Below the pieces are notes generated by a model. It saw only the letters and a list, made by a program, of their open reading frames with translations. It was not told where the DNA came from and did no database searches. A DNA stretch of 64,000 bases from Cladorhizidae sp. MBARI D1340-BT2 (Eukaryota; Porifera; Demospongiae; Poecilosclerida; Cladorhizidae), in contig JAQNBH010000004.1 of assembly GCA_028752905.1 (NCBI GenBank), positions 32,577,189 through 32,641,188 on the forward strand, given 5' to 3'. Each line of letters begins with the position of its first letter. Position 1 is the first letter of the stretch. Shown piece by piece: positions 1 to 64,000 of the stretch. Made by a program: the position numbers and the translations under genes.

Positions 1-402
1 GCAAATAGCTCCTCAGGCTTCAGTAAAGGGTGCTGGTCAGTTTCGAGAACAGGATTTATGGTCACCTTATAATCACCGCAAATCCTGAATCTTCCATCTT
101 TCTTGGGTACTGCAACGATTGGTGCTGCCCACCCCGAATATGACACCTTCTCAATAATTCCTGCTTCCTCAAGCCTGTCCAACTCTTCTAGGTCTGAAGC
201 ACTTGGGACTAGCCCCTTCCTTGAGTTGCAAATTTGCTAGGTAAGTGTGGACAGTGCCGACTTCTTCTCTGAAAATTTCCTTGTAATCCCTAAGGAGGTT
301 GTCTAACTGGTTGGCTGGAAATTTGGTGCCAGTTCAGACACAATAACTTCAACCAGTTCCTTCCCAATAAACTGGGTCCTCTTCCTTTGACAATGGTGAC
401 TA
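1..402 (-). pseudogene. Gypsy element E: pol fragment, protease end to start of reverse transcriptase
   Basis: Read on the minus strand from 402 down to the window edge, this encodes the stretch joining a Gypsy protease to its reverse transcriptase. SLLGRNWLK, typical of the protease C-terminus, lies near 345-375. A linker with LLRDYKEIFREEVGT follows near 235-300, then the RT start with APIVAVPKKDGRFRICGDYK near 75-140. Two frame changes are visible, near 318 and near 195, so it is not functional. The catalytic YLDD block lies beyond the window. Its 5' half is on the same strand at 15888-16974. The two halves were separated by insertion of pogo element A at a TA: deleting A and one TA gives one continuous frame across the joint. 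I infer a Mag/K02A2.6-like Gypsy lineage from the RT motif. Confidence 0.9.
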
Positions 403-920
403 GCGTAAGCTGCCAATTATCGGCATGCACCAATTATCGGCACCAAAAAGCGACGATTTATCGGCAGATGTGGCATGGAAAATGTATGGAAGAATACGGA
501 AACTAGAACTTCCTGTTTGGATTGTCGCCAGTTAGCTATAGCATCATCTATTGTCGGCTTTTATCAGCTATTTCTCCTGGTGCAAGACTCTCAGAGTCTC
601 CAGTGTTAATTGAAGGTCGGTCTCTTCGTTGTCTTTGTGTTTATTGAACATTTGGAGGAGAGTGCAGGCTATCTTTTCCAGTGCCCAGACAAGGAAGAGG
701 TAATAGTCATTGTGTTACTGAAGCCATAAGTTTTTAGCGAGAGAACAAGAGCTATGTAAGTATCTTACTAAGTGTCAGTATTTACCAAGTATCTTGCTAA
801 CTGTCATTTTTAAAACTCGTCTACATACCAACCTAGCTATTGTTTTGCATAGCTGAACAACACTGTAGCCAATTGTTTGCATAGTGAACAACAACCTTTT
901 ATTTCATTATTTTAGTGGAC

Positions 921-1410
921 ATGCCTCGAAAAGGAAGAAAGCGACTTCGCTCTAAGTCAGCTCCTGCTATTTTACGATCACCAAGACATGTAAAAAGGAA
1001 GCAATGGTCCAATGATTCTATGCTGGCTGCCCTAGAAACAGTAAGGAATGGAGCCCCTGTCAAAAGAGCTGCTCTTGAGTATGGAATCCCTAGAACAACT
1101 ACAGGATAGGCACCTCGGTAAAGTTGTTCACGGGACCCAGCCAGGCCCGGTGTCCTATTTAACCAGTAATGAAGAGACTGAACTTGGAGAGTTCATTCAG
1201 ACAGTAGGACAGATAGGATATGGAAAGAGCCGAAAACAAATTAAGCATATAGTAGAATCAGTTGCTCGTGATAAGGGAACCCTTAAAGGGCAGAATCTCT
1301 GATGGATGTTTTCGAAGATTTCTGAAGCAGCCACACCTTTGCCTGCGCAAAGGAAATGCTATAGCCAATGTAAAGATGGATGCCATGATTAATCAAGAAG
1401 CACTTGACAA
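921..1410 (+). pseudogene. Pogo A transposase, N-terminal segment (psq-type helix-turn-helix)
   Basis: The start ATG at 921 opens a very basic leader (MPRKGRKRLRSKS). A psq/CENP-B-like helix-turn-helix follows (KQWSNDSMLAALETV, then ALEYGIPRTT), the DNA-binding module of pogo-superfamily transposases. A one-base shift near 1100 moves the reading to the next frame, which continues with LTSNEETELGEFIQTVGQIG and on to about 1300. Another shift near 1300 leads into CFRRFLKQPHLCLRKGNA. The segment ends at 1410, where element D is inserted; the next codons resume at 2260 in frame. The segment is decayed (at least two frameshifts). The assignment to pogo rests on this HTH and on the DDE block downstream. 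Confidence 0.85.
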
Positions 1411-2259
1411 TTGAAGGGCTGAGTGCAAGAATTGTATAAGTCAATTTTTGGCGAAAAATCAATTTTGTCCTAGACCTGATCATAATATCTTAGGACATTC
1501 CCCATGGCAATTTTTAGACTCTATCTCCATGGTGTTTTGATGTTAGGGACACTTTAGTACATTGATGGTTTATTACACATGCAAGCCAGCTGCAGTTTGA
1601 GGGCAAGAGTTTGTATAAGTCCATTAACACGCGCCAGTTACCTTGGTTACCATAGTAAACAACTAATGGCTGATACTCTTCCTATTGCCGTAGAAGTCCC
1701 TGTGGCTACTAGGAAAAGGAACCCAGATATATGGAAGAGGAATGTTTACAGAATGAAAAGAGCATTAGGTTTGGAACAGGAACAGGAACTGCAGGATGGC
1801 AGAGTAATACCCTCTAGACAGCAAGGAAACTCTTGTTTCTGCAAGAAGAGATGCTTTTCTTTATTTAGTGATGATGACAAGGAGGTTACTATGTCCCAGT
1901 TTAGTCGTTTAGGCCAAAAAGATATCCAGGATGCTCATCATTTTGGTCTGATTGCACGAAAAACTGTGCAAAGAGATCGACCACGAAGCGAACCTGGAAG
2001 AAAGAGGTCATTCACCCACACCATATTCTTAGCTTCTCATTTCATTATTTCTTGCCTGAAGGCTTATAATCATCATAAAATCAGTACAGAAATAGCTGAG
2101 GTTTGTGGGTAATTCCCAACACAAACAAGGCTGATGCTATCATAACAGGTATTAGGGCAGAAGATGCCATCATAACAGTTATTACAGCGCATGATTAAAA
2201 CGCGTATAACTCAAAACATTGAATATGTACTTATACACTTCTTGCACTCAGCCCTTCAA
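1411..2259. mobile_element. Small inverted-repeat transposon D (849 bp) inside pogo A
   Basis: A 31-bp terminal inverted repeat with one mismatch opens with TTGAAGGGCTGAGTGCAAGA at 1411 and recurs in reverse at 2229-2259. Removing it restores the pogo coding frame (codons D-N-Y-F across the joint). Because the joint sequence is a palindrome (AATT), the target duplication could be AT or AATT, so the superfamily cannot be fixed from the ends alone. A diverged copy of part of the terminal repeat lies inside, near 1596-1622. The element carries one long ORF (1579-2112) with a cysteine-containing motif and no DDE block, so it is probably a deleted, non-autonomous derivative. Confidence 0.8.
1579..2112 (+). 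pseudogene. ORF in element D: N-terminal region of a transposase-like protein with a Cys cluster
   Basis: This is a 177-codon open frame. The informative part is the middle: RKRNPDIWKRNVYRMKRALG, then CFCKKRCFSLFSDDD, then RLGQKDIQDAHHFGLI and KRSFTHTIF. I recall this layout (basic W-K-x-N-V block, C-x-C-x3-C cluster, acidic patch, aromatic/helical segment, R-x-H-T block) from a large family of uncharacterised invertebrate transposon-encoded proteins. I cannot name the superfamily. The first 50 codons overlap a degenerate copy of the terminal repeat, so the real start may be the internal Met near 1666. No catalytic domain remains; the frame stops shortly before the right terminal repeat. Confidence 0.5.
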
Positions 2260-2905
2260 TTACTTCAAACTTTTGAAAGAGGTGTTGGTGGAGAATAACT
2301 TGATGAACATGCCAGGGCAAATATATAATGTGGATGAGTCAGACATGCCACTAGACCATCGACCACCTCGTGTTGTGACTTTAAAAGGAAAACAAAAAGT
2401 TAGGTACCGTACTTCGGGAAACAAGAGTCAGATTACAGTAATAGGGTGTGTCAGCGCAGCTTGACAGGCTATACCACCGTTTGTGATCTTTGATGCAAAG
2501 AGTTTGAATATAGAGTGGACAAAAGGTGAAGTGGCGGGAACAACATATGGCCTAAGTGATAGAGGCTGGGGTGATATGACATTGTTTAAAGGGTGTTTGC
2601 TGACCATTTCCTTAAGTATGCTGTTGCTGCTCGTCCAATCTTAGTACTTCTTGATGGTCATAGTTCACACTACAATCCTGATGCTATTAGACAAGCTAAA
2701 GAAAGTGATATCATTTTGTTTACCTTAGTACTGCATACGACTCACGAAATGCAACCATTATTTGGTCCATTAAGCAGTATTTGGTCCATTAAAAAAGCAC
2801 TGGCGTGATGCTTGCCATGATTTCATTTGATCTAATCCAGGTAAAGTAATCACCAAATATAAATTCAGCAGCTTGTTCAATACAGCCTGGATGAATACCA
2901 TGGTA
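2260..2905 (+). pseudogene. Pogo A transposase, catalytic core segment
   Basis: The frame continues from 1410. It reads YFKLLKEVLVENNL, then QIYNVDESDMPLDHRPP with the first catalytic Asp (NVDES), then VTLKGKQKVRYRTSG, FVIFDAKSLNIEW and ILVLLDGHSSHYNPD with the second Asp. These are the DDE_1 motifs of pogo transposases. Lesions include a stop at 2462-2464, a frame change near 2595 and a short duplication around 2755-2790 that repeats the coding of Q-P-L-F-G-P-L. The C-terminal part KYKFSSLFNTAWMNTM runs into the TA at 2904-2905, where Tigger B is inserted. The protein resumes at 9805. Confidence 0.85.
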
Positions 2906-3177
2906 CAGTAGAACCTCAGTATAACGAACACTTCGGGACCAGAAGGTGTTCATTATAGTGAAATGTTCGTTATACTGAAAGTAATGATGACATAATTTCG
3001 TATTGTGTTGAATACACTGTTTTCCCGCCTATAGGCACCAGATGTTGTTCAGTGGCTTGATGGTTTCCTGTCAAGTATGGTATATATTACCCTTACAGAC
3101 AATTTGGTCATTGCTATGTCCAATGTAAATAACAACTGCTACAATTTACACATGCAATCATTATTGAGAGTACATGT

Positions 3178-3257
3178 TTAATGGTGGGGGTTGAAATAAT
3201 CCGTTATGCAAGTTTGCTTCTTGGCGTTTAAACATGCTAACACAGCAGAGGATCGTA
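3178..3257 (-). pseudogene. Tigger B transposase, C-terminal tail displaced by element C
   Basis: Read on the minus strand from the TA at 3256-3257, the codons encode RSSAVLACLNAKKQTCITDY and end FNPHH with TAA at 3178-3180. This completes the transposase whose main body stops at the other side of element C, at 8062 (QLMLLNKL). A tail of the form Q-x-x-I-T-D-Y-F is what Tigger/jerky-type transposases usually end with. The joint is in frame, which proves that C inserted into B and not the reverse. Confidence 0.85.
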
Positions 3258-3572
3258 CAGTAGGAGACAAAAAAAGTTCCAGTTCCATGCCCGTTTAAAC
3301 GGCAATGCTACGCTTTCGTGAAAAAAAGAAACGTGGAATGATCGGATAGAAAATCCAACGGACAATCAGAACAAACGCAAATAAAACGCCGAAAGGTATC
3401 CGTTTCCAAATGTTTTATTCTAGCGCGTCCTTTTTTACGCACTTGCGCATTCGTGAATCAACCACGTGCTATTGCCAAACCACACGCTTCCAGTTCCTTT
3501 GCTTCGTGCTGATTTCATTTGCTCGTCTAACTCTTCTATCGTTGTCTTTCGACTACTAGTTCATTTCCAGAT

Positions 3573-5404
3573 ATGTCTTTGAGGGCTGCCCTAAAGAAGT
3601 CAATTGTGGACAGAAGTAAGTATTGCTTCCTAAGCAAATCTAGCCTTAAATATATATATTTTTTAACCTAGAAGCGTTTAGCTAAGCATCTTTTTGGGGG
3701 GGGGCATAGCAAACCTTTGTCTGATTATGTTTGCTGCCAGGCCTCTTGTATTGACAAGCGAAATAATTATCTGACAATTATTCAGAATACGTGTTGGTCT
3801 CTTGGCCACTGGAAGATTCCATGTCGGTGGTACCGATTAACATGGTGAAAGATGGCTCGTCTGTGGGAGATGACTGCAGAATAAAAGTGGGGCGGCTATT
3901 CCACGAGGGAAAGATTTTTGCAATCGGTAAGCACTTTTGTATGGGGAATATAAGACAAGAGTTTTATTATATCTATAACAGGATCCCATGACTCAATGGT
4001 CGAGTTGGAAGAGAGAGTGTTGAACGATCGAACTCTTTCTTCACCACACCAGCCATCCACTCCAGACCAGCATTCCACTCCAGACCAGCAGTCAACTCCA
4101 GACCAGCAGTCAACTCCAGACCAGCAGTCAACTCCAGACCAGCAGTCAACTCTCCTCTATCTCAATGCTGCTGTATGTAGTCGGTGTTCGATGTATTGCT
4201 TTGTTTTAGTCACTGTAATACATGTACAGACATCCAAACAGACATCCAAGAAGAGAAGGCAGTACAACACTCCAAAAAAGGTGCCTGCTGCAGTAAGTTG
4301 TTAAGTCTACATGCAATGTTAAGTCTACATGCAATGTTAAGTCTACATGCAATACAGTATCTTAGTTATGAACCAGTCAATACAATCTAGGTGACAAAGA
4401 AGAGGCGATTAGGGCTGAAAAAGAGGGGCAAAATGGCTACAGCTCCTCTTGGTAAGTTTTAAAATTATTCAATCATAGTAAGTTGACTGACATTCAAAAT
4501 AGGTTCAATTATAATGATAACGGAGGTGCCGCCAAGTTCTCCCCAAGCACAACCCCAAAACTCTTCCCCACCAAGGCTCCCAAGTTCCTCCCCGCCGAGG
4601 CTCCCAAGTTCCTCCCCGCCAAGTCTCCCAAGTTCCTCCCCGCCAAGTCTCCCAAGTTCCTCCCCGCCGAGGCTCCCAAGTTTCTCCCCGCCGAGGCTCC
4701 CAAGTTCCTCCCCACCAAGGCGATGCTGCTATGCAAACGAAGGTCTGTAAACAACCTTTTCCATTATTGTTTCAACATGTAAGATTCTCACATCTGTAGA
4801 TTTTATGGCTCTGACAGAGATTGTCTCAAGCCTCCAGAGGAAAGTTGCTACAATCGGGAAAAATGTGGCGACTCTGCTTCTCGTAGCTACACCCTCTCCT
4901 CCACACTCTTCACTGCACCCTACTCCCTCTTCTGACCTGGCACAGTCCCTGGTGCACCCTCAGACTCCTTCAGTGGCGAGGAGGAGTGCTCTACCTCAGA
5001 CTCCTTCAGTGGCGAGGAGGAGTGCTCTACCTCAGACTCCTTCAGTGGCGAGGAGGAGTGCTCTACCATCGGAGGTCATCAACGTGTCGAAATTACTCCA
5101 TGCCCACGACGTTTTAAGAAAATATTATAAACTTTCGACCACATGTAAAGCAGGAACACTGGCATGTAAGCTAGCTAGGGAGGCAGTGTTTGGGGAGGAT
5201 GTGATGATGAGGTGTACCCCCATGGGAAATAGAGAACACAATGGGCTCCCACAGAAGGAACTTCAGGCACTCAAACTGATATTGTTCAATCACTACTCGG
5301 CAGCATTTAAGGACCTCGTAGACTTCGAACCAACATGGGAAAAGTGCCTTGAATCTGTCCAGCAAGCCTGCAAACGTCTACGTTTGAAATCTATGGATGC
5401 ATAA
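3573..5404 (+). CDS. BEN-domain-like accessory protein of transposon C (447 aa, 7 exons)
   Basis: The proposed exons are 3573-3615, 3786-3926, 3982-4172, 4230-4292, 4391-4451, 4503-4742 and 4800-5404. Every intron is GT-AG, phases agree, and the total is 1,344 bp (448 codons with stop). The N-terminal module reads YVLVSWPLEDSMSVVPINMV and KVGRLFHEGKIFAIG. Five STPDQ-type repeats (18-bp units), two KKRR/KKRG basic patches that could be nuclear signals, a proline-rich block of 24-bp units (SSSPPRLP) and three 36-bp units (QTPSVARRSALP) follow. The C-terminus (about residues 340-447) has KLAREAVFGEDVMMRCTPMG, an E-L-Q-A-L-K helix and W-E-K-C-L-x-S-V-x-x-A-C-K-R-L-R, which matches the layout of a BEN domain, a DNA- or protein-binding module. 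The function in transposition is unknown. The splice model is mine and the BEN call is by motif only. Confidence 0.72.
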
Positions 5405-5800
5405 TGTATAGTCTTCTTATTAATAATTATGACTTTTTTGGTTATCAGTCTTCTAATTAATAATTGTTTAAAGTGATCAATTAACAGTCCTTTCAATGCT
5501 GGTGTTATGACTGAACAATTTTACTAAATAGTAAATTAATAATTACGACTTTTAAAGTGATCAATTAACAGTTCTTTCAGAAGATGCTGGTGTTATGACT
5601 TGGTGATCAAATTTATTATTAATAGTAAATTAATAATTATGACTTAAAGTGATCAATTAACAGTTCTTTCAAAAGATGCTGGTGTTATGACTTTTAAAGT
5701 GATCGATTTTACTAATAGTATTCTAATTAATAATTATGACTTGTAAAGTGATCAATTAGCAGTTCTTTCCCTAACCAAGTTATCAATCAATTGCTCAGCT
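5405..5800. repeat. AT-rich tandem repeat downstream of the BEN gene
   Basis: A unit of roughly 65-95 bp containing TTAATAATTATGACTT, AAAGTGATCAATTAACAG and GATGCTGGTGTTATGACT recurs about four times with indels. It lies just after the stop codon of the BEN-type gene and probably includes its 3' untranslated region. No coding potential is visible. Confidence 0.7.
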
Positions 5801-5967
5801 GCTGTTTTAAACATACAAATGTCCAGCTTACACAACTTTGTTATACATCATGACCAACACTGGGTAGGCCCATCATTTCACACCTTTTAATGTGGTGACC
5901 AAGACAGCTTACATTGCAAAATCTTGAGGTTCATCAATAATGAATTATTATAATAGCAAGATGTGGA

Positions 5968-6111
5968 CAACAAACAACTAGTAACAACAAACAACTAGTA
6001 ACAACAAACAACTAGTAACAACAAACAACTAGTAACAACAAACAACTAGTAACAACAAACAACTAGTAACAACAAACAACTAGTAACAACAAACAACTAG
6101 TAACAACAAAC
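5968..6111. repeat. 17-bp tandem array (AACAACAAACAACTAGT)
   Basis: About eight to nine near-perfect copies of a 17-bp unit run head to tail and stop at the 3' end of the Tc1 transposase gene. The near-identity of the copies fits a young array. It sits between two convergent genes of element C. It is a simple minisatellite, not a CRISPR array: there are no unique spacers. Confidence 0.9.
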
Positions 6112-6113
6112 AT

Positions 6114-7656
6114 TCAATATCCAGTTGCTGCTCCCTGTACTTCGATCATTCTTGGAATTACCTTCCTCAGGTGCCTGATATATTTTTGGCACTTGGCTCT
6201 AGATACAGTCATCCAAAATTTGACGATCCCCTCGACTAGCTCTTCTTTAGTTTTGGGTTTGGACTCCCTTCTAATAAATTCCTTCAGTTCATGCCATACA
6301 TTTTCTATTGGATTTGCATCCGGGGATTCAGGTGGTGTCTTCCACCAATTAATGTTGTTGTCGTCAAAAAAGTCCTTCAATAGCCTAGATGTATGTTTGG
6401 GATCATTGTCCTGCATGAAGCGATGGTGATCCGGGAACATTTGTCGCAAATAAGGCAGAAGTGTCCTATCCAGGATCTCTGCATAGAGAGGAGCCCTCAT
6501 GATGCCTTCAAATATGCACATGGCAGTGGCTCCTCGCAGGCTTATGCCGGCCCACACGTGCACTTTGACGGGATGTTTAGCTCTGTAACAAAAGAAATAG
6601 AGAATATATGAGGACTATATGCAGAATAGTGTTTTGAGTGGGGGACGTGATAAAATTGTATGGGAGAGGTAGCGAAGAAACATGAAATTGATCTGCTGTG
6701 GCCTTAAAGTAGACATTGTCAGTACCTTGGTTTATTTTTTGGACGTTGTCCTCTTTTGCGGCAGCAAAATCGTCGATGTGATTGAAGCTGGACCGTAGAC
6801 TCATCCGTCCAGATGACATCCTCAAACCCAGAAGATGCCTCCTGAATAAAATGTTGAGCCCACTCCAATCTTTTCACCTGTGAATGGGAAGAGGTTATTG
6901 TAATATTACCTTGACCTCCACATGAATCCAATATTTCAGTGACTACAGCTATGCCTGCTAAGCAGCAAGCTAAGAAACTAAAACGAAGGACTTTTTTTGG
7001 GGGGGGGGGGGGGGGGGGAGACTCATTCCAAGATAGTGTTTCAGCCATTAAATTCAAACTACAATAAGCTAAGCTTCACATTGAGCCCTAACTGTATATA
7101 CTAGGCTGTATGTTTAAACCAGCCTAGCCAACATTCACGCTTTACCTAAATTGTTATTAACTTTCTGTTTAACTTAGTAAGTTTAAACTAGCGAACCTAG
7201 GGAATCATGCTTTTTCCATTTGCTAACTTACAAAATAAGAACTAAGCGGAGCAAGCTATAGAAACTTACCTTATTTACATTCCTGATGAGCTGGCAGTAG
7301 GAGCTCCCTCGAAAAGTCCAGCCCAGATTAGTCCTGCACCGTAGAACAGTCCTTAAGTTAATGTTGTATCCCTTGGTCAGCAACAGACGATGGAGCTGGT
7401 ACGCAGAAGTTTCATCGTCCAGCTGCATCTGTTCCTCGACTATTTGTTTGAGGGCTGGGGTGAACACTGAAGGTCTTCCGCTGCCTGCCAGTCGAGCTGT
7501 TGTCTTGGTGTGCAGGTAACGCACCAAAAACTTCCTTATGCCGCGTGAAGTTGTCTGTAAACGTTCCTCTTTCAGAATGTTAAATATTGCAAACGACCTG
7601 TAGCCTTGCGAATACAGACTTAATATCCTCTGTTTCTTGTACGCACTATACACCAT
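6114..7656 (-). CDS. Tc1-type transposase of element C (335 aa, 3 exons, intact)
   Basis: Exons on minus are 7656-7270, 6877-6726 and 6582-6114. All junctions are GT-AG, and the sum is 1,008 bp with no stop or shift. It catalyses cut-and-paste transposition at TA sites. The N-terminus has a paired-type helix-turn-helix (YKKQRILSLYSQGYRSFAIF, then GRPSVFTPALKQIVE). The catalytic core has D1 in VIWTDES, D2 in MQDNDPKHTS and E in NPIENVWHELK, with 34 residues between the second D and the E, hence DD34E. Family members are usually about 340 aa and intronless, so the two introns are odd. The first (7269-6878) contains an 18-bp G run near 7000. The start at 7656 gives the expected length. It converges with the BEN gene. 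Confidence 0.88.
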
Positions 7657-7659
7657 TCT

Positions 7660-8031
7660 GAATCTGGTGAGAAAGCGTGAAGTGTACGAACGAAACGAAG
7701 CACAAAGCTAATAAATAGTAGAAGAGGCTGACTAACAAATGTTCTGAAAAGAACAAGAAGGACGAGGCTGAAGACGAGGTAAGACGAGGCACGGAAAAGA
7801 TGAAGCACGAAACTGGAAGCACTGAGACGAAGCTAGTAGCACGAGGCCTGACGTACAACTGCGCATGTGCAAGGGCGGACAAAATCTAACCGCGAACGCG
7901 AGTTATAAAAACTCGGAAGGAAAAAAAAAAATCGCTGTTCGAACGGAGTTTTTCGTCCGTTTGTTTAGCCCTGCTGTTTCACGGAGTTTATACGAGGAAT
8001 CAGAGAAACGCCAACGGCAATAAAACGGTAC
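7660..8031. promoter_or_regulatory. 5' region of the Tc1 transposase gene in element C
   Basis: These roughly 370 bases between the transposase start and the right terminal repeat must hold its promoter. The sequence is unusually rich in GACGAGG/GAAGCACGA-type purine repeats (7690-7850). I see no clear TATA box. The function is inferred from position only. Confidence 0.35.
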
Positions 8032-8061
8032 GGAACTGGAACTTTTTTTTGTCTCCTACTG

Positions 8062-9633
8062 TAGCTTGTTCAGTAACATTAACTGGACACTGCTAGTGTT
8101 TGGCTGTTGCTCAAGGTAACGGATGCACACATCAAAGGCATCTGCGGCTTCTTTGTGACTGGGTCCTTGTTCTTCAGATTCATCATTGGAAGACTCATTC
8201 TGGTTGGATTCTGAAGCAAGATGAACAATTTCTTCATCTGTACGTTCTTCGCCCAAATTCTTCTAGCCATTCCTGAACTTCACTAGATGACACTGATAAT
8301 TCAGTGCCTATTTAAAAAATAGCACATGCATCGTCAGCATCATCGGGAGCCCTTGAATTGTCAGTGCCTGCTGAAGCTCCAGGATTATCAGTGCCTGCTG
8401 AAGCCCCTGAATTGTCAGTGCTAGCTGGGTTGGTAGATGTACTGCAATTACTGCTGCTAGCACCAAGAAGCTTATTCCAAGCACGTGAAAGTGACTCAGC
8501 CCTAATGTCATCCCAAGCCTCTGCACACATGTAAATGCATTTCTTTATATTTAAATCTTTGACAAATTGCTGTGGTGTACCCTCTTCAAGAGATAGCAGC
8601 AACTTTTGTAGGAGAGCACGCTTGTATCGTCTCTTGAGGTTTTCTAACACACCTTGATCCATAGGCTGAATAAGGCTTGTAGTGTTGGGCGGAAGAAAAA
8701 AACATGTAATGGCACCATCAGGGGTCTGCAAAATGCTGGACTTAGGATGGCTAGAAGCGTTGTCTAAAACTAAAACTGCTTTTCTAGCCAAGCCTTGATC
8801 CCTTAGATACCTAGAAACACTGGGAACAAAATGATCAAAAAACCAGGATTTAAAAATCATAGAATCCATCCATGCCTTCTTTTGGCTAGCATAGATAACA
8901 GGCAAAGCACTTTTATTTATATTCTTTAAAGCTCTTGGATTCTTTGCTGTACCAAAAGAAGGGGTAGCCTAAAATTTCCTGATGCATTAGCTGTAGCTAA
9001 AACACTAACTCTATCTTTAGGTTTTTTAAAACTCTTAGCTGTTTTTTCATGGCTTCCGGCAAGAGTTTTCCGGGGCAAAAGACGCCAGTACAACCCTGTT
9101 TCATCACAGTTAAACACCTGATTTAGGGTTAGCTGCTGCTCTTCAATTAGCTCAAGCAATTTCTCTCTAAAGGGGCCAACAGCAATGCTATCAGCTGACA
9201 AAGACTCGCCTTGAAGTCGTAACTCCCTTATGCCATGCCTTTGCTTGAATCTGTGGAGCCAGCCATGGCTAGCCTTAAAAGACTCTTCACTATCATCAGG
9301 GTGGATTACTGAATGCAGCATCCTTGCCTTCTCCATTATAAGAGGTCCACTTATTGGAGAGCCTTTAGCTCTTTCTTGTGTGAACCATAGATACACAGAT
9401 CTATCTAGATGGTCGTCATCAGCTACTCTCATCTTCTTCCTTGCAGAACCATCGTCAGTCTCTCGCTCCGCGATGTAAGTTTGAAGCTTATCCTTCTGCT
9501 TCACTATATCAAAAACTGTAGACTTACCAATACCAAATTCGGTAGCTACTCTAGCAAAAGAATATCCCTTTCCACGCATTTCCACCACCTTTTCCTTCTG
9601 CTTCAACGTCAAGTTTTTCCGCTTGGCAGACAT
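8062..9633 (-). pseudogene. Tigger B transposase, main body
   Basis: The minus-strand ATG at 9633 begins MSAKRKNLTLKQKEKVVEM, a CENP-B-type helix-turn-helix (SFARVATEFGIGKSTVFDI). A second HTH follows (VYLWFTQERAKGSPISGP; KASHGWLHRFKQRHGI). The DDE_1 core has VFNCDETGLYW (first D), AVLVLDNASSHP (second D) and NTTSLIQPMDQGVLENLKRR (third D). A one-base deletion near 8956 shifts the frame, a stop sits near 8311 and another shift near 8260. After that, HKEAADAFDVCIRYLEQQ leads to the C insertion at 8061. The order and spacing match full-length Tigger transposases. It is inactive through these lesions and the insertion. The tail lies at 3178-3257. Confidence 0.9.
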
Positions 9634-9804
9634 CTCAAAGAAGTTATCTGCTACAATCCTAGGCTACGGGACAAATGGAGTCACGTGTATGCGAGTGATT
9701 ACTGCACGCGCGTGACTCGTGCGAGTAATTACCGGTCCGCGGTTGCGTTCGCTATACCGAGACATCCGGATAAGTGAGTTCCGTTATACTGAGGTTCTAC
9801 TGTA

Positions 9805-9862
9805 CCAAGAACAATCATCAGCGGTTTCAGGACATGTGGGGTGTATCCATTTAACCCTAAGG
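9805..9862 (+). pseudogene. Pogo A transposase, 19-codon bridge between insertions B and F
   Basis: Immediately after the TA that ends element B, the frame reads VPRTIISGFRTCGVYPFNPK. C-G-V-Y-P-F-N-P is a common sequence near the end of the DDE_1 domain in pogo transposases. It ends within CCCTAAGG (9855-9862), the 8-bp target duplication of element F. The second CCCTAAGG at 13807-13814 continues the frame as A-V-L-E-S-F. This short piece is the key evidence for the order of the insertions. Confidence 0.85.
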
Positions 9863-12800
9863 GTTCCTTCACAATTATCAACATTTTCACAAGTGTACAA
9901 AACGTACGTTAGGGGGGGGGGGGGGAAAGACCTGCCGTACGCTCTCTATATTTAAAAAAGACAAATAACAACTAATTTTTTTAAATCTAACCAGAGACTG
10001 CAATCTTGCAGTGTCGAATGCTCTAGCAAAGCGCGTCCTAATTTTGGACTGACCGACCAATTGAGCAAGCTAGAGAGCTGCCCCGTGTCGCTGCTAAAGA
10101 TGAAGATCTCGGACCGGACAATGGCTAGTACACAGTGTACTGATGTCGCGCATGCATACTCTTCTTTACCAAGTATCAACATTAGCAATACTTATACCTG
10201 CTCACAATCTGACTGAATGGCAGCTAGCCTACAGCGTTTCCAAACGGCCATTGACTTTGTGAAGGAGAGGCCTTCTGCAGTGCACAAGAAGGCTTCAAGT
10301 TTGTACCACAATTTTGTGAATGCTTTTGTGTTCGTACACGAGGACATGAAGCGTGGAAATGCCGTGTCTGCTGGACAAGCTATTTGGAATCGAGTGAAAT
10401 CAGGTGATCCAGACCAACTTGCTGCAGTGTTTGAATAAGCACAGTCTAAAATGGAGAGAGTGAACAGGAAGAAGCCGATAAGTATGCTGGATTTCCTCTC
10501 TAAGGTGGGTCTAATACTTCATCATTCACCTCAAACTGTGTTAAACTGGTGGAAAATGCTTTGTCAACTGTGCTATGTGTATATATTTGGCAGACTAGGC
10601 CCATGTGCTATTTAAAGGCTGATAGTGTGGTTGGTCTTCATATATTCAACATGTTTTCTTGACTTCCTTCAGGCTACACCTGCTGCATCTGCGCAGACTG
10701 AGACTGCTGTTTAGCGTCCTACTTCTAGTCATGTGGAAGTTGAAGAACCAAAAGAGACTCCTGCTACAGCTTTGGCCAGTAGTGATCCACAATTATTCAT
10801 ATCTGATAGCCAGGTGAATGCAGCGACATTCTTGTGTCAGAAACTCAAGATCCAGTCCTCAGATCTTCTCACTGAAGACGTTCGATCTCATCCCTAGTTC
10901 ATGAGAGCACTATGCTCTATCTCTACCTCAGCCAAGACCTACTTCTCGTTGTTGGCACAATATTTCGTCAAAAAGGGATCAATTGTTTCACAAAAACATG
11001 AACATGCAGACTCTAAAATAAAGGAACTGTCCAAAGCTTTGGCGGAACTATCACACATGAAAGTGGTATGTGGAAATGTTGCAGTTCAGTTGAAATCTGT
11101 CCAGGCAAAATTGGGATGCTACCTCTTTATTCCATACAAAAACCACACTGGAGGAAGCAGTTTCTCAGTTGCAAGGTAGTGTTCGAGCACAGAAAGCTCG
11201 TAAATTCAATCATCTGACAGGGAATAATGAGTACAAGTTGATTGCTGGCAATTCTCTCTGTCTGATCTGGGAAGGAGCAGAGGAAACACTCGGAGAACTA
11301 GAAACAGGAGGGGGCATGGACTCTTTTGTGCCTTTAAGTGTACTACAACTCTGCGTATTCCCAGCCATAAAGGACATGTGTCATCATTCTGGTATGCTTG
11401 GTATAACTGGCTTTTTCATTGCAGAAAACTTTCATTTACAAGTGGTCAACATGAAGGCTGCAATTGACCAGCTTATCGATGTGTACCCTTTGCTCTGTGT
11501 GCAGAAGGGTAAGCACTTTGTATTGGTGGATTTTGTTGAGCTTGTTTTCAATCCAAACCTGGTTCATGAGCTACTCACTTTGGATTCAGCAGCTCAGACT
11601 GGCGGTTCCACTGAACATTCTCCGAGTTCCCCCTCTAGACATTTCCCCCTCTAGACATTTTTCTGAAGGAGTTTTCTTTCACAAAAAGCCTGGACCAAGA
11701 CCACTGCTGAATAAATATCCACAAATCTTGGTAGTCATGCTTAGGCTACATGGTTTTGGTGCCCATATACGGAGGCGTACTGGAACTTCAACGTCGTGTG
11801 GTATAGGATTGAAAGACATCCGTAAACATGTCCTTGAAACGTGGATGGCCTGGATGAGATATCCTTGACCAAAATCTAGTATCTGTTGAAAAGAGCAAAT
11901 TCCAGTTCCATTGCTGCTGCAAGGCACAAGTTTGCTCTTGACATTCGTGTGGGTACAAAATCAGGTGATGTCAGCAAAGATAATCCCCATGCCCATGAAT
12001 ACTTTGCAGCTGTTGCAAACATTCGCCAGTTGGGAATATTATATCCAGGTGAGTGTGTGTCTTTTTCTTGTGATAGCAAAGCAAAGGTACACATTGGTGG
12101 TCAAGCTATGTCCAGGAACATTATATCCAGGTGAGTGTGTCTTTTTCTTGTGATAGCAAAGCAAAGGTACACATTGGTGGTCAAGCTGTGTCCAGGTACC
12201 ATCAGCTACGTACATTCTTCCCCGGTGATGATCAACCACACTATGCAGATCATGACTTTCCTGTTCCAGGGTATTTGATAGAGCCTGATGGCTACTTACA
12301 GTTGATTTCAAAGGACACTTAAGTAGCCTTTGTGAAAGGCAACCGTGATGTGGTAGATGTCCCCTCAACAGGCCCACTGTGGGTTTATAACCGGTGTGTG
12401 AAGAACACATCTACAAAGATAAACGATCATGTGACTGACCTGATGGACATCTTCAAGGATAACCAAGTGTGAAAAAGCCTGTGTTACTTCTGGTGACTGA
12501 TGGGGGTCCAGACTGGACCCCCAAGTCAAACATCAATCAGTACTTCCTTGGAAAACTTTGGAAAGATGGGAACTTTGACATGGTGATCAGTGCATGCATG
12601 CCAGCTGGTCTTTCACGCTATAATCCTATTGAGCACCTTTGGTCACCTTGCTCAAAGTTCCTAGCTGGAGTGTCTCTGCCTGCATGCTTGCCTGGAGAAA
12701 CTATCCCACCAGCCCAGCAGAGCCTTCCTGACGAGGAAAAAGATGTGAAGGAATAGAAAGTCTTCATAGACAGACTCGACATGTACTGAGATTGAGTTCA

Positions 12801-13806
12801 CGATGGGTTTCGGATTTCTTCAAAGGGGGTGCCTCGTGATGAACATGGTAGAACAACTGGTAGATATGAGATGACCAAGAATATGGTCACATCTAGTATG
12901 AGATGCATCTGTGATGATGATGTCATCTATTTTGGAAGAATGGAAGTACATATCGAAACATATGGATCGGCGACATGGCTTTGTCTGCTTCCGGAAGGGT
13001 AGCTGTAGAGACTCAGAATGCGAATGTATGGTTGGTGAAATCAAAGCAGTTAATGTATGGAAGCTATCCACTGGGGAGAAATGGCAGATCCAGAGTGCTC
13101 TGGGCATTACATGACACTGCAGCAGCTGTCAAGGACTTTGGTATTCAGCAACCCTGACCAGCACCTGAAGGATACAGTCAAAGGTTGCAACAAATGCAGG
13201 TCATTATAAAAAGTACTGAATAATCTCTATTCGCAGGGGTGGTTGTAAAATGGGGGTGGATTGTTTACTCCCTCCACCAATTTTTCTCCCTAACACAGAG
13301 ATTATTTTCTTTTATGTGACTTGTTTGCTTTTTATTTGCGCTACACTCGCCCAATGTCCCTCCAACCACACTTAGCTGAGCCACCTCTATGAATTTCAGG
13401 AACATAAGAAATTCATTATAAAACTTTTGATGCACAATGTGTTGTTTTCATATACTTCAGGTATGTTTCACCAGCATAGCCGATGAGGAGAAACACATTA
13501 AGCTCATCCATGGTGGTGTTCGGGCATTCAGAAGGACTGACCAAGCAGCTGAAAAGGAATTCCAATGTCCAGTCTGTAGTGATAGCTATCTAACACGGTA
13601 TCAGCTACGCAAGCACCAGGACAAAGTGGGTCACAAACTGAAATGGGGCAGGCCATCTACTGGGGGAAAAAATTGACGTTGACTTTGCTGCATTGATTTT
13701 GAAAAAATATCAACATTTTCTTGTACACTTGGGGGGGGGGGGGGGGGGGGGTCATGAAAAAGTGTACTCTTTGTATGCTTGTGAAAATGTTGATAATTGT
13801 TAAGGC
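9863..13806 (+). mobile_element. DNA transposon F with 8-bp target duplication
   Basis: It is flanked by CCCTAAGG at 9855-9862 and 13807-13814. The ends are inverted repeats sharing ACAATTATCAACATTTTCAC (left near 9871, right in reverse near 13779-13800), imperfect in the outer 8 bases. Removing it restores the pogo A frame. It encodes one decayed multi-exon gene on plus (10217-13676) with DDE-like motifs and a C-terminal C2H2 zinc finger. Runs of G occur near both ends (9913-9926 and 13731-13751). hAT, P and Merlin elements give about 8-bp duplications, but the protein does not look like any of these to me. I leave the superfamily unassigned. Confidence 0.75.
10217..13676 (+). pseudogene. 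Transposase-like gene of element F (DDE-type motifs plus C2H2 finger)
   Basis: The first exon probably runs 10217-10504 (MAASLQRFQTAIDFVKERPS) with a GT-AG intron at 10505-10672. Later blocks include FFHKKPGPRPLLNKYPQILV (about 11673), ALDIRVGTKSGDVSKDNPHA (about 11936), SCDSKAKVHIGGQAVSRYHQ (about 12146), FPVPGYLIEPDGYL, LLLVTDGGPDWTPKS (12484-12528) and LSRYNPIEHLWSPCSKF (about 12612). The Asp in SCDSK, the Asp in VTDGG and the Glu in PIEHLW have DDE order, so I infer a transposase. The end has a C2H2 finger, CPVCSDSYLTRYQLRKHQ. Stops, shifts and a direct duplication of about 77 bp at 12041-12196 destroy the gene. I recall similar uncharacterised proteins in invertebrates but have no family name. 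Confidence 0.6.
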
Positions 13807-15448
13807 CCCTAAGGCTGTACTGGAGAGTTTTATTGAGATAGCTGAATTGTTGGTAAATCTCACTCGGCCACGCCATATCTCAGTGTCCAGTGATTCCATT
13901 GCCTTACATGCATTCAGAAACAAGGAGAAGCTGTGGCAAGTTTGGGGGCAGCTTTGAAGGAGCAGCCATCAACACGGGGGGGCTCAAAAGTTCCTGAATT
14001 TCATCAAATCTGTGATGATCCTTGTCTTCAATTATCTGACAAAAATCCTTAGGAGCGAGTTGACCAAGGTACCTGTGATAACCAATTTGCTGTTTCTCCA
14101 GATCAATCTCCTAGCCACATCATGTTTACACCTGACGACGAACTGCGGTTTGAAACCAGGTATGAAGAAGGGTATGATGTGTATGATGATCCCATGTACA
14201 TAGCTTGGTTACAGATTAATCATCCAGGGGCTTTGCCATGCAATTACAATGAGAACCTCCTCACTCGTGACTCATTTGATACCAATGATATGCATGATTC
14301 TGATTCGGATGGAGCAGTTAAGGCTGATGGTGCCGATCTTCTATGTTCAGTCGTTAATTTTTTCTCAGATGTATCACAAGTTGAAGCTTTGACCCCTTCC
14401 CCAACACTTGGCTCTACCCTGGCTCCGTCAAGAAAGTCTCTAACTGGCTCTAATTCATTTCAACCAGACACGTCTCTTCCATCAAGATTTACTCCGCCTC
14501 CATCAGTTGTGAACTCTCCTCTATCTGGCTCAGCTCTGGCTAATCCCTTCATGTAAGCATCATAATGTTATATGCACGCTTGTGAAGTGGCTAGCTAGCT
14601 AAGATGAATTTAATTTGTATTTTTCTTGATTTTTTCCTTTAATTAGGAATGTTTAGCTCCTATTGTAGCTAATTGGCTATAGCTATTGCAGGTGTGTCTC
14701 CTCTGCCTGCATCTACATCAAGTTTATTCCCCCCTCTAGCGCACATTGAAACGGTTGTGGCACCACTCGACCGCCTTGTCTTCCTACTCAAATAACCCCT
14801 ATTCGCAACGTTGGATCAGCTGAAATATCTCCAGCTTCTACAATTGGTTCTAGTTGGTCCTCTGTTGGATCCAGTAAGTCTTGTCAATCTCTAAGCCCAG
14901 ACATGATTTCTAAGCACTTGATACAGTATGTACCAGAGAGTCTAAGAGAGAACTAGCCAACAGAGTGACAGGATCACGTATTTTGATGAGTCTGGAAGAC
15001 TTATCTTTTTTGAAAGCGAAGGAAGACAACAAAAAAAGAATAGCGGAAGAAAGAAAATTTGAAAGGGAAGAGAAGAAGAGAGAAAGAGATGACCTTGCAA
15101 AGAAGAGAGTAGAGGAGCAGCACAAGAAGGCAGCAGAAAAGAAGAATGTACCAGCTAAGAAGGCACTACTTCGAAAGCGTGATTCAACCTCACAACCGAA
15201 GCAGGAAAAAAGTATCTCGTTGGTTTCAACGTCTACAGAAACATCTGGAGCTTGTCAGGCTGAAAACTCTACGAATGTGTGGGTGTGCTGTGAATGTTCA
15301 CGTTCGTACGATAAAGACATGGGTCTGGGAAATGGAGCTGAATGGGTCAGGTGTGCCTGTGACCGGTGACTTCACGAAGAATGTATTGACTCAGTTGAGT
15401 ACAATGCGAATGGCGAATGACAATTTATGCTCTTTCTGTATTGTGTGA
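13807..15448 (+). pseudogene. Pogo A transposase, C-terminal segment with charged helix and PHD-like cysteine tail
   Basis: It resumes after element F with K-A-V-L-E-S-F-I-E. Blocks seen are LRFETRYEEGYDVYDDPMYI and AWLQINHPGAL (about 14143-14238), a Ser/Pro/Thr-rich linker (to 14553), VTGSRILMSLEDLSFLKAKE (about 14963), a long Lys/Glu/Arg helix probably forming a coiled coil (15013-15180), and a Cys/His tail. The tail reads VWVCCECSRSYDKD, EWVRCACDR, LHEECIDSVEY and CSFC, a C-x2-C, C-x-C, H-x2-C, C-x2-C pattern like a PHD or related zinc-binding finger. Some animal pogo transposases carry this architecture. Frame changes occur near 13955, 14660-14900 and 15369, so it is not intact. Confidence 0.75.
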
Positions 15449-15887
15449 TGTTCATAGCTAGCTATATTATACCTTGTTATTGTGTATATATCACTGCAAT
15501 GTTCAAGAATTTTTTTTTTTAAATAGCTGATCATGTGTGCTAGATATTAATATGTGATGCACTTTTGTATTTACAGTTCTGTATTAGTTCTATACAAAAA
15601 CATTCGTTCCTGCAGATAATTGAGAATTGCATTGGAGACGGTAATAGGTACGGGATAATTGAGAATTGCATTGGAGACGGTAATAGGTACGGGATGACTA
15701 TAAATGATACTCCTACGGGTCTGTTGTCGACCTCTATCACTCCTTAGCCACAGCTAGTTAATTGCTGAGACTTGGCGGATGCTTGCAGCAATTAATATTC
15801 TACATTCCAACCAACTTCCTGTGTCATTCCTATAGTAAGTTACGAGGTCGGGACCGTTTGCGTGCCGATAATTGGCAGCTTACGCTA

Positions 15888-16974
15888 CTAGAAATTTTCT
15901 TTGGCCATTGTACTCGACATTGGCTTCCCGTTCACCCACAACAGATAAGGTTTCTGCTGTGTATGTCTTCAGTATTACCTTCGACTCACGGAGAAGTAAC
16001 TTTGGAAACAGGGATCTCCAGGTTTCCTGTGAGATGATAGTCACTGTGCACTGTGTCAACTTCCATGGGAACGATTTTCCCATCAATTTTGATATCAACC
16101 ATTATTGGTTTTGTAGTCTCTTCATCAAAAATTGTGTAGAGAGGAAACTCCTCTTCGTCTCGATCCTCATACTTCTCTCCATCACTAGTTTTAGAGTTCA
16201 TGGACCTTTCTGAGGTGACCGACTTGAAATTTTGACAGAGATATGTTCGTTTGCTACCACTTGTATTTCCAGTGTCAGTATCCCTTCTGGATCTCCTTGG
16301 CTGTCTGCATACTGTAGAAATGTGCGCTTGTTTGCCACAATTATGACATTTGGCTGACTTCAACCTGCACTCACTGATTGGGTTCTTCCACAGTCCTTGC
16401 ATTTGTCGAGGTAACATTCCTAATCCCTTGGAGTTCAGTGCCAGTAAAGCTTTTTGCATTTTTGGCTGCTGCCTCTGCAGACACTTGAGTTAATTTATCC
16501 TCAGAAAGTAGCCTTTTGAGTATGGCAACACTTTTCAGTCCGCTAACAAACTGGTCTCTCAGTGCGTCTGCCAGGTGCACTTCAAAATCACAGAAAATAG
16601 CCAGCCTCCGGAGTTCTGCGATAAACTCTACTACCGATTCCCCTGATTGCTGTCGGCGTTTGTGGAAATTGCATCTCTGAGCAATGACCGATGGCTTTGG
16701 ATCGTAGTGCGACATCAAAGCAGAGCTAAGTTGATTTTTCTGGTGCGAGAAGATTCTTCAAGACTCCGTAGGTCTTGCCACCTATACAACTGAGTAGGAC
16801 AGCTGGTTTCTTTGGATCGGGAACGTCATTAGCTGTAAAGAAAACCTCCATTCTCTCTAGGTAAGTGGTAATTGTTTCCACATCATCGTCAAATTCGACT
16901 ATTTTCCCGAGAGTGGCTGCCATCGTTTTGATTCTCGTCGCCTGACTGACGAGATACCAGAGTGTGAACCACAC
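15888..16974 (-). pseudogene. Gypsy element E: gag, nucleocapsid and protease
   Basis: On minus, the gag start MAATLGKIVEFDDDVETITT is at about 16922. It continues past a shift near 16735 into SHYDPKPSVIAQRCNFHKRR and FVSGLKSVAILKRLLSEDKL. A zinc knuckle of form C-x2-C-x4-H-x4-C (CHNCGKQAHISTVC) lies near 16315-16356. The protease region reads VDIKIDGKIVPMEVDT near 16060-16107, then a frameshift at the active-site DT(G) position, then VTIISQETW and NVEYNGQRKFLV down to 15888. The next codons are at 402 descending. Gag binds and packages RNA, and the protease matures the polyprotein. At least three shifts make it a relic. The junction with element A is described under A. Confidence 0.88.
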
Positions 16975-17004
16975 AGAGGAGTGAATAAGGACACAGGAAG
17001 TAGT

Positions 17005-17435
17005 GTCACGGACATCCTGAACATATTACCTGATAAAGAAGCCGAACAAGTGGACAAGCCGAACAAGTGGACAAGTCGAACAGTCGGACAGTTCTGATTG
17101 GACAAGACCAGAAGCAGGAAGGCCACTCGAAATGACCTAATATGGTCATTTCCAGAGCACTACGGAGGATGCTGATGTCTGAGGACGTAAACAGCTAGTA
17201 AATTATAAAAGGACTGAACTATTATTATTATGTCAGAGTTAGAGTTTGAACTGTTTTGATAAGAACTTCTGTAATTGCTGTTATCTTGATGCTGTTGTAT
17301 TACTACTGATCTGTTGTATTGTTCTGAGCATAACCTGGGAGTAAAATATATTGTTATCTCCCTGAATGAACTCCCTGAATGAATCTTAAATACTGTAATC
17401 TCTCAAGTTGTCTAATAAGCATTAGGCGCTAACAA
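17005..17435. repeat. LTR-like block beside Gypsy E (TG...CA, 431 bp)
   Basis: The block begins TGTCACGGACATCC and ends GCGCTAACA, like the 629-bp LTR of Gypsy G (TGTCAAGG to GCGCTTACA). A TATAAAAGG box near 17204 points to plus-strand transcription. Yet the block abuts, with an 80-bp leader, the minus-strand gag of element E, where a 5' LTR of E would be expected. Because TG...CA is symmetric, orientation is unresolved: it is either E's own 5' LTR or a solo LTR on the opposite strand. No flanking 5-bp duplication is visible. CCGAACAAGTGGACAAG is repeated at 17040-17075. Confidence 0.5.
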
Positions 17436-17690
17436 TGTTAGCTGGGAAGTCTGAGCTGAGGAATTTCAATTGGGGAATTGCTATCAAGGCCAGGCTTGAT
17501 AAGTGGGTGGCTACTGTAGTTCAGCAAAAGCGGCTGGAGCTAAGAAGGCCAACGCTTACAGGTAGATGTAGCCAGTTAGCTTCTACACTCAATAAAAGTT
17601 GTAACAATTTTATTCCATGTTGATTTTCAAAAGTGACAAGTCAGAAGTGTGAAGTAACACACCCAAGGTTCAATAGTGATGTATCATTAA
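17436..17690. other. Unassigned spacer
   Basis: I see no recognisable gene here. A 62-codon open frame (17435-17623) has no family motif and is probably chance. The spacer ends at the TTAA (17687-17690) used by element K. Confidence 0.5.
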
Positions 17691-18588
17691 CCCTTTCACC
17701 GCTGACTTTCCTGGACATTTTTCCTAAAATATACCAGATACCAAAAAAAATCATTATAAAATCAGCAATCCATTCATATCAGTTGTAATTTTGTCATGTG
17801 ATAGCACCATTGTTTATAAACAATGTGATCTCATTAGTTAACCACACTATCAACCACAAAATATGAATCTCATTATGCTAAATTTCTCTATCAATATCTA
17901 ACATTTAATCAACAAAAAATGTTTATAATATATTTACTCATTTAGTTAGCATTTAGTAAACATTAGTCATAATAATTAGTCATAATAATTTAGGCATATA
18001 GCAATATATAGAGGAGGGTTTTTGACAAAATTTGATCATATGATTCTATAGCCCAGCAATACAATGTTTTATTATGTTATTGAAATTCAACTATTTGAAA
18101 AGAACATGCAAATACAAATATGTAGATACTTTAGCTAACCTGAGAAGGCTTCCTGATCAATTTCATTATAACTAGAGAGCTGGTTATAGCAAAAGGAAGA
18201 ATCCTGAGGGTTTAAAGTAGGGTCAACTACAGCGCTAAAGAATGTACTGCTGCACGATCAGAACTTGCATTTCCAAGGTAGCCACATATTTCTTCACCTT
18301 CTGACTCATCCTCAGTGAGAGCAAAATTCTCGCTAGAAACCAGGGAAAGTACTTCTTTAAGCGCTAAACATCCACTCATTTTTAGGTCGTCAAAACCGCG
18401 AACCGTCGGTAGTTGCACGTAATTTTCGCTAACTAATCGGGCGTTTCCGGATGTAATTTTTGGACGTCATATAGAATAATAGTTGCTCTTTCCGGTGGTA
18501 TGCAAATTATGACTCTAGGCCAAGCGATCGATTTATTAGCGATTTTTAAAGTCCATTACGCCATATGGTGCTTACAGCGGTGAGAGGG
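17691..18588 (-). mobile_element. TTAA-flanked piggyBac-type non-autonomous element K (898 bp)
   Basis: TTAA lies at 17687-17690 and 18589-18592. Ends are CCCTTTCACCGCTG at left and, in reverse, CCCTCTCACCGCTG at right. The right subterminal GTAAGCACCATATGGCG closely matches the right end of piggyBac I (GTAAGCGCCATATGGCG), so the two share a lineage. The AT-rich interior retains only the first exon-sized piece of a transposase on minus. It is an internally deleted derivative dependent on a full piggyBac transposase. Confidence 0.85.
18227..18418 (-). pseudogene. piggyBac transposase N-terminal remnant in element K
   Basis: The short frame includes MSGCLALKEVLSLVSSENFA and LTEDESEGEEICGYLG. 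A short helix followed by an acidic Asp/Glu/Ser stretch close to the element end is how piggyBac transposases start. The equivalent part of element I (MLSCEDVISQLLADDSGDSG) has the same shape and position. The likely start is the internal Met at about 18379. Nothing of the catalytic domain remains. The assignment depends mainly on the TTAA ends. Confidence 0.5.
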
Positions 18589-18716
18589 TTAAAGTGCACT
18601 GAATAAGATGTGGTTAATTAACACACACAAAATACTACAAGAATGTGACCTGAAATTAACCCCTTCATAGAACAATGCACAAGGGCAATGTCATGATGCT
18701 GCTACAACAATGGCTC

Positions 18717-19345
18717 TGTCAAGGTACACCCACTTGACTGATCATGAGAAGGTAAAGAACAGCCTGACTAAAGATCAAAGCCTAAGTAAGCCTGAGAATG
18801 TGGTTACCCGAGGATGTAGTGAAAACCCACAAGAGGTATTGTCGGCACAACACTCAACTAGTTATTTACAGGACTCCCCTGGAAGTTATGTAAAGAACTT
18901 ACCATATAACTTACCTGGTGATGATTGGTCGACTGCAGAACGATGTGACGCAAGAGCAGCAGTCAAGATGCCCAAAGAAGGACATCCTGGAGGAGTGCTG
19001 TGACGTAGCAGAACAAACAGCCTGCATTATTATAAAAGGAGTCAATAAACTATGTATAGTCAGAACCCACTTACTTGTATTGTTATGAGACTGAGTTAGC
19101 TGTTGTTATTGGATTGTACTGTTGTACTATTGAATTAGACTGGGAAAAGAACTTCCCCAATTTTATAATCAGATACCAGTACTCTATGATACAGGGTTCT
19201 CCGGCTACTGTAGCTATAAACAGTAGGCTGTATTGGCTTGGGTTAAGACTATTGATAGTGAGATCTATAGTAGGACTTAGGCGTCGTAGCACTGCTCCGT
19301 ACTGACAGCAAGCTATAAGTCTGTCAGGGGTGGAGAGCGCTTACA
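18717..19345 (+). repeat. 5' LTR of Gypsy G
   Basis: It begins TGTCAAGGTACACC and ends GAGCGCTTACA. It contains TATAAAAGG near 19031, a probable promoter that would start transcription about 25-30 bp downstream. It is identical in length to the 3' LTR. The primer-binding region follows directly (TTGGTGGCAGCGG at 19346). Confidence 0.95.
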
Positions 19346-19533
19346 TTGGTGGCAGCGGTGGGATAAGAGGTCCCAAAGGAAAGCAGTGCCTGATACCTTC
19401 TGAGGAATTTTATTTTATTTTTTGTACTAGTTAGCTGGGGAACAGCCTGGGTGATTTCTACCCTGGTGGCTTGAAAACCAAACCCAACTCTGATCAGCTA
19501 GGTTACAATTTTTTTTTGTGTATTACCATTACT

Positions 19534-20485
19534 ATGTCCCTGTCAGAAGGACGAGGAGGCGCAGGATGGGATCGACACCTGAGGAGCCAGGACTCCAATC
19601 GAATACCAGCACTAACAAGTACCCAACAAGAGGACGAAGAGGAGGAGGATGACCCTCTCCAGTTGGGGGAAGTAATGGCTAAATGGATACAGGCCGATAA
19701 AAGGAGAGCCGACAGGGACGGAGGGAAAAATAACCTGATGGTCCAACAGCACGCCGAGCTGATGCAGGCCATGGCTGGCAACCGAGCCCCAGAGGTTGCA
19801 GCCCCAGGAGCCCCTCCCCCTAGACTGGTTCTTCAGAAATATGCAGAAGGCACCGACGACATTAGGGCAGGAGAATGGCCCAGGAGACATTGGCCTATAC
19901 AGCTGAGAGCAGCACTGTCCGGGCAAGGCTTGTTGGTGATAGCTTCGTTGGGAGCTGCCAATCAAATGGACTACGAGATCGTTAAGCAGACTACCTATCA
20001 CATCTCTGCAGAGACGTATCGTCGTAAGGTGTTCGAGAACCCCTTCGACTTGACAAACCCCCGAGGCCTGGTTTCGAACCTACAAGCAAACCTACACCAG
20101 ATGGCTGGAATCTTCGGATAAGTCGATCTTCGACACCGTCCTGCACGAATTAGCGGTGAGGAAGCTACCCCCGTGGTTGGAGAAACAGATGAGAAATCTC
20201 AACCCACTAACCTTCACAGATCTAACCGAGGCAGTGGTGAGGCATCTGAACAGCCAGAGAAAAGAGACCGAGACGAGACCAAAACCACAGGGTCCGAAGG
20301 AACAATTCCGAAACCAAACGGGTTACACCCCAAACCGAGAGAGAGTGACAGACCCCAGACGCCTCAACGTAGAAGGTAACCGAAGTGTCAACTCCCCACC
20401 CTCTCGAGACTTACGAACGATGGAGTGTTTTCGATGTGGGAAGAATGTGGGAAGAAAGGCCATCTCAAAAAGGACTGCAGAGTAA
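19534..20485 (+). pseudogene. Gypsy G gag with SCAN-like segment
   Basis: The ATG at 19534 begins MSLSEGRGGAGWDRHL. An acidic stretch and a lysine/arginine-rich helix (GEVMAKWIQADKRRADR) follow, then LVLQKYAEGTDDI. After a disturbed region the frame reads MDYEIVKQTTYHISAETYRR (about 19967-20026) and, after a shift near 20110, DKSIFDTVLHELAVRKLPPW and NPLTFTDLTEAVVRHLNSQR. This Y-E-x-V-K...I-S-x-E-T-Y-R pattern followed by a L-P-x-W-L block resembles the SCAN oligomerisation domain, which in vertebrate zinc-finger proteins was derived from Gmr1-like gag. A zinc knuckle (CFRCG, then CGKKGHLKKDC after a shift near 20450) ends gag. Gag forms the particle and binds RNA. Confidence 0.8.
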
Positions 20486-21878
20486 CCTTGAGAGTAGAGG
20501 ATGCTAAGTGTGTGATGCAGCTGACCTCTACTAAGCCTCCACCTGAATGGACAAAGAGTGTGAAACTCAACGGGAAGGTAGTGAAAGCCTTAATTGATAC
20601 AGGATGTACTAAGACTATGGTGCACCCCCGATGTATAAAGAAAGAAGATTACCTGGGATGGAAAATCCCCTATCACACTGTTTCCAACAACAGGACATAC
20701 TTTCCGGCGGCAAGCGTGGTCCTGGAATCAGAAGGGAAGGAATTCACCTTGGCCGTAGGAGTTTCCAAACACCACTCGGAGGATATGCTCATGGGCAGAG
20801 ATGTTCCCCACTTCAAAAACCACGTAAAGAAAATCCTGGAGCTCGAACCAAGCAACTTCGATGCGCCCCGCAAACATGAAGAAATTACTTCACCTACTCC
20901 CATCGTGACCGAGTCTAGCATGGCGGTCACCCGTACCCAAGCTATGCAGCAGGAGGAACGCGACCAGAGAGAACACCTGCAGCAGGAGAAGGACGGACCC
21001 GTCGTATCTACTCTTTACCCGGTCACTGAGGGGAGTGAGGCGGAGGTTGAGGAAGAGACAGACGACCCTACGGAGCTAGCGAGTAACCCGAGCGAACAGG
21101 CTGACGAAGTTGATCCAATTAGTACGAGTGGTGACACCTTTGATGGAAGTAGCATGGATGGTGTACTCACTAGAGAGCTCATAAAAGAACAAGGGTATGA
21201 TAGTAGCTTGAATCAAATAAGAGCTAAGGCATGTAAGAATATAAGCCCTTATTTTTACAGAGAGAGCATCTTAATGAGAGAACCCTACCAGACCCTAGGG
21301 AAGAGCCTTATTATGGTGCCTAAGAAAGCAAGTCAACAGATACTGTGCATGGCCTATAACACTCCGTGGGCAGGGCATTATGCTAGAGACAGAACTTTAG
21401 CAACCATACGAGCGAGGATGGATTGGCCAGGAATTGTAAAGGATGTAATACAAATTTGTGCCTCATGTCCCACTTGTCAAAAAGCTAGCCCAGCCATTGT
21501 TTCAAAGGCCCCTCTTCACCCCTTACCGGTCATCTCTCAACCCTTTGAAAGATTAGCTATGGATGTGTTTGGTCCCCTAGAGCGTACCAAATCTGGAAAT
21601 AAGTACATCCTAGTAATCATGGATTACGCCACCAAATGGCCCGAGGCTTTTCCATTAAGAAATGTTACATCTGAGACAGTAGCAGATTGCCTAATTGAGG
21701 TAACAGCCCGACTTGGTGTGCCCAGTGAGTTATTATCTGATAACGGAACCAACTTCATTTCCAAGCTAATGAAAAGGTTCTTATGATATTACTGGAATTA
21801 AGCATATCAAAACCTCCCCATACCATCTCCAAACAGATAGTATGGTGGAGCGCTTTAATAGCACCCTAAAACGTCTAT
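20425..21878 (+). pseudogene. Gypsy G protease and integrase (N-terminal and catalytic parts)
   Basis: This is an open frame of 453 codons. After the knuckle remnant comes the protease with VKALIDTGCTKTMVHP (active-site DTG) and MLMGRDVPHF. An acidic linker (about 20930-21170) leads to the integrase. Its HHCC zinc domain is HYARDRTLATIRARMDWPGI with CASCPTCQ. The core has first Asp in MDVFGPL, second in LLSDNGTNF, and, after a frameshift near 21780, the Glu in MVERFN. Integrase joins cDNA to host DNA. The frame breaks at the TTAA (21878-21881) where J and I inserted, and resumes at 25311 in frame. Integrase directly after protease is the notable feature. Confidence 0.9.
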
Positions 21879-21881
21879 TAA

Positions 21882-22788
21882 GGGAGGCTTTTACCATTTC
21901 TGGGGTGGTCGACACAACTTGTCATAACTTTTTTTCTTCTTTCTCAATGCAGGTGAAATTTTATCAAGATGCAGTGTATTGAATGTGCTTTCTTTTGATA
22001 TGCTCAGATTTTGCATATCTACTACCTAGGTGAAGTTATGGATCCCACCTCAGTATCAGGGGCAAATATTCTAACTCATGGCCACTTAGTCCTAACCACT
22101 TCCCACTTAGGAAGTGCTTAGAGTGATCATAGAAGTGAAAAGTGAATGGCTAAAAATTTCATTAGCACAACAACTGAATTTTAAGAGAGGTCAACCTGAA
22201 GTTCTAAACATGGTATGTATATCCATATGCATACCTTCACCATGGATGGACTTAAACATGTTTTAATCATTCACTTTTTAGAGCAGGGAAAGGGCTTTCA
22301 AATGATATATTAAAATCTTGTATACATTAAAAAATGAGCAAGTTAGAATATTTCCAGATTCGGAAACAGTGATTTCCAGGAGAAGCCATGAAAAGTGGGT
22401 GTGTTTTTGGGGGGTATTTTTTTGATAAAAATCGAAATGATGACGGTTGCCTGACAGGATGCGCAGATCATGTGATGACAGCACAGGGCTGCGTGGTAAC
22501 TATGGTAATTGGAAGCTTACTGAGAGCTTCATTTAGAGTCCTTTTCCAGACTTCTATCATGAACGGTTAGGGAGATACGCTTACCTTTGGCAGGAGCGCC
22601 GTCTTCAAGATTCAAACGGTATTTTGTATATAGCTTGATAATGTGAAATAGAATGCACAAAAAGGTGCATAACTTCATAATGGAGCACTGAAATACTCTG
22701 AAACTTGAAACATAACTACATGCATCAAGGTATAGAATAGAGCAATAAAAAATTTTAAACCGTAAAAAAAAAATGGTAAAAGCCTCCC
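21882..22788. mobile_element. TTAA-flanked non-autonomous element J (907 bp)
   Basis: TTAA lies at 21878-21881 and 22789-22792. Ends share GGGAGGCTTTTACCATTT as inverted repeats (left 21882, right 22771-22788 in reverse). The interior is AT-rich, and I find no coding motif in any frame. The 22789 TTAA is shared with piggyBac I, so J and I sit back to back. Together, without one TTAA, they interrupt Gypsy G integrase between R-L-L and K-K-L in frame. Its ends differ from those of I and K, so it belongs to another TTAA-using family (piggyBac or Kolobok type, undecided). Confidence 0.85.
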
Positions 22789-22792
22789 TTAA

Positions 22793-25306
22793 CCGATTGC
22801 ACGCCGTATTCCTAGTATATACCCGCGGGCAAATTATTCATGAATTAACGAGGTATTTTACTTATTATTTTTATATCTTCCGTTCTGCAGGGACTCCACC
22901 CATGAAACTTGGGTCATATTCAGCCACATGATAGCTCTACTTCCTGTAAAAAAAATCGAGCCTTCCTTAACAACTGGGCAGAACTAACCAGCATTATAAA
23001 ACCTTGTCATCTTCTTGGGGGTGAATATTTTCATATTTTCACACTATTATACACACATTATAATGCCAACACAAGATGGAGCATCTATTTACAAACCCTC
23101 TACCAGCTGCAAAGCCAGTGGGTTGTTTTCCCCATCAAAATGCTAACACATAATAATACAAAAAACAAATTATAAGAGAGTGAAAATGCTAACACATACT
23201 AGAATAAAACCATAATATAAAACACAATTATGTAAGGGAGTGTCTTGGGTAGAGCTCCGGTCTTGCTGTCACGGGTAGAGTAGAACTTGCTCAGTCTTGG
23301 GTATAGCTTGCTTGGTCTCCGGCATGATATTTCACCATGTTTTTATTCTACACAAACATGAGATACCAGGATAAGAATAACACTTGAATACTGGAGAGAC
23401 GAGAGAAGTAGACGAAGGGACAGGGAACGAGAGAAGTAGACGAAGGGGCAGGGAACAAGAGAGAAGTAGACGAAGGAGCAGGGAACAAGAGAGAAGCACA
23501 GAAAGGAACAGGGGGTGTATAAACATTACTGATAGTCCACCAAGGTATGGTATTACGAAAACAGTCACGGCCTGTTGATCCACCACACAAAGGAACCTTA
23601 CAAAAACAACACTGGGACCTTGCCTCATGCCTGTAACCTTTACTAATGCAAACTACACAGCGCTTCTTTGCACAGCACTGTGGGAAATGACCTAGTTTTA
23701 AATTGAGGCGATCTAGCTGACTATTTGCCTTACTACAACGTTGACCTGCACGCTGCCGAGAAGAGAAAGAACCAATCAAAGATTTAGCTAGAACAATCCT
23801 AGCTTCTAGATAATTACCCTTCCTTACTGATATTGGAGCTCGGACAGAAGAAAACAAAATAAATGAATTCAATAAACAAGCTTCTATCAAATTTGTAACC
23901 AACAAACCATCAATAGAATTTACATGTACATAACGCGCTCCAAAAACCGAGTCCTAGGCATTACTTTACGAACCAAAGATCCAGACAAATCCGAGTGATT
24001 AGTGGACCAGTACAATTCTAAGTATGGAAGTGTGGAAACTCCCATTATTATCAACATTCCTACAAAAGCTTTCATTTCCTCTATATTAGTATCTACCCAT
24101 GACCTGGAGAGACTAGCCATCCTAGAAACGTAACTGTTCGTCTCTGCTACTAGGAGTTCCCACACTTCAAGAGTTAAAAAAAGGTAAAATGCATCTAAAA
24201 ATGTACTTGATGCACCAAGCAATGAAGAAGTTGGACCAGCTGTTGCTGTATAGTCCAATTTCAAAGGAGTTGGCTCCTTTATTTCCCACTTCCCTGTGAC
24301 CTCAGTTAGCCTAGAACCAGTGCCAGATGCTTGGGCAGAACCAGTGCCAGATGCTCGGACAGAACCAGTGCCAGATGCTCGCACACGCCTGTAACCTCTG
24401 GCCCGCCTACTACCAGTACCTTTTGGAGGACCACTAGCAACACTTACGACTCCACTACCACTTGAGCTGCTTCCCCTTGGCCAGTACTCCCTCGCCCGCC
24501 TCTCCCTCGGCCAGTACTCCCTCGCCCGCCTCTCCCTCGCACAACTCCAGCACCAGTCGTGTTCCCACGCCCTGTAGAGACTTCAGGCAAGGCTTCCTCA
24601 TCCTCCAATGTAAGAAAAGGAGTCATAGATGCCTCATCTCCACTCTCATCATCTGATGCTGTAGGAAAAGTAGTGGGGAGGGTGGGAAAAACAAGATATA
24701 TATATCAAGTTTGTGGTCAACATTTGAAAATTCAAATTCAAATGAACATCAACAACTCCAACCTACACTCTTAGCTATAACTTTTTTCCTATAACTATCC
24801 TGTCTGAATTTGGAATACCAACAGAATAAGCTAGTATTTGGCAATAGTACACTCTCAGTTGACGATGGTAAACAAAGGCTATGAAGCGCTAAGGTTAGAA
24901 GAAACTTACAATCGAGAAGTCCATCCAAGCGCGCCTCTTCTCTTAGAGCAACTGGATCCAGAGTGTTTCCTCGGTATGCATAGATGTCTTCACCTTCTTC
25001 CCCAAATGAATCTGACCCAGAATCGCCAGAATCGTCGGCTAAAAGTTGAGAAATAACGTCCTCACAGGAGAGCATCTTTGAGCAGTTTTTAAAAAAAGCT
25101 CGACCAACAAAAATGGCGTTCAACCGCAGGATTTTTGTTGCACGATGCATCAACCGGAAATAATCATTTTTGTGACGTTCTCTAGTCTACTAGGCATGTG
25201 CAGAACCCAACCAGGGCTGTTAGCTCGTAACGGTTCATTTTATATATTTTTGTGTGGCGAAGGATGTAAGGTCTCGCGCCATATGGCGCTTACGGCGTTT
25301 AATCGG
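22793..25306 (-). mobile_element. piggyBac-type transposon I, internally deleted (2,514 bp)
   Basis: TTAA lies at 22789-22792 and 25307-25310. Ends are CCGATTGCACGCCGTA at left and, in reverse, CCGATTAAACGCCGTA at right. The transposase gene is on minus (25075-23348), but its catalytic middle is missing, so the copy could only move with help from another source. The region 22840-23340 between the left end and the gene has no recognisable feature beyond AT-rich DNA. A short array of GAGAAGTAGACGAAGG-type repeats lies at 23400-23510. Confidence 0.88.
23348..25075 (-). pseudogene. piggyBac I transposase remnant (catalytic core deleted)
   Basis: The likely start is MLSCEDVISQLLADDSGDSG at 25075. 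Exon 1 ends at a GTAAGT near 24910, and the acceptor (CTACAG) is near 24661. A Gly/Arg repeat block follows (RGRGGRGSTGRG; 30-bp DNA repeats at 24470-24540) and, after shifts, a second repeat (RASGTGS). The piggyBac N-terminal helical domain reads LLGASSTFLDAFYLFLTLEV, WVDTNIEEMKAFVGMLIIMG and LYWSTNHSDL, then RTRFLERVMYM near 23926. The next block (near 23900) is already the end of the core, NLIEACLLNSFILF. The Cys-rich C-terminus follows (CCAKKRCVVC; CCFCKVPLCGG). The DDD catalytic segment between is absent. Several shifts are also present. Confidence 0.85.
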
Positions 25307-25310
25307 TTAA

Positions 25311-26773
25311 AGAAACTTACAAGAAATCCATCCATACAATGGGACAAGTGTTTGCCATATGTCTTGTGGTCCTACAGAGGTACAGTCCATGCCACAACTG
25401 GGTTCTCCCCCTACATGTTGGTATATGGGAAAGACATGCGCATGCCCTTAGACCAAATGGTCCGGTACTGGAAAAAGAAGGAGAAAGAGAATGAGACCAG
25501 TGTGGTAGAATACGTGGAGACTTTAAAAGCTAGCATGCAAGTGGTTCGAGATATAGCCTATGAAAAAGAAACCCAGGAGAAACAGAAGCAGAAACTGTAC
25601 CATGATAGAACGGCCAAAGAGAGAGTGTTTGAGGTAACTGATTATGTGTTGGTCTTCAGACCAGGGAAGCAACACAAGTTACAAAATACATGGCAAGGTC
25701 CTTACCCAATCACCGAAAAGATCACCGAGGTGACGTATCGGGTAGACTTGGGTACAAAGGTGAAAAGGTACAGGGTGTTTCATGTTAACTGCATGAAGCT
25801 GTGGATGTCACCGGCTCCGGCTGTGTTTCTGGCAGTGGATGACAAAGAAGACAACCTGGAAGGAGAAGAGGAGACAAAGCACCCCCCAAACATGCCAAAT
25901 TCTCACCACACAGACATAGCTCAGTTTAAGGAAAAGTACAGAGATGTTCTCCAGGATGTTCCTGGTAGAACAACCGTGGTAGAGCATGAAATACCTACAG
26001 CAGAAGCCATGCCTGTTAGGTTACCCCCTTACAGGTTGGCCCATCATGCCCAAAAGACTTTGAGGGATGAGATCGATATCCTTCTTTCACAAGGAATCAT
26101 AAGACCTTCTAAGAGTCCCTGGTCAGCCCCAATAGTTCTGGTAAAAAAGAAAGGGGGTGGCCATCGCATGTGTGTGGACTATAGGAAGTTGAACCATGTA
26201 ACGACCAACGACCCATACCCTCTCCCTAACATTGATGAGTTAATCTCAGAAATTGGTGCCTCTCCCTACATAACCACGATTGACCTCACAGAAGGTTATT
26301 ATCAAGTGCCAGTTAAACCAAAGGACATACCCAAGACTGCTTTTGTAACGCCTTATGGCAAGTACGAGTTCACAGTTATGCCGTTTGGTTTAATAGCAGC
26401 ACCCTCTACATTTCAACGTCTGATGGACGATTTGCTGAATGGGTTGCATGGTTTTACCAAGGCTTATCTTGATGATATAATCATCCACAGTAAAACATGG
26501 GATGATCACCTTAGGCACCACAATATTGTATTTGAGAAATTGAGGGAGGCAGGGTTAAAGGTTAAAGAGCAGAAATGTACCTTTGGAAACGGCAGTTGTG
26601 TCTACCTAGGTCATGTAGTTGGTAGTGGTCAAGTGAAGCCTATGGATTGCAAGGTGACCGCAGTCAAGGAATTTAAACAGCCCAAGACTAAAACAGATAT
26701 GAGGTCTTTTCATGGGTTAAGTGGTTACTATATCGAAAGTTTATTAAGGGCTTCTCTACTATTGCCACCCCTC
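25311..26773 (+). pseudogene. Gypsy G integrase C-terminus and reverse transcriptase
   Basis: Continuing in frame from the TTAA: LTRNPSIQWDKCLPYVLWSY and HATTGFSPYMLVYGKDMRMP close the integrase core. A helix-rich tail leads to the GPY/F module (WQGPYPITEKITEVTYRVDL, about 25694). After an acidic linker, the RT begins VPGRTTVVEHEIPT, then SPWSAPIVLVKKKGGGHRMC, LNHVTTNDPYPLPNIDELIS, MPFGLIAAPSTFQRLMDDLL and AYLDDIIIHS (YLDD catalytic, about 26464), then FLGH-type VYLGHVVGSG and MRSFHGLSGYY. A single frameshift near 26732 precedes the Harbinger insertion at 26777. Apart from that the frame is open for over 470 codons. Confidence 0.92.
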
Positions 26774-26951
26774 TTAAGGCCTGTCCACACTACACAAAAA
26801 TTGAAACGTTTCAAATCGTTTTCTGAGTCGTTTCCGTTGCAAAACGACTTAAGTCGTTTTGCGCGCGTCCACACTACAGAAATGAACAGCTGCACGGGAC
26901 CGCCCACGGTCGTAAAAAATGTCACGCATGCGCGGAACTTAACTGTTAGCT

Positions 26952-27128
26952 ATGGCGAATGTGTATCGAGTTCTTCTTTTTTTCGTGTGGATGATGGCCT
27001 ATCTACGGCTGATGAAGTCTCATGCTGTTCAGAGAAGGAGAAGGAGAGTATTAATGGCAAGGAAGGCCCACGCAAGATCAGTTTTATTTGAGATACACAC
27101 GCAGTGGCTACAAGGGTCAGTTATCTAG
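26952..27128 (+). pseudogene. Harbinger transposase N-terminal remnant in element L
   Basis: The 58-codon frame begins MANVYRVLLFFVWMMAYLRL and continues with QRRRRRVLMARKAHARS. A short hydrophobic leader followed by a run of arginines is how many animal Harbinger transposases begin. It ends at TAG after Q-W-L-Q-G-S-V-I, with no catalytic domain. The call leans on context (ends, TTA, Myb partner). Confidence 0.5.
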
Positions 27129-27316
27129 CTATAGCTAGCTAGCTACTTGCACACCTTGCTAGCTAGCTATAGCTACCAAAAATGTAAAAGCAGTAAAAGC
27201 TACATAGCTAGCTAGTTTAATAGCTGCATGCCATAGAGATTTTTCTACAGCTTGACTGGATATGAAGCTACCATTCAAAATATATAAAAAGGCAGGCTTA
27301 CAAATAGCGACAGTAG

Positions 27317-27529
27317 CTAGATAGCCTTTCTATACTTGAAGGTTACGTTCTTAATCTTCGACCGAAACTGCTGCCACATCCTTTCGATCCCAAGTACGGC
27401 CAACTGCTGAGCAACGCGCTCATATACCGTCCTATTACGTTTCGCCCCGTCCAATTCCTTCTGCACGCCCTCCTGCGCCCAGATACTGACCAGAGCCTTA
27501 GTTTGATCAACCTCCCAACCTCCAGCCAT
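27317..27529 (-). pseudogene. Myb/SANT-like DNA-binding protein start, element L
   Basis: The 70-codon frame MAGGWEVDQTKALVSIWAQE, then RTVYERVAQQLA and RMWQQFRSKIKNVTFKYRKA, has the three spaced tryptophan/aromatic helices of the Myb/SANT-like domain found in the second Harbinger protein, which helps bring the transposase to the element ends and to the nucleus. The DNA-binding domain looks complete. The remainder of the protein is missing. Confidence 0.75.
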
Positions 27530-27655
27530 CTTGCGAGCTCGAGCAATAAAAAGTGTTCTATATGATGCGCAATATTTATCAATTTCTACGTTTTTGAAAA
27601 CGTTTACATCCGTCTCAAGTCACCTATTTCGTTGGCTCAAAACGTAGTCGTTTAA

Positions 27656-27728
27656 CTCTTAGACCCCGAGCGGCCGGTTTTTCGGCCGATACCTAGAGTG
27701 GTATATACCCGAGCGGCCGGTTTTTCGG

Positions 27729-27765
<37 letters not shown>

Positions 27766-27859
27766 GCATTATAATCAACTTTAAACTTTTTAGTAATTTT
27801 TTTCCCAGGACCACAGGGTGGCAGGCACACACATATTAGGGAGCATAGGGTTCTAAGGG
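27656..27859. mobile_element. TTAA-flanked MITE M (204 bp) inside element L
   Basis: TTAA lies at 27652-27655 and 27860-27863. Imperfect inverted ends are CTCTTAGACCCCG and, in reverse, CCCTTAGAACCCTATG. CCGAGCGGCCGGTTTTTCGG occurs twice (27667 and 27708). A T run of about 36 bases (27729-27764) follows. It has no coding capacity. Confidence 0.7.
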
Positions 27860-27966
27860 TTAAAGTCGACTCGAAGTTCAAGTCGACTTGTTTTTTGCAG
27901 TGTGGACGCGCAGAAACACTTATGAAACGACTTAAGTCGACTCCAGTGTGCAGTGTGGACAGGCCT

Positions 27967-28485
27967 TTACTCAGCTAACTCGAAAGGATATGCCTAATCG
28001 TATCAAATGGACAGAGGCCTGCGACCAAGCCTTTAGGGAACTAAAACAGGCCCTAATTCACTCCCCAGTGTTAGTAACACCAGACTGGACCAAACCTTTC
28101 ATTGTGCAAACTGATGCTTCTGCATCTGGGCTAGGGTACGTTCTGAGTCAAATGAATCAGAATGAAGAGCACCCAATAGCCTTCGCCTCTAAGAAGCTTC
28201 TACCGACCGAGCAAAACTACTCCACGATAGAGAGGGAGATGTTAGCTATAGTGAAGGCGGTAAAACATTTCAGGACATATTTAGAAGGTTCCACCTTCAC
28301 TCTCCAAACTGACCACAACCCACTAACGCACCTGGGCAACCTCAAAGATTCACATGGGAGATTGGCCAGATGGGCTTTGTCCTTACAACCTTACGACTTC
28401 CATATTGTGCATCGAAGCGGGAAGCTCAATGCAAATGCGGATGGTCTTTCGAGAGACCAGGGGTCTCTTACTAAGGTTGGGGGAG
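27967..28485 (+). pseudogene. Gypsy G RNase H, end of pol, and polypurine tract
   Basis: Right after element L the pol frame resumes with TQLTRKDMPNRIKWTEACDQ and enters RNase H: FIVQTDASASGLGYVLSQMN (first Asp), YSTIEREMLAIVKAVKHFRT (Glu) and TLQTDHNPLTHLGN (second Asp). It ends RSGKLNANADGLSRDQGSL. The domain degrades the RNA strand of the hybrid. No lesion is visible in this part. The frame runs into the 3' LTR. GTTGGGGGAG just before 28486 is the likely plus-strand primer. Confidence 0.9.
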
Positions 28486-29114
28486 TGTCAAGGTACACCC
28501 ACTTGACTGATCATGAGAAGGTAAAGAACAGCCTGACTAAAGATCAAAGCCTAAGTAAGCCTGAGAATGTGGTTACCCGAGGATGTAGTGAAAACCCACA
28601 AGAGGTATTGTCGGCACAACACTCAACTAGTTAATTACAGGACTCCCCTGGAAGTTATGTAAAGAACTTACCATATAACTTACCTGGTGATGATTGGTCG
28701 ATTGAAGAACGACGTGACGCAAGAGCAGCAGTCAAGATGCCCAAAGAAGGACATCCTGGAGGAGTGCTGTGACATAGCAGAACGAACAGCCTGCATTATT
28801 ATAAAAGGAGTCAATAAACTGTGTATAGTCAGAACCCACTTACTTGTATTGTTATGAGACGGAGTTAGCTGTTGTTATTGGATTGTACTGTTGTACTATT
28901 GAATTAGACTGGGAAAAGAACTTCACCAATTTTATAATCAGATACCAGTACTCTATGATACAGGGTTCTCCGGCTACTGTGGCTATAAACAGTAGGCCGT
29001 ATTGGCTTGGGTTAAGACTATTGATAGCGAGATCTATAGTAGGACTTAGGCGTCGTAGCACTGCTCCGTACTGACAGCAAGCTATAAGTCTGTCAGGGGT
29101 GGAGAGCGCTTACA
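28486..29114 (+). repeat. 3' LTR of Gypsy G
   Basis: It has the same 629-bp length as the 5' LTR, with 12 base differences by direct reading. It starts TGTCAAGG and ends GCTTACA. The following bases GTAGTCC do not match the five bases before the 5' LTR. Confidence 0.95.
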
Positions 29115-29702
29115 GTAGTCCTCGTTATGATTGACTAATGGAACGAACAAGAGCCTCGCAAAGGTCGTTACTTCAACGTGGTTTACTTAACGGCTTACGG
29201 TCCGCACTGGAAGAGCCTATAATGAGCTATGAAAAAATTATGGCAAAACAAAATAACAAAAGAGACTTACCATTAGAAAGCACAGACTGCAAGCTATAAT
29301 TTGATATACAGTACACGCCAAAAAAAACTTTACGTACCGTTTGCGTTGTACGTTTGCGGGACGCTTGAGTCACAGCGTTCTTCTACCGTTCGCCATACGT
29401 TCGCCAAGCGTTCGACAAACGTTTCCCATACGCTTGCCAACAACGTAAGTATGTACGAACGGTACGTTAGCCACGAATCGTTAAGCGTCCTAATATTGAA
29501 TTCACTTGCGCATGCTCTCCCGCGATCGACGAAGGCGGGAGAAAGGCAGTTGACGTGTTTTATCGCTCACTTCAACTCGGCTGTTTATTGCTCACTTCTA
29601 CTCGACTGTTTATCGCTCACCCAGTACTCCGAGGAAATGCCTTATTCTACATTTAACAGGCTCAGCAATATGAAAAATAAATCATCTAAATAAACAACTT
29701 AC

Positions 29703-29986
29703 ACCAGACTGTGCCATTCATTGGTTGAGGGCAAGGAGCTACATTTTCCTCATCTTCAAACACTGGCTCAAACTCCTCCTCAAGCTCCTCCATGGCTGCT
29801 TGGGTACCTATATTTCAGCATAATAATAATAATCTCATTTAAATTAAAAAAAAACTTTTCAAACTTACCAACAGCTGAAATCGTCCCATTGAAAGTCAGC
29901 CTCCCAGCTTTGACCTCACAGTCCTCTCTGCCCCCTAAAACTTTGCTGCTTGGTACAGCCGAGACAGAATTTTCTTCGGGTCAGAA
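29703..29986 (-). pseudogene. Two passenger exons in element N
   Basis: On minus, one exon down to 29869 reads PEENSVSAVPSSKVLGGRED and VKAGRLTFNGTISAV, ending at GTAAGT. An intron of 61 bp (29868-29808, ending ATATAG) follows, then exon 29807-29703 reads TQAAMEELEEEFEPVFEDEE and NVAPCPQPMNGTVW, ending at another GTAAGT. The reading frame and splice phase agree across the intron. The 5' boundary of the first exon lies near 29986 and is uncertain. I do not recognise the family. Possibilities are a captured host-gene fragment or a remnant of the element's own gene. Confidence 0.4.
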
Positions 29987-30160
29987 GACCAAACAATAAT
30001 CTGTCAAGTATCAAGAGTTCAAAGATAAATTAATTCTGATCTAAATGCTCTCAAGATGAACACGCTATGGTTAATGTACAGATCTTTACTAGAAGTAGCT
30101 AAAATCTTGGTTGGTTACTGGGTCTCTGCGCTAGCTTTTATCCCCTTCGGGCAAGTATAC

Positions 30161-30404
30161 TTACTACGATGAGCCAAGGTAGCAGCTAGAGTTCTTCTGA
30201 GAGCAATAGAGCAAACAATCGATATCAACTAGAAGCAGCAGACTGTTCAACCTCGAAGTTAGCAAGTAATCGAACGCGCCCTTTACTACGATGAGCCAAG
30301 GTAGCAGCTAGAGTTCTTCTGAGAGCCATAGAGCAAACAATCGATATCAACTAGAAGCAGCAGACTGTTCAACCTCGAAGTTAGCAAGTAATCGAACGCG
30401 CCCT
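30161..30404. repeat. 122-bp direct duplication in element N
   Basis: 30161-30282 and 30283-30404 are head-to-tail copies beginning TTACTACGATGAGCCAAGG and differing at about one position. The near-identity indicates a recent local duplication. Confidence 0.9.
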
Positions 30405-30714
30405 TTCGTACACGTGGTGAAGGCTACCGGAAATGTGATTGCGCGTTTCGGATAATTAAAGAACGGTTCGTGCGTTGGGTTTTGCTTGAGCGTTGGTTGA
30501 GCGTTCCCTGTGCGTTGCCTGACCGTTGCTTGTGCGTTCCTGATCAAACGTTTCTGCGTTGAACGGAAGCCCAACGCAACGGTACGTAAAAACAATTTTG
30601 GCGTCTACTGTATAAATCGGGAAAATAGAGTGAATGCGAGCAAAGATATGATACTTTATGAGACTACGCGATACGCAGCCCTCTTTCCCCGTTAATCTCA
30701 ATAAATGTTCCATG

Positions 30715-31718
30715 CATTTAGATGAGTTTTCACAATCTGGTCGCATATAGAGAGTTTCCAGTATAGAGTTATCCAAATATACAGGGTTATCCATATAATG
30801 AGGGAGTATTCAAGTATAGAGGGGTTACCCAAATATAGATTACCCATATATAAGTATAGAGGCATTATCCATTATCCAAGTATAGAAGGGTTATTCAAGT
30901 ATAGAGAGATTATCCAAGTATAGAAGGGTCATCCAAGTATACAGGGTGTAATCAAGTATAGAAGGGCTATCCAAGTATAGAGGGGTTATCCAAGTATAGA
31001 GGGTTATCCAAGTATATAAGGTTATCCAAGTATAGAGGGATTAATCAAGTATAGAAGGGTTAAACAAGTATAGAGGGGTTATCCAAGTATAGAGGTGTAT
31101 CCATATATAGAGGGGTTATAGAAGTAAAGGGGTTATCTAAGTATAGAGGATTTTCCAAGTATAGAGTTATCGGTTATCAAGGTATAGGGTTATCGGTTAT
31201 CAATGTATAGGGTTATCATACATGTATAGGTGTTATCTAAGTTTTGTGTTAGGGTTATCCAAGAACAGGGATTATCCAAGTAAGGGGGTTATTCAAGTAT
31301 ACAAGTTATCCAAGTATAGGAGGTTATCCCAGTTTAGAGATATCCTATTTTGGGTTCTCCAAGTGAGGGGGTTATTCGGTTTCCAAGTACAGGGTGATAC
31401 CAAATATAGGAGTGGTTGTCCAAGTAGAGAGGTTTATCCATGAAACTTTATCCAGATATATGTAAAGGGGGTTATCCACATTATCCAGGCATATGTACAG
31501 GGGTTTATCCAAGTTTGAAACATTATCCAGGTAAATGTACAGGGGTTTGAAACATTATCCAGGTATGGGTTTAGCCACATTATCCAGGTATGGGTTTAGC
31601 CACATTATCCTGTATACATGTACATGTATAGGGGGTTATCCAAGTTTGAAACATTATTCAGGTACTATATAGATAGGGTTTATCCAAATTTGAAACATTA
31701 TCCAGGTATATGTAGGTA
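30715..31718. repeat. Degenerate minisatellite, core TATCCAAGTATAGAGGGGT, left part
   Basis: Dozens of imperfect 15-25-bp units built around TTATCCAAGTATAGAGG run for a kilobase. Towards the right, units become longer and contain TTGAAACATTATCCAGGTA. The array is interrupted by Tigger O at 31719. Similar units continue at 33604-33730 and 34680-34860, so O and MITE P inserted into a pre-existing array. Confidence 0.85.
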
Positions 31719-33601
31719 CAGTAGACCCTCGCATATCCAACCCTCGTTTATCCGATGACTCGGTTTATCCGAAGTAACAGAGCAGGGTTCAAAGGTGACA
31801 TTACGCGCATACTCCACGTTTTTTTTGCCAGCTGCTCCCGTTTCTTTTTTTCTAGCGGACGGCTCGAGATCAAGAGAGAGAAAAGGATGGCTGTGTCTGG
31901 AGCTCCACGAAAAGAGAAAAGGAAAGTTTTGTCGATTGACTCGAAGCTGACGATTTTGGACTCCCTCACTAAAGGAGTCAGTCAAGCTAGACTGGCTGAG
32001 GAGTACGGGGTAGGTAAGTCTACGATTAGCGAACTAAAGAAGAGTGAAAAAAAGATTAAGGAATACGCTAGTACGCTCGACAGTCAAGGTGTGAGCACAT
32101 CTAGAAAGATTATGCGACTAGCTAAGAAGGATAAGCTAGAAGAAGCCCTCTATATGTGGTTTATTCAGAAGAGAAGCCAAGGAACAGCTATTAGTGGACC
32201 TCTACTAGCAGAAAAAGCTCTGGAGTTGCATCAGAAAATGCAAGGAGAAGCTGACTTTAAGGCTAGCAAAGGTTGGATGTGGAGATTTTGTAGGCGTCAT
32301 GGGATTAGGCAACTGTCCCTTCAAGGAGAAAAGCTTTCTGCTGACGCTTCTTCCATTGATAGCTTCAAGAAGAAACTGCAAGAAACAATGGAGAAAGAAG
32401 GTTTAACTCTGGAGCAAATCTATAATTGTGATGAGACTGGCCTGTATTACAAGATGCTGCCAGAAAAAACTCTAGCATCCAGGTATGAGAAAGGAGCTGA
32501 TGGAATGGAAAAAAATGGCATGTTCTAATGCAACAGGAAAACACAAGCTGCCCTTATTGCTCATTGGAAAATCAGCTAATCCCAGGTGCTTCAAAAATGT
32601 AAATAGAGGTGCTCTTCAAGCCAAATATTATGCACAGAAGAGTGCATGGATGAACACAGCTATTTTCACTGATTGGTTTCATGGTGAGTTTGTTCCATCA
32701 GTAAAAAGGTATTTAAGTAGCAGAAACTTGCCTGGAAAGGCCCTTCTTCTGTTGGACAATGCACCCTCTCATCCTTCTACTGATGTTCTGGAGAGCAGTG
32801 ATAAAAGTATCACTGCTCTCTACTTACCACCCAATACAACATCACTCATCCAGCCAATGGACCAAGGAGTGCTTGTAACCCTGAAACGACACTACAAACG
32901 AGCCTTACTAAGGAAGTTGCTTCTTCTGGATGGGGATGGACATTCTATGGTCTCATTTGTCAAGACGATAGATATCAAGAATGTCCTTTACACTTCTGCA
33001 GACTCCTGGGAGCAAGTTAAGGAATTAACACTAGCAAAATCATGGATGAAATTATTGGGGGGCAGTTCTACACTACCTCCTGACTCCCCTCCACAAGACA
33101 GCAACGAGGAACCTGCCATTGAAGAACTTGCTCAATCATTGGACCAAAACCTTACAGAAGATGATATCAGAGGCGGGATTGAAGCTGATACGAGTGACCC
33201 TGGTCATCAATTGTACACTGATGAAGAAATAATCAGTCAAGTGTCGGGGATGGAGGATGTGCCTTCAGAAGATGATGGGGGAGAGGAGGAGAAGGAGTCC
33301 GAACATTGTCCCACAAGTGGACAGGCTGCTGACATGCTTGATAAATGCCTTACCTGGTATGAGTGTCAGCCTGAAGCCACAGCCACCTCACCGATGCTTC
33401 TAAAGGAAATAAGAGATTTAGCTGTTAGAAAGAGATACATGAACTTCAAAAATTAAAAATACAATCTTTTCTTAAGAAATAAACAAATTTATGATATACA
33501 TATACAGTACTTGTACAATGTAATAATTTTGCATATCCGAACTTTTTGCATATCCGAATAGCCTCTGGTCCCAAGCTGTTCGGATATGTGAGGGTCTACT
33601 G
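31719..33601 (+). mobile_element. Tigger-type transposon O (1,883 bp), near full length
   Basis: TA lies at 31717-31718 and 33602-33603. Inverted ends are CAGTAGACCCTCGCATATCC and, in reverse, CAGTAGACCCTCACATATCC. One plus-strand transposase gene fills it. The inner TATCCGAA motif is repeated near both ends (31757 and 33533-33560), as expected for transposase-binding sites. Confidence 0.93.
31887..33456 (+). pseudogene. Tigger O transposase, one visible deletion/frameshift
   Basis: The ATG at 31887 begins MAVSGAPRKEKRKVLSIDSK. The CENP-B-type HTH reads SQARLAEEYGVGKSTISELK. A second HTH follows (YMWFIQKRSQGTAISGPLLA; KASKGWMWRFCRRHGIRQL). The DDD core has IYNCDETGLYYKMLPEKTLA, then LLLLDNAPSHPSTDV and TTSLIQPMDQGVLVTLKRHY. 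A long acidic C-terminal part and YMNFKN end it at 33456. Near 32505 the first frame stops, and the second frame takes over with MACSNATGKHKLPLLLIGKS. Compared with other Tiggers, about eight codons are missing there, so a small deletion probably caused the shift. It would otherwise be about 520 aa. It performs cut-and-paste at TA. Confidence 0.9.
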
Positions 33602-33735
33602 TATATGTACAGGGGTTTATCCAAGTTTGAACTTTATCCAACTATACGTAGAGGAGCTTAATCCAACTATAAGGTTTTTTGGTCATGCAAGTAAAAGCAG
33701 TATCCAAGTGGATTATACAAGTACCAACTTTGTTA

Positions 33736-34333
33736 AAGCCTATCCACACTGCACAAGTCCATGTGAATTGGTCGCATCCACACTGAATTCGAATTAGAAT
33801 AATGTGTATTAATCTGGTCCACCTTTATAGGTGTTTGAGTCAAAAGACCAATAAATTAAAGCATTCAAATAACTCCACAAGGGTGCATCGAGAAGAATTT
33901 CATTCACTGTGTCTTCGTGATGGATCCAGTTGGGAACATTGGAACTGGCTGCATACTATCTATGGCCTGTGGCCAAACTAGCTAGCCAGGACTAACTGCA
34001 CATAGCTAGAGAACTGTTGCTATGTTTATACATCCTGCATCCGAACTTGTTCATGCAGTCGCAACCTTCGCTGGTTCTGCTTTTCCCTCGGCTCTCTCCT
34101 CTTTCTTCTCTGCAGAAAATGTTTTCTGCGCATCTGTAGGTAGCTGACCATCAAGAAAAGGATGCAAAAAAACAACACTCCATCTCAACTAAAGCTACAA
34201 GGTATATGATCTTGATATACTTTTGGTATGGTAAGCTTATTATTTTTGCTTGGTATGGTTTATTTTGGTGGTTGTGTGGATGGACCCAATGAGCATTAAT
34301 GCGCATCAGTTTAATTAAAGGGTGGACAGGCCT
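33736..34333. mobile_element. Harbinger-type MITE P (598 bp)
   Basis: The TTA duplication lies at 33733-33735 and 34334-34336. Ends are AAGCCTATCCACACTGCAC and, in reverse, AAGGCCTGTCCACCC, closely related to the ends of element L (AGGCCTGTCCACACT). I see no coding motif inside. It is a non-autonomous relative of L. Confidence 0.75.
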
Positions 34334-34679
34334 TTATATCATACAGTGTATCACTTCCTGTGGATCTTGGTGTGATAATTACAGTTATTAGGCTATCAGA
34401 AAACAATTTCTTTAACCAATAGCAGTGGAAAAAATATGTAATTGCACCTCTACCTCTAATTTGTCGCTAATAAAAAGCTTGCAAATATACACAAACAGTA
34501 TTGGATGCTATTAACATGTGACAGCAAGGTTTATTGTAAGGTTTGGTAAGGTTTGGTATAAATAACACTCATAATGTAGAGGGGGCGGCAATTTTTGTTT
34601 CATGCAATTTTTTGGCCATCCCTACTACACTGTTTGTGGCATTTATACCAAATTTTACTATAGAGCTTGCTATTATATA

Positions 34680-34860
34680 TACAAATCCAAGTTTAAGTTA
34701 TCCAAATATACCAAATATTAGGGGTTATATAAATACAAGAGGTTATCCAAGTATAGGGGGTTATCCCAATATTAGTTAGGGGTTATCCCAATATTAGTTA
34801 GGTGTTATCCAAGTATAAGGGATTATACAACTACCAGAGGTTATCAATGAATACTGTATA
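34680..34860. repeat. Minisatellite, right remnant
   Basis: Units such as GGGGTTATCCCAATATTAGTT and GGTTATCCAAGTATAGGG continue the array seen at 30715-31718. Between MITE P and this block (34337-34679) I see only AT-rich DNA. Confidence 0.7.
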
Positions 34861-35945
34861 GTGAGGAAAGTTTTACTGGGTGTAAAATTCACGTTTTTCA
34901 TGAGCATGTCATGTAGCTGTGAACCTTACAACTTTCTTCTTACTATGCGCATGAACTCCTTTCAATGTCACGTGAAGGATGTTATATGTACATGGTTTTG
35001 TTTTGTCACTTGTCATGTCTCTAGGTAACAAGCAACTACCAGTCCACAACAGCCTTCCTAATCCTGTACATAGGGCAGCTTTCAGCTCAAGTTAGTGGTA
35101 ATTTAGGGGCGTGCTCTAGATCTTGTAGATTTTGCAACTGCCTCTTGTGGTAATCCTGAGTGATTTATGGGTGTGCTTTAGATCTTAAAGATTTGGCTTG
35201 TTCTAGGTTGCTGCTGTGTAGTTTGGCAATTCTGATTATATGTTTACATCATAGGGGAAGAGGGGAATTCTGATTATGCTTTACATCATAGGGGAAGAGG
35301 GGGAAGTACTAAAGACAAGCAGCATCAAACAGGCGTCAATGGTTCAAAGCAGTTTTGTGATGCACATGTTGGTGTGCACAATGATGGGCATTATTTGAAC
35401 AAAGTACCAAATACCATATTTCTCCTTTCAGGAGTCTTTGAGTTAGAAGGCACTTTTCTGGGAGTAGGATGGGGGGGGGGGGGGCTAACACGCTACTTCG
35501 GAGAATAAAAAATAAAAATAAATAAGTGACCTCTGCATTTCATCTCCTTCCGCCCTGCTCTCTATGATCCACTGCAAATGTATTATACAAGGCCAATGTT
35601 TACATGGCCAATGCTGAACAACAGGAAAATATGTACGGAGGTGTCGGAGGCATGTTGTCAAGAAGGTGGGCAGACAAGTAGAAACATAACACACAGATCT
35701 TTGGAATTATCAAGATACGATCACAATTATACACAGCAACAAACACCATGATGGTACATTTTAAAGCTCTGATTCTGATCATCACAAGTTAATCGGCCTA
35801 TTACATATGATAGATGATGAAAAGCTATCTGGAGTGTGGCCACAAAGTTAAAGGAAGGCATGATATAACCCAACAAAACCTTATCCCTCTTTCCCCTTCA
35901 TCCTACATGATATTAGAACTACCAAAATCAACATTGATAAAGACT
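34861..35945. other. No gene recognised
   Basis: This is AT-rich sequence with a direct repeat of about 30 bp at 35235-35305 (CATCATAGGGGAAGAGGGG twice) and a 15-bp G run at 35470-35484. Short open frames here have no family features. Confidence 0.6.
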
Positions 35946-36775
35946 CAGAAATGCTTGTAGGGCCCTGGCCAGCCTAGGTTATGGGAGGCCCTGGCCAGCC
36001 TAGGTTATGGAATTCCCTGGCCAGGCTAGGTGGTTATGGGAGACCCTTGCCATCTTAGGTTATGGGATAACCTGGATTACCTAGGTTGTAGGAAGCCCTG
36101 GCCAGCCTAGGTTTTAGAATTCCCTGGCTAGCCTAGGTTATGGGAGACCCTTGCTATCTTAGGTTATGGGATGCCCTGGCCAACCTACTGTAAGTTATGA
36201 GAGGCCTTGGCAAGCCTAGGTTATGGCAGGCAGACTAGGTTATGGGAGGCTTAGTTTATGGGTAGCCCTGACAAGCCTAGGTTATGGGAGGCCCTGGCCA
36301 GGCTAAGTTATGGGAGGCTTAGTTTATGGTAGGCCCTGGCAAGCTAAGGTTATGGAAGGCACTGGTAAGTCTATGTTATGGGACGCCCTGGCCAGCTAGG
36401 TTAATGGGAGGCTTAGTTTATGGTAGGCCCTGGCAAGCTAAGGTTATGGAGGCCCTGGCTAGCCTAGGTTATGGGAGGCTCTGGCCAGCCTAGCTTATGG
36501 GATGCCCTAGCCACCCTAGGTTATGGGAGGTCCAGGACATCCTAAGTTATGGGAGGCTTGGGAGGCCCTAGCAAGGCTAAGTTATAGGAGGCCCTGGCAA
36601 GCCTAGGTTATGAGAGGTTGGCAAGCCTAAGTTGTGGGAGGCCCTGGCAAGCCTACTGTAGGTTATGGGATGCCCTGGCCATCCTAGGTTATGAGAAGTC
36701 CTGGTCATCTTAGGTTGGTTATGCGAGGCTTAGTTTATGGGAGGCCCTGGGTTATGCGAGACACTAGCAATGTGG
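35946..36775. repeat. Degenerate minisatellite, core GGCCCTGGCCAGCCTAGGTTATGGGA
   Basis: About 30 imperfect copies of a roughly 26-bp unit (GCCCTGGCCAGCCTAGG plus TTATGGGAG) run for 0.8 kb with internal shortened units (GGCTTAGTTTATGG). There is no coding potential. Confidence 0.9.
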
Positions 36776-37094
36776 TCAAATTCCATTTAGCACAGATCAA
36801 CCACAACTATGCACTTTTAACAACGTGAACAACCTGATAACTAAGCTTATCGAGATTCAGTAAATGTTTTGTTGTTGTTATTTCACTCTTCACTCCTTGT
36901 AAACATAACTTCGCAACTTGTACTGCTTGACACAGTGTGAGGAGCTCGCTTAAACTCTAATTGACAGCGCTTTTAATGGTTTAGTTTTCAGGCACACAAT
37001 TAACAACAAAAAGATCTTAGCCACAGAAAAAAGGAAAAACCTAAACAAACTGAACAAACTGAGGACTCTATACCTCAGGGTCTCACAAACTTAA
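36776..37094. other. Spacer without recognised feature
   Basis: This is AT-rich DNA with A-rich stretches. It ends at the TTAA (37091-37094) that flanks element Q1. Confidence 0.5.
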
Positions 37095-38136
37095 GGGTGT
37101 ACTTTAGATCAAAATCAAAAAAAAATTACCTCAATACAACTAATCATAACTTTTTTATTTCAATCTCTATGATCAATCTCCATGAACATAATTTTGATAC
37201 AAAAAGATATCATGTACTTTCTAATGATATGTATAATATATATTTTCTTTTTATCTTCTGGCAAGTACCTTCAAGATGCAAAAGTCCCTCAAAAATGCCT
37301 TCGCCGCTCCACAAGACTACTCAGATTTTGTATTGCCTTCTAATTGCTGGTGTGGGTAACGTATCTCTAGTGCTATAAAATCAGCGATGGAAATATTTTA
37401 TAAAATTTTCTAGGGGTCATGGTGGGCTCATATGTAAAATTTGACCTTTGATCATCAATAACTTTGAAGATAAAGCAAGACAGAAAAAATTGATAGTTCA
37501 CTTTAAAGAGTTAGGATAGAGCTTCAAAATGATACAAAAAGTTCGAGATAATATAAATCTCAGAGTGAGTTATGGCGGCAGGGGAAACTGACATCCATGA
37601 TTTTGACCAGAAAAAGTTACAGCCATGTAAACATTGAGGTTTGATGAGGGGAGACAATTGGGGTTTTCCCCCTTTTTTAAAAAACTTGTGGTTTGCAGGT
37701 TTTTGAAGTCCCTCCACTTTAGGGTCTAGTAACTTGCCTATAGTTATACCTATGAAACATATTTTAGTATCAAAAGAGAGCACACAGAGAGACCTATCTT
37801 TTGAGCTATATATCAAGTCCATACCATGAAGTTTGCAGAATCTACGGAGCTCTAAAGTTCTAACCACAAGTTAAAAAAATTAAATAAAAAAATGCCATTG
37901 TCCCCCCTGAATTCAGGTAAGGCTTCTTGATCGCCTTCCCTGGTGGATGGGGTGTGCAAAAGCCACTGTAAGTCCAGAATAGAGCATCCAAATCTTCTGT
38001 TAACTTGGAATCCACCTTTCCAGTTATGTTGAAGCATAGTGTGGTGAGATCCAAAAAATAAAAAATAAATGTAAAATGCAAAATTTAAATCTGACCTAAA
38101 GTACCCCCTAAAGTAAAGTCCCCATAAAGTACCCCC
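37095..38136. mobile_element. TTAA-associated non-autonomous element Q1
   Basis: Bounded by TTAA (37091-37094) and TTGA (38137-38140). The left end GGGTGTACTTTAGATC matches, in reverse, several stacked right-end sequences (CTAAAGTACCCCCTAAAG at about 38094, TAAAGTACCCCC at 38125). An internal block of about 180 bp (37690-37875) containing GAGCTATATATCAAGTCC is shared with both arms of Q2. No gene is seen. Boundaries are inferred from the end motifs; the right site differs from TTAA by one base. Confidence 0.55.
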
Positions 38137-38140
38137 TTGA

Positions 38141-39644
38141 GGGGGGACTACACTTGAAACCACCAAAATTTGAACGCATTTTTGTAGCCATCCATAACTT
38201 TCCCTCCCTTTCTTCTGTGAAGATACTTTTGATACCAACTTGTTGCTCATTCTGTGTGCTTTAAGATGATATGTGAAATGTCTCTATAGGCACATTTTCT
38301 TAGAAGATACATCCAAAAAGGCAAGGGTCACTCCAAAAATTGCACCCCCCAAACTGCGGCGAGGATATTTCCCAAGTGCCTGGTCTACAGATGCCCAAAT
38401 TTGGTTTGTAGCTTACCAAGACATTTAGTTGTGATATAACGGAGGCATATTTTTCAACACATCTCTTGTTCATTAGTTCTAAGGCATTTCATTTCCAACC
38501 ACACAAAATAAATGCAAAATCTGTGACAGTCACCTCTTCTAATCACCATAACTCGGCAATGCTTCAAGTTAAAAAAAATATCAAACCGTTATATCACAGA
38601 TCACTAAAAGAGCTCTCAAATGAATCCTCAAATATTGAAATTGAGTCAAGTGTGGCAAAGGTATGTTCGCCGCAAAATCAGAACAAAATAGATTTTCAAA
38701 AATCCTGGCAATAATGTGTTGAAGGAGGGACAGTTGCATTTTTGGGGGAGAGTGACCCACATGTATTTTCCCCCCTTTTTCTTCTTGTGGTTACCACTTT
38801 ATAACTCCATAGATTCCGTAAACTTCATGGTATGGACTTGATATATAGCTCAAAAGATAGGTCTCTCTTTGTGCTCTCTGTTGATACTAAAATATTTTTC
38901 ATAGGTATAACTATAGCCAAGTTACAGGAGCTACAAGTGGAGAACCTCAAAAACCTGAATGCCTGAACCGGCAGTCTCCTGATTGCCAAGTGCTACAGAG
39001 TTGAAATTAGCACCAGTGGCTAGAGGAGGCCCTACTCTATTCAATGAGTGTTTTTATTAGGCGTTAAAATCTAAGTACGTGGTCAAGCGCGTGGGTGGGA
39101 AATGAATTTCGTTAATAATCCATAAAACTCATTTTCCACCCATGCGCTTGACCACCTACTTACATTTTAGCGCCTTATGAAAACACTCATTGAATAGAGT
39201 AGGGCTTCCTCTAGCCACTGGTGCTAATTTCAACTCTCTAGCACTTGGCAATCAGGAGATATATAGCATTCAGGTTTTTGAGGTTCCCTCCACTTTAGGT
39301 CCAGTAACTAGGCTATAGTTATACCCATGAAAAATATTTTAGTATCAACAGAGAGCACAAAGAGAGACCTATCTTTTGAGCTATATATCAAGTCCATACC
39401 ATGAAGTTTACAGAATCTACAGAGCTATAAAGTGGTAACCACAAGTTTATTTGTTTTAATTTAAAACTTTAGTGTTCCTTGTTGGTTTCTCTTCAAATCA
39501 ATAAGAAATGCATGGACAAAAACCATCATAACTTTGAAATGGAGCATCCAATAGCTCTAAAACTTTAGAATTGGCTAGTAGATATGTACAGCAACAGTTT
39601 GAACTGATTAAAAAAACTCAAAAAAACTCAGGTGTAGTCCCCCC
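38141..39644. mobile_element. TTAA-associated palindromic element Q2
   Basis: Bounded by TTGA (38137-38140) and TTAA (39645-39648). Ends are GGGGGGACTACAC and its reverse at 39632-39644. Its right half contains a long imperfect palindrome (38773-39452, centre near 39112). Single-stranded, this would fold into a hairpin of about 340 bp per arm. It is non-coding. It sits directly next to Q1 and shares sequence with it, so one may have inserted next to or recombined with the other. Confidence 0.6.
38773..39452. repeat. Long inverted repeat (about 340-bp arms)
   Basis: The left arm contains AAACTTCATGGTATGGACTT, TGTGCTCTCTGTTGATAC and CTCTAGCCACTGG-type complements. The right arm repeats these in reverse order and strand (for example AAGTCCATACCATGAAGTTT near 39390). 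The loop region near 39112 is only a few tens of bases. By eye, arm identity is roughly 90%. The arms also match one copy in Q1 (37690-37875). Confidence 0.85.
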
Positions 39645-39648
39645 TTAA

Positions 39649-40190
39649 GTACCTTTGCACACTTGGGCCAGCCTCAGAGATGGCAAGCCAGTAGCTCAAA
39701 GAAGCTACTTGATGTTGTTAGTTCCGGGACATAGTTTAATAACATTTTATCTATTTTTTCTCGTGTACTTTATCACATTTCATCAGAACAACAAGTCTAC
39801 AAAGCTGCACCTCTCCCACCCATGGTGAAGGCCTCGAATAAGTCAAAAGCAAATATGAAAGACAATAATATTACCACATGCTTAATTCATGACAACTGCA
39901 TTTGTTTATATCATCAACGGGGTATCCATAAATCGTACAGGAGTTGCCAGGGATTTCTCATTGTTATGACTTGTGAGAAATGTTCAATATGAAAACATTG
40001 CTAAACAAATTAAAACATGAAAGAATTCTATTATGTTTGATACCTTGGCTAGGTATGGATCAAGGATCCAGAATGCCACCGATCCTTCAAAGACAGTTTC
40101 CTAGTGGTGGGAGAAAATGAGCTAAAAATATAACGACTTTAGAGTGATAAGAGTCAAGTTGAATGTGTTTTTTTTAACCAGTAAAAAAAA
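39649..40190. other. No gene recognised
   Basis: This is AT-rich spacer between the palindromic element and the purine-rich tract. I found no conserved coding motif on either strand. Confidence 0.5.
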
Positions 40191-40470
40191 AAAGCCAGTT
40201 AAAAAATAAAATAAAAACCAAAAAAAAAAAAAAAAAAAGGAGGGGGGGGGGGAAAGGGAACCAAAAAAACAGGGGGGGGGGGGGGGGGGGGCCTAGCCCT
40301 AGCCCTAGCCCTAGGTGGGGGGGGAAAGGAGGGAAGAAGAAAAAAATGAAGGAAAAAAAGGAGGGGGGGGGGGAAAGGGGGGAAAAAGGAGGGAAAAAGG
40401 AAGAAAAAAAGGGGGGAAAAGGATGGAAAAGGAAAAAAAGAAGGAAAAAAAGGAAAAAAAGAAAAGCATT
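40191..40470. repeat. Purine-rich low-complexity tract with long G runs
   Basis: Poly-A and G runs (up to 18 G at 40273-40290) alternate with GGAGGGAAAAAGGA-type sequence. Four CCCTAG units lie at 40293-40315. The G runs could form quadruplexes. The long open frames across it (Ser/Pro/Phe-rich on minus, Lys/Gly-rich on plus) are composition artefacts. Confidence 0.85.
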
Positions 40471-40779
40471 TGAACTTGGGCAGGCATTTGAAGTTGCAAC
40501 TGCTGCGAAGGGATTTACCCAGGTTATTTCTGCTTGCAGGCTGTGTATTGGAATCACCCGTTTTTGAAATCACCTGATTTTTAATTGGTTATGTTTTGAG
40601 GCTTGTTTAGGTGAGCATACAAGTGATATTCTGACTATCTCCTAACTTTCTACCCAACACCAGGCTAGAAGAACCTTTTGAGATGGCAAGACAAGTGATG
40701 CTAGACTCCAAGTAAGTATTATTATGTGGATGAGCTGACCAGTTTGTTACATAGGTGCTCGAAGTTGATAGTTTTAGCT

Positions 40780-41390
40780 AGGTCACTAGGTAGTAGTATA
40801 TATAGGTCATCTTTTTAGGTAGCACTCGAGGTAGCCAGCTGTAGGTAGCTAGCTATAGGTCATCTTAAGTATAGCTAGCGCTGGAAGTAGGCAGTTGTAG
40901 ATCATATTTATATAGCTTAGCTAATAATTATTATTAGTAAAGTAAATAATTGTAGGTCATCTTTGGGTAGCAAAGTATATAGCTCTCGAGGTTTAGTAGT
41001 TTAGGCCATCTTTATAGCTAGCGCTTCAAGTGCATAGGCAGATCTTTATAGCTAGCAAATTGGCTAGCGCTTGAAGTTGGCAGTTTTAGATGATCATTAT
41101 AGCTAGCAAATTAGATGGCTCTTGAAGTGTATAGGCAGTTTTAGCTGATCTTTATAGCTAGCAAATTAGCTAGCGCTTGAAGTTGGCAGTTTTAGATAGC
41201 CAAGTAGCTAGCACTTGAAGTGTATAGGCAGTTTTAGCCGATCTTTATAGCTGGCAAATTAGCTAGTGCTTGAAGTTGGCAGTTTTAGATGATCATTACA
41301 GCTAGCAAATTAGCTAGCGCTTGAAGAAGGCAGTTGTAGCTGATACATAGCCAGCAATAGCTAGCATTGGAGGTAGCTAGTCGACTACCA
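40780..41390. repeat. Degenerate tandem repeat rich in TAGCTAGC and GCTTGAAGT
   Basis: Units of about 60-75 bp containing TTAGCTAGCGCTTGAAGT, GGCAGTTTTAGATGATC and TTATAGCTAGCAAAT repeat about eight times, clearest at 41030-41330. There is no coding capacity. Confidence 0.75.
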
Positions 41391-41436
41391 AGCAAACCAA
41401 GTTGTTCTATAGCTAGTGCTAGTATATATTTCAGCT

Positions 41437-41724
41437 CAACAGCTTTGGATGATCTACCAACTGTGCTATCATCATGAATAGTACTCAGAATGGTCATAGC
41501 TATCTTGTCCATCCATTTCAAGGCATGGACACCATTTGTACTTAACAGACGCTTTTTCATTTTGTCTTTGGCCTTGGGTACAACAGCTTTGGATGATCTA
41601 CCAACTGTGCTATCATCATGAATAGTACTCAGAATGGTCATAGCTATCTTGTCCATCCATTTCAAGGCATGGACACCATTTGTACTTAACAGACTCTTTT
41701 TCATTTTGTCTTTGGCCTTGGGTA
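41437..41724 (-). repeat. 144-bp in-frame direct duplication within relic R
   Basis: 41437-41580 and 41581-41724 are nearly identical copies starting CAACAGCTTTGGATGATC. 144 bp is 48 codons, so the frame continues through both. Confidence 0.9.
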
Positions 41725-42240
41725 CCCCCCCCTGTTCACCCGAACTGTACCAAATGCCCCAAAGCCACTACTTTTTAGAGTGAATACAAGTGTATATATC
41801 ATATTATTTTGTGTATACTAAAGTCTCCTCACCTACATACAGCTTCCAACTATAGGTATATCCACTAGAGCTGTCTGCCAGGACATAAGCTTTCGTACCC
41901 CACTTTGTGGGCTTCATGGACAAGTACGGGATGAACCAGACCCTTCCCTTGAATCCAATTGATTCATCGACAGCAATTTCTCTTCCAAGCTGGTATGATT
42001 GTCCACGCCCGTGGCAATAATGAGGGCAATGAACCTCTTTAACTCGCTAACTGTGCCAAGTTTTTCAATCTCTCATTCTTGATTGAGGAGGTAGGTCTTG
42101 ATTCGAAGCTATAAATTGGTCTGCTTACAAATTTGTTTCCTCCACAATTCTCCTTAGGATAGTGTCATCGAGAAAAAGCTGAGCAAAGTCAACTGGCGCT
42201 TTTCCTTCCGTATCAACTGTGCAACCAGATCTCTGACTGA

Positions 42241-42430
42241 ATGAGATATCACCACTGGAGCTGCTGGCACTGGAGCTGCTGGCACTGGAGCTGCTGGCAC
42301 TGGAGCTGCTGGCACTGGAGCTGCTGGCACTGGAGCTGCTGGCACTGGAGCTGCTGGCACTGGAGCTGCTGGCACTGGAGCTGCTGGCATTGGAGCTGCT
42401 TGAACTGGAGCCGATTGAACTGGAGCTGCT
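42241..42430 (-). repeat. 15-bp coding minisatellite (AAPVP)
   Basis: GCTGGCACTGGAGCT units repeat about nine times without interruption and then diverge. They encode an Ala-Ala-Pro-Val-Pro spacer in the piggyBac-like relic. The opposite-strand reading (CWHWS repeats) is not a gene. Confidence 0.9.
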
Positions 42431-42441
42431 TGAACTTTCAC

Positions 42442-43341
42442 TGGAGCTACTCCTACAACCTACTTCATCATTACACTATCCACATCATCTTCACCATCCT
42501 CCACACCCTCTTTACCATCCTCCATACCTTCACAATAATTCTCTTCAATATATCCACCAAAATCATCATCACTGTCATCTCTTTCTAACATACACAGCAC
42601 TTCAGCTCTATTATAATAATTATCTATCCATCACTTGTATTCAGCACAATACTCTATCAAGCATCTAAAGTGAAGGTACATAACCACCTTACATAACCAA
42701 GCTTTGTCCAAAGATAGTTGATAATTTCAGGTCAGTACAAGTGAATTAAACACCATGAGCAGCTGTACCAATAAGCAGACAATAAGCAGATGCTTCGTGA
42801 GTGGCTGTACCAATAAGCAGCATCTTGCTGTGAGTCAATAAAACATTAGTCCTTTACGGACATATATATGTCCACCATATATATGTCCACCATATATATG
42901 TCCACCAGGTATGAGTGCAATTTTTGTCAGACATACCGCAGTCAAAGAGGTAACATGCATGCAGAGATAGAGTTGAAGTACTATCAACTGCAGTAATGAA
43001 GTTATATATTTATATATGATGGGCATTCGATGGGCATTCATGATATTTAACCTTCAACCTTGAAAATGGCACTTTCATAACGAAACTTGTACCATTTATT
43101 CTAAATGATACCCACCCATATTCTTTGCGCTTACCTGACCATTTGTAATGAAGTGAACAAGTTAGAGCTAGGTCCAGGTGAGGAGTCGTTTTAATGTTCA
43201 CCTGGTGCCACTGCTTAGGGTGTCGCTGTTCTAAATCCTTCGCTTCTCTACTTCCACCTCCTCTGCTTCAGCTCTATCCCATATTTACAAGCAGATTGTT
43301 GTTGCTATCCCCATCAGTTTAGCATTTCTTAAAAGGGGGGC
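42442..43341. other. Spacer with short repeats
   Basis: ATATATGTCCACCAT is repeated three times at 42862-42905, and a 30-bp near-repeat (ACCAATAAGCAG) lies at 42768-42825. I recognise no gene. Confidence 0.5.
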
Positions 43342-43830
43342 GTAGACCATTTTGTAGGTTTTTTTTAAAACGTGTCATAACTATTGAATGCTTAATCCAT
43401 TTCCAAAGATTATGGTCTCAAAATGTAGCTCATTCTAGGTGCTTTCCAATGCCATTAGAATAATGGTGTTGCAATAAACTAGAACTGAAACATGGGCAAA
43501 ACCACAAAGGTCCTTTAAAATGTTTAGATGCGCTCCTGTACCCGAACCACAGGTCTTCAACACTTGCTATTTATGGTGATAGTAGAGTGATTACAGATAC
43601 ATGTTTTGAATTTTTTTAAATTTTTTTATTCACCCCAATATCCCGAATTTCATTTTTATGCTGTCAGACTGACTATACAGACTGACTATATCTCACTATA
43701 TCTCATCAGTAAATGACTGTATTGGTTAGAAATGTGTTCAAAACAAGGAGTAATGCAAGAGCTTTCATAATATATAAAAATTATTTACTACAGACAAAAA
43801 TTGAATGAGTTACACGGTATCATGTGATGT
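43342..43830 (-). mobile_element. Fragment of a Mutator-like element end (inverted copy of 56478-56968)
   Basis: These 490 bp match, in reverse orientation and at roughly 90% by eye, the sequence downstream of the Mutator-like transposase gene at 56478-56968. Shared blocks include GTAGACCATTTTGT, CATAACTATTGAATGCTTAA, GGTGCTTTCCAATG and AATGAGTTACACGGTATCAT. No transposase lies next to it. I read it as a truncated copy or MITE-like derivative with the element terminus at 43342. Confidence 0.75.
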
Positions 43831-43845
43831 CATTAGATGAAATTA

Positions 43846-45295
43846 ATCCTAGTGCGTAGCCTGGCTAATCCTAGACCACAGTGTATAGCCTGGCTAATCT
43901 CCCAGACCACAGCACAAAAGTGTTATCTAGCTAATCCTAGACACAGTGTGTAGCCTAGCTAATACTAGACCACAAAACAGTGTAGCTGGCTAATCCCAGA
44001 CCACAGTACAGTGTGTGGCTGGCTAATCCTAGACAACAGCACAGAGTATAGTCTGGCTAATCCTAGACCACACAGTGTGTAGCCTGGCTAATCCTAGTAT
44101 GTAGCCTGGCTAATCCTAGTATGTAGCCTGGCTAATCCTAGTATGTAGCCTGGCTAATCCTAGACCACAGCACAGTGTGTAGCCTGGTCGTACACACCAC
44201 AGCACAGAGTGTAGCCTGGCTAATCCTAGACCACAGTGTATAGCCTGGCTATTCCTAGACCACAGCACAGAGTGTAGCTTGGCTAATCCCAGACCAAGGC
44301 ACAGAAGTGTAGTTTGGCTAATCCTAGACCACAGCACAGAGTGTAGCCTGGCTAATCTTACACCACAGTGTGTAGCCAGGCTAATCCTAGACCACAGCAC
44401 AGAGTGTAGCCTGACCACAGCAGAGTGTAGCTTGGTTAATCTCAGACCACAGCACAGAAGTGTAGTTTGGCTAATCCTAGACCACAGCACAGTGTGGAGC
44501 CTGGTCCTAGACCACAGCACAGTGTAGCCTGGCTAATCCTACACCACAGTGTGTAGCCTGGCTAATCCTAGACCACAGCACAGTGTAGCCTGGCTAATCC
44601 TAGACCACAGCACAGTGTGTAGCTTGGCTAATCCCAGACCACAGCACAAGTGTTATCTGGCTAATCCTAAATCGTAGACTACAGTGTGTAGCCTAGCTAA
44701 TACTAGACCACAACATAGTGTAGCTGGCAAATCCCAGACCACAGCACAGTGTGTGACTGGCTAATCCTAGACCACAGCACAGAGTGTAGTCTGGCTAATC
44801 CTAGACCACACAGTGTGTAGCCTGGCTAATCCTAGTATGTAGCCTGGCTAATCCTAGACCACAGCACAGTGTGTAGCCTGGTCCTACACCACAGCACAGA
44901 GTAGGGCCTGGCAAATCCTAGACCACAGTGTGTAGCCTGGCTAATCCTAGACCACAGCACAGAGTGTAGCTTGGCTAATCCCAGACCACAGGACAGAAGT
45001 GTAGTTTGGCTAATCCTAGACCACAGCACAGTGTGTAGCCTGGTCTGAGACCACAGCACATCCTAGACCACAGCACAGAGTGTAGCTGCAGCACAGTGTG
45101 TAGCCTGGCTAATCCTAGACCACAGCACAGAGTGTAGCCTGGTTAATCCTAGACCACAGCACAGTGTGTAGCCTGGGTAATCCCAGACCACAGCATAGAG
45201 TGTAGCTTGGCTAATCCTAGACCACAGCAAAGTGTGTAGCCTGGCTAATCCTAGACCACAGCACAGTGTGAAGCCAGGCTAATTCTAAACCACAG
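43846..45295. repeat. Degenerate minisatellite, core AGCCTGGCTAATCCTAGACC
   Basis: About 40 imperfect units of roughly 34 bp (AGCCTGGCTAATCCTAGACC then ACAGCACAGTGTGT) extend for 1.45 kb. Shortened units (GGCTAATCCTAGTATGTAGC) cluster at 44085-44160, and 43870-44290 resembles 44640-44990, suggesting a larger duplicated period. Long open frames on both strands here are repeat artefacts. Confidence 0.92.
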
Positions 45296-47335
45296 AACAA
45301 AGCTAACCACAGGGAAGGTGTATGCACTTTACGGTATAGCATACAAGCAAACCAGGACTGTAACGATACTGAATTTTGTTGCACTGCCCCCCAACCCGTC
45401 CACCCCCCAACCCGTCCACCCCCCAACCCGTCCACCCCCCACCCCCTTCTTCCAGGGCCTAGTAGAAACCTAGCACTGACATATGTTGCAAGAGCTTCTA
45501 CTGATGACAAGCCTTCTCTGAGCTCGACTCTCCTAACCACCCTGTTTTTAACTGGATTTTCTAGTAAGGGTTAGGCCTATATTACACAATATATTCTAAC
45601 TACTTACCTACTGCTATGCTCGGTAGGCTGCTACATTATACACCCTCGGCTCTGACTTACCATCTGTTATGTCCCACTACGCTTCCTATGCTTCACCATA
45701 TTCCATGTGACAATAATGGTATGCTCCTTTAGAGAGAGGGGTATCCCGCTCCACATGAAAACATGCCACAGCAGCAATATTATCTGCACAGTGTGCATTA
45801 TAGGATAACATTAGTCGTACTAGCCGGACATACCATGTGCGCGTGCATGGAAAGAGTCTGGTCAAAATCGTAGGAGTCACTCGTGTTCCACAGTTAGCAA
45901 ATGTGCTCAATTGATGTGGGTGCAAGGTCAACGATTGCAGATGTTGACTATTGCGAGTTAAAAAATGTATGCTGAACTAATCAAGTATACATTCAGCGTA
46001 CGTAGAGTCCAGACAAGAACATGTGAATGCCAAATTTCTCCATTTTAATAGCGGTCACTACAAAACAAACCGAAGAAAAGCAATCAACAAACCTAACAAA
46101 AACAATAAACAACAACAAGAACCTTTGAAGTTATCCTACCTAAAGGGTTGTCATGGCTATCAAGAGCTATCAACCAAAATCCAAAGCATTCACACTAACA
46201 AGTAAGTTATAATCTCACCGATCAAGGTTAGCAATTCAACCGCAACAATCTAATTTAACTCCCTCCTACAAAATAGCTATCGCACAGAGTTATCATCACT
46301 GCATCTATATGTGTACAGCATGTAGCTAACAAAACACCATGTAAGGCAGCTGCTCTCTGGGCTTGGAGTACACAAGGGAGAACTAACAAATAATACCCAA
46401 CTGGTAATGAATTCAGTGCGGCAATCAAAGATGTAATGGAGGAAGAGAGGATTAATTTTAGTAATTAGCAATAACTACAATAATTGGTGAGTCCTTATAG
46501 AGGAGTTGGACAGACAACTTGGTATTTCTCAGCATGGTGTATCTATCCATATTTCTATCAGTAGCTAAGTATTTATCATACGTTCAACACCGCAAAAATA
46601 AAATGAACTCTAGTTCCCCCTATTTCCACACAAACATCTGAAGCATGTTGTCATGTGTAACTGCCAATGTGTTGAGCAAACTTGAGCTTACATCCATTTG
46701 TATTTGTTCGGAAGAGAAGGAACAATTTCGGTCAACACTGAACTAAACTGTTTGTTTTTAAATATCTAATCAAAAATAAAACTTTGTATATTCACCTGCC
46801 CAATAAGCAGTTAAATGGATATCCACCCATGATCTACATACAACCTCTGTGAACACAAATGTCTGAGATGCACCCTCAGATAGATAAGCTAATTCAGTTG
46901 CTACACAGTTTATAACTACAGATACGAACTTACTTGATATAAAAATGTTCAAAACAGCACTGAGGAATTCAAGAGCACTATGAAAAAGCCACCTACAGCT
47001 ACAAATGGCAGCTGTAGCTATAGCAGCTGCATTGGTCTAGTTTGGGTCTAAAGAAGGAAGTCCACCACAAAAGATTTACTTGATTGGCTATTAAATTTCT
47101 AAAGGCAGATAGCTAGGCTAGCTAGAAATTTTCAATATTTGTGGTTATAAATAGAGCTCGAGTGATGCTATAGATACAAACAAAGCACATCTTCAATATC
47201 AGCTGCACCGCATACAAATATTGTGGTTATTAATAGCGCTGGAGTGCTGTGAGAAAACTATATATAGCTAGAAACCACAGCAAAGCAGCTGCACAGCTCT
47301 AAGTTAGGCCTTATCCATACCTGTGGCTTCAAGAG
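45296..47335. other. No gene recognised; small C-rich repeat
   Basis: A 16-bp unit (CCCCAACCCGTCCACC) is repeated three to four times at 45387-45440. Elsewhere the sequence is AT-rich, with short open frames lacking family motifs. Confidence 0.55.
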
Positions 47336-47660
47336 TAAACCCACCGGGAATTGAACCGCGGTGTTCTCCTACGTAGGCAACGCCATTCCGCTTCCTCATG
47401 TTCTCCTACGTAGGCAACGCCATTCCGCTTCCTCATGTAGTCTGTTTCTGTTGGTAGCCTATTTTCTGTCACGTGCTCATCACTCGACTCTACTGGCTCA
47501 TGACGTACTGATACTATTTTCTGTGTGCTTATCACTCCACTCTACCCTTCAAGCCGGCTCATGACGTCCTGATACTATTTGATACTATTTTCTGTTGGGA
47601 GCCTATTTTCTGTCACGTGCTTATCACTCGACTCTACCCTTCATGACATCACTTCGCACC
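47336..47660. repeat. Short direct repeats before LINE 1
   Basis: A 36-bp unit (CTCCTACGTAGGCAACGCC...) occurs twice at 47367-47438. Then three related copies of CTATTTTCTGTCACGTGC with TTATCACTCGACTCTACCCT are spread over 47455-47645. No gene is seen. A stretch resembling a tRNA T-arm in reverse is discussed among rejected items. Confidence 0.6.
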
Positions 47661-47834
47661 AACCGCTGCGCATGCGTTGTCCCTTATTTCCTTGCCCACG
47701 TCACTGCATAATCGCCATTGCTGGGAGACCGATATCTACAGAAAAGATAGTATGCGTAGCTAAGCCATTGTCTCCCATTGCTGGGAGACAGATATCTAAA
47801 AAAATATGGCGAAGAGATCAACCAAAAAAAGATG

Positions 47835-48782
47835 CAGTCATCATCGTCGACTAAAAATGCAGCCGAAACCAATTGCCCCATTTGTGACGAGGTTATTTTG
47901 GATTCTCTAAAGGTACCAAGAAGCCCGGTCAAGACCCGGTGCAGTGTGATGGAAGCTGTGCCACATGGCTCCACAGGCGGTGTGCTGGCCTGTCAGTATG
48001 TAAGTCAGAAGATCCATTTTACTGCTCTCAGTACCGACTTGACAAGCAAGAACTGGAAATAAACTCTCTCAGAGACCTGGTCATCAACTTTTCCAGCAAG
48101 CTATCAGCAGTGCAAGAGGAACTAACCATCCTCAAGAAGCAAGCGGACAAGTCCAGTACAGCTTCAAACTCTAGCTCCAGTTCAGTAAACTATGCCTCAG
48201 CGGTCAGAAAATCTTTTGCATCCCAGCATTAGCAAATGAATCCTGAACCTGATACATTGCCATCTGGCCTGTCCTCTGATTATCCGTCACACATTCAGGA
48301 GATTCAACAACCAATCATTCATGGTTCTTCTCAATCTAGTCATCTATGGAATAGATGAATGTGAGAAAGGGTCTTCAAGGCAGTCACGTTCTGATAGCGA
48401 TCTTAAAGCCTCAGTTCAAGTACTCTCAACCATCAACCAGTCTATTGATAGTCAATCAGTGAAAGATGTTTTTCGGCTAGGGAAATATTCTCCAGATAGT
48501 CAACGCCCAAGACCAGTCCTGGTGAAGTTGTTGAGATCCTCTGATGTTACAAGCACTATTTCCAAACGGAAACTTCTCTCTCGCCCATTATACATCAAAG
48601 CTGACATGTCAAAGGAAGAAAGCACAAGGATCACTGCCCTGATGAAGGAAAGATGGTCTTTAATTCAATCAGGTATTGCACGCAGAGTAAGAAATTCTTC
48701 CATCTATGTGCATGATAAACTGCATGGTAACCTGGATTTCTCAAACAAATTTATTCAGCGATTCAATCCCTTTGTCAGATGA
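47835..48782 (+). pseudogene. LINE 1 ORF1: PHD finger plus nucleic-acid-binding domain
   Basis: The N-terminus reads ETNCPICDEVILDSL and, after a shift near 47915, VQCDGSCATWLHRRCAGLSV, then EDPFYCSQYRL: a C-x2-C, C-x3-C, H-x2-C, C PHD-like finger. A predicted coiled coil follows (KQELEINSLRDLVINFSSKL). After a stop at about 48230, VIYGIDECEKGSSR, VFRLGKYSPDSQRPRPVLVK and RWSLIQSGIARRVRNSSIYV form an RRM-like domain of the type seen in LINE ORF1 proteins. ORF1 binds the element RNA; the finger may read chromatin. Confidence 0.8.
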
Positions 48783-48959
48783 CCAGCATGATCCTGAGGC
48801 CTCAATTCTACCTCCCAACTCCCCTGAGTGTAATAGAGCTAGCATAATGAATTATAGTTCTGAATGCCACAATGTTCCTTTACATGGCGTGAGACCCACA
48901 AATCACTTGACCCTTCTCCTCCTTGCATCGACTCTAATGAGTCTGATTGACTATCTCCA

Positions 48960-51820
48960 ACCTACCAAGTTTGTCTCTTCAATGCTCGCAGTCTAGTTAA
49001 AAAATCAATTGCAATCCTTTGTTTACTCTTCTGATTTCTCTTATCTTTGTTTTACTGAAACTTGGCTTTCTAATGAGATTTATGATAATGAAATTATACC
49101 TTCTGGGTACACAATATATCGTAAGGACAGGAATTCTAGGGGGGGTGGAGTCATGGTGGCTGTTAAAGATCATATACCTAGTTATGTCATCCCATCTCTG
49201 CAAGAACTAGAAGTTGTAACAATTAGTGTCAATTCCAGGAAACCATTTACTCTATGTACTGTATACTGCCCACCCAATGCTATCACCTACATCTTATTCA
49301 GTACCTTCTTTCGATAGTCAATCCTTCCATCTTCACAATTATTGTGGGTGACTTCAATGTTCCTGATGTGGATTGGTCAACACTAAATGGTCATTCCAAA
49401 TTCTCAAATGCAATTTGTGATTTAATATTTGATAGCAATCTCTGCCAGTTAGTTAGTGGTCCAACCCACGTAAAAGGAAACATACTGGACCTTGCTCTTA
49501 CAAATATGAAAGATTCTATACAAAACCTATCGATCTTTACTCAGCAACCTCAGCCCATTCATTCTGATCATTACATATATACTCTCCTTCACTATTAATC
49601 TTACCATTTTGGCTGGAACTAAAAACATTCCTAAATACATTAGACTACAAAAGAGCCAGGTCTCTATTAGAATTAAACTTCCATCCCTGCTATCTATCCA
49701 CTGATCTGGAACAGGTTTGGAGCTTCATCAAAGGTGCCATTATGGATGCATTGCCACTCTATATCCCCAAAGTTAGACTTAAGTCCAGACAACGTCCTCC
49801 TTGGTTTAATCCAGATATACAGCACAAAATCAATTGCCTACGTACAGTGAGAAGAAGATACAAGCGAAAACCTAATAAGTCTCTTCTTGATAGAATTCAT
49901 CTTTCTGAACAACTCTTACATGCCAACTTAGTAGTTGCCAAGACTGAATATGAGACCAAGTTAATCAATGATTTTGCTTTTAACAAGGATTCAAGAATTT
50001 ATAAATACCTACATAGAACCAGTAAAACCAATGGTATTCCCACTTGCATGGTCAGAACTCCACAACTGTGACATCTGATAAATATATAGCCACTTTATTC
50101 AATATCTATTTTCACTCTGCTTTTTCAAGGAGCTCTTATCTCCTTCCACCGCTCAATGAATTGGAAACACCATCTACCACTCTCAGTGAAATTAAACTGC
50201 ATGCCTTGGAAGTCTATGAAATTCTAATCTCTAACAAAGCCATGGGAGCAGATGGTATTGGTCCAAATATCCTATCTAAGTGTGCTCTTGCCCTTTATAA
50301 ACCACTACTCCACCTTTTTGCTCTGTCTCTCTCTGAGATGTACTTCCATTGGAGTGGAAGACCCACACAATTACCTTTCAAATCTGGTGATAAATCAAAA
50401 TTTAACAATTATAGGCCTATTTCTGTACTGTCATCCGTATCTAAGGTTATGGAACGCCTAGTCTATACAACAAGATAAATGACTGTGGCAAAATCTATCT
50501 CATCGTGTCAATATGGGTTTCGAGCAAAACACTCGCCAATGCAGCAGCTGTTGACTATGCTGGAACCTATTGTCAAAGGCTTTGAATCAAACACCTAAAC
50601 TGATTGCTTGTATTTGGATTTTAAGAAAGCATTTGACAGTGTGCCTCATAATGAACTTTTATTGAAATTGTGGAGAATTGGCATCACTAGAAGTCTCTGG
50701 AATGGTTCTCTGCATATCTGTTCTCTAGGAAACAGTGTGTCTCAATTGCGGGCACTATATCACAGAAGCTTATCCTGTACTATCTGGAGTACCTCAGGGA
50801 AGTATCCTTGGGCCTCTGCTCTTCCTGATCTTTATTAATGATCTCCCTTCTAACCAAACATAGCAAAATCCTGCTCTTCGCGGATGACACTAAATGTTTA
50901 AACATATTGGATCCCCAGAAGATAGTATTCTCTTGCAAAAAGATATAGATGCCATCAAGTTGTGGAGCACTCATTAGAATCTCCCCTTCAATGATGATAA
51001 ATCTGTGCTTCTTAGCTTCTGTAACAAAAGAGACACCATGACATCCATTCCTTCCATTAATGGTGAAGTCATTCAGAGAAAAGATTCACATCGTGACCTG
51101 GGAGTAATTATGACATCCAATCTAAAAACAACATTATGTTACCATCTGCTCGAAGACCTATAGAACTATAGGTCTATTGCGTCGCAACATCAGCTCTGGG
51201 TCAATACAAGCAAGGAAACTCTTGTACATATCTCTTGTGCGCTCCCAACTTATGTACTGTTCACAAGTGTGGCGTCCACACAAATACAAGATATTTTTAT
51301 GCTGGAAAGAATTCAAAGGCGTGCAACAAAGTTCATACTTTCTGACTACATTTCAGACTACAAGTCTCGCTTGCAAGCTCTCCACCTTCTTCCACTCATG
51401 ATGATTTTAGAAATTAATGATATAACCTTCTTTATCAAAAGTTTCTCATCTGAGTCAGCCACTGATAGCTTCAACATCAAAGATTATGTAACACTCATTG
51501 AAGGACCCACAAGAGCTGCCAAAACACTCAAACTCAAACATTGTATATCAAAAACAAAGTCCATGAGCAACTTTTATTTCCGGCGTCTTCTTCGTCTGTG
51601 GAATGCCTTACCTTCAATTGACCTCAAACAAAGTATATCTTTGAACACGGTACTATTAAAGCAATTCTTTTGGTCCAATTCATCACAAATTTCGATTCAC
51701 ATAACCCTTGTACCTATCACTTCCTATGTCCCTGTTACAAATGTTCTAGTGTTCCATCTCCCCCTAATTTCTCAACTCTCCTCTAAAATCCATGTTTATC
51801 TTATTTCTCTATTCATTTAG
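48960..51820 (+). pseudogene. LINE 1 ORF2: endonuclease and reverse transcriptase
   Basis: The endonuclease motifs are YLCFTETWLS (about 49038), SRGGGVMVAVKDHIP, TIIVGDFNVPDVDW (about 49336) and HSDHY (about 49560). The linker has SRQRPPWFNPDIQHKINCLR. The RT motifs are KAMGADGIGPNILSKCALA, NNYRPISVLSSVSKVMERL, QYGFRAKHSPMQQLLTMLE, CLYLDFKKAFDSVPHNELLL and FADDTKCLN (about 50879). The C-terminus reads ISLVRSQLMYCSQVWRPHKY, FMLERIQRRATKFILSDYIS and RRLLRLWNALPSIDLKQSIS. Many frameshifts and stops occur (for example near 49317, 49598, 50070, 50480, 50740 and 50980). ORF2 nicks DNA and copies RNA at the nick. Confidence 0.88.
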
Positions 51821-51924
51821 CTACTTGGCTGCTAGCCAAGTGCTAGCAGACCTCCAGAACAATATTAACATTGATCTGTCATGCATCACACTACACCACA
51901 CCAAATTCATTGTTCTGTAAAGCC

Positions 51925-51956
<32 letters not shown>

Positions 51957-52009
51957 GATAGTACAGATAGTATGAAAACGAGTAGGAAAGCCAAGAAGTG
52001 ATGGTACAC

Positions 52010-53434
52010 AGCTACTTCGTGTGACCTTGACCCAAGAGAAGAGAAGGGAGCTTCTGCAGAAGAGCAGGATACTGAGGACCTTGAATCACGTGTTTGTCTA
52101 TCCTGATCTAACTATAGAGGAACGGAAGATTCAGTATGAGCTTCGTCAGGAGCTACGTCAAAGAAGAGCAGATGATACATCCAGGGCGTAGAAAATCTCG
52201 GGTGGAAAAGTTATATCAGCTGGGAGAGCGGATAATGTGTCATGGTTGCAGCCACCATTCCTGCAATCCTCAATATGACTACCTACTGCAGAATGTGCAG
52301 CTGAAAGTACTGAAAGTGCAAGTAATAATAATAATAATTCATCTGCTGATCCCACTCCAGTACCCTGTTCTTCTAATAATTTTCGTCATCACAATATGCT
52401 GTTGGGTAACTTCTCGAAATATAAAATCATTGGAAATAAAGTTACTCATGAACTACGCAACTACGCACTGCAAAATGGAAGTTCTTTCAGAATATTGTAG
52501 TAACTATCGACCATTTCACTACTTTGTATTTTGGGTAAAGTATTGGAGAAGCATATTCACTCTCTCATAACTTTCCACCTGGAGAGGCATTGTCCACTTT
52601 CTGATAGTCAATGGGGGTACAGGTCTGGCCGCTCTGCAGTGACTGCTTTAATTACGACAGTGCATGAATGGCTCAAATACTTGGAGTCTGGTAAGGATAT
52701 ATGTGCAGTATTCCTCGACTACAAAAAAGCCTTCGACAGCATTCCACATGCACCAAAATGAAGGATATTGGCATACATGCAAACCTGTTGGTGTGGCTGA
52801 CTAGCTATCTAACCCAGAGAAAACAAAGAGTTATAGTGGATGGTGTCTTTTCTGTTCAGGTTGCAGTTACCTCTGGAGTTCCTCAGGGCTCAGTGTTGGG
52901 ACCTCTACTTTTCTCTATTTACCTCAACAACATCTCTGAAATTTTATTGTCACCTTTATCCCACACCGTCCTATATGCAGATGATGTTCTTCTCTACCAG
53001 CCTCTACGGCACCCTGATGACCTTTTAGCTGTGCAATCAGATATTGAAGCCCTTGAGGAGTGGTCAACCGGCCACTTTCTGCAATTGAATCCTGCGAAAT
53101 GCTACTCTCCAAAAAGAGATCATCATCTATGAATACTCAAACACTCTACCTTAATGGAGAAATACTAGAGGAGACAGAAGAGTTTAAGTATTTAGGTATT
53201 TTGATTAATAACAATTTAACATGGTCTCACCATATCACTAGAGTCTGCAACAAGGCTAAAAAGATTCTTGGACTCTTGTATAGACAATTCTACAAAAATT
53301 AATCTCCTTGCACTCTCAAACAGTTGTACGTGTGTCTTGTTCGTCCTCACCTTGAGTATGCTACACAACTGTGGGATCCATATATACAGAAGGATATAAG
53401 TAAATTAGAATTGGTCCAGAAGTTTGCACTTAAG
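52010..53434 (+). pseudogene. LINE 3: ORF1 tail and reverse transcriptase, 5' part, deleted and split
   Basis: The first block, HVFVYPDLTIEERKIQYELR and QELRQRRADDTSRA, is an ORF1-type C-terminal motif. Sequence then jumps near 52490 directly to RT: SNYRP/ISLLCILGKVLEKH (in two frames), WGYRSGRSAVTALITTVHEW, VFLDYKKAFDSIPHAP, VTSGVPQGSVLGPLLFSIYL, LYADDVLLYQ (catalytic YADD, about 52972) and EFKYLGILINNNLTWSHHIT. It ends LVQKFALKA at 53434, where a Mutator-like element is inserted. The endonuclease and the start of RT are missing, so this copy had an internal deletion. It is a different family from LINE 1 and LINE 2. Confidence 0.85.
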
Positions 53435-56400
53435 GCGGTAGAAGAGTATTTTTCCACTTTTTTCTCTCAATTTTTTCTTTTTCCCCCCCTTCCCATCATT
53501 CTATACCTTCACTATTAAACTAGCTGCATTTCAAGTTTCAACATTTTATTGTCAATCATTCTTAAGTTATGATACTTTTTATCCTCCCATTTCATTGCAC
53601 AACTCTGCGCGATGAACAAGAAGAAGCCTGAACAAACGCAGTAAGTTGGATCGTTCATAATATAATAACCGTTCATGGCCAAGACTTGAAACTTGGCTAA
53701 AATATCGCTCAGTACTATTCCGTCATTTCCGTGCAAAGGGGGGGTATAAAGGTCTGCTCCTGCGCACGCCACGTTGTTCTTTCTCAGTTTCCAACTTTGA
53801 TCGAACCTCTGTGTGATTCTAGTGCGATTCTAAAGCTACTATCATGCAGCGTTGCAGTTGTCGTCGGAAGAAGAGACCTAAAGTCTTCACTGGGGTACGA
53901 CCGGTGAAGAAGATGAGAATAGAAGCTGAAGACACGAGTGATGCTGGCTCTTCTTCACCGTCAAACCCTCCGGTTCGGACTAGTAGCGAGTCCGTAGTAG
54001 GTCCTCCCCGAGTACCAGCTAGAACAGGTCAGTCTGTTGTTGAGGCTGGCCTTTTGCATGCGAGCGCTGAACTTGTTGGTTTGGGGCAGGCTGCTGGGGA
54101 GCCTGTGTCAAGCATGAGGCAGATTGCTGGGGAGTCTGCTTCAAGCATGGGGCAGATTACTGGAGAGTCTGCTTCAAGCATGGGGCAGATTTCTAGGGAG
54201 TCTGCTTCAACCTTGGGACAGATTGCTGGTGAATCTGCTTCAAGAGTGGGGCAGATTGCTGGAGAGTCTGCTTCTATCTTGGGACAGATTGTTGGGGAGT
54301 CTGCATCAAGACTGGGGCAGATTCGTAGGGAATCTGCTCCAATTTTGAGGCAGACTGCTGTGGAATCTGTTTCAACCTCTGTGGAATCTGTTCCTGTTAC
54401 CATGCACTCTCAGACTGCTAGTCAACGTAAATTGAAAAGGTTGCTAGTGGGGCTGGTAAAGCCAAGCTACTCGATGAAGATTGTATGGGTACAGGCAATC
54501 ACATTGTCAGTATTTCTACCTTGTCCCACATTGCTGACTTTGTGAGATTTCCAACCTGCAATTCAAGTGTTAGTCTTTCTGAAAGTGTAGGTAACCGAAG
54601 AGGGTTAGTCACAATGTTGTCTCTGGACTGTAATGGGTGTAGCTGGAAGTATAACATTACTGATCCATGCAGCAGTGAGGCCAAGTGTTTGAACAGAAAA
54701 TCAGTGTTCGGAGCTAGGTTGATGGGAAAGGGGAGGACAGGACTTGCCACATTGTCTGCAGCTCTAGATTTGCCCACTCCAGTGACTGGCAACTCTTACT
54801 CAGAACACACCCAGCATATCTGTTGTGTTCTGGGTGAGAGTGTCCGTCAAAATCAATTAGGTGCTGTGGCACGTTTACGTGCTGAGTACAATGTCGGCCC
54901 CAGTGAGCTTTTGGACATTACCGTCACTTATGACGGTACTTGGTCCAAACGTGGTTTCACTGCGTTGTATGGTGTTGGTGTTGTCATGTCCTGGGTAACG
55001 GGGGAAGTCCTCGATACGGAGTTACTTAGTAAGCACTGTGCAAATTATACAAAGGGCCTGAAGAGGGTCCCGAGTATGAGCAGTGGTATGAGGGGCATAA
55101 GGATCACTGCACCCTTACACATACAGGTTCGTCTCCAGCAATGGAGGTCGCCTGTGCTAGGAAACTCTTTTCGAGGTCTATTTCGAAGTACAACCTTAGG
55201 TATAAAACGGTCATCAGTGATGGCGACACCAAAACTGTTAGGACGTTGAATGCTGAAAGGGTTTATGGAGAAATCCAGATTGTAAAACACGAGTGTGTGG
55301 GACATGTTCAGAAGCCTGTAGGCACGCACCTTCGTAAGCCAAGGACCCGATTTGCACCCCTTCTGAAAGACGCTAGGGCAGCTATAAAAGCTGCCAAAGA
55401 TGAACTTGCAACAGCTAAAAGCAAGCTAGCTGCACAGAGACGTAGTCGGAGTTCTAGAGGGGGCTCCCAAAGGGGTTTTCAGCGACGTTCACAAGGGGGT
55501 ACTCTTGAGGACTCTGGTGAAATCTCTGAGTTGCAGCATGAAGTCGATACAAAATTGGGTGTTTTGCGTTCTGCTGAAGCTAAGCTGAAAGATCTGCCTG
55601 CTCTTAGAGGGCGTCTTACTGATGCGTTGATATGTAAGTTTCAGAAATATTATGGAAATAATATTAGGCGCAATGTCGGCAATTTAGATGAGATGGTGCG
55701 TGCCTGCTGGGCTTCTTTTTATCACTCGTGCTCACATGACGGTCATCCATAGCATGATTACTGCCCTACTGACCCAGGTACCTGGTGTTGGTATAATCGT
55801 GCTGTACTTGAGGACAATTTGGATAATATGCCTGACAAAGTACCACTCACACACCCTGATCTCGCACCGATCGTAAAAATCGAGTGGGGCACATTTTGTG
55901 AATGTGTCCTTCTAGCTCGTTGTGTGCATGGTGCTACACAGAACCAAAATGAGTCCTTCAATGCACTCATTTGGAACCGTTGTAGCAAAGTTGACTTTTG
56001 TTCTCCCACCTCGGTACAGGTGGCTATTCACCTGGCTGTGCTTACGTTCAATGAGGGTAGTTGCTCGCTACTGCCCATATTTGAACAACTAGGGCAAGCA
56101 CAGCCTAGTCCATTCTGTGCCCGAGTGCTTGCAAGTGATGATAGCTCAAGGCTTTATAAGTCTAAGCTATATGATTCTCAGTGGGAGAAGGAAAGGAGGC
56201 ATAAACAGAGAATTGCTAGGTTGAAATATGAGAGTGAACTTATAAATGTCGAGGGAGGAACTTATGAACCTGGAGGGTTTGATTGAGAGAGCTCTACCCC
56301 ATGGAGGACTTTGGCGTCTCTTGGTGTTTGGGGTGATGATGATGCTTGTACTTACAGTGCTGAATCCCAAACTGAAATTCGTATACTCAATTTATCATAA

Positions 56401-56968
56401 AATAACTCTTTCATCAATATTTTCATGTTATTTTATTGTTGTACTTTTCAAACTCATTTATTATGAAATGTAATTTTAATGTAGTGACATCACATGATAC
56501 CGTGTAACTCATTCAATTTTTGTCTGTAGTAAATAATTTTTATATATTATGAAAGCTCTTGCATTACTCCTTGTTTTGTACATATTTATAACCAATCCAG
56601 TCATTTTCTGATGAGATAAGTCAGTCTGACATAAAAATGAAATTGGGGGTGTTGGGGGGGAATAAAAATAAATAAATAAAACAAACTGTTCAAAAGACGT
56701 ATCTGTGATCACTCTAATATCACCATAAATAGCAAGTGTTGAAGACCTGCGGTTTGGGTACAGGAGCGCATCTAAACATTTTAAATGACCTTTGTGGTTT
56801 TCCCCATGTTTCAGTCCTAGTTTATTGCAACGCCATCATTCTAATGTCATTGGAAAGCACCTAGAATGAGCTACATTTTGAGACGATTATCTTTGGAAAT
56901 GGATTAAGCATTCAATAGTTATGACACATTTTTTTTTTTTACCCACAAAATGGTCTACTCCCCCCATG
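53435..56968 (+). mobile_element. Mutator-like element (MULE) inserted in LINE 3
   Basis: It lies between the two halves of the LINE 3 C-terminal domain (K-F-A-L-K before, H-W-W-D-L-S-Y after). It carries one large transposase gene (53844-56286) followed by a 490-bp 3' region repeated in reverse at 43342-43830. The right terminus reads, in reverse, GGGGGGAGTAGACCATTTTG. The left end near 53430 (GGCGGTAGAAGAGTATTTTT) is only weakly similar. I could not identify a 9-bp target duplication, so exact borders are approximate. Confidence 0.7.
53844..56286 (+). pseudogene. Mutator-like transposase (two frameshifts, one stop)
   Basis: The start MQRCSCRRKKRPKVFTGVRP at 53844 is followed by eight to nine 11-residue repeats (GESASSMGQI type; 33-bp units, 54080-54370). 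A shift near 54470 leads to SISTLSHIADFVRFPTCNSS, LDCNGCSWKYNI (zinc-binding Cys) and DITVTYDGTWSKRGFTALYG with the first Asp. A shift near 55065 leads to LRYKTVISDGDTKTVRTLNA (second Asp) and IQIVKHECVGHVQKPVGTHL. An Arg/Gly/Ser insert (about 55440-55500), KYYGNNIRRNVGNLDEMVRA, a TAG at 55750, then WCWYNRAV and HGATQNQNESFNALIWNRCS (catalytic Glu) follow. These are hallmarks of the animal Mutator-like transposase domain. Without the lesions it would be about 800 aa. Confidence 0.85.
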
Positions 56969-56974
56969 GTAACT

Positions 56975-57430
56975 CATTGGTGGGACTTGAGTTATGAGGA
57001 ACTTCTAAACATTGTTCATATTCCGAAACTGAATGAAAGGAGACTGAACCTCAAACTTGCAACCATTTATAAAATTGTACATGGACTCTGCGAACATGTT
57101 TTTGAGTTCCACTCAGCATACTCAGGAAGGCTTGCAAGAACTGATACTATTTTGCAACCATTTGCTGGTACTAATCACCTCTACCACTCATTTGTACCAA
57201 GCAGTATTGTGGCTTGGAACAGACTTGAAGTGAGCCAAGCCTGTGCTAGTAGTAGCCTTCCCCCCCCCCTTTAAACGTAGATTTGTTGTCTAACTCATAC
57301 TAGATACTTTTGTTGTTACTTTATTGTACCACATTAATTATGGGTTCACACACGATATTGCTATTGTGTACCAATTGCATTACACTGTACATGTATTTGC
57401 ATAAAATTTTATAAAAAATTAATTAATTTA
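56975..57430 (+). pseudogene. LINE 3, 3' end
   Basis: The C-terminal domain resumes with HWWDLSYEELLNIVHIPKLN, LNLKLATIYKIVHGLCEHVF and HSFVPSSIVAWNRLEVSQAC, ending at 57274. The last conserved block, S-x-V-x-x-W-N-x-L, is typical of the end of RT proteins in this LINE group. An AT-rich 3' untranslated region with AATTTAAAAAA-type tail runs to about 57430, immediately followed by LINE 2. Confidence 0.8.
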
Positions 57431-57469
57431 AAAAAAATTAATTTAAAAAAACCTAGCAAAAGTGAAGTT

Positions 57470-58355
57470 TATATATGTCCTATCTGTGATGAGAAGATTG
57501 CAGATGACAGGAAAGAAAAAAGGCCACTCAATCCAATGCCATGGTATATCTGTGCCACGTGGTTGCACAGAGGGTGTGCTGGCCTGTCCAGAGAAGCTTT
57601 AATTTCTGTATGCAAGTCTGATTGTCCCTTTTACTGTACTCAGTGCAGGTTAGAAAAGCAGGAGTTGGAGTTAAGTCCTTTAAGGGATGTGGTTGCCAAA
57701 CTTAGCCAAACTTAGCTGTGACATGCGTGAAATCATGGCAAAAATGAGTACTACCCATGTCTTCAGAGGCTCCAGCAACTATGCCTCAGTAGTCTGTGGG
57801 GACTCATCTGGCTTTCCAGAACTTCAACATGCTAACCATGAGCCAGTAGTGAAGCGTACAAGGCTACCTACCACCCGTGAGTCTGACAAAAAGTTTATTA
57901 ATCTTGTCTTGTTTGGAATTAAAGAGTGTTCGACAAATACTCCAAGACTGGAAAGGTTTAACACAGACTTTAACAGTGTGATGTCTACTCTATCTTCAGT
58001 GATAGAATCTATCAACAGATACTCAATCAGAGATTGTCATCGCCTCGGGAAGTTCACAAATGGGAGGAAACCTCGTCCTATCCTTGTGAAAATGATCAAT
58101 ACTGTTGATATCTACAACCTGATAGCATTGAGCTGTAAACTTACTTATCCAGTGAAACTGAGGAGGGACCTCAGCCTTGAAGAAAGAAAGGCCGAGGCGT
58201 TGCTCTTAAGAAAAAGATGGACATTGATCACTTCAGGAGTAGACAGAAAGGTAATTAAGATTTGTAATCAAGAAATCTTTGTGAAAAACATATTACATCG
58301 GAAAGTTGTAAATGAAAAGTTTGAACCCGAAGAAAATCAGCATGGGATCAATTGA
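57470..58355 (+). pseudogene. LINE 2 ORF1: PHD finger plus RRM-like domain
   Basis: YICPICDEKIADD opens the finger and, after a shift, ICATWLHRGCAGLSREALIS and CPFYCTQCRLEKQELEL complete C-x2-C, H-x2-C, C-x2-C. After a stop near 57717 comes SSNYASVVCGDSSGFPELQH, INLVLFGIKECSTNTPRLER, CHRLGKFTNGRKPRPILVKM and LLRKRWTLITSGVDRKVIKI. The last 220 codons are open (to 58355). It is close to LINE 1 ORF1 in order and motif. The first zinc-ligand pair of the PHD middle section is damaged here. Confidence 0.8.
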
Positions 58356-58689
58356 ACAATCCCTAGCCCCCACTTTCTCAAGTGCCAAACCAGCCTCATT
58401 TCAACCCTTCTCCTCTCATCAGTTCATATCACATGAAAGTGTACAATTGACTGATAGCAAGATCCTATCTGAAGGCCAAGCCCTTTCAGTTAACCAGGTT
58501 GTCTCAGATGTCGGTGTTCACATGGAAAATGACAACACCTCCTTACCTGAAATTATCTGCTCATCGAACGACATCCCCGATCCTAACCATGTAGCTTCAA
58601 AACCTCTCAACCCTGTCCCACAACTTGCCCCACAACTCATCCAGTTTACTCCTATCACCAGTTCAAATTGACTAGGACAAGTTTCTAGT

Positions 58690-61480
58690 AGCTATATGCC
58701 TTTGGAATTCTCGCAGTTTAGTCAACAAGTTAACAGCATTTCAATCATTTGTTTACTCATCTCACTATAACAATTACGGAAACCTGGTTATCTAACTCTG
58801 TATTTTATAAAGAAATCTTGCCAACCAATTTTAACATTTACCAAAAAGACAGACAGTCAAGAAGGGGAGGAGTATTGATCGCTATTGAATCTTGGATTCT
58901 AGTTAAACAACATTCAGTCCCTCCTGAACTAAAAATTATTACTATTGAGATAAACTCAGGACCTCACATCTACTTAGTACTCGTTTATGCACCTCCAAAC
59001 TCCTCTTATGAATACTACACTACTCTATTCTGACAATTTCTGCTCAAAAGAATCTAGTAATCATGGGCGACCTCAATTTTCCAGATATCAACTGGGAATC
59101 TCTTACCTCGCCATCCACATATCCTCCCCTGTTCTGTGATTTGATTTTTGATTACCACTTAACTCAAATGATATCTAGTCCTACTCATGCAAAAGGTAAT
59201 ATCCTGGACCTAGTGCTAACCAACAATGTTCTAATTACCACTCCTACAGTCACCTCTACTCATGATCTATGCATCTCCTCTGATCATCATCTAGTCTTTT
59301 ACTCTCTTTTGTCTCATTCTCGAGACACTGTCTCTACCCAAAATATCCAAGTGTACAACTATTCTAAAGCTGATTTTGACGGCATCAACAACTACCTGCT
59401 ATACTTCAATTTTGATAATATTTTTTCTCTCCAAGATGTTGAATCTGCTTGGCTATCATTGAGATAAACTATCATCAAGGCTATGTCCCTATTTATCCCT
59501 AAAGTCACGTTAAAAACACATCAACGACCAAAATGGTTCATTCCTGAAGTTAAGTATGCACTTAACTGTACTCATTCAGTAAGGAAGAAATTTAAGAGAG
59601 TTCCCTCTGCCCGTAACCATAGAAAGCTTGTATTCATTACTGAAAATCTTCAGACCATGATGTCTGAGGCCAAAAGAACATTCGAATCTACTCTTGTAAA
59701 AGAGCACTGTGCAAAAAAACTCTGCTAGAATTTACAGGTATATTAACAGTATTACATCATCGTGCCAGATACCAGCAGAGCGTCATAATTATGGGTTCAA
59801 CAACAGCTGCCTCAGACCATGACAAAGTCTCTATATTGAACGATTACTTTAATTCAGTCTTTACAAGGAGTACTTATACTCTTCCTCCAACAGATTACAT
59901 AACTGCTCCTAATGAAACGCTTTCCAATATCTCCATCACAGAAACGGAAATATTTAATGCTCTTTGTTCACTTGACCAAAACAAAAGTAAAGGAATTGAT
60001 GGCATAGGCCCACATGTATTGAAATATTGTGCTGCAGCTCTATACCTGCTGCAGCTCTATACCTACCAATTCATCATCTATTCTGCCCAAGTTTGTATTA
60101 CCACCAAATTCCTCTGGAATGGGATATGCATCAGATAGTTCCAATACACAAAGCAGGCGACAAATCACTGGTCAAGAACTAGACCTATATCCCTTCTCTG
60201 CTGCATTTCTAAAGTTCTTGAGCATCTGGTCTACGACAAAATCATCAACTTTGTCACCACGTCTATATCCACTGCCCAGTTTGGATTCCTGAAAAACCGA
60301 TCTACTCTCCAACAACTTCTAATTTTCATCAATATAGTTTATTCAAACATCAGCACCAAATCCAGCATTGATGCCATTTACCTCGACTTCTCAAAGGCCT
60401 TCGACAGTATATACCATGGTGAGCTTCTTTTTAAGCTATACACCATTGGTATCACAGGAGCCTTATGGAAGTAGCTAAGATCGTACCTAACATCTAGGAC
60501 CCATTGTGTATCCATCAACAATGTTCTATCTGACAATCTGTCAGTGCTACGGAGTGCCCCAGGGCAGCATCCTGGGGGCACTACTCTTTCTCATTTACAT
60601 CAATGATCTAGCTACCCCAATGCATCAAATTCTCCACAACCCTTATATTTGCTGATGACACCAAATGTTTTAAACCAGTCCATTGCTCTGCAGATCGTGA
60701 CCTTGTACAAGAAGACTTGAACTCCTTTAAGTGATTGGTGTTCCAAATGGAATCTCAAACTCAACAAGGAAAAATGTGTCCATGTTCATTTCTCAACTGC
60801 TGCATATAGCAAGTCTAACTCAAAGTACCAAATCAGTGATCAGGAGATCATATCCAAACCCTTCCATAGAGACCTAGGAGTAATATTATCTAGTGATCTC
60901 TCATAGGAAATTCATTACCACCACATTACTGCTAAAGCCTATAAGCATCTAGGCCTACTCAAACGTACCTTCAGTAGTGATAACTCTGCCTCTACTCTGA
61001 AACAACTATATTTAACCTTGGTTAGGTCACAGATCATGTACTGCTCTCAAATTTGGCATCCACAAAAGACAAAGCACACCATCTTATTAGAGACAATTCA
61101 AAGGAGAGCGACACGATTTATTCTTGGATACCCAGATGGAGATTATAAATCTCGCCTAATACATCTTCATATTATTCCCCTAATGATGGTATTTGAACTC
61201 CAGGACATCCTGTTTTTTATCAAATCAATCAAGATCACCACACCAAACTTTAATATAAAAAACTATGTTTCCTTCCTTAAGAGCTCAAACAAATCTTCTA
61301 GCTCATCAAAAGCTATGCCATGCAAGATCACTCACGAACCAGTCCAGACATTGGTACTTCAACAGACTTCCTCGTCTCTGGAATGCCCTTCCACCTATAA
61401 ACATTAATCAATCCTTGTACAGTTATCAAGAAAGACCTCAAAGTATTCTTATGGGCACACTTCATCTCAAACTTTGATGC
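58690..61480 (+). pseudogene. LINE 2 ORF2: endonuclease and reverse transcriptase
   Basis: Endonuclease: ITITETWLSNSVFYKEILPT, RRGGVLIAIESWIL, VIMGDLNFPDINWES (about 59063) and SSDHHLVFYS. Linker: HQRPKWFIPEVKYALNCTHS. RT: QNKSKGIDGIGPHVLKYCAA, AQFGFLKNRSTLQQLLIFIN, IYLDFSKAFDSIYHGELLFK (about 60377), FADDTKCFKP (about 60650) and LNKEKCVHVHFS. C-terminus: LTLVRSQIMYCSQIWHPQKT, LLETIQRRATRFILGYPDGD and PRLWNALPPININQSLYSYQ. More than eight shifts or stops, including a short duplication near 60030-60065 (CTGCTGCAGCTCTATACC), make it non-functional. Confidence 0.88.
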
Positions 61481-61739
61481 AAAAAGTACATGTACTTTCC
61501 ACTTCTCATGTCCATGCAGCAGCTGTATGTCAACTCCAAATCCTCCCAACTTCAAATAATTTACTAATAAATTAATCTTGGGTGCCTGTAGAACTTATTT
61601 GCATTCCTTCAGTACATACGTCCATCTTTTCTGACTCAATCATTATATGCATCACAAATGAGTGTACTGTAAAATCATTGTTATTATTTATTATTCGCGT
61701 AGCTAAGCCATTGCTGGTGGGCAGATATCTACAGATAAG

Positions 61740-62280
61740 TAAATACCAATAATTCCATTTACCCACGCTGTTGATCTAACAAACTATCATACTATCCCTC
61801 AGATATAAAAGGTTGATATTTGAATTTTAAGGTCGGTCATGGTGCGAACAGAGAAAGACCCACGTGCGTTCCTGCGTCCTGCGGAAGGTCGAGTACTATT
61901 TACACAATGGTGCATATATATTTAGCTGTGACACAGTGGTTAGAGAAAGCAGTGGTATTGGAAGAGTAGCATCAGTTTTATTGTCATTGGTATGTAAATA
62001 ATTCACCACCTGCTTGTGGCATTTTTCCACAGCTTTACTGGTTCAAATTATGATTGTCATGTGGACATAAATTGATCAATGCCAGTTATTTCATAAGCCT
62101 CCCATACGTGGTCTATATTCTCCACAACTAATTAGGCCTACATAAACCATTGCTTTACTGATGTTTGTTTTGGACACATGATTTCATAGAACTTGGCAGA
62201 TTTGTTTCAAGTGGCCAACAAATTTCAGGTATCTTGCTATAAAGGTCTATGCATAATGTATATGACACAACTTGTCATGG
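61740..62280. other. No gene recognised
   Basis: This AT-rich spacer follows the LINE leader fragment. The final part, TTATTTTGTCTATAG at 62282-62296, looks like a splice acceptor for the next feature. Confidence 0.4.
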
Positions 62281-62296
62281 TTATTTTGTCTATAGG

Positions 62297-62495
62297 TGAA
62301 AGAATGTTCTACACACAACCAGCCAAAAAACATCCCAATGAGAAGGTTAAATGCTTGGTCCTATTCTTAATTGATAAGCAGCAGAAAGTTTTGCGTGACG
62401 CCGATGACATCAATGGTGCACATCAAGGTCGGAAGCATACCTTGGCACGTCTTATAAAGGACTATTATTGGATGACTATGGCAAAGGATATTTAG
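62297..62495 (+). pseudogene. Gypsy-integrase-like H2C2 zinc-binding fragment
   Basis: After an AG at 62295-62296 the frame reads GERMFYTQPAKKHPNEKVKC, then VLRDADDINGAHQGRKHTLA and RLIKDYYWMTMAKDI followed by TAG. G-A-H-Q-G-R-x-x-T-L-x-R-I/L-x-x-x-Y-Y-W is the HH half of the integrase HHCC domain. The CC half and the catalytic core are absent. Candidates are an eroded Gypsy element, a Ginger/GIN-type transposase or one exon of a domesticated gene. The neat acceptor before it makes an exon possible, but nothing downstream supports a gene. Confidence 0.5.
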
Positions 62496-62499
62496 AGTT

Positions 62500-63240
62500 G
62501 TAAATAGTGATAGATCAATACATAATGTAATCAATACATAATGTTGTAATATCGTAAGAGCTGGTTGATTAGCTGGGATCTATATGTTTTACTAAGTATA
62601 CCTGTTTTTAGTTAAGTGTCTACTTAGCTGTTGATGTTGAGATGTATTTTATTAAGCTCGGCCATCTCTCACACAAATCCCACCCTCCTGTCTCTCCACA
62701 CTTGATCTTTCTCCATCATATGGTCACCAAATCTCCGTGCATATGTATGATGACCTCAAACTACACTGTCCAAGGTGTGCTCTGCCAGAACTCCTGAAGG
62801 TTGGGGAGCTAATTCTCTAGCTCTCATGCACACAGTTGCTGAAACAGTAGACAAACAAATAACAATCAGGGTTTTCATATTATGCATATGCTCTGTACCC
62901 TCGCTGTTATGTAGTTGCTCAGTTCTAAGTGTCCATTTTGTTGTTTACTGATATAATAAGTGGCCCAGCTTGACAAATGATTTGTGGGGACCCATGGATA
63001 TCTCAGTCACTACACTGCAGCTGTCCATGGCTTGTGTTGCACTGCAACTATCCATGGCTTGTCACTGCATGCAGCTGTCCATGTCTTGTCATTGCTACAA
63101 CAAAATGGTTCTCAAAGCAGGGCCTTTTTCATAAACTAAGTTGCAAGGTACTTCATTGCTTTTTTGGAAAGATATAATAATTATTTGTAATTAATAAATA
63201 GATGTATTTTCTACACAAACCACACTAGATTCTACTGTTT
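62500..63240. other. No gene recognised
   Basis: This is mostly AT-rich sequence. Three imperfect copies of CTGTCCATGGCTTGTCACTG lie at 63015-63095. No conserved coding motif is seen. Confidence 0.5.
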
Positions 63241-63584
63241 GATATTTATGAATGTATTTTGTAAAACTGAATTAACAATATGCTAAAAATTACATTTATG
63301 CACGACTGGGATTTAGCCTGACAACACAAAACACTCATGTACTTAATAACAAGCAAGCAGATATTCACATCATAGAAACCGACACAAAGGATGTTACAGA
63401 CAAAGACAAACACTGCTCTGTGGATGATTATGCTATGCACAAACCGCATGTCATCAGTACACAAATGGTGGCAGGTTGGTAGTGTTACACCTCTATGCAC
63501 GTGTGCTGCCATACACATATGCACATAGTACAACACACAAATTAAAAGTTCATAATTATATACAACCAAAAAAGGCATGGGTGA

Positions 63585-63978
63585 GGTAGTCACCGGCAGT
63601 AATCCACATGCTTGTTGTACTTCTCAAAGCACGTGTGTTCATATCTATGCACAGGTGAACTTGGCAGGTAGAGCACAATGTCCATGACTCATGTCTAACA
63701 CCACACTGTGAAGCTGCTTCCTTCACCTTGTACCTGCTTCCTTCACCTTGTACCCTCACCCACAACACAATTATTGGCCTTGACCACTGTATGAGGATAG
63801 TGGTCAAGGTCATAGTTTGGTCTGGTATGCTAAGCATACTCATCACGCTGAGGACATCCTGGGCACCTCCAGGATGAAATTTGTCTATGAGTTGAACAGG
63901 AAGCGCAAGGCCAAAGGTGAGGTAGTCTCTTTTAGCAAACACTTGTGCATGCTCAGCTGGCCTAACATGCACCTCCAA
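63585..63978 (-). pseudogene. piggyBac transposase C-terminal fragment at the right edge
   Basis: On minus, AKRDYLTFGLALPVQLIDKF and HPGGAQ resemble the last helices of the piggyBac core. After a variable stretch, CGVRHESWTLCSTCQVHLCI and, after a small shift, CFEKYNKHVDYCR with stop form the C-x-x-C/C-x-x-C/H/C cysteine-rich C-terminal domain that piggyBac transposases use to bind the element ends. The region just upstream in the gene lies outside the window. GTACCTGCTTCCTTCACCTT is duplicated near 63715-63755. Confidence 0.7.
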
Positions 63979-64000
63979 TGAAGCTGCTCAAAATGGCAGA

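Follow-up and report, generated by a model that had tools for sequence, protein, structure and literature searches.

Tc1/mariner elements are the textbook one-gene transposons, usually (although not by strict definition) carrying a single intronless gene, and gene-transfer tools in wide use are built on them. More than one gene is found in the Tc1/mariner-type Tec/TBE elements of ciliates, which are described as having terminal inverted repeats (TIRs) of ~700 bp and three ORFs, one of which, in Tec, encodes a site-specific recombinase (PMC7325037, in part). The PHIS superfamily (ISL2EU, NuwaI, NuwaII and others) combines a DDE transposase with a separate DNA-binding protein, of the Myb/SANT or YqaJ type (PMC4482050, in part), and in the hAT element Ac/Ds an element protein is bound by AAACGG repeats in the terminal 200 bp (PMC3260210, in part). 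With respect to BEN proteins, BANP and BEND3 are reported to prefer unmethylated CpG, the BEN domain of BANP being without methylation sensitivity on its own and oligomerization being required (PMC11472053, in part).

Here we describe an element from the window, i.e. the whole analysed stretch of 64,000 nucleotides, that is one undamaged member of a two-gene Tc1/mariner-type (DD34E) lineage. From the comparison of sequences it is nearly certain that this lineage combines a transposase gene and a convergent BEN gene, both predicted to be spliced, within one pair of TIRs.

An undamaged element with two convergent genes

The element spans positions 3256-8063 including the TA at both ends (element proper 3258-8061), as delimited by its inverted repeats, by full-length copies elsewhere and by the flanking TA. 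The left TIR (3258-3297, plus strand, starting CAGTAGGAGACAAAAAAA) and the right TIR (8021-8061, minus strand) are of the CAGT type; perfect 20-nt arms, TA included, lie at 3256-3275 and 8044-8063 and overlap with 29-nt arms that match at 86%. Three matches of the TIR 20-mer in viral contigs represented one phage lineage with near-identical context and were discarded as chance. The element is enclosed by a pogo-like element, whose TIRs lie at 2901-2926 and 9782-9807. The first-pass annotation, made from the window alone, had placed a transposase gene and a BEN-like gene inside one set of TA-flanked TIRs, and both frames, with their predicted GT-AG introns, were confirmed.

The predicted transposase gene lies on the minus strand and consists of three exons joined by GT-AG rules: exon 1 (7270-7656), exon 2 (6726-6877), which holds the first catalytic D (residue 154), and exon 3 (6114-6582), which holds the second D (238), the E (273) and the stop. 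The spliced frame of 1,008 bp (335 aa) is uninterrupted and the triad D154, D238, E273, aligned with that of Sleeping Beauty, is complete, with 34 residues between the last two, in agreement with the earlier description as an intact DD34E transposase gene with predicted splicing. DDE_3 is the only Pfam match above cutoff (83.9 bits) and Sleeping Beauty (5cr4, E 2.1e-26) the only solved relative at E 0.001. For an HTH there is no Pfam match in the window transposase; many of the listed relatives have PF01498 or PF13565. The two introns recur at the same positions in three related loci (L032, L034 and L035), and the departure from one intronless gene that had been noted before, i.e. two genes with three and seven exons, is upheld.

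Convergent to the transposase gene, on the plus strand, the predicted BEN gene has seven exons, likewise joined by GT-AG rules, that amount to 1,344 bp and 447 aa. Exon 1 (3573-3615) starts with the ATG at 3573, and within exon 2 (3786-3926) positions 3788-3925 encode an N-terminal module (YVLVSWPLEDSMSVVP...). Exon 3 (3982-4172) contains an 18-nt STPDQQ minisatellite, exons 4 (4230-4292) and 5 (4391-4451; KKRRLGLKKRGK) are basic, exon 6 (4503-4742) contains a 24-nt Ser/Pro minisatellite and exon 7 (4800-5404, including the stop) a 36-nt minisatellite (4958-5067); all three coding minisatellites are present. The C-terminus that had been called BEN-like matches the Pfam BEN profile PF10523 above its cutoff of 23.2 bits (25.2 bits for the whole protein, 28.8 bits for the C-terminus), the domain covering residues 367-439 or, by the exon map, positions 5159-5377 of the plus strand. 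In an alignment of BEN relatives (A2) seven of the nine members match the BEN profile at E 0.01 and two fail. This alignment yielded no confirmed relative in GTDB genomes (one peptide pattern, 9 stretches) or in viral contigs (two patterns, 138 stretches), and the N-terminal module no match in Pfam (DUF2097, at E 0.053, was disregarded). The structure model of the BEN protein is weak (pLDDT 59), and Foldseek searches with it returned nothing at E 0.001, BEND3 ranking third at E 4.4. By analogy with characterized BEN proteins, the protein is probably DNA-binding.

Copies, related families and selection

Copies were sought with the left end in the element's own 857-Mb genome, which gave at least 44 matches, with scores for 40 of 130 candidates; apart from the window, the 20 best copies were all fetched. 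Seventeen of these 20 contain BEN and transposase sequence, whole or in part, and in L015, L016 and L019 no transposase was found within the fetched stretch. The left-end TA is present in 20/20, and where both ends were inspected, in the window element and 13 fetched copies, each end has a TA target site; the tandem arrays around L012, L020 and L030 show the site uninterrupted, with a single TA. One insertion occurs twice as a duplicate (L022 and L024). Several independent copies thus keep both genes between TA-flanked ends, which the first-pass annotation had named as the support to look for. Both genes are open from end to end in three of 21 elements, namely the window element and its sister copies L012 and L013, with BEN proteins of 447, 455 and 519 aa, respectively, and length differences that are multiples of three; the predicted splice sites are conserved among copies as well as among families. 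The two sisters are 96-100% identical to the window element per 300-bp tile, and, with regard to a possible mosaic composition (BEN half versus transposase half), their identity is even along the element; that of L017 dips at element positions 2101-3000.

The layout extends to more distant loci, with BEN C-termini that are 51-56% identical. Five of the six that were fetched share the convergent arrangement and represent four further families, L034 and L036 having a common TIR and being the only two of the five in which both TIRs are visible; in L033 only the last part of the transposase remains, and in L035 transposase exon 1 is split in two pieces. The family of L033 also includes a second, sister-family element within the window (29307-30612, minus strand, TIRs TACAGTAGACGCC... 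and TACAGTACACGCC...), which has kept 5' exons of the BEN gene, exon 2 with a stop; neither the BEN C-terminus nor a transposase was matched there. In a tree (quick search) with the 120 best database relatives, four BEN-linked transposases form one branch (SH-aLRT 94).

At the level of the genome, pairing was assessed on lists in which 150 of 584 and 150 of 1094 candidates were scored. A convergent BEN match lies within 8 kb (median gap 635 bp) at 52 of the 60 best, 76 of the 90 best and 92 of all 150 transposase places, against a chance expectation of ~0.05 over all 150; the paired places are partly non-independent and some are duplicates. Among the matches listed, a convergent BEN gene is missing at 8 of the 60 best and 58 of the 150 transposase places, and a transposase at 58 of the 150 BEN places. 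Copies lacking the plus-strand gene had been named beforehand as an argument against a two-gene element, and the eight BEN-less places lend this argument some weak substance; of the four that were opened, two (L059 and L060) do contain a damaged BEN gene, L058 is cut short by a stretch of N, and at L061 no BEN was found over the 2.6 kb past the point where family likeness ends.

Comparison of the window element with 15 older copies gave pN/pS values of 0.15 for the BEN domain, 0.19 for the N-terminal module, 0.22 for the transposase and 0.43 for the low-complexity middle (0.12, 0.28, 0.25 and 0.60, respectively, without CpG codons). Judged by these ratios, purifying selection has acted on the BEN protein throughout the divergence of copies and families. 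A single capture of a host BEN gene, or of part of one, inside a Tc1 element might explain why BEN frames without a nearby transposase exist (e.g. L037, 592 aa). Nevertheless, one layout in five families (the window's and the four others), the genome-wide pairing and the purifying selection led us to reject this explanation, which for this genome we regard as extremely improbable: both genes are under purifying selection, and therefore the second is no passenger. We regard it as very likely that the BEN protein serves the element.

CpG-dense ends, insertion sites and the possible role of the BEN protein

Both ends of the element are rich in CpG: the CpG o/e is 1.86 for the outermost 200 bp on the left (stretch 3258-3557) and 1.83 for those on the right (stretch 7762-8061). 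All nine copies measured have a CpG o/e of 1.5-2.5 in the terminal 200 bp at either end, as compared to 0.33-0.47 inside the element and 0.40 in random sequence (16 kb), and CpG sites have diverged by 0.09-0.11 at the ends versus 0.21-0.23 in the interior. That CpG-dense ends mark this lineage exclusively was rejected, other stretches of the window being equally dense: it holds 12 such stretches, four at the ends of both BEN-Tc1 elements and one at an end of the pogo-like element, and 2 of 20 random 800-bp regions have one. Over eight ends from five families AACG ranks first of 136 four-mers (98 versus 58.3 in shuffled sequence, z 6.2), with an excess at seven ends; the exception is the right end of the window element, where the terminal 300 bp hold 6 AACG/CGTT versus 6.6 in shuffles (left 300 bp: 8 versus 5.2).

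We propose that the element would move by cut-and-paste into TA and that the BEN protein would be an element-coded DNA-binding partner of the transposase. The protein would attach through its C-terminal BEN domain to the CpG/AACG-rich terminal 150-300 bp, possibly in oligomeric form, and once bound would keep the ends open, unmethylated or together, such that the transposase can act. As some human BEN proteins select unmethylated CpG and the ends are CpG-dense, we infer a location at the element's own ends; this placement by analogy is tentative, at somewhat less than an even chance, and the transposase alone could bind the ends, as it does in Ac. We think it unlikely that the BEN protein goes further, as a transposon-coded and obligatory reader of unmethylated CpG, which would bind the CpG-dense ends and license the transposase only at unmethylated ones, the element thereby sensing host DNA methylation and keeping its own ends free of it.

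The CpG-dense ends also adjoin both start codons and may be promoters. In that case the BEN protein might bind host chromatin or promoter sequence within the ends and either repress the element's transcription (copy-number control) or protect it (anti-silencing), outside the transposition reaction. Such a role would suit BEN proteins, which are mainly described, in abstracts including that of PMC11472053, as chromatin-related factors, as well as the terminal CpGs, whose divergence is about half that of CpGs in the interior. Selection on transposition should maintain a pure repressor less readily, yet the BEN protein is as constrained as the transposase, and we consider regulation somewhat unlikely.

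The insertion sites bear on yet another role, in which the protein would bind not the ends but the target DNA, at ACATGT-like motifs or in tandem arrays, and recruit the transposase. A tandem array adjoins the left flank at 10 of 23 insertion sites versus 2 of 20 emulated random TA sites (Fisher p 0.019), although 25% of random TA sites lie in arrays and the p-value against that figure is only 0.05. ACATGT, which the BEN domain of NACC1 binds (PMC7764960, in part), was found in 7 of 20 left flanks (within 100 bp) versus 13 of 160 random 100-mers (p 0.002), but the motif was picked after inspection of the flanks, its excess is not separated from that of the arrays and a control family without BEN is absent. 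Target selection by the BEN protein is, in our view, quite unlikely.

Comparison with known systems

Among the papers listed by our literature searches, no BEN-carrying Tc1 element was seen. With BANP, BEND3 and NACC1 the protein shares the BEN domain and, probably, the DNA binding that goes with it (for BANP and BEND3 to unmethylated CpG; PMC11472053, in part), whereas these are chromatin-related cell proteins and not transposon-borne. Ac/Ds may resemble the element in the repetition of a short CG-containing motif at the ends (AACG is in excess at seven of the eight ends here, and not at the right end of the window element), but it is a hAT and not a Tc1 element and, by the account cited above, its transposase itself binds the ends. 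The ciliate Tec/TBE elements are likewise Tc1/mariner-type with more than one gene, but differ in their ~700 bp TIRs and three ORFs, and a BEN protein is absent from the description in the part of PMC7325037 that we cite.

To the DD34E elements of the Tc1/mariner group, such as Sleeping Beauty, the element is tied by the TA target, the CAGT-type TIR, DDE_3 and the 34-residue D-E spacing; what sets it apart are the second, convergent BEN gene, the two transposase introns and the CpG-dense ends. PHIS elements, as described in the source cited, offer the parallel of a labour divided between the transposase and an element-coded DNA-binding protein, binding being predicted here, whereas transposase superfamily, target sites and partner domain are different; the Harbinger-type transposase of PHIS was not found, DDE_3 being alone above the Pfam cutoff and Sleeping Beauty the sole solved match. 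That the two-gene lineage exists, that its BEN protein serves the element and that it does so by binding DNA is, taken together, likely. The element would then connect BEN chromatin proteins with mobile DNA and offer a direct test case for methylation-sensitive transposition, and a lineage that kept a second, probably DNA-binding gene until its families split would imply that Tc1/mariner elements, too, can divide labour as PHIS elements do.

Anatomy, copies and constraint of the two-gene element

The element at window 3256-8063 is a complete Tc1-type transposon, in which two convergent genes lie between TA-flanked ends. Its terminal inverted repeats (TIRs) are perfect over 18 nt (20 nt including the TA outside each end) and continue imperfectly to about 40 nt. 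As the first-pass annotation had claimed, predicted exons with GT-AG at all junctions yield two proteins within this single pair of TIRs, namely a transposase of 335 aa (minus strand, three exons) and a second protein of 447 aa (plus strand, seven exons), whose proposed BEN-like C-terminus indeed scores above the Pfam cutoff for the BEN domain. The transposase reaches 83.9 bits against DDE_3, carries the catalytic triad D154, D238 and E273 (34 residues separating the last two) and matches Sleeping Beauty as the only solved structure at E 0.001. The whole is inserted in an element at 2901-9807 (26-nt perfect TIRs at 2901-2926 and 9782-9807; two transposase-like frames at 8312-9633) that, like a second transposase of two overlapping frames at 31755-33456, is called pogo-like by appearance alone.

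With the left 243 bp as query, the genome (857 Mb, 325 contigs) yielded at least 44 matches (40 of 130 candidates scored), and the 20 top-ranking places other than the window were fetched, a sample that is biased to young copies. The expectation that several copies would keep both genes between TA-flanked ends was confirmed: 17 of the 20 hold both, whole or partial, the left-end TA is present in all 20, and TA is found at both ends in all 13 copies in which both were inspected. Within the fetched stretches, L015 and L016 contain the BEN gene and no transposase was found, while L019 retains the left end and exon 1 and nothing else of the element. L022 and L024, with 99% identical flanks, are a single insertion; no other pair of flanks among the 20 matches. 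Three copies (L012, L020, L030) interrupt a tandem array, the intact units of which display the unfilled TA site. Both genes are open throughout, with GT-AG junctions, in three of 21 copies (the window, L012 and L013), and their BEN proteins (447, 455 and 519 aa, respectively) differ by repeat units, in multiples of three. In L014 a 2-kb insertion interrupts transposase exon 1, and the remaining fetched copies show frame-breaking indels or lost pieces in one gene or both.

Selection was assessed by pooling 15 older copies against the window, leaving out L012-L014 (too young), L019 (a fragment) and L024 (a duplicate). The ratio of nonsynonymous to synonymous change per site was 0.15 for the BEN domain, 0.19 for the N-terminal module (N-module), 0.30 for the basic part, 0.43 for the low-complexity middle and 0.22 for the transposase (without CpG codons 0.12, 0.28, 0.28, 0.60 and 0.25, respectively). 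Therefore, constraint at the two termini of the BEN protein is similar in strength to that on the transposase, and is weaker in the middle of the protein. In the same copies, synonymous divergence in the BEN domain region (window 5159-5377) was 0.361 versus 0.156 in the transposase, a more than twofold difference.

Genome-wide pairing and the wider lineage

The best 150 of 1094 transposase candidates were compared with the best 150 BEN places, some places being duplicates of one another. A convergent BEN lies within 8 kb of the transposase place in 52 cases among the best 60, 76 among the best 90 and 92 among all 150, against a chance expectation of about 0.05; conversely, no transposase partner appears among the matches listed for 58 of the 150 BEN places. 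Copies without the plus-strand gene, named beforehand as evidence against a two-gene element, turned up only in part when four of the eight unpaired places from the best 60 were opened: L061 has no BEN in the 2.6 kb past the point where its likeness to L032 (a more distant BEN locus) ends, L059 and L060 do contain a damaged BEN gene, and L058 is interrupted by a run of N at about 2500-2600 (BEN side first), where the BEN side of the L032 family is expected. Two weaker places, L062 and L063, have a decayed transposase, beside which an N-module trace was found in L063 and none in L062.

Many of the best 150 of 584 candidate places recovered with the BEN C-terminus belong to other families, at roughly 41-58% identity. 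Five of six such loci fetched (L032-L036, four families) have the same convergent layout as the window, with an N-module that is 43-52% identical. L034 and L036 have a TIR in common, visible at both ends, and L032, L033 and L035 have one recognisable end each; TACAGTAG is common to the ends, and both transposase introns occupy identical positions in L032, L034 and L035. The transposase of L033 is reduced to its last part and exon 1 of that of L035 is split. A shortened member of the L033 family, a sister BEN-Tc1, lies at window 29307-30612, with 5' BEN exons only (including a stop) and two CpG-dense ends. The sixth locus, L037, has neither transposase nor N-module within 6.8 kb and is perhaps a freed copy or a host copy; its 592-aa open frame has a C-terminal BEN domain and a long proline-rich repeat. 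In a quick tree that included the best 120 of 1781 database transposases, a single branch (SH-aLRT 94) unites the four BEN-linked sequences, and the BEN subfamily has 72 database relatives at E 1e-6 (7,996 candidates scored).

CpG-dense ends and the role of the BEN protein

Observed/expected CpG is 1.5-2.5 in the terminal 200 bp at both ends of the nine copies measured, versus 0.33-0.47 in interiors and 0.40 in 16 kb of random genome sequence. Divergence at CpG sites is 9-11% in the outer 300 bp versus 21-23% in the interior, and 4-6.5% at other sites (15 copies), a pattern that ends kept methylation-free, or kept by selection, would show. Among 136 four-mers, AACG/CGTT is the most enriched over eight ends from five families (98 versus 58.3 in dinucleotide shuffles), exceeding expectation at every end except the window's right one. 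According to passages of PMC11472053, human BANP and BEND3 favour unmethylated CpG, and the methylation sensitivity of BANP needs the full protein and oligomerization, the BEN domain alone being insensitive; an excerpt of PMC3260210 describes binding of Ac to AAACGG repeats within its terminal 200 bp. Given the CpG density, the AACG excess and these two precedents, we infer that the element's own ends are the most likely binding site of the BEN protein, which would assist the transposase there. The CpG-dense ends could, however, be promoters, and such density is not confined to BEN-Tc1 ends: the window has 12 CpG-dense stretches, of which four are BEN-Tc1 ends and one lies at the pogo-like end (9561-9900), and 2 of 20 random regions have one. 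Those at 18261-18640, 26721-27060 and 27261-27840 reach about element-end density.

A second possibility is that the BEN protein chooses the target for insertion. At 10 of 23 sites the left flank adjoins a tandem array, versus 2 of 20 emulated random sites, although p is only 0.05 when compared with the 25% of random TA sites that lie in arrays. Likewise, ACATGT, which NACC1 binds through its BEN domain according to PMC7764960, occurs in 7 of 20 left flanks versus 13 of 160 random 100-mers, but the motif was chosen after the flanks were viewed and is confounded by the arrays. An insertion preference for tandem repeats is possible, if weakly supported. In L012, L013, L016, L018, L020 and L030, the left flank shows the insertion to lie within or next to tandem repeats, several of which contain CATG/ACATGT units.

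Relation to known systems

Judged by its target, triad and fold family, the window element belongs to Tc1/mariner, from which it departs in gene number, introns and ends. No BEN-carrying Tc1 element was found among the papers listed by the literature searches. The sole multi-gene relatives found there, the ciliate Tec/TBE elements, have long TIRs and three ORFs (a passage of PMC7325037). The division of labour can be likened to that of PHIS elements, in which the partner is instead a Myb/SANT or YqaJ protein, as described in part of PMC4482050.
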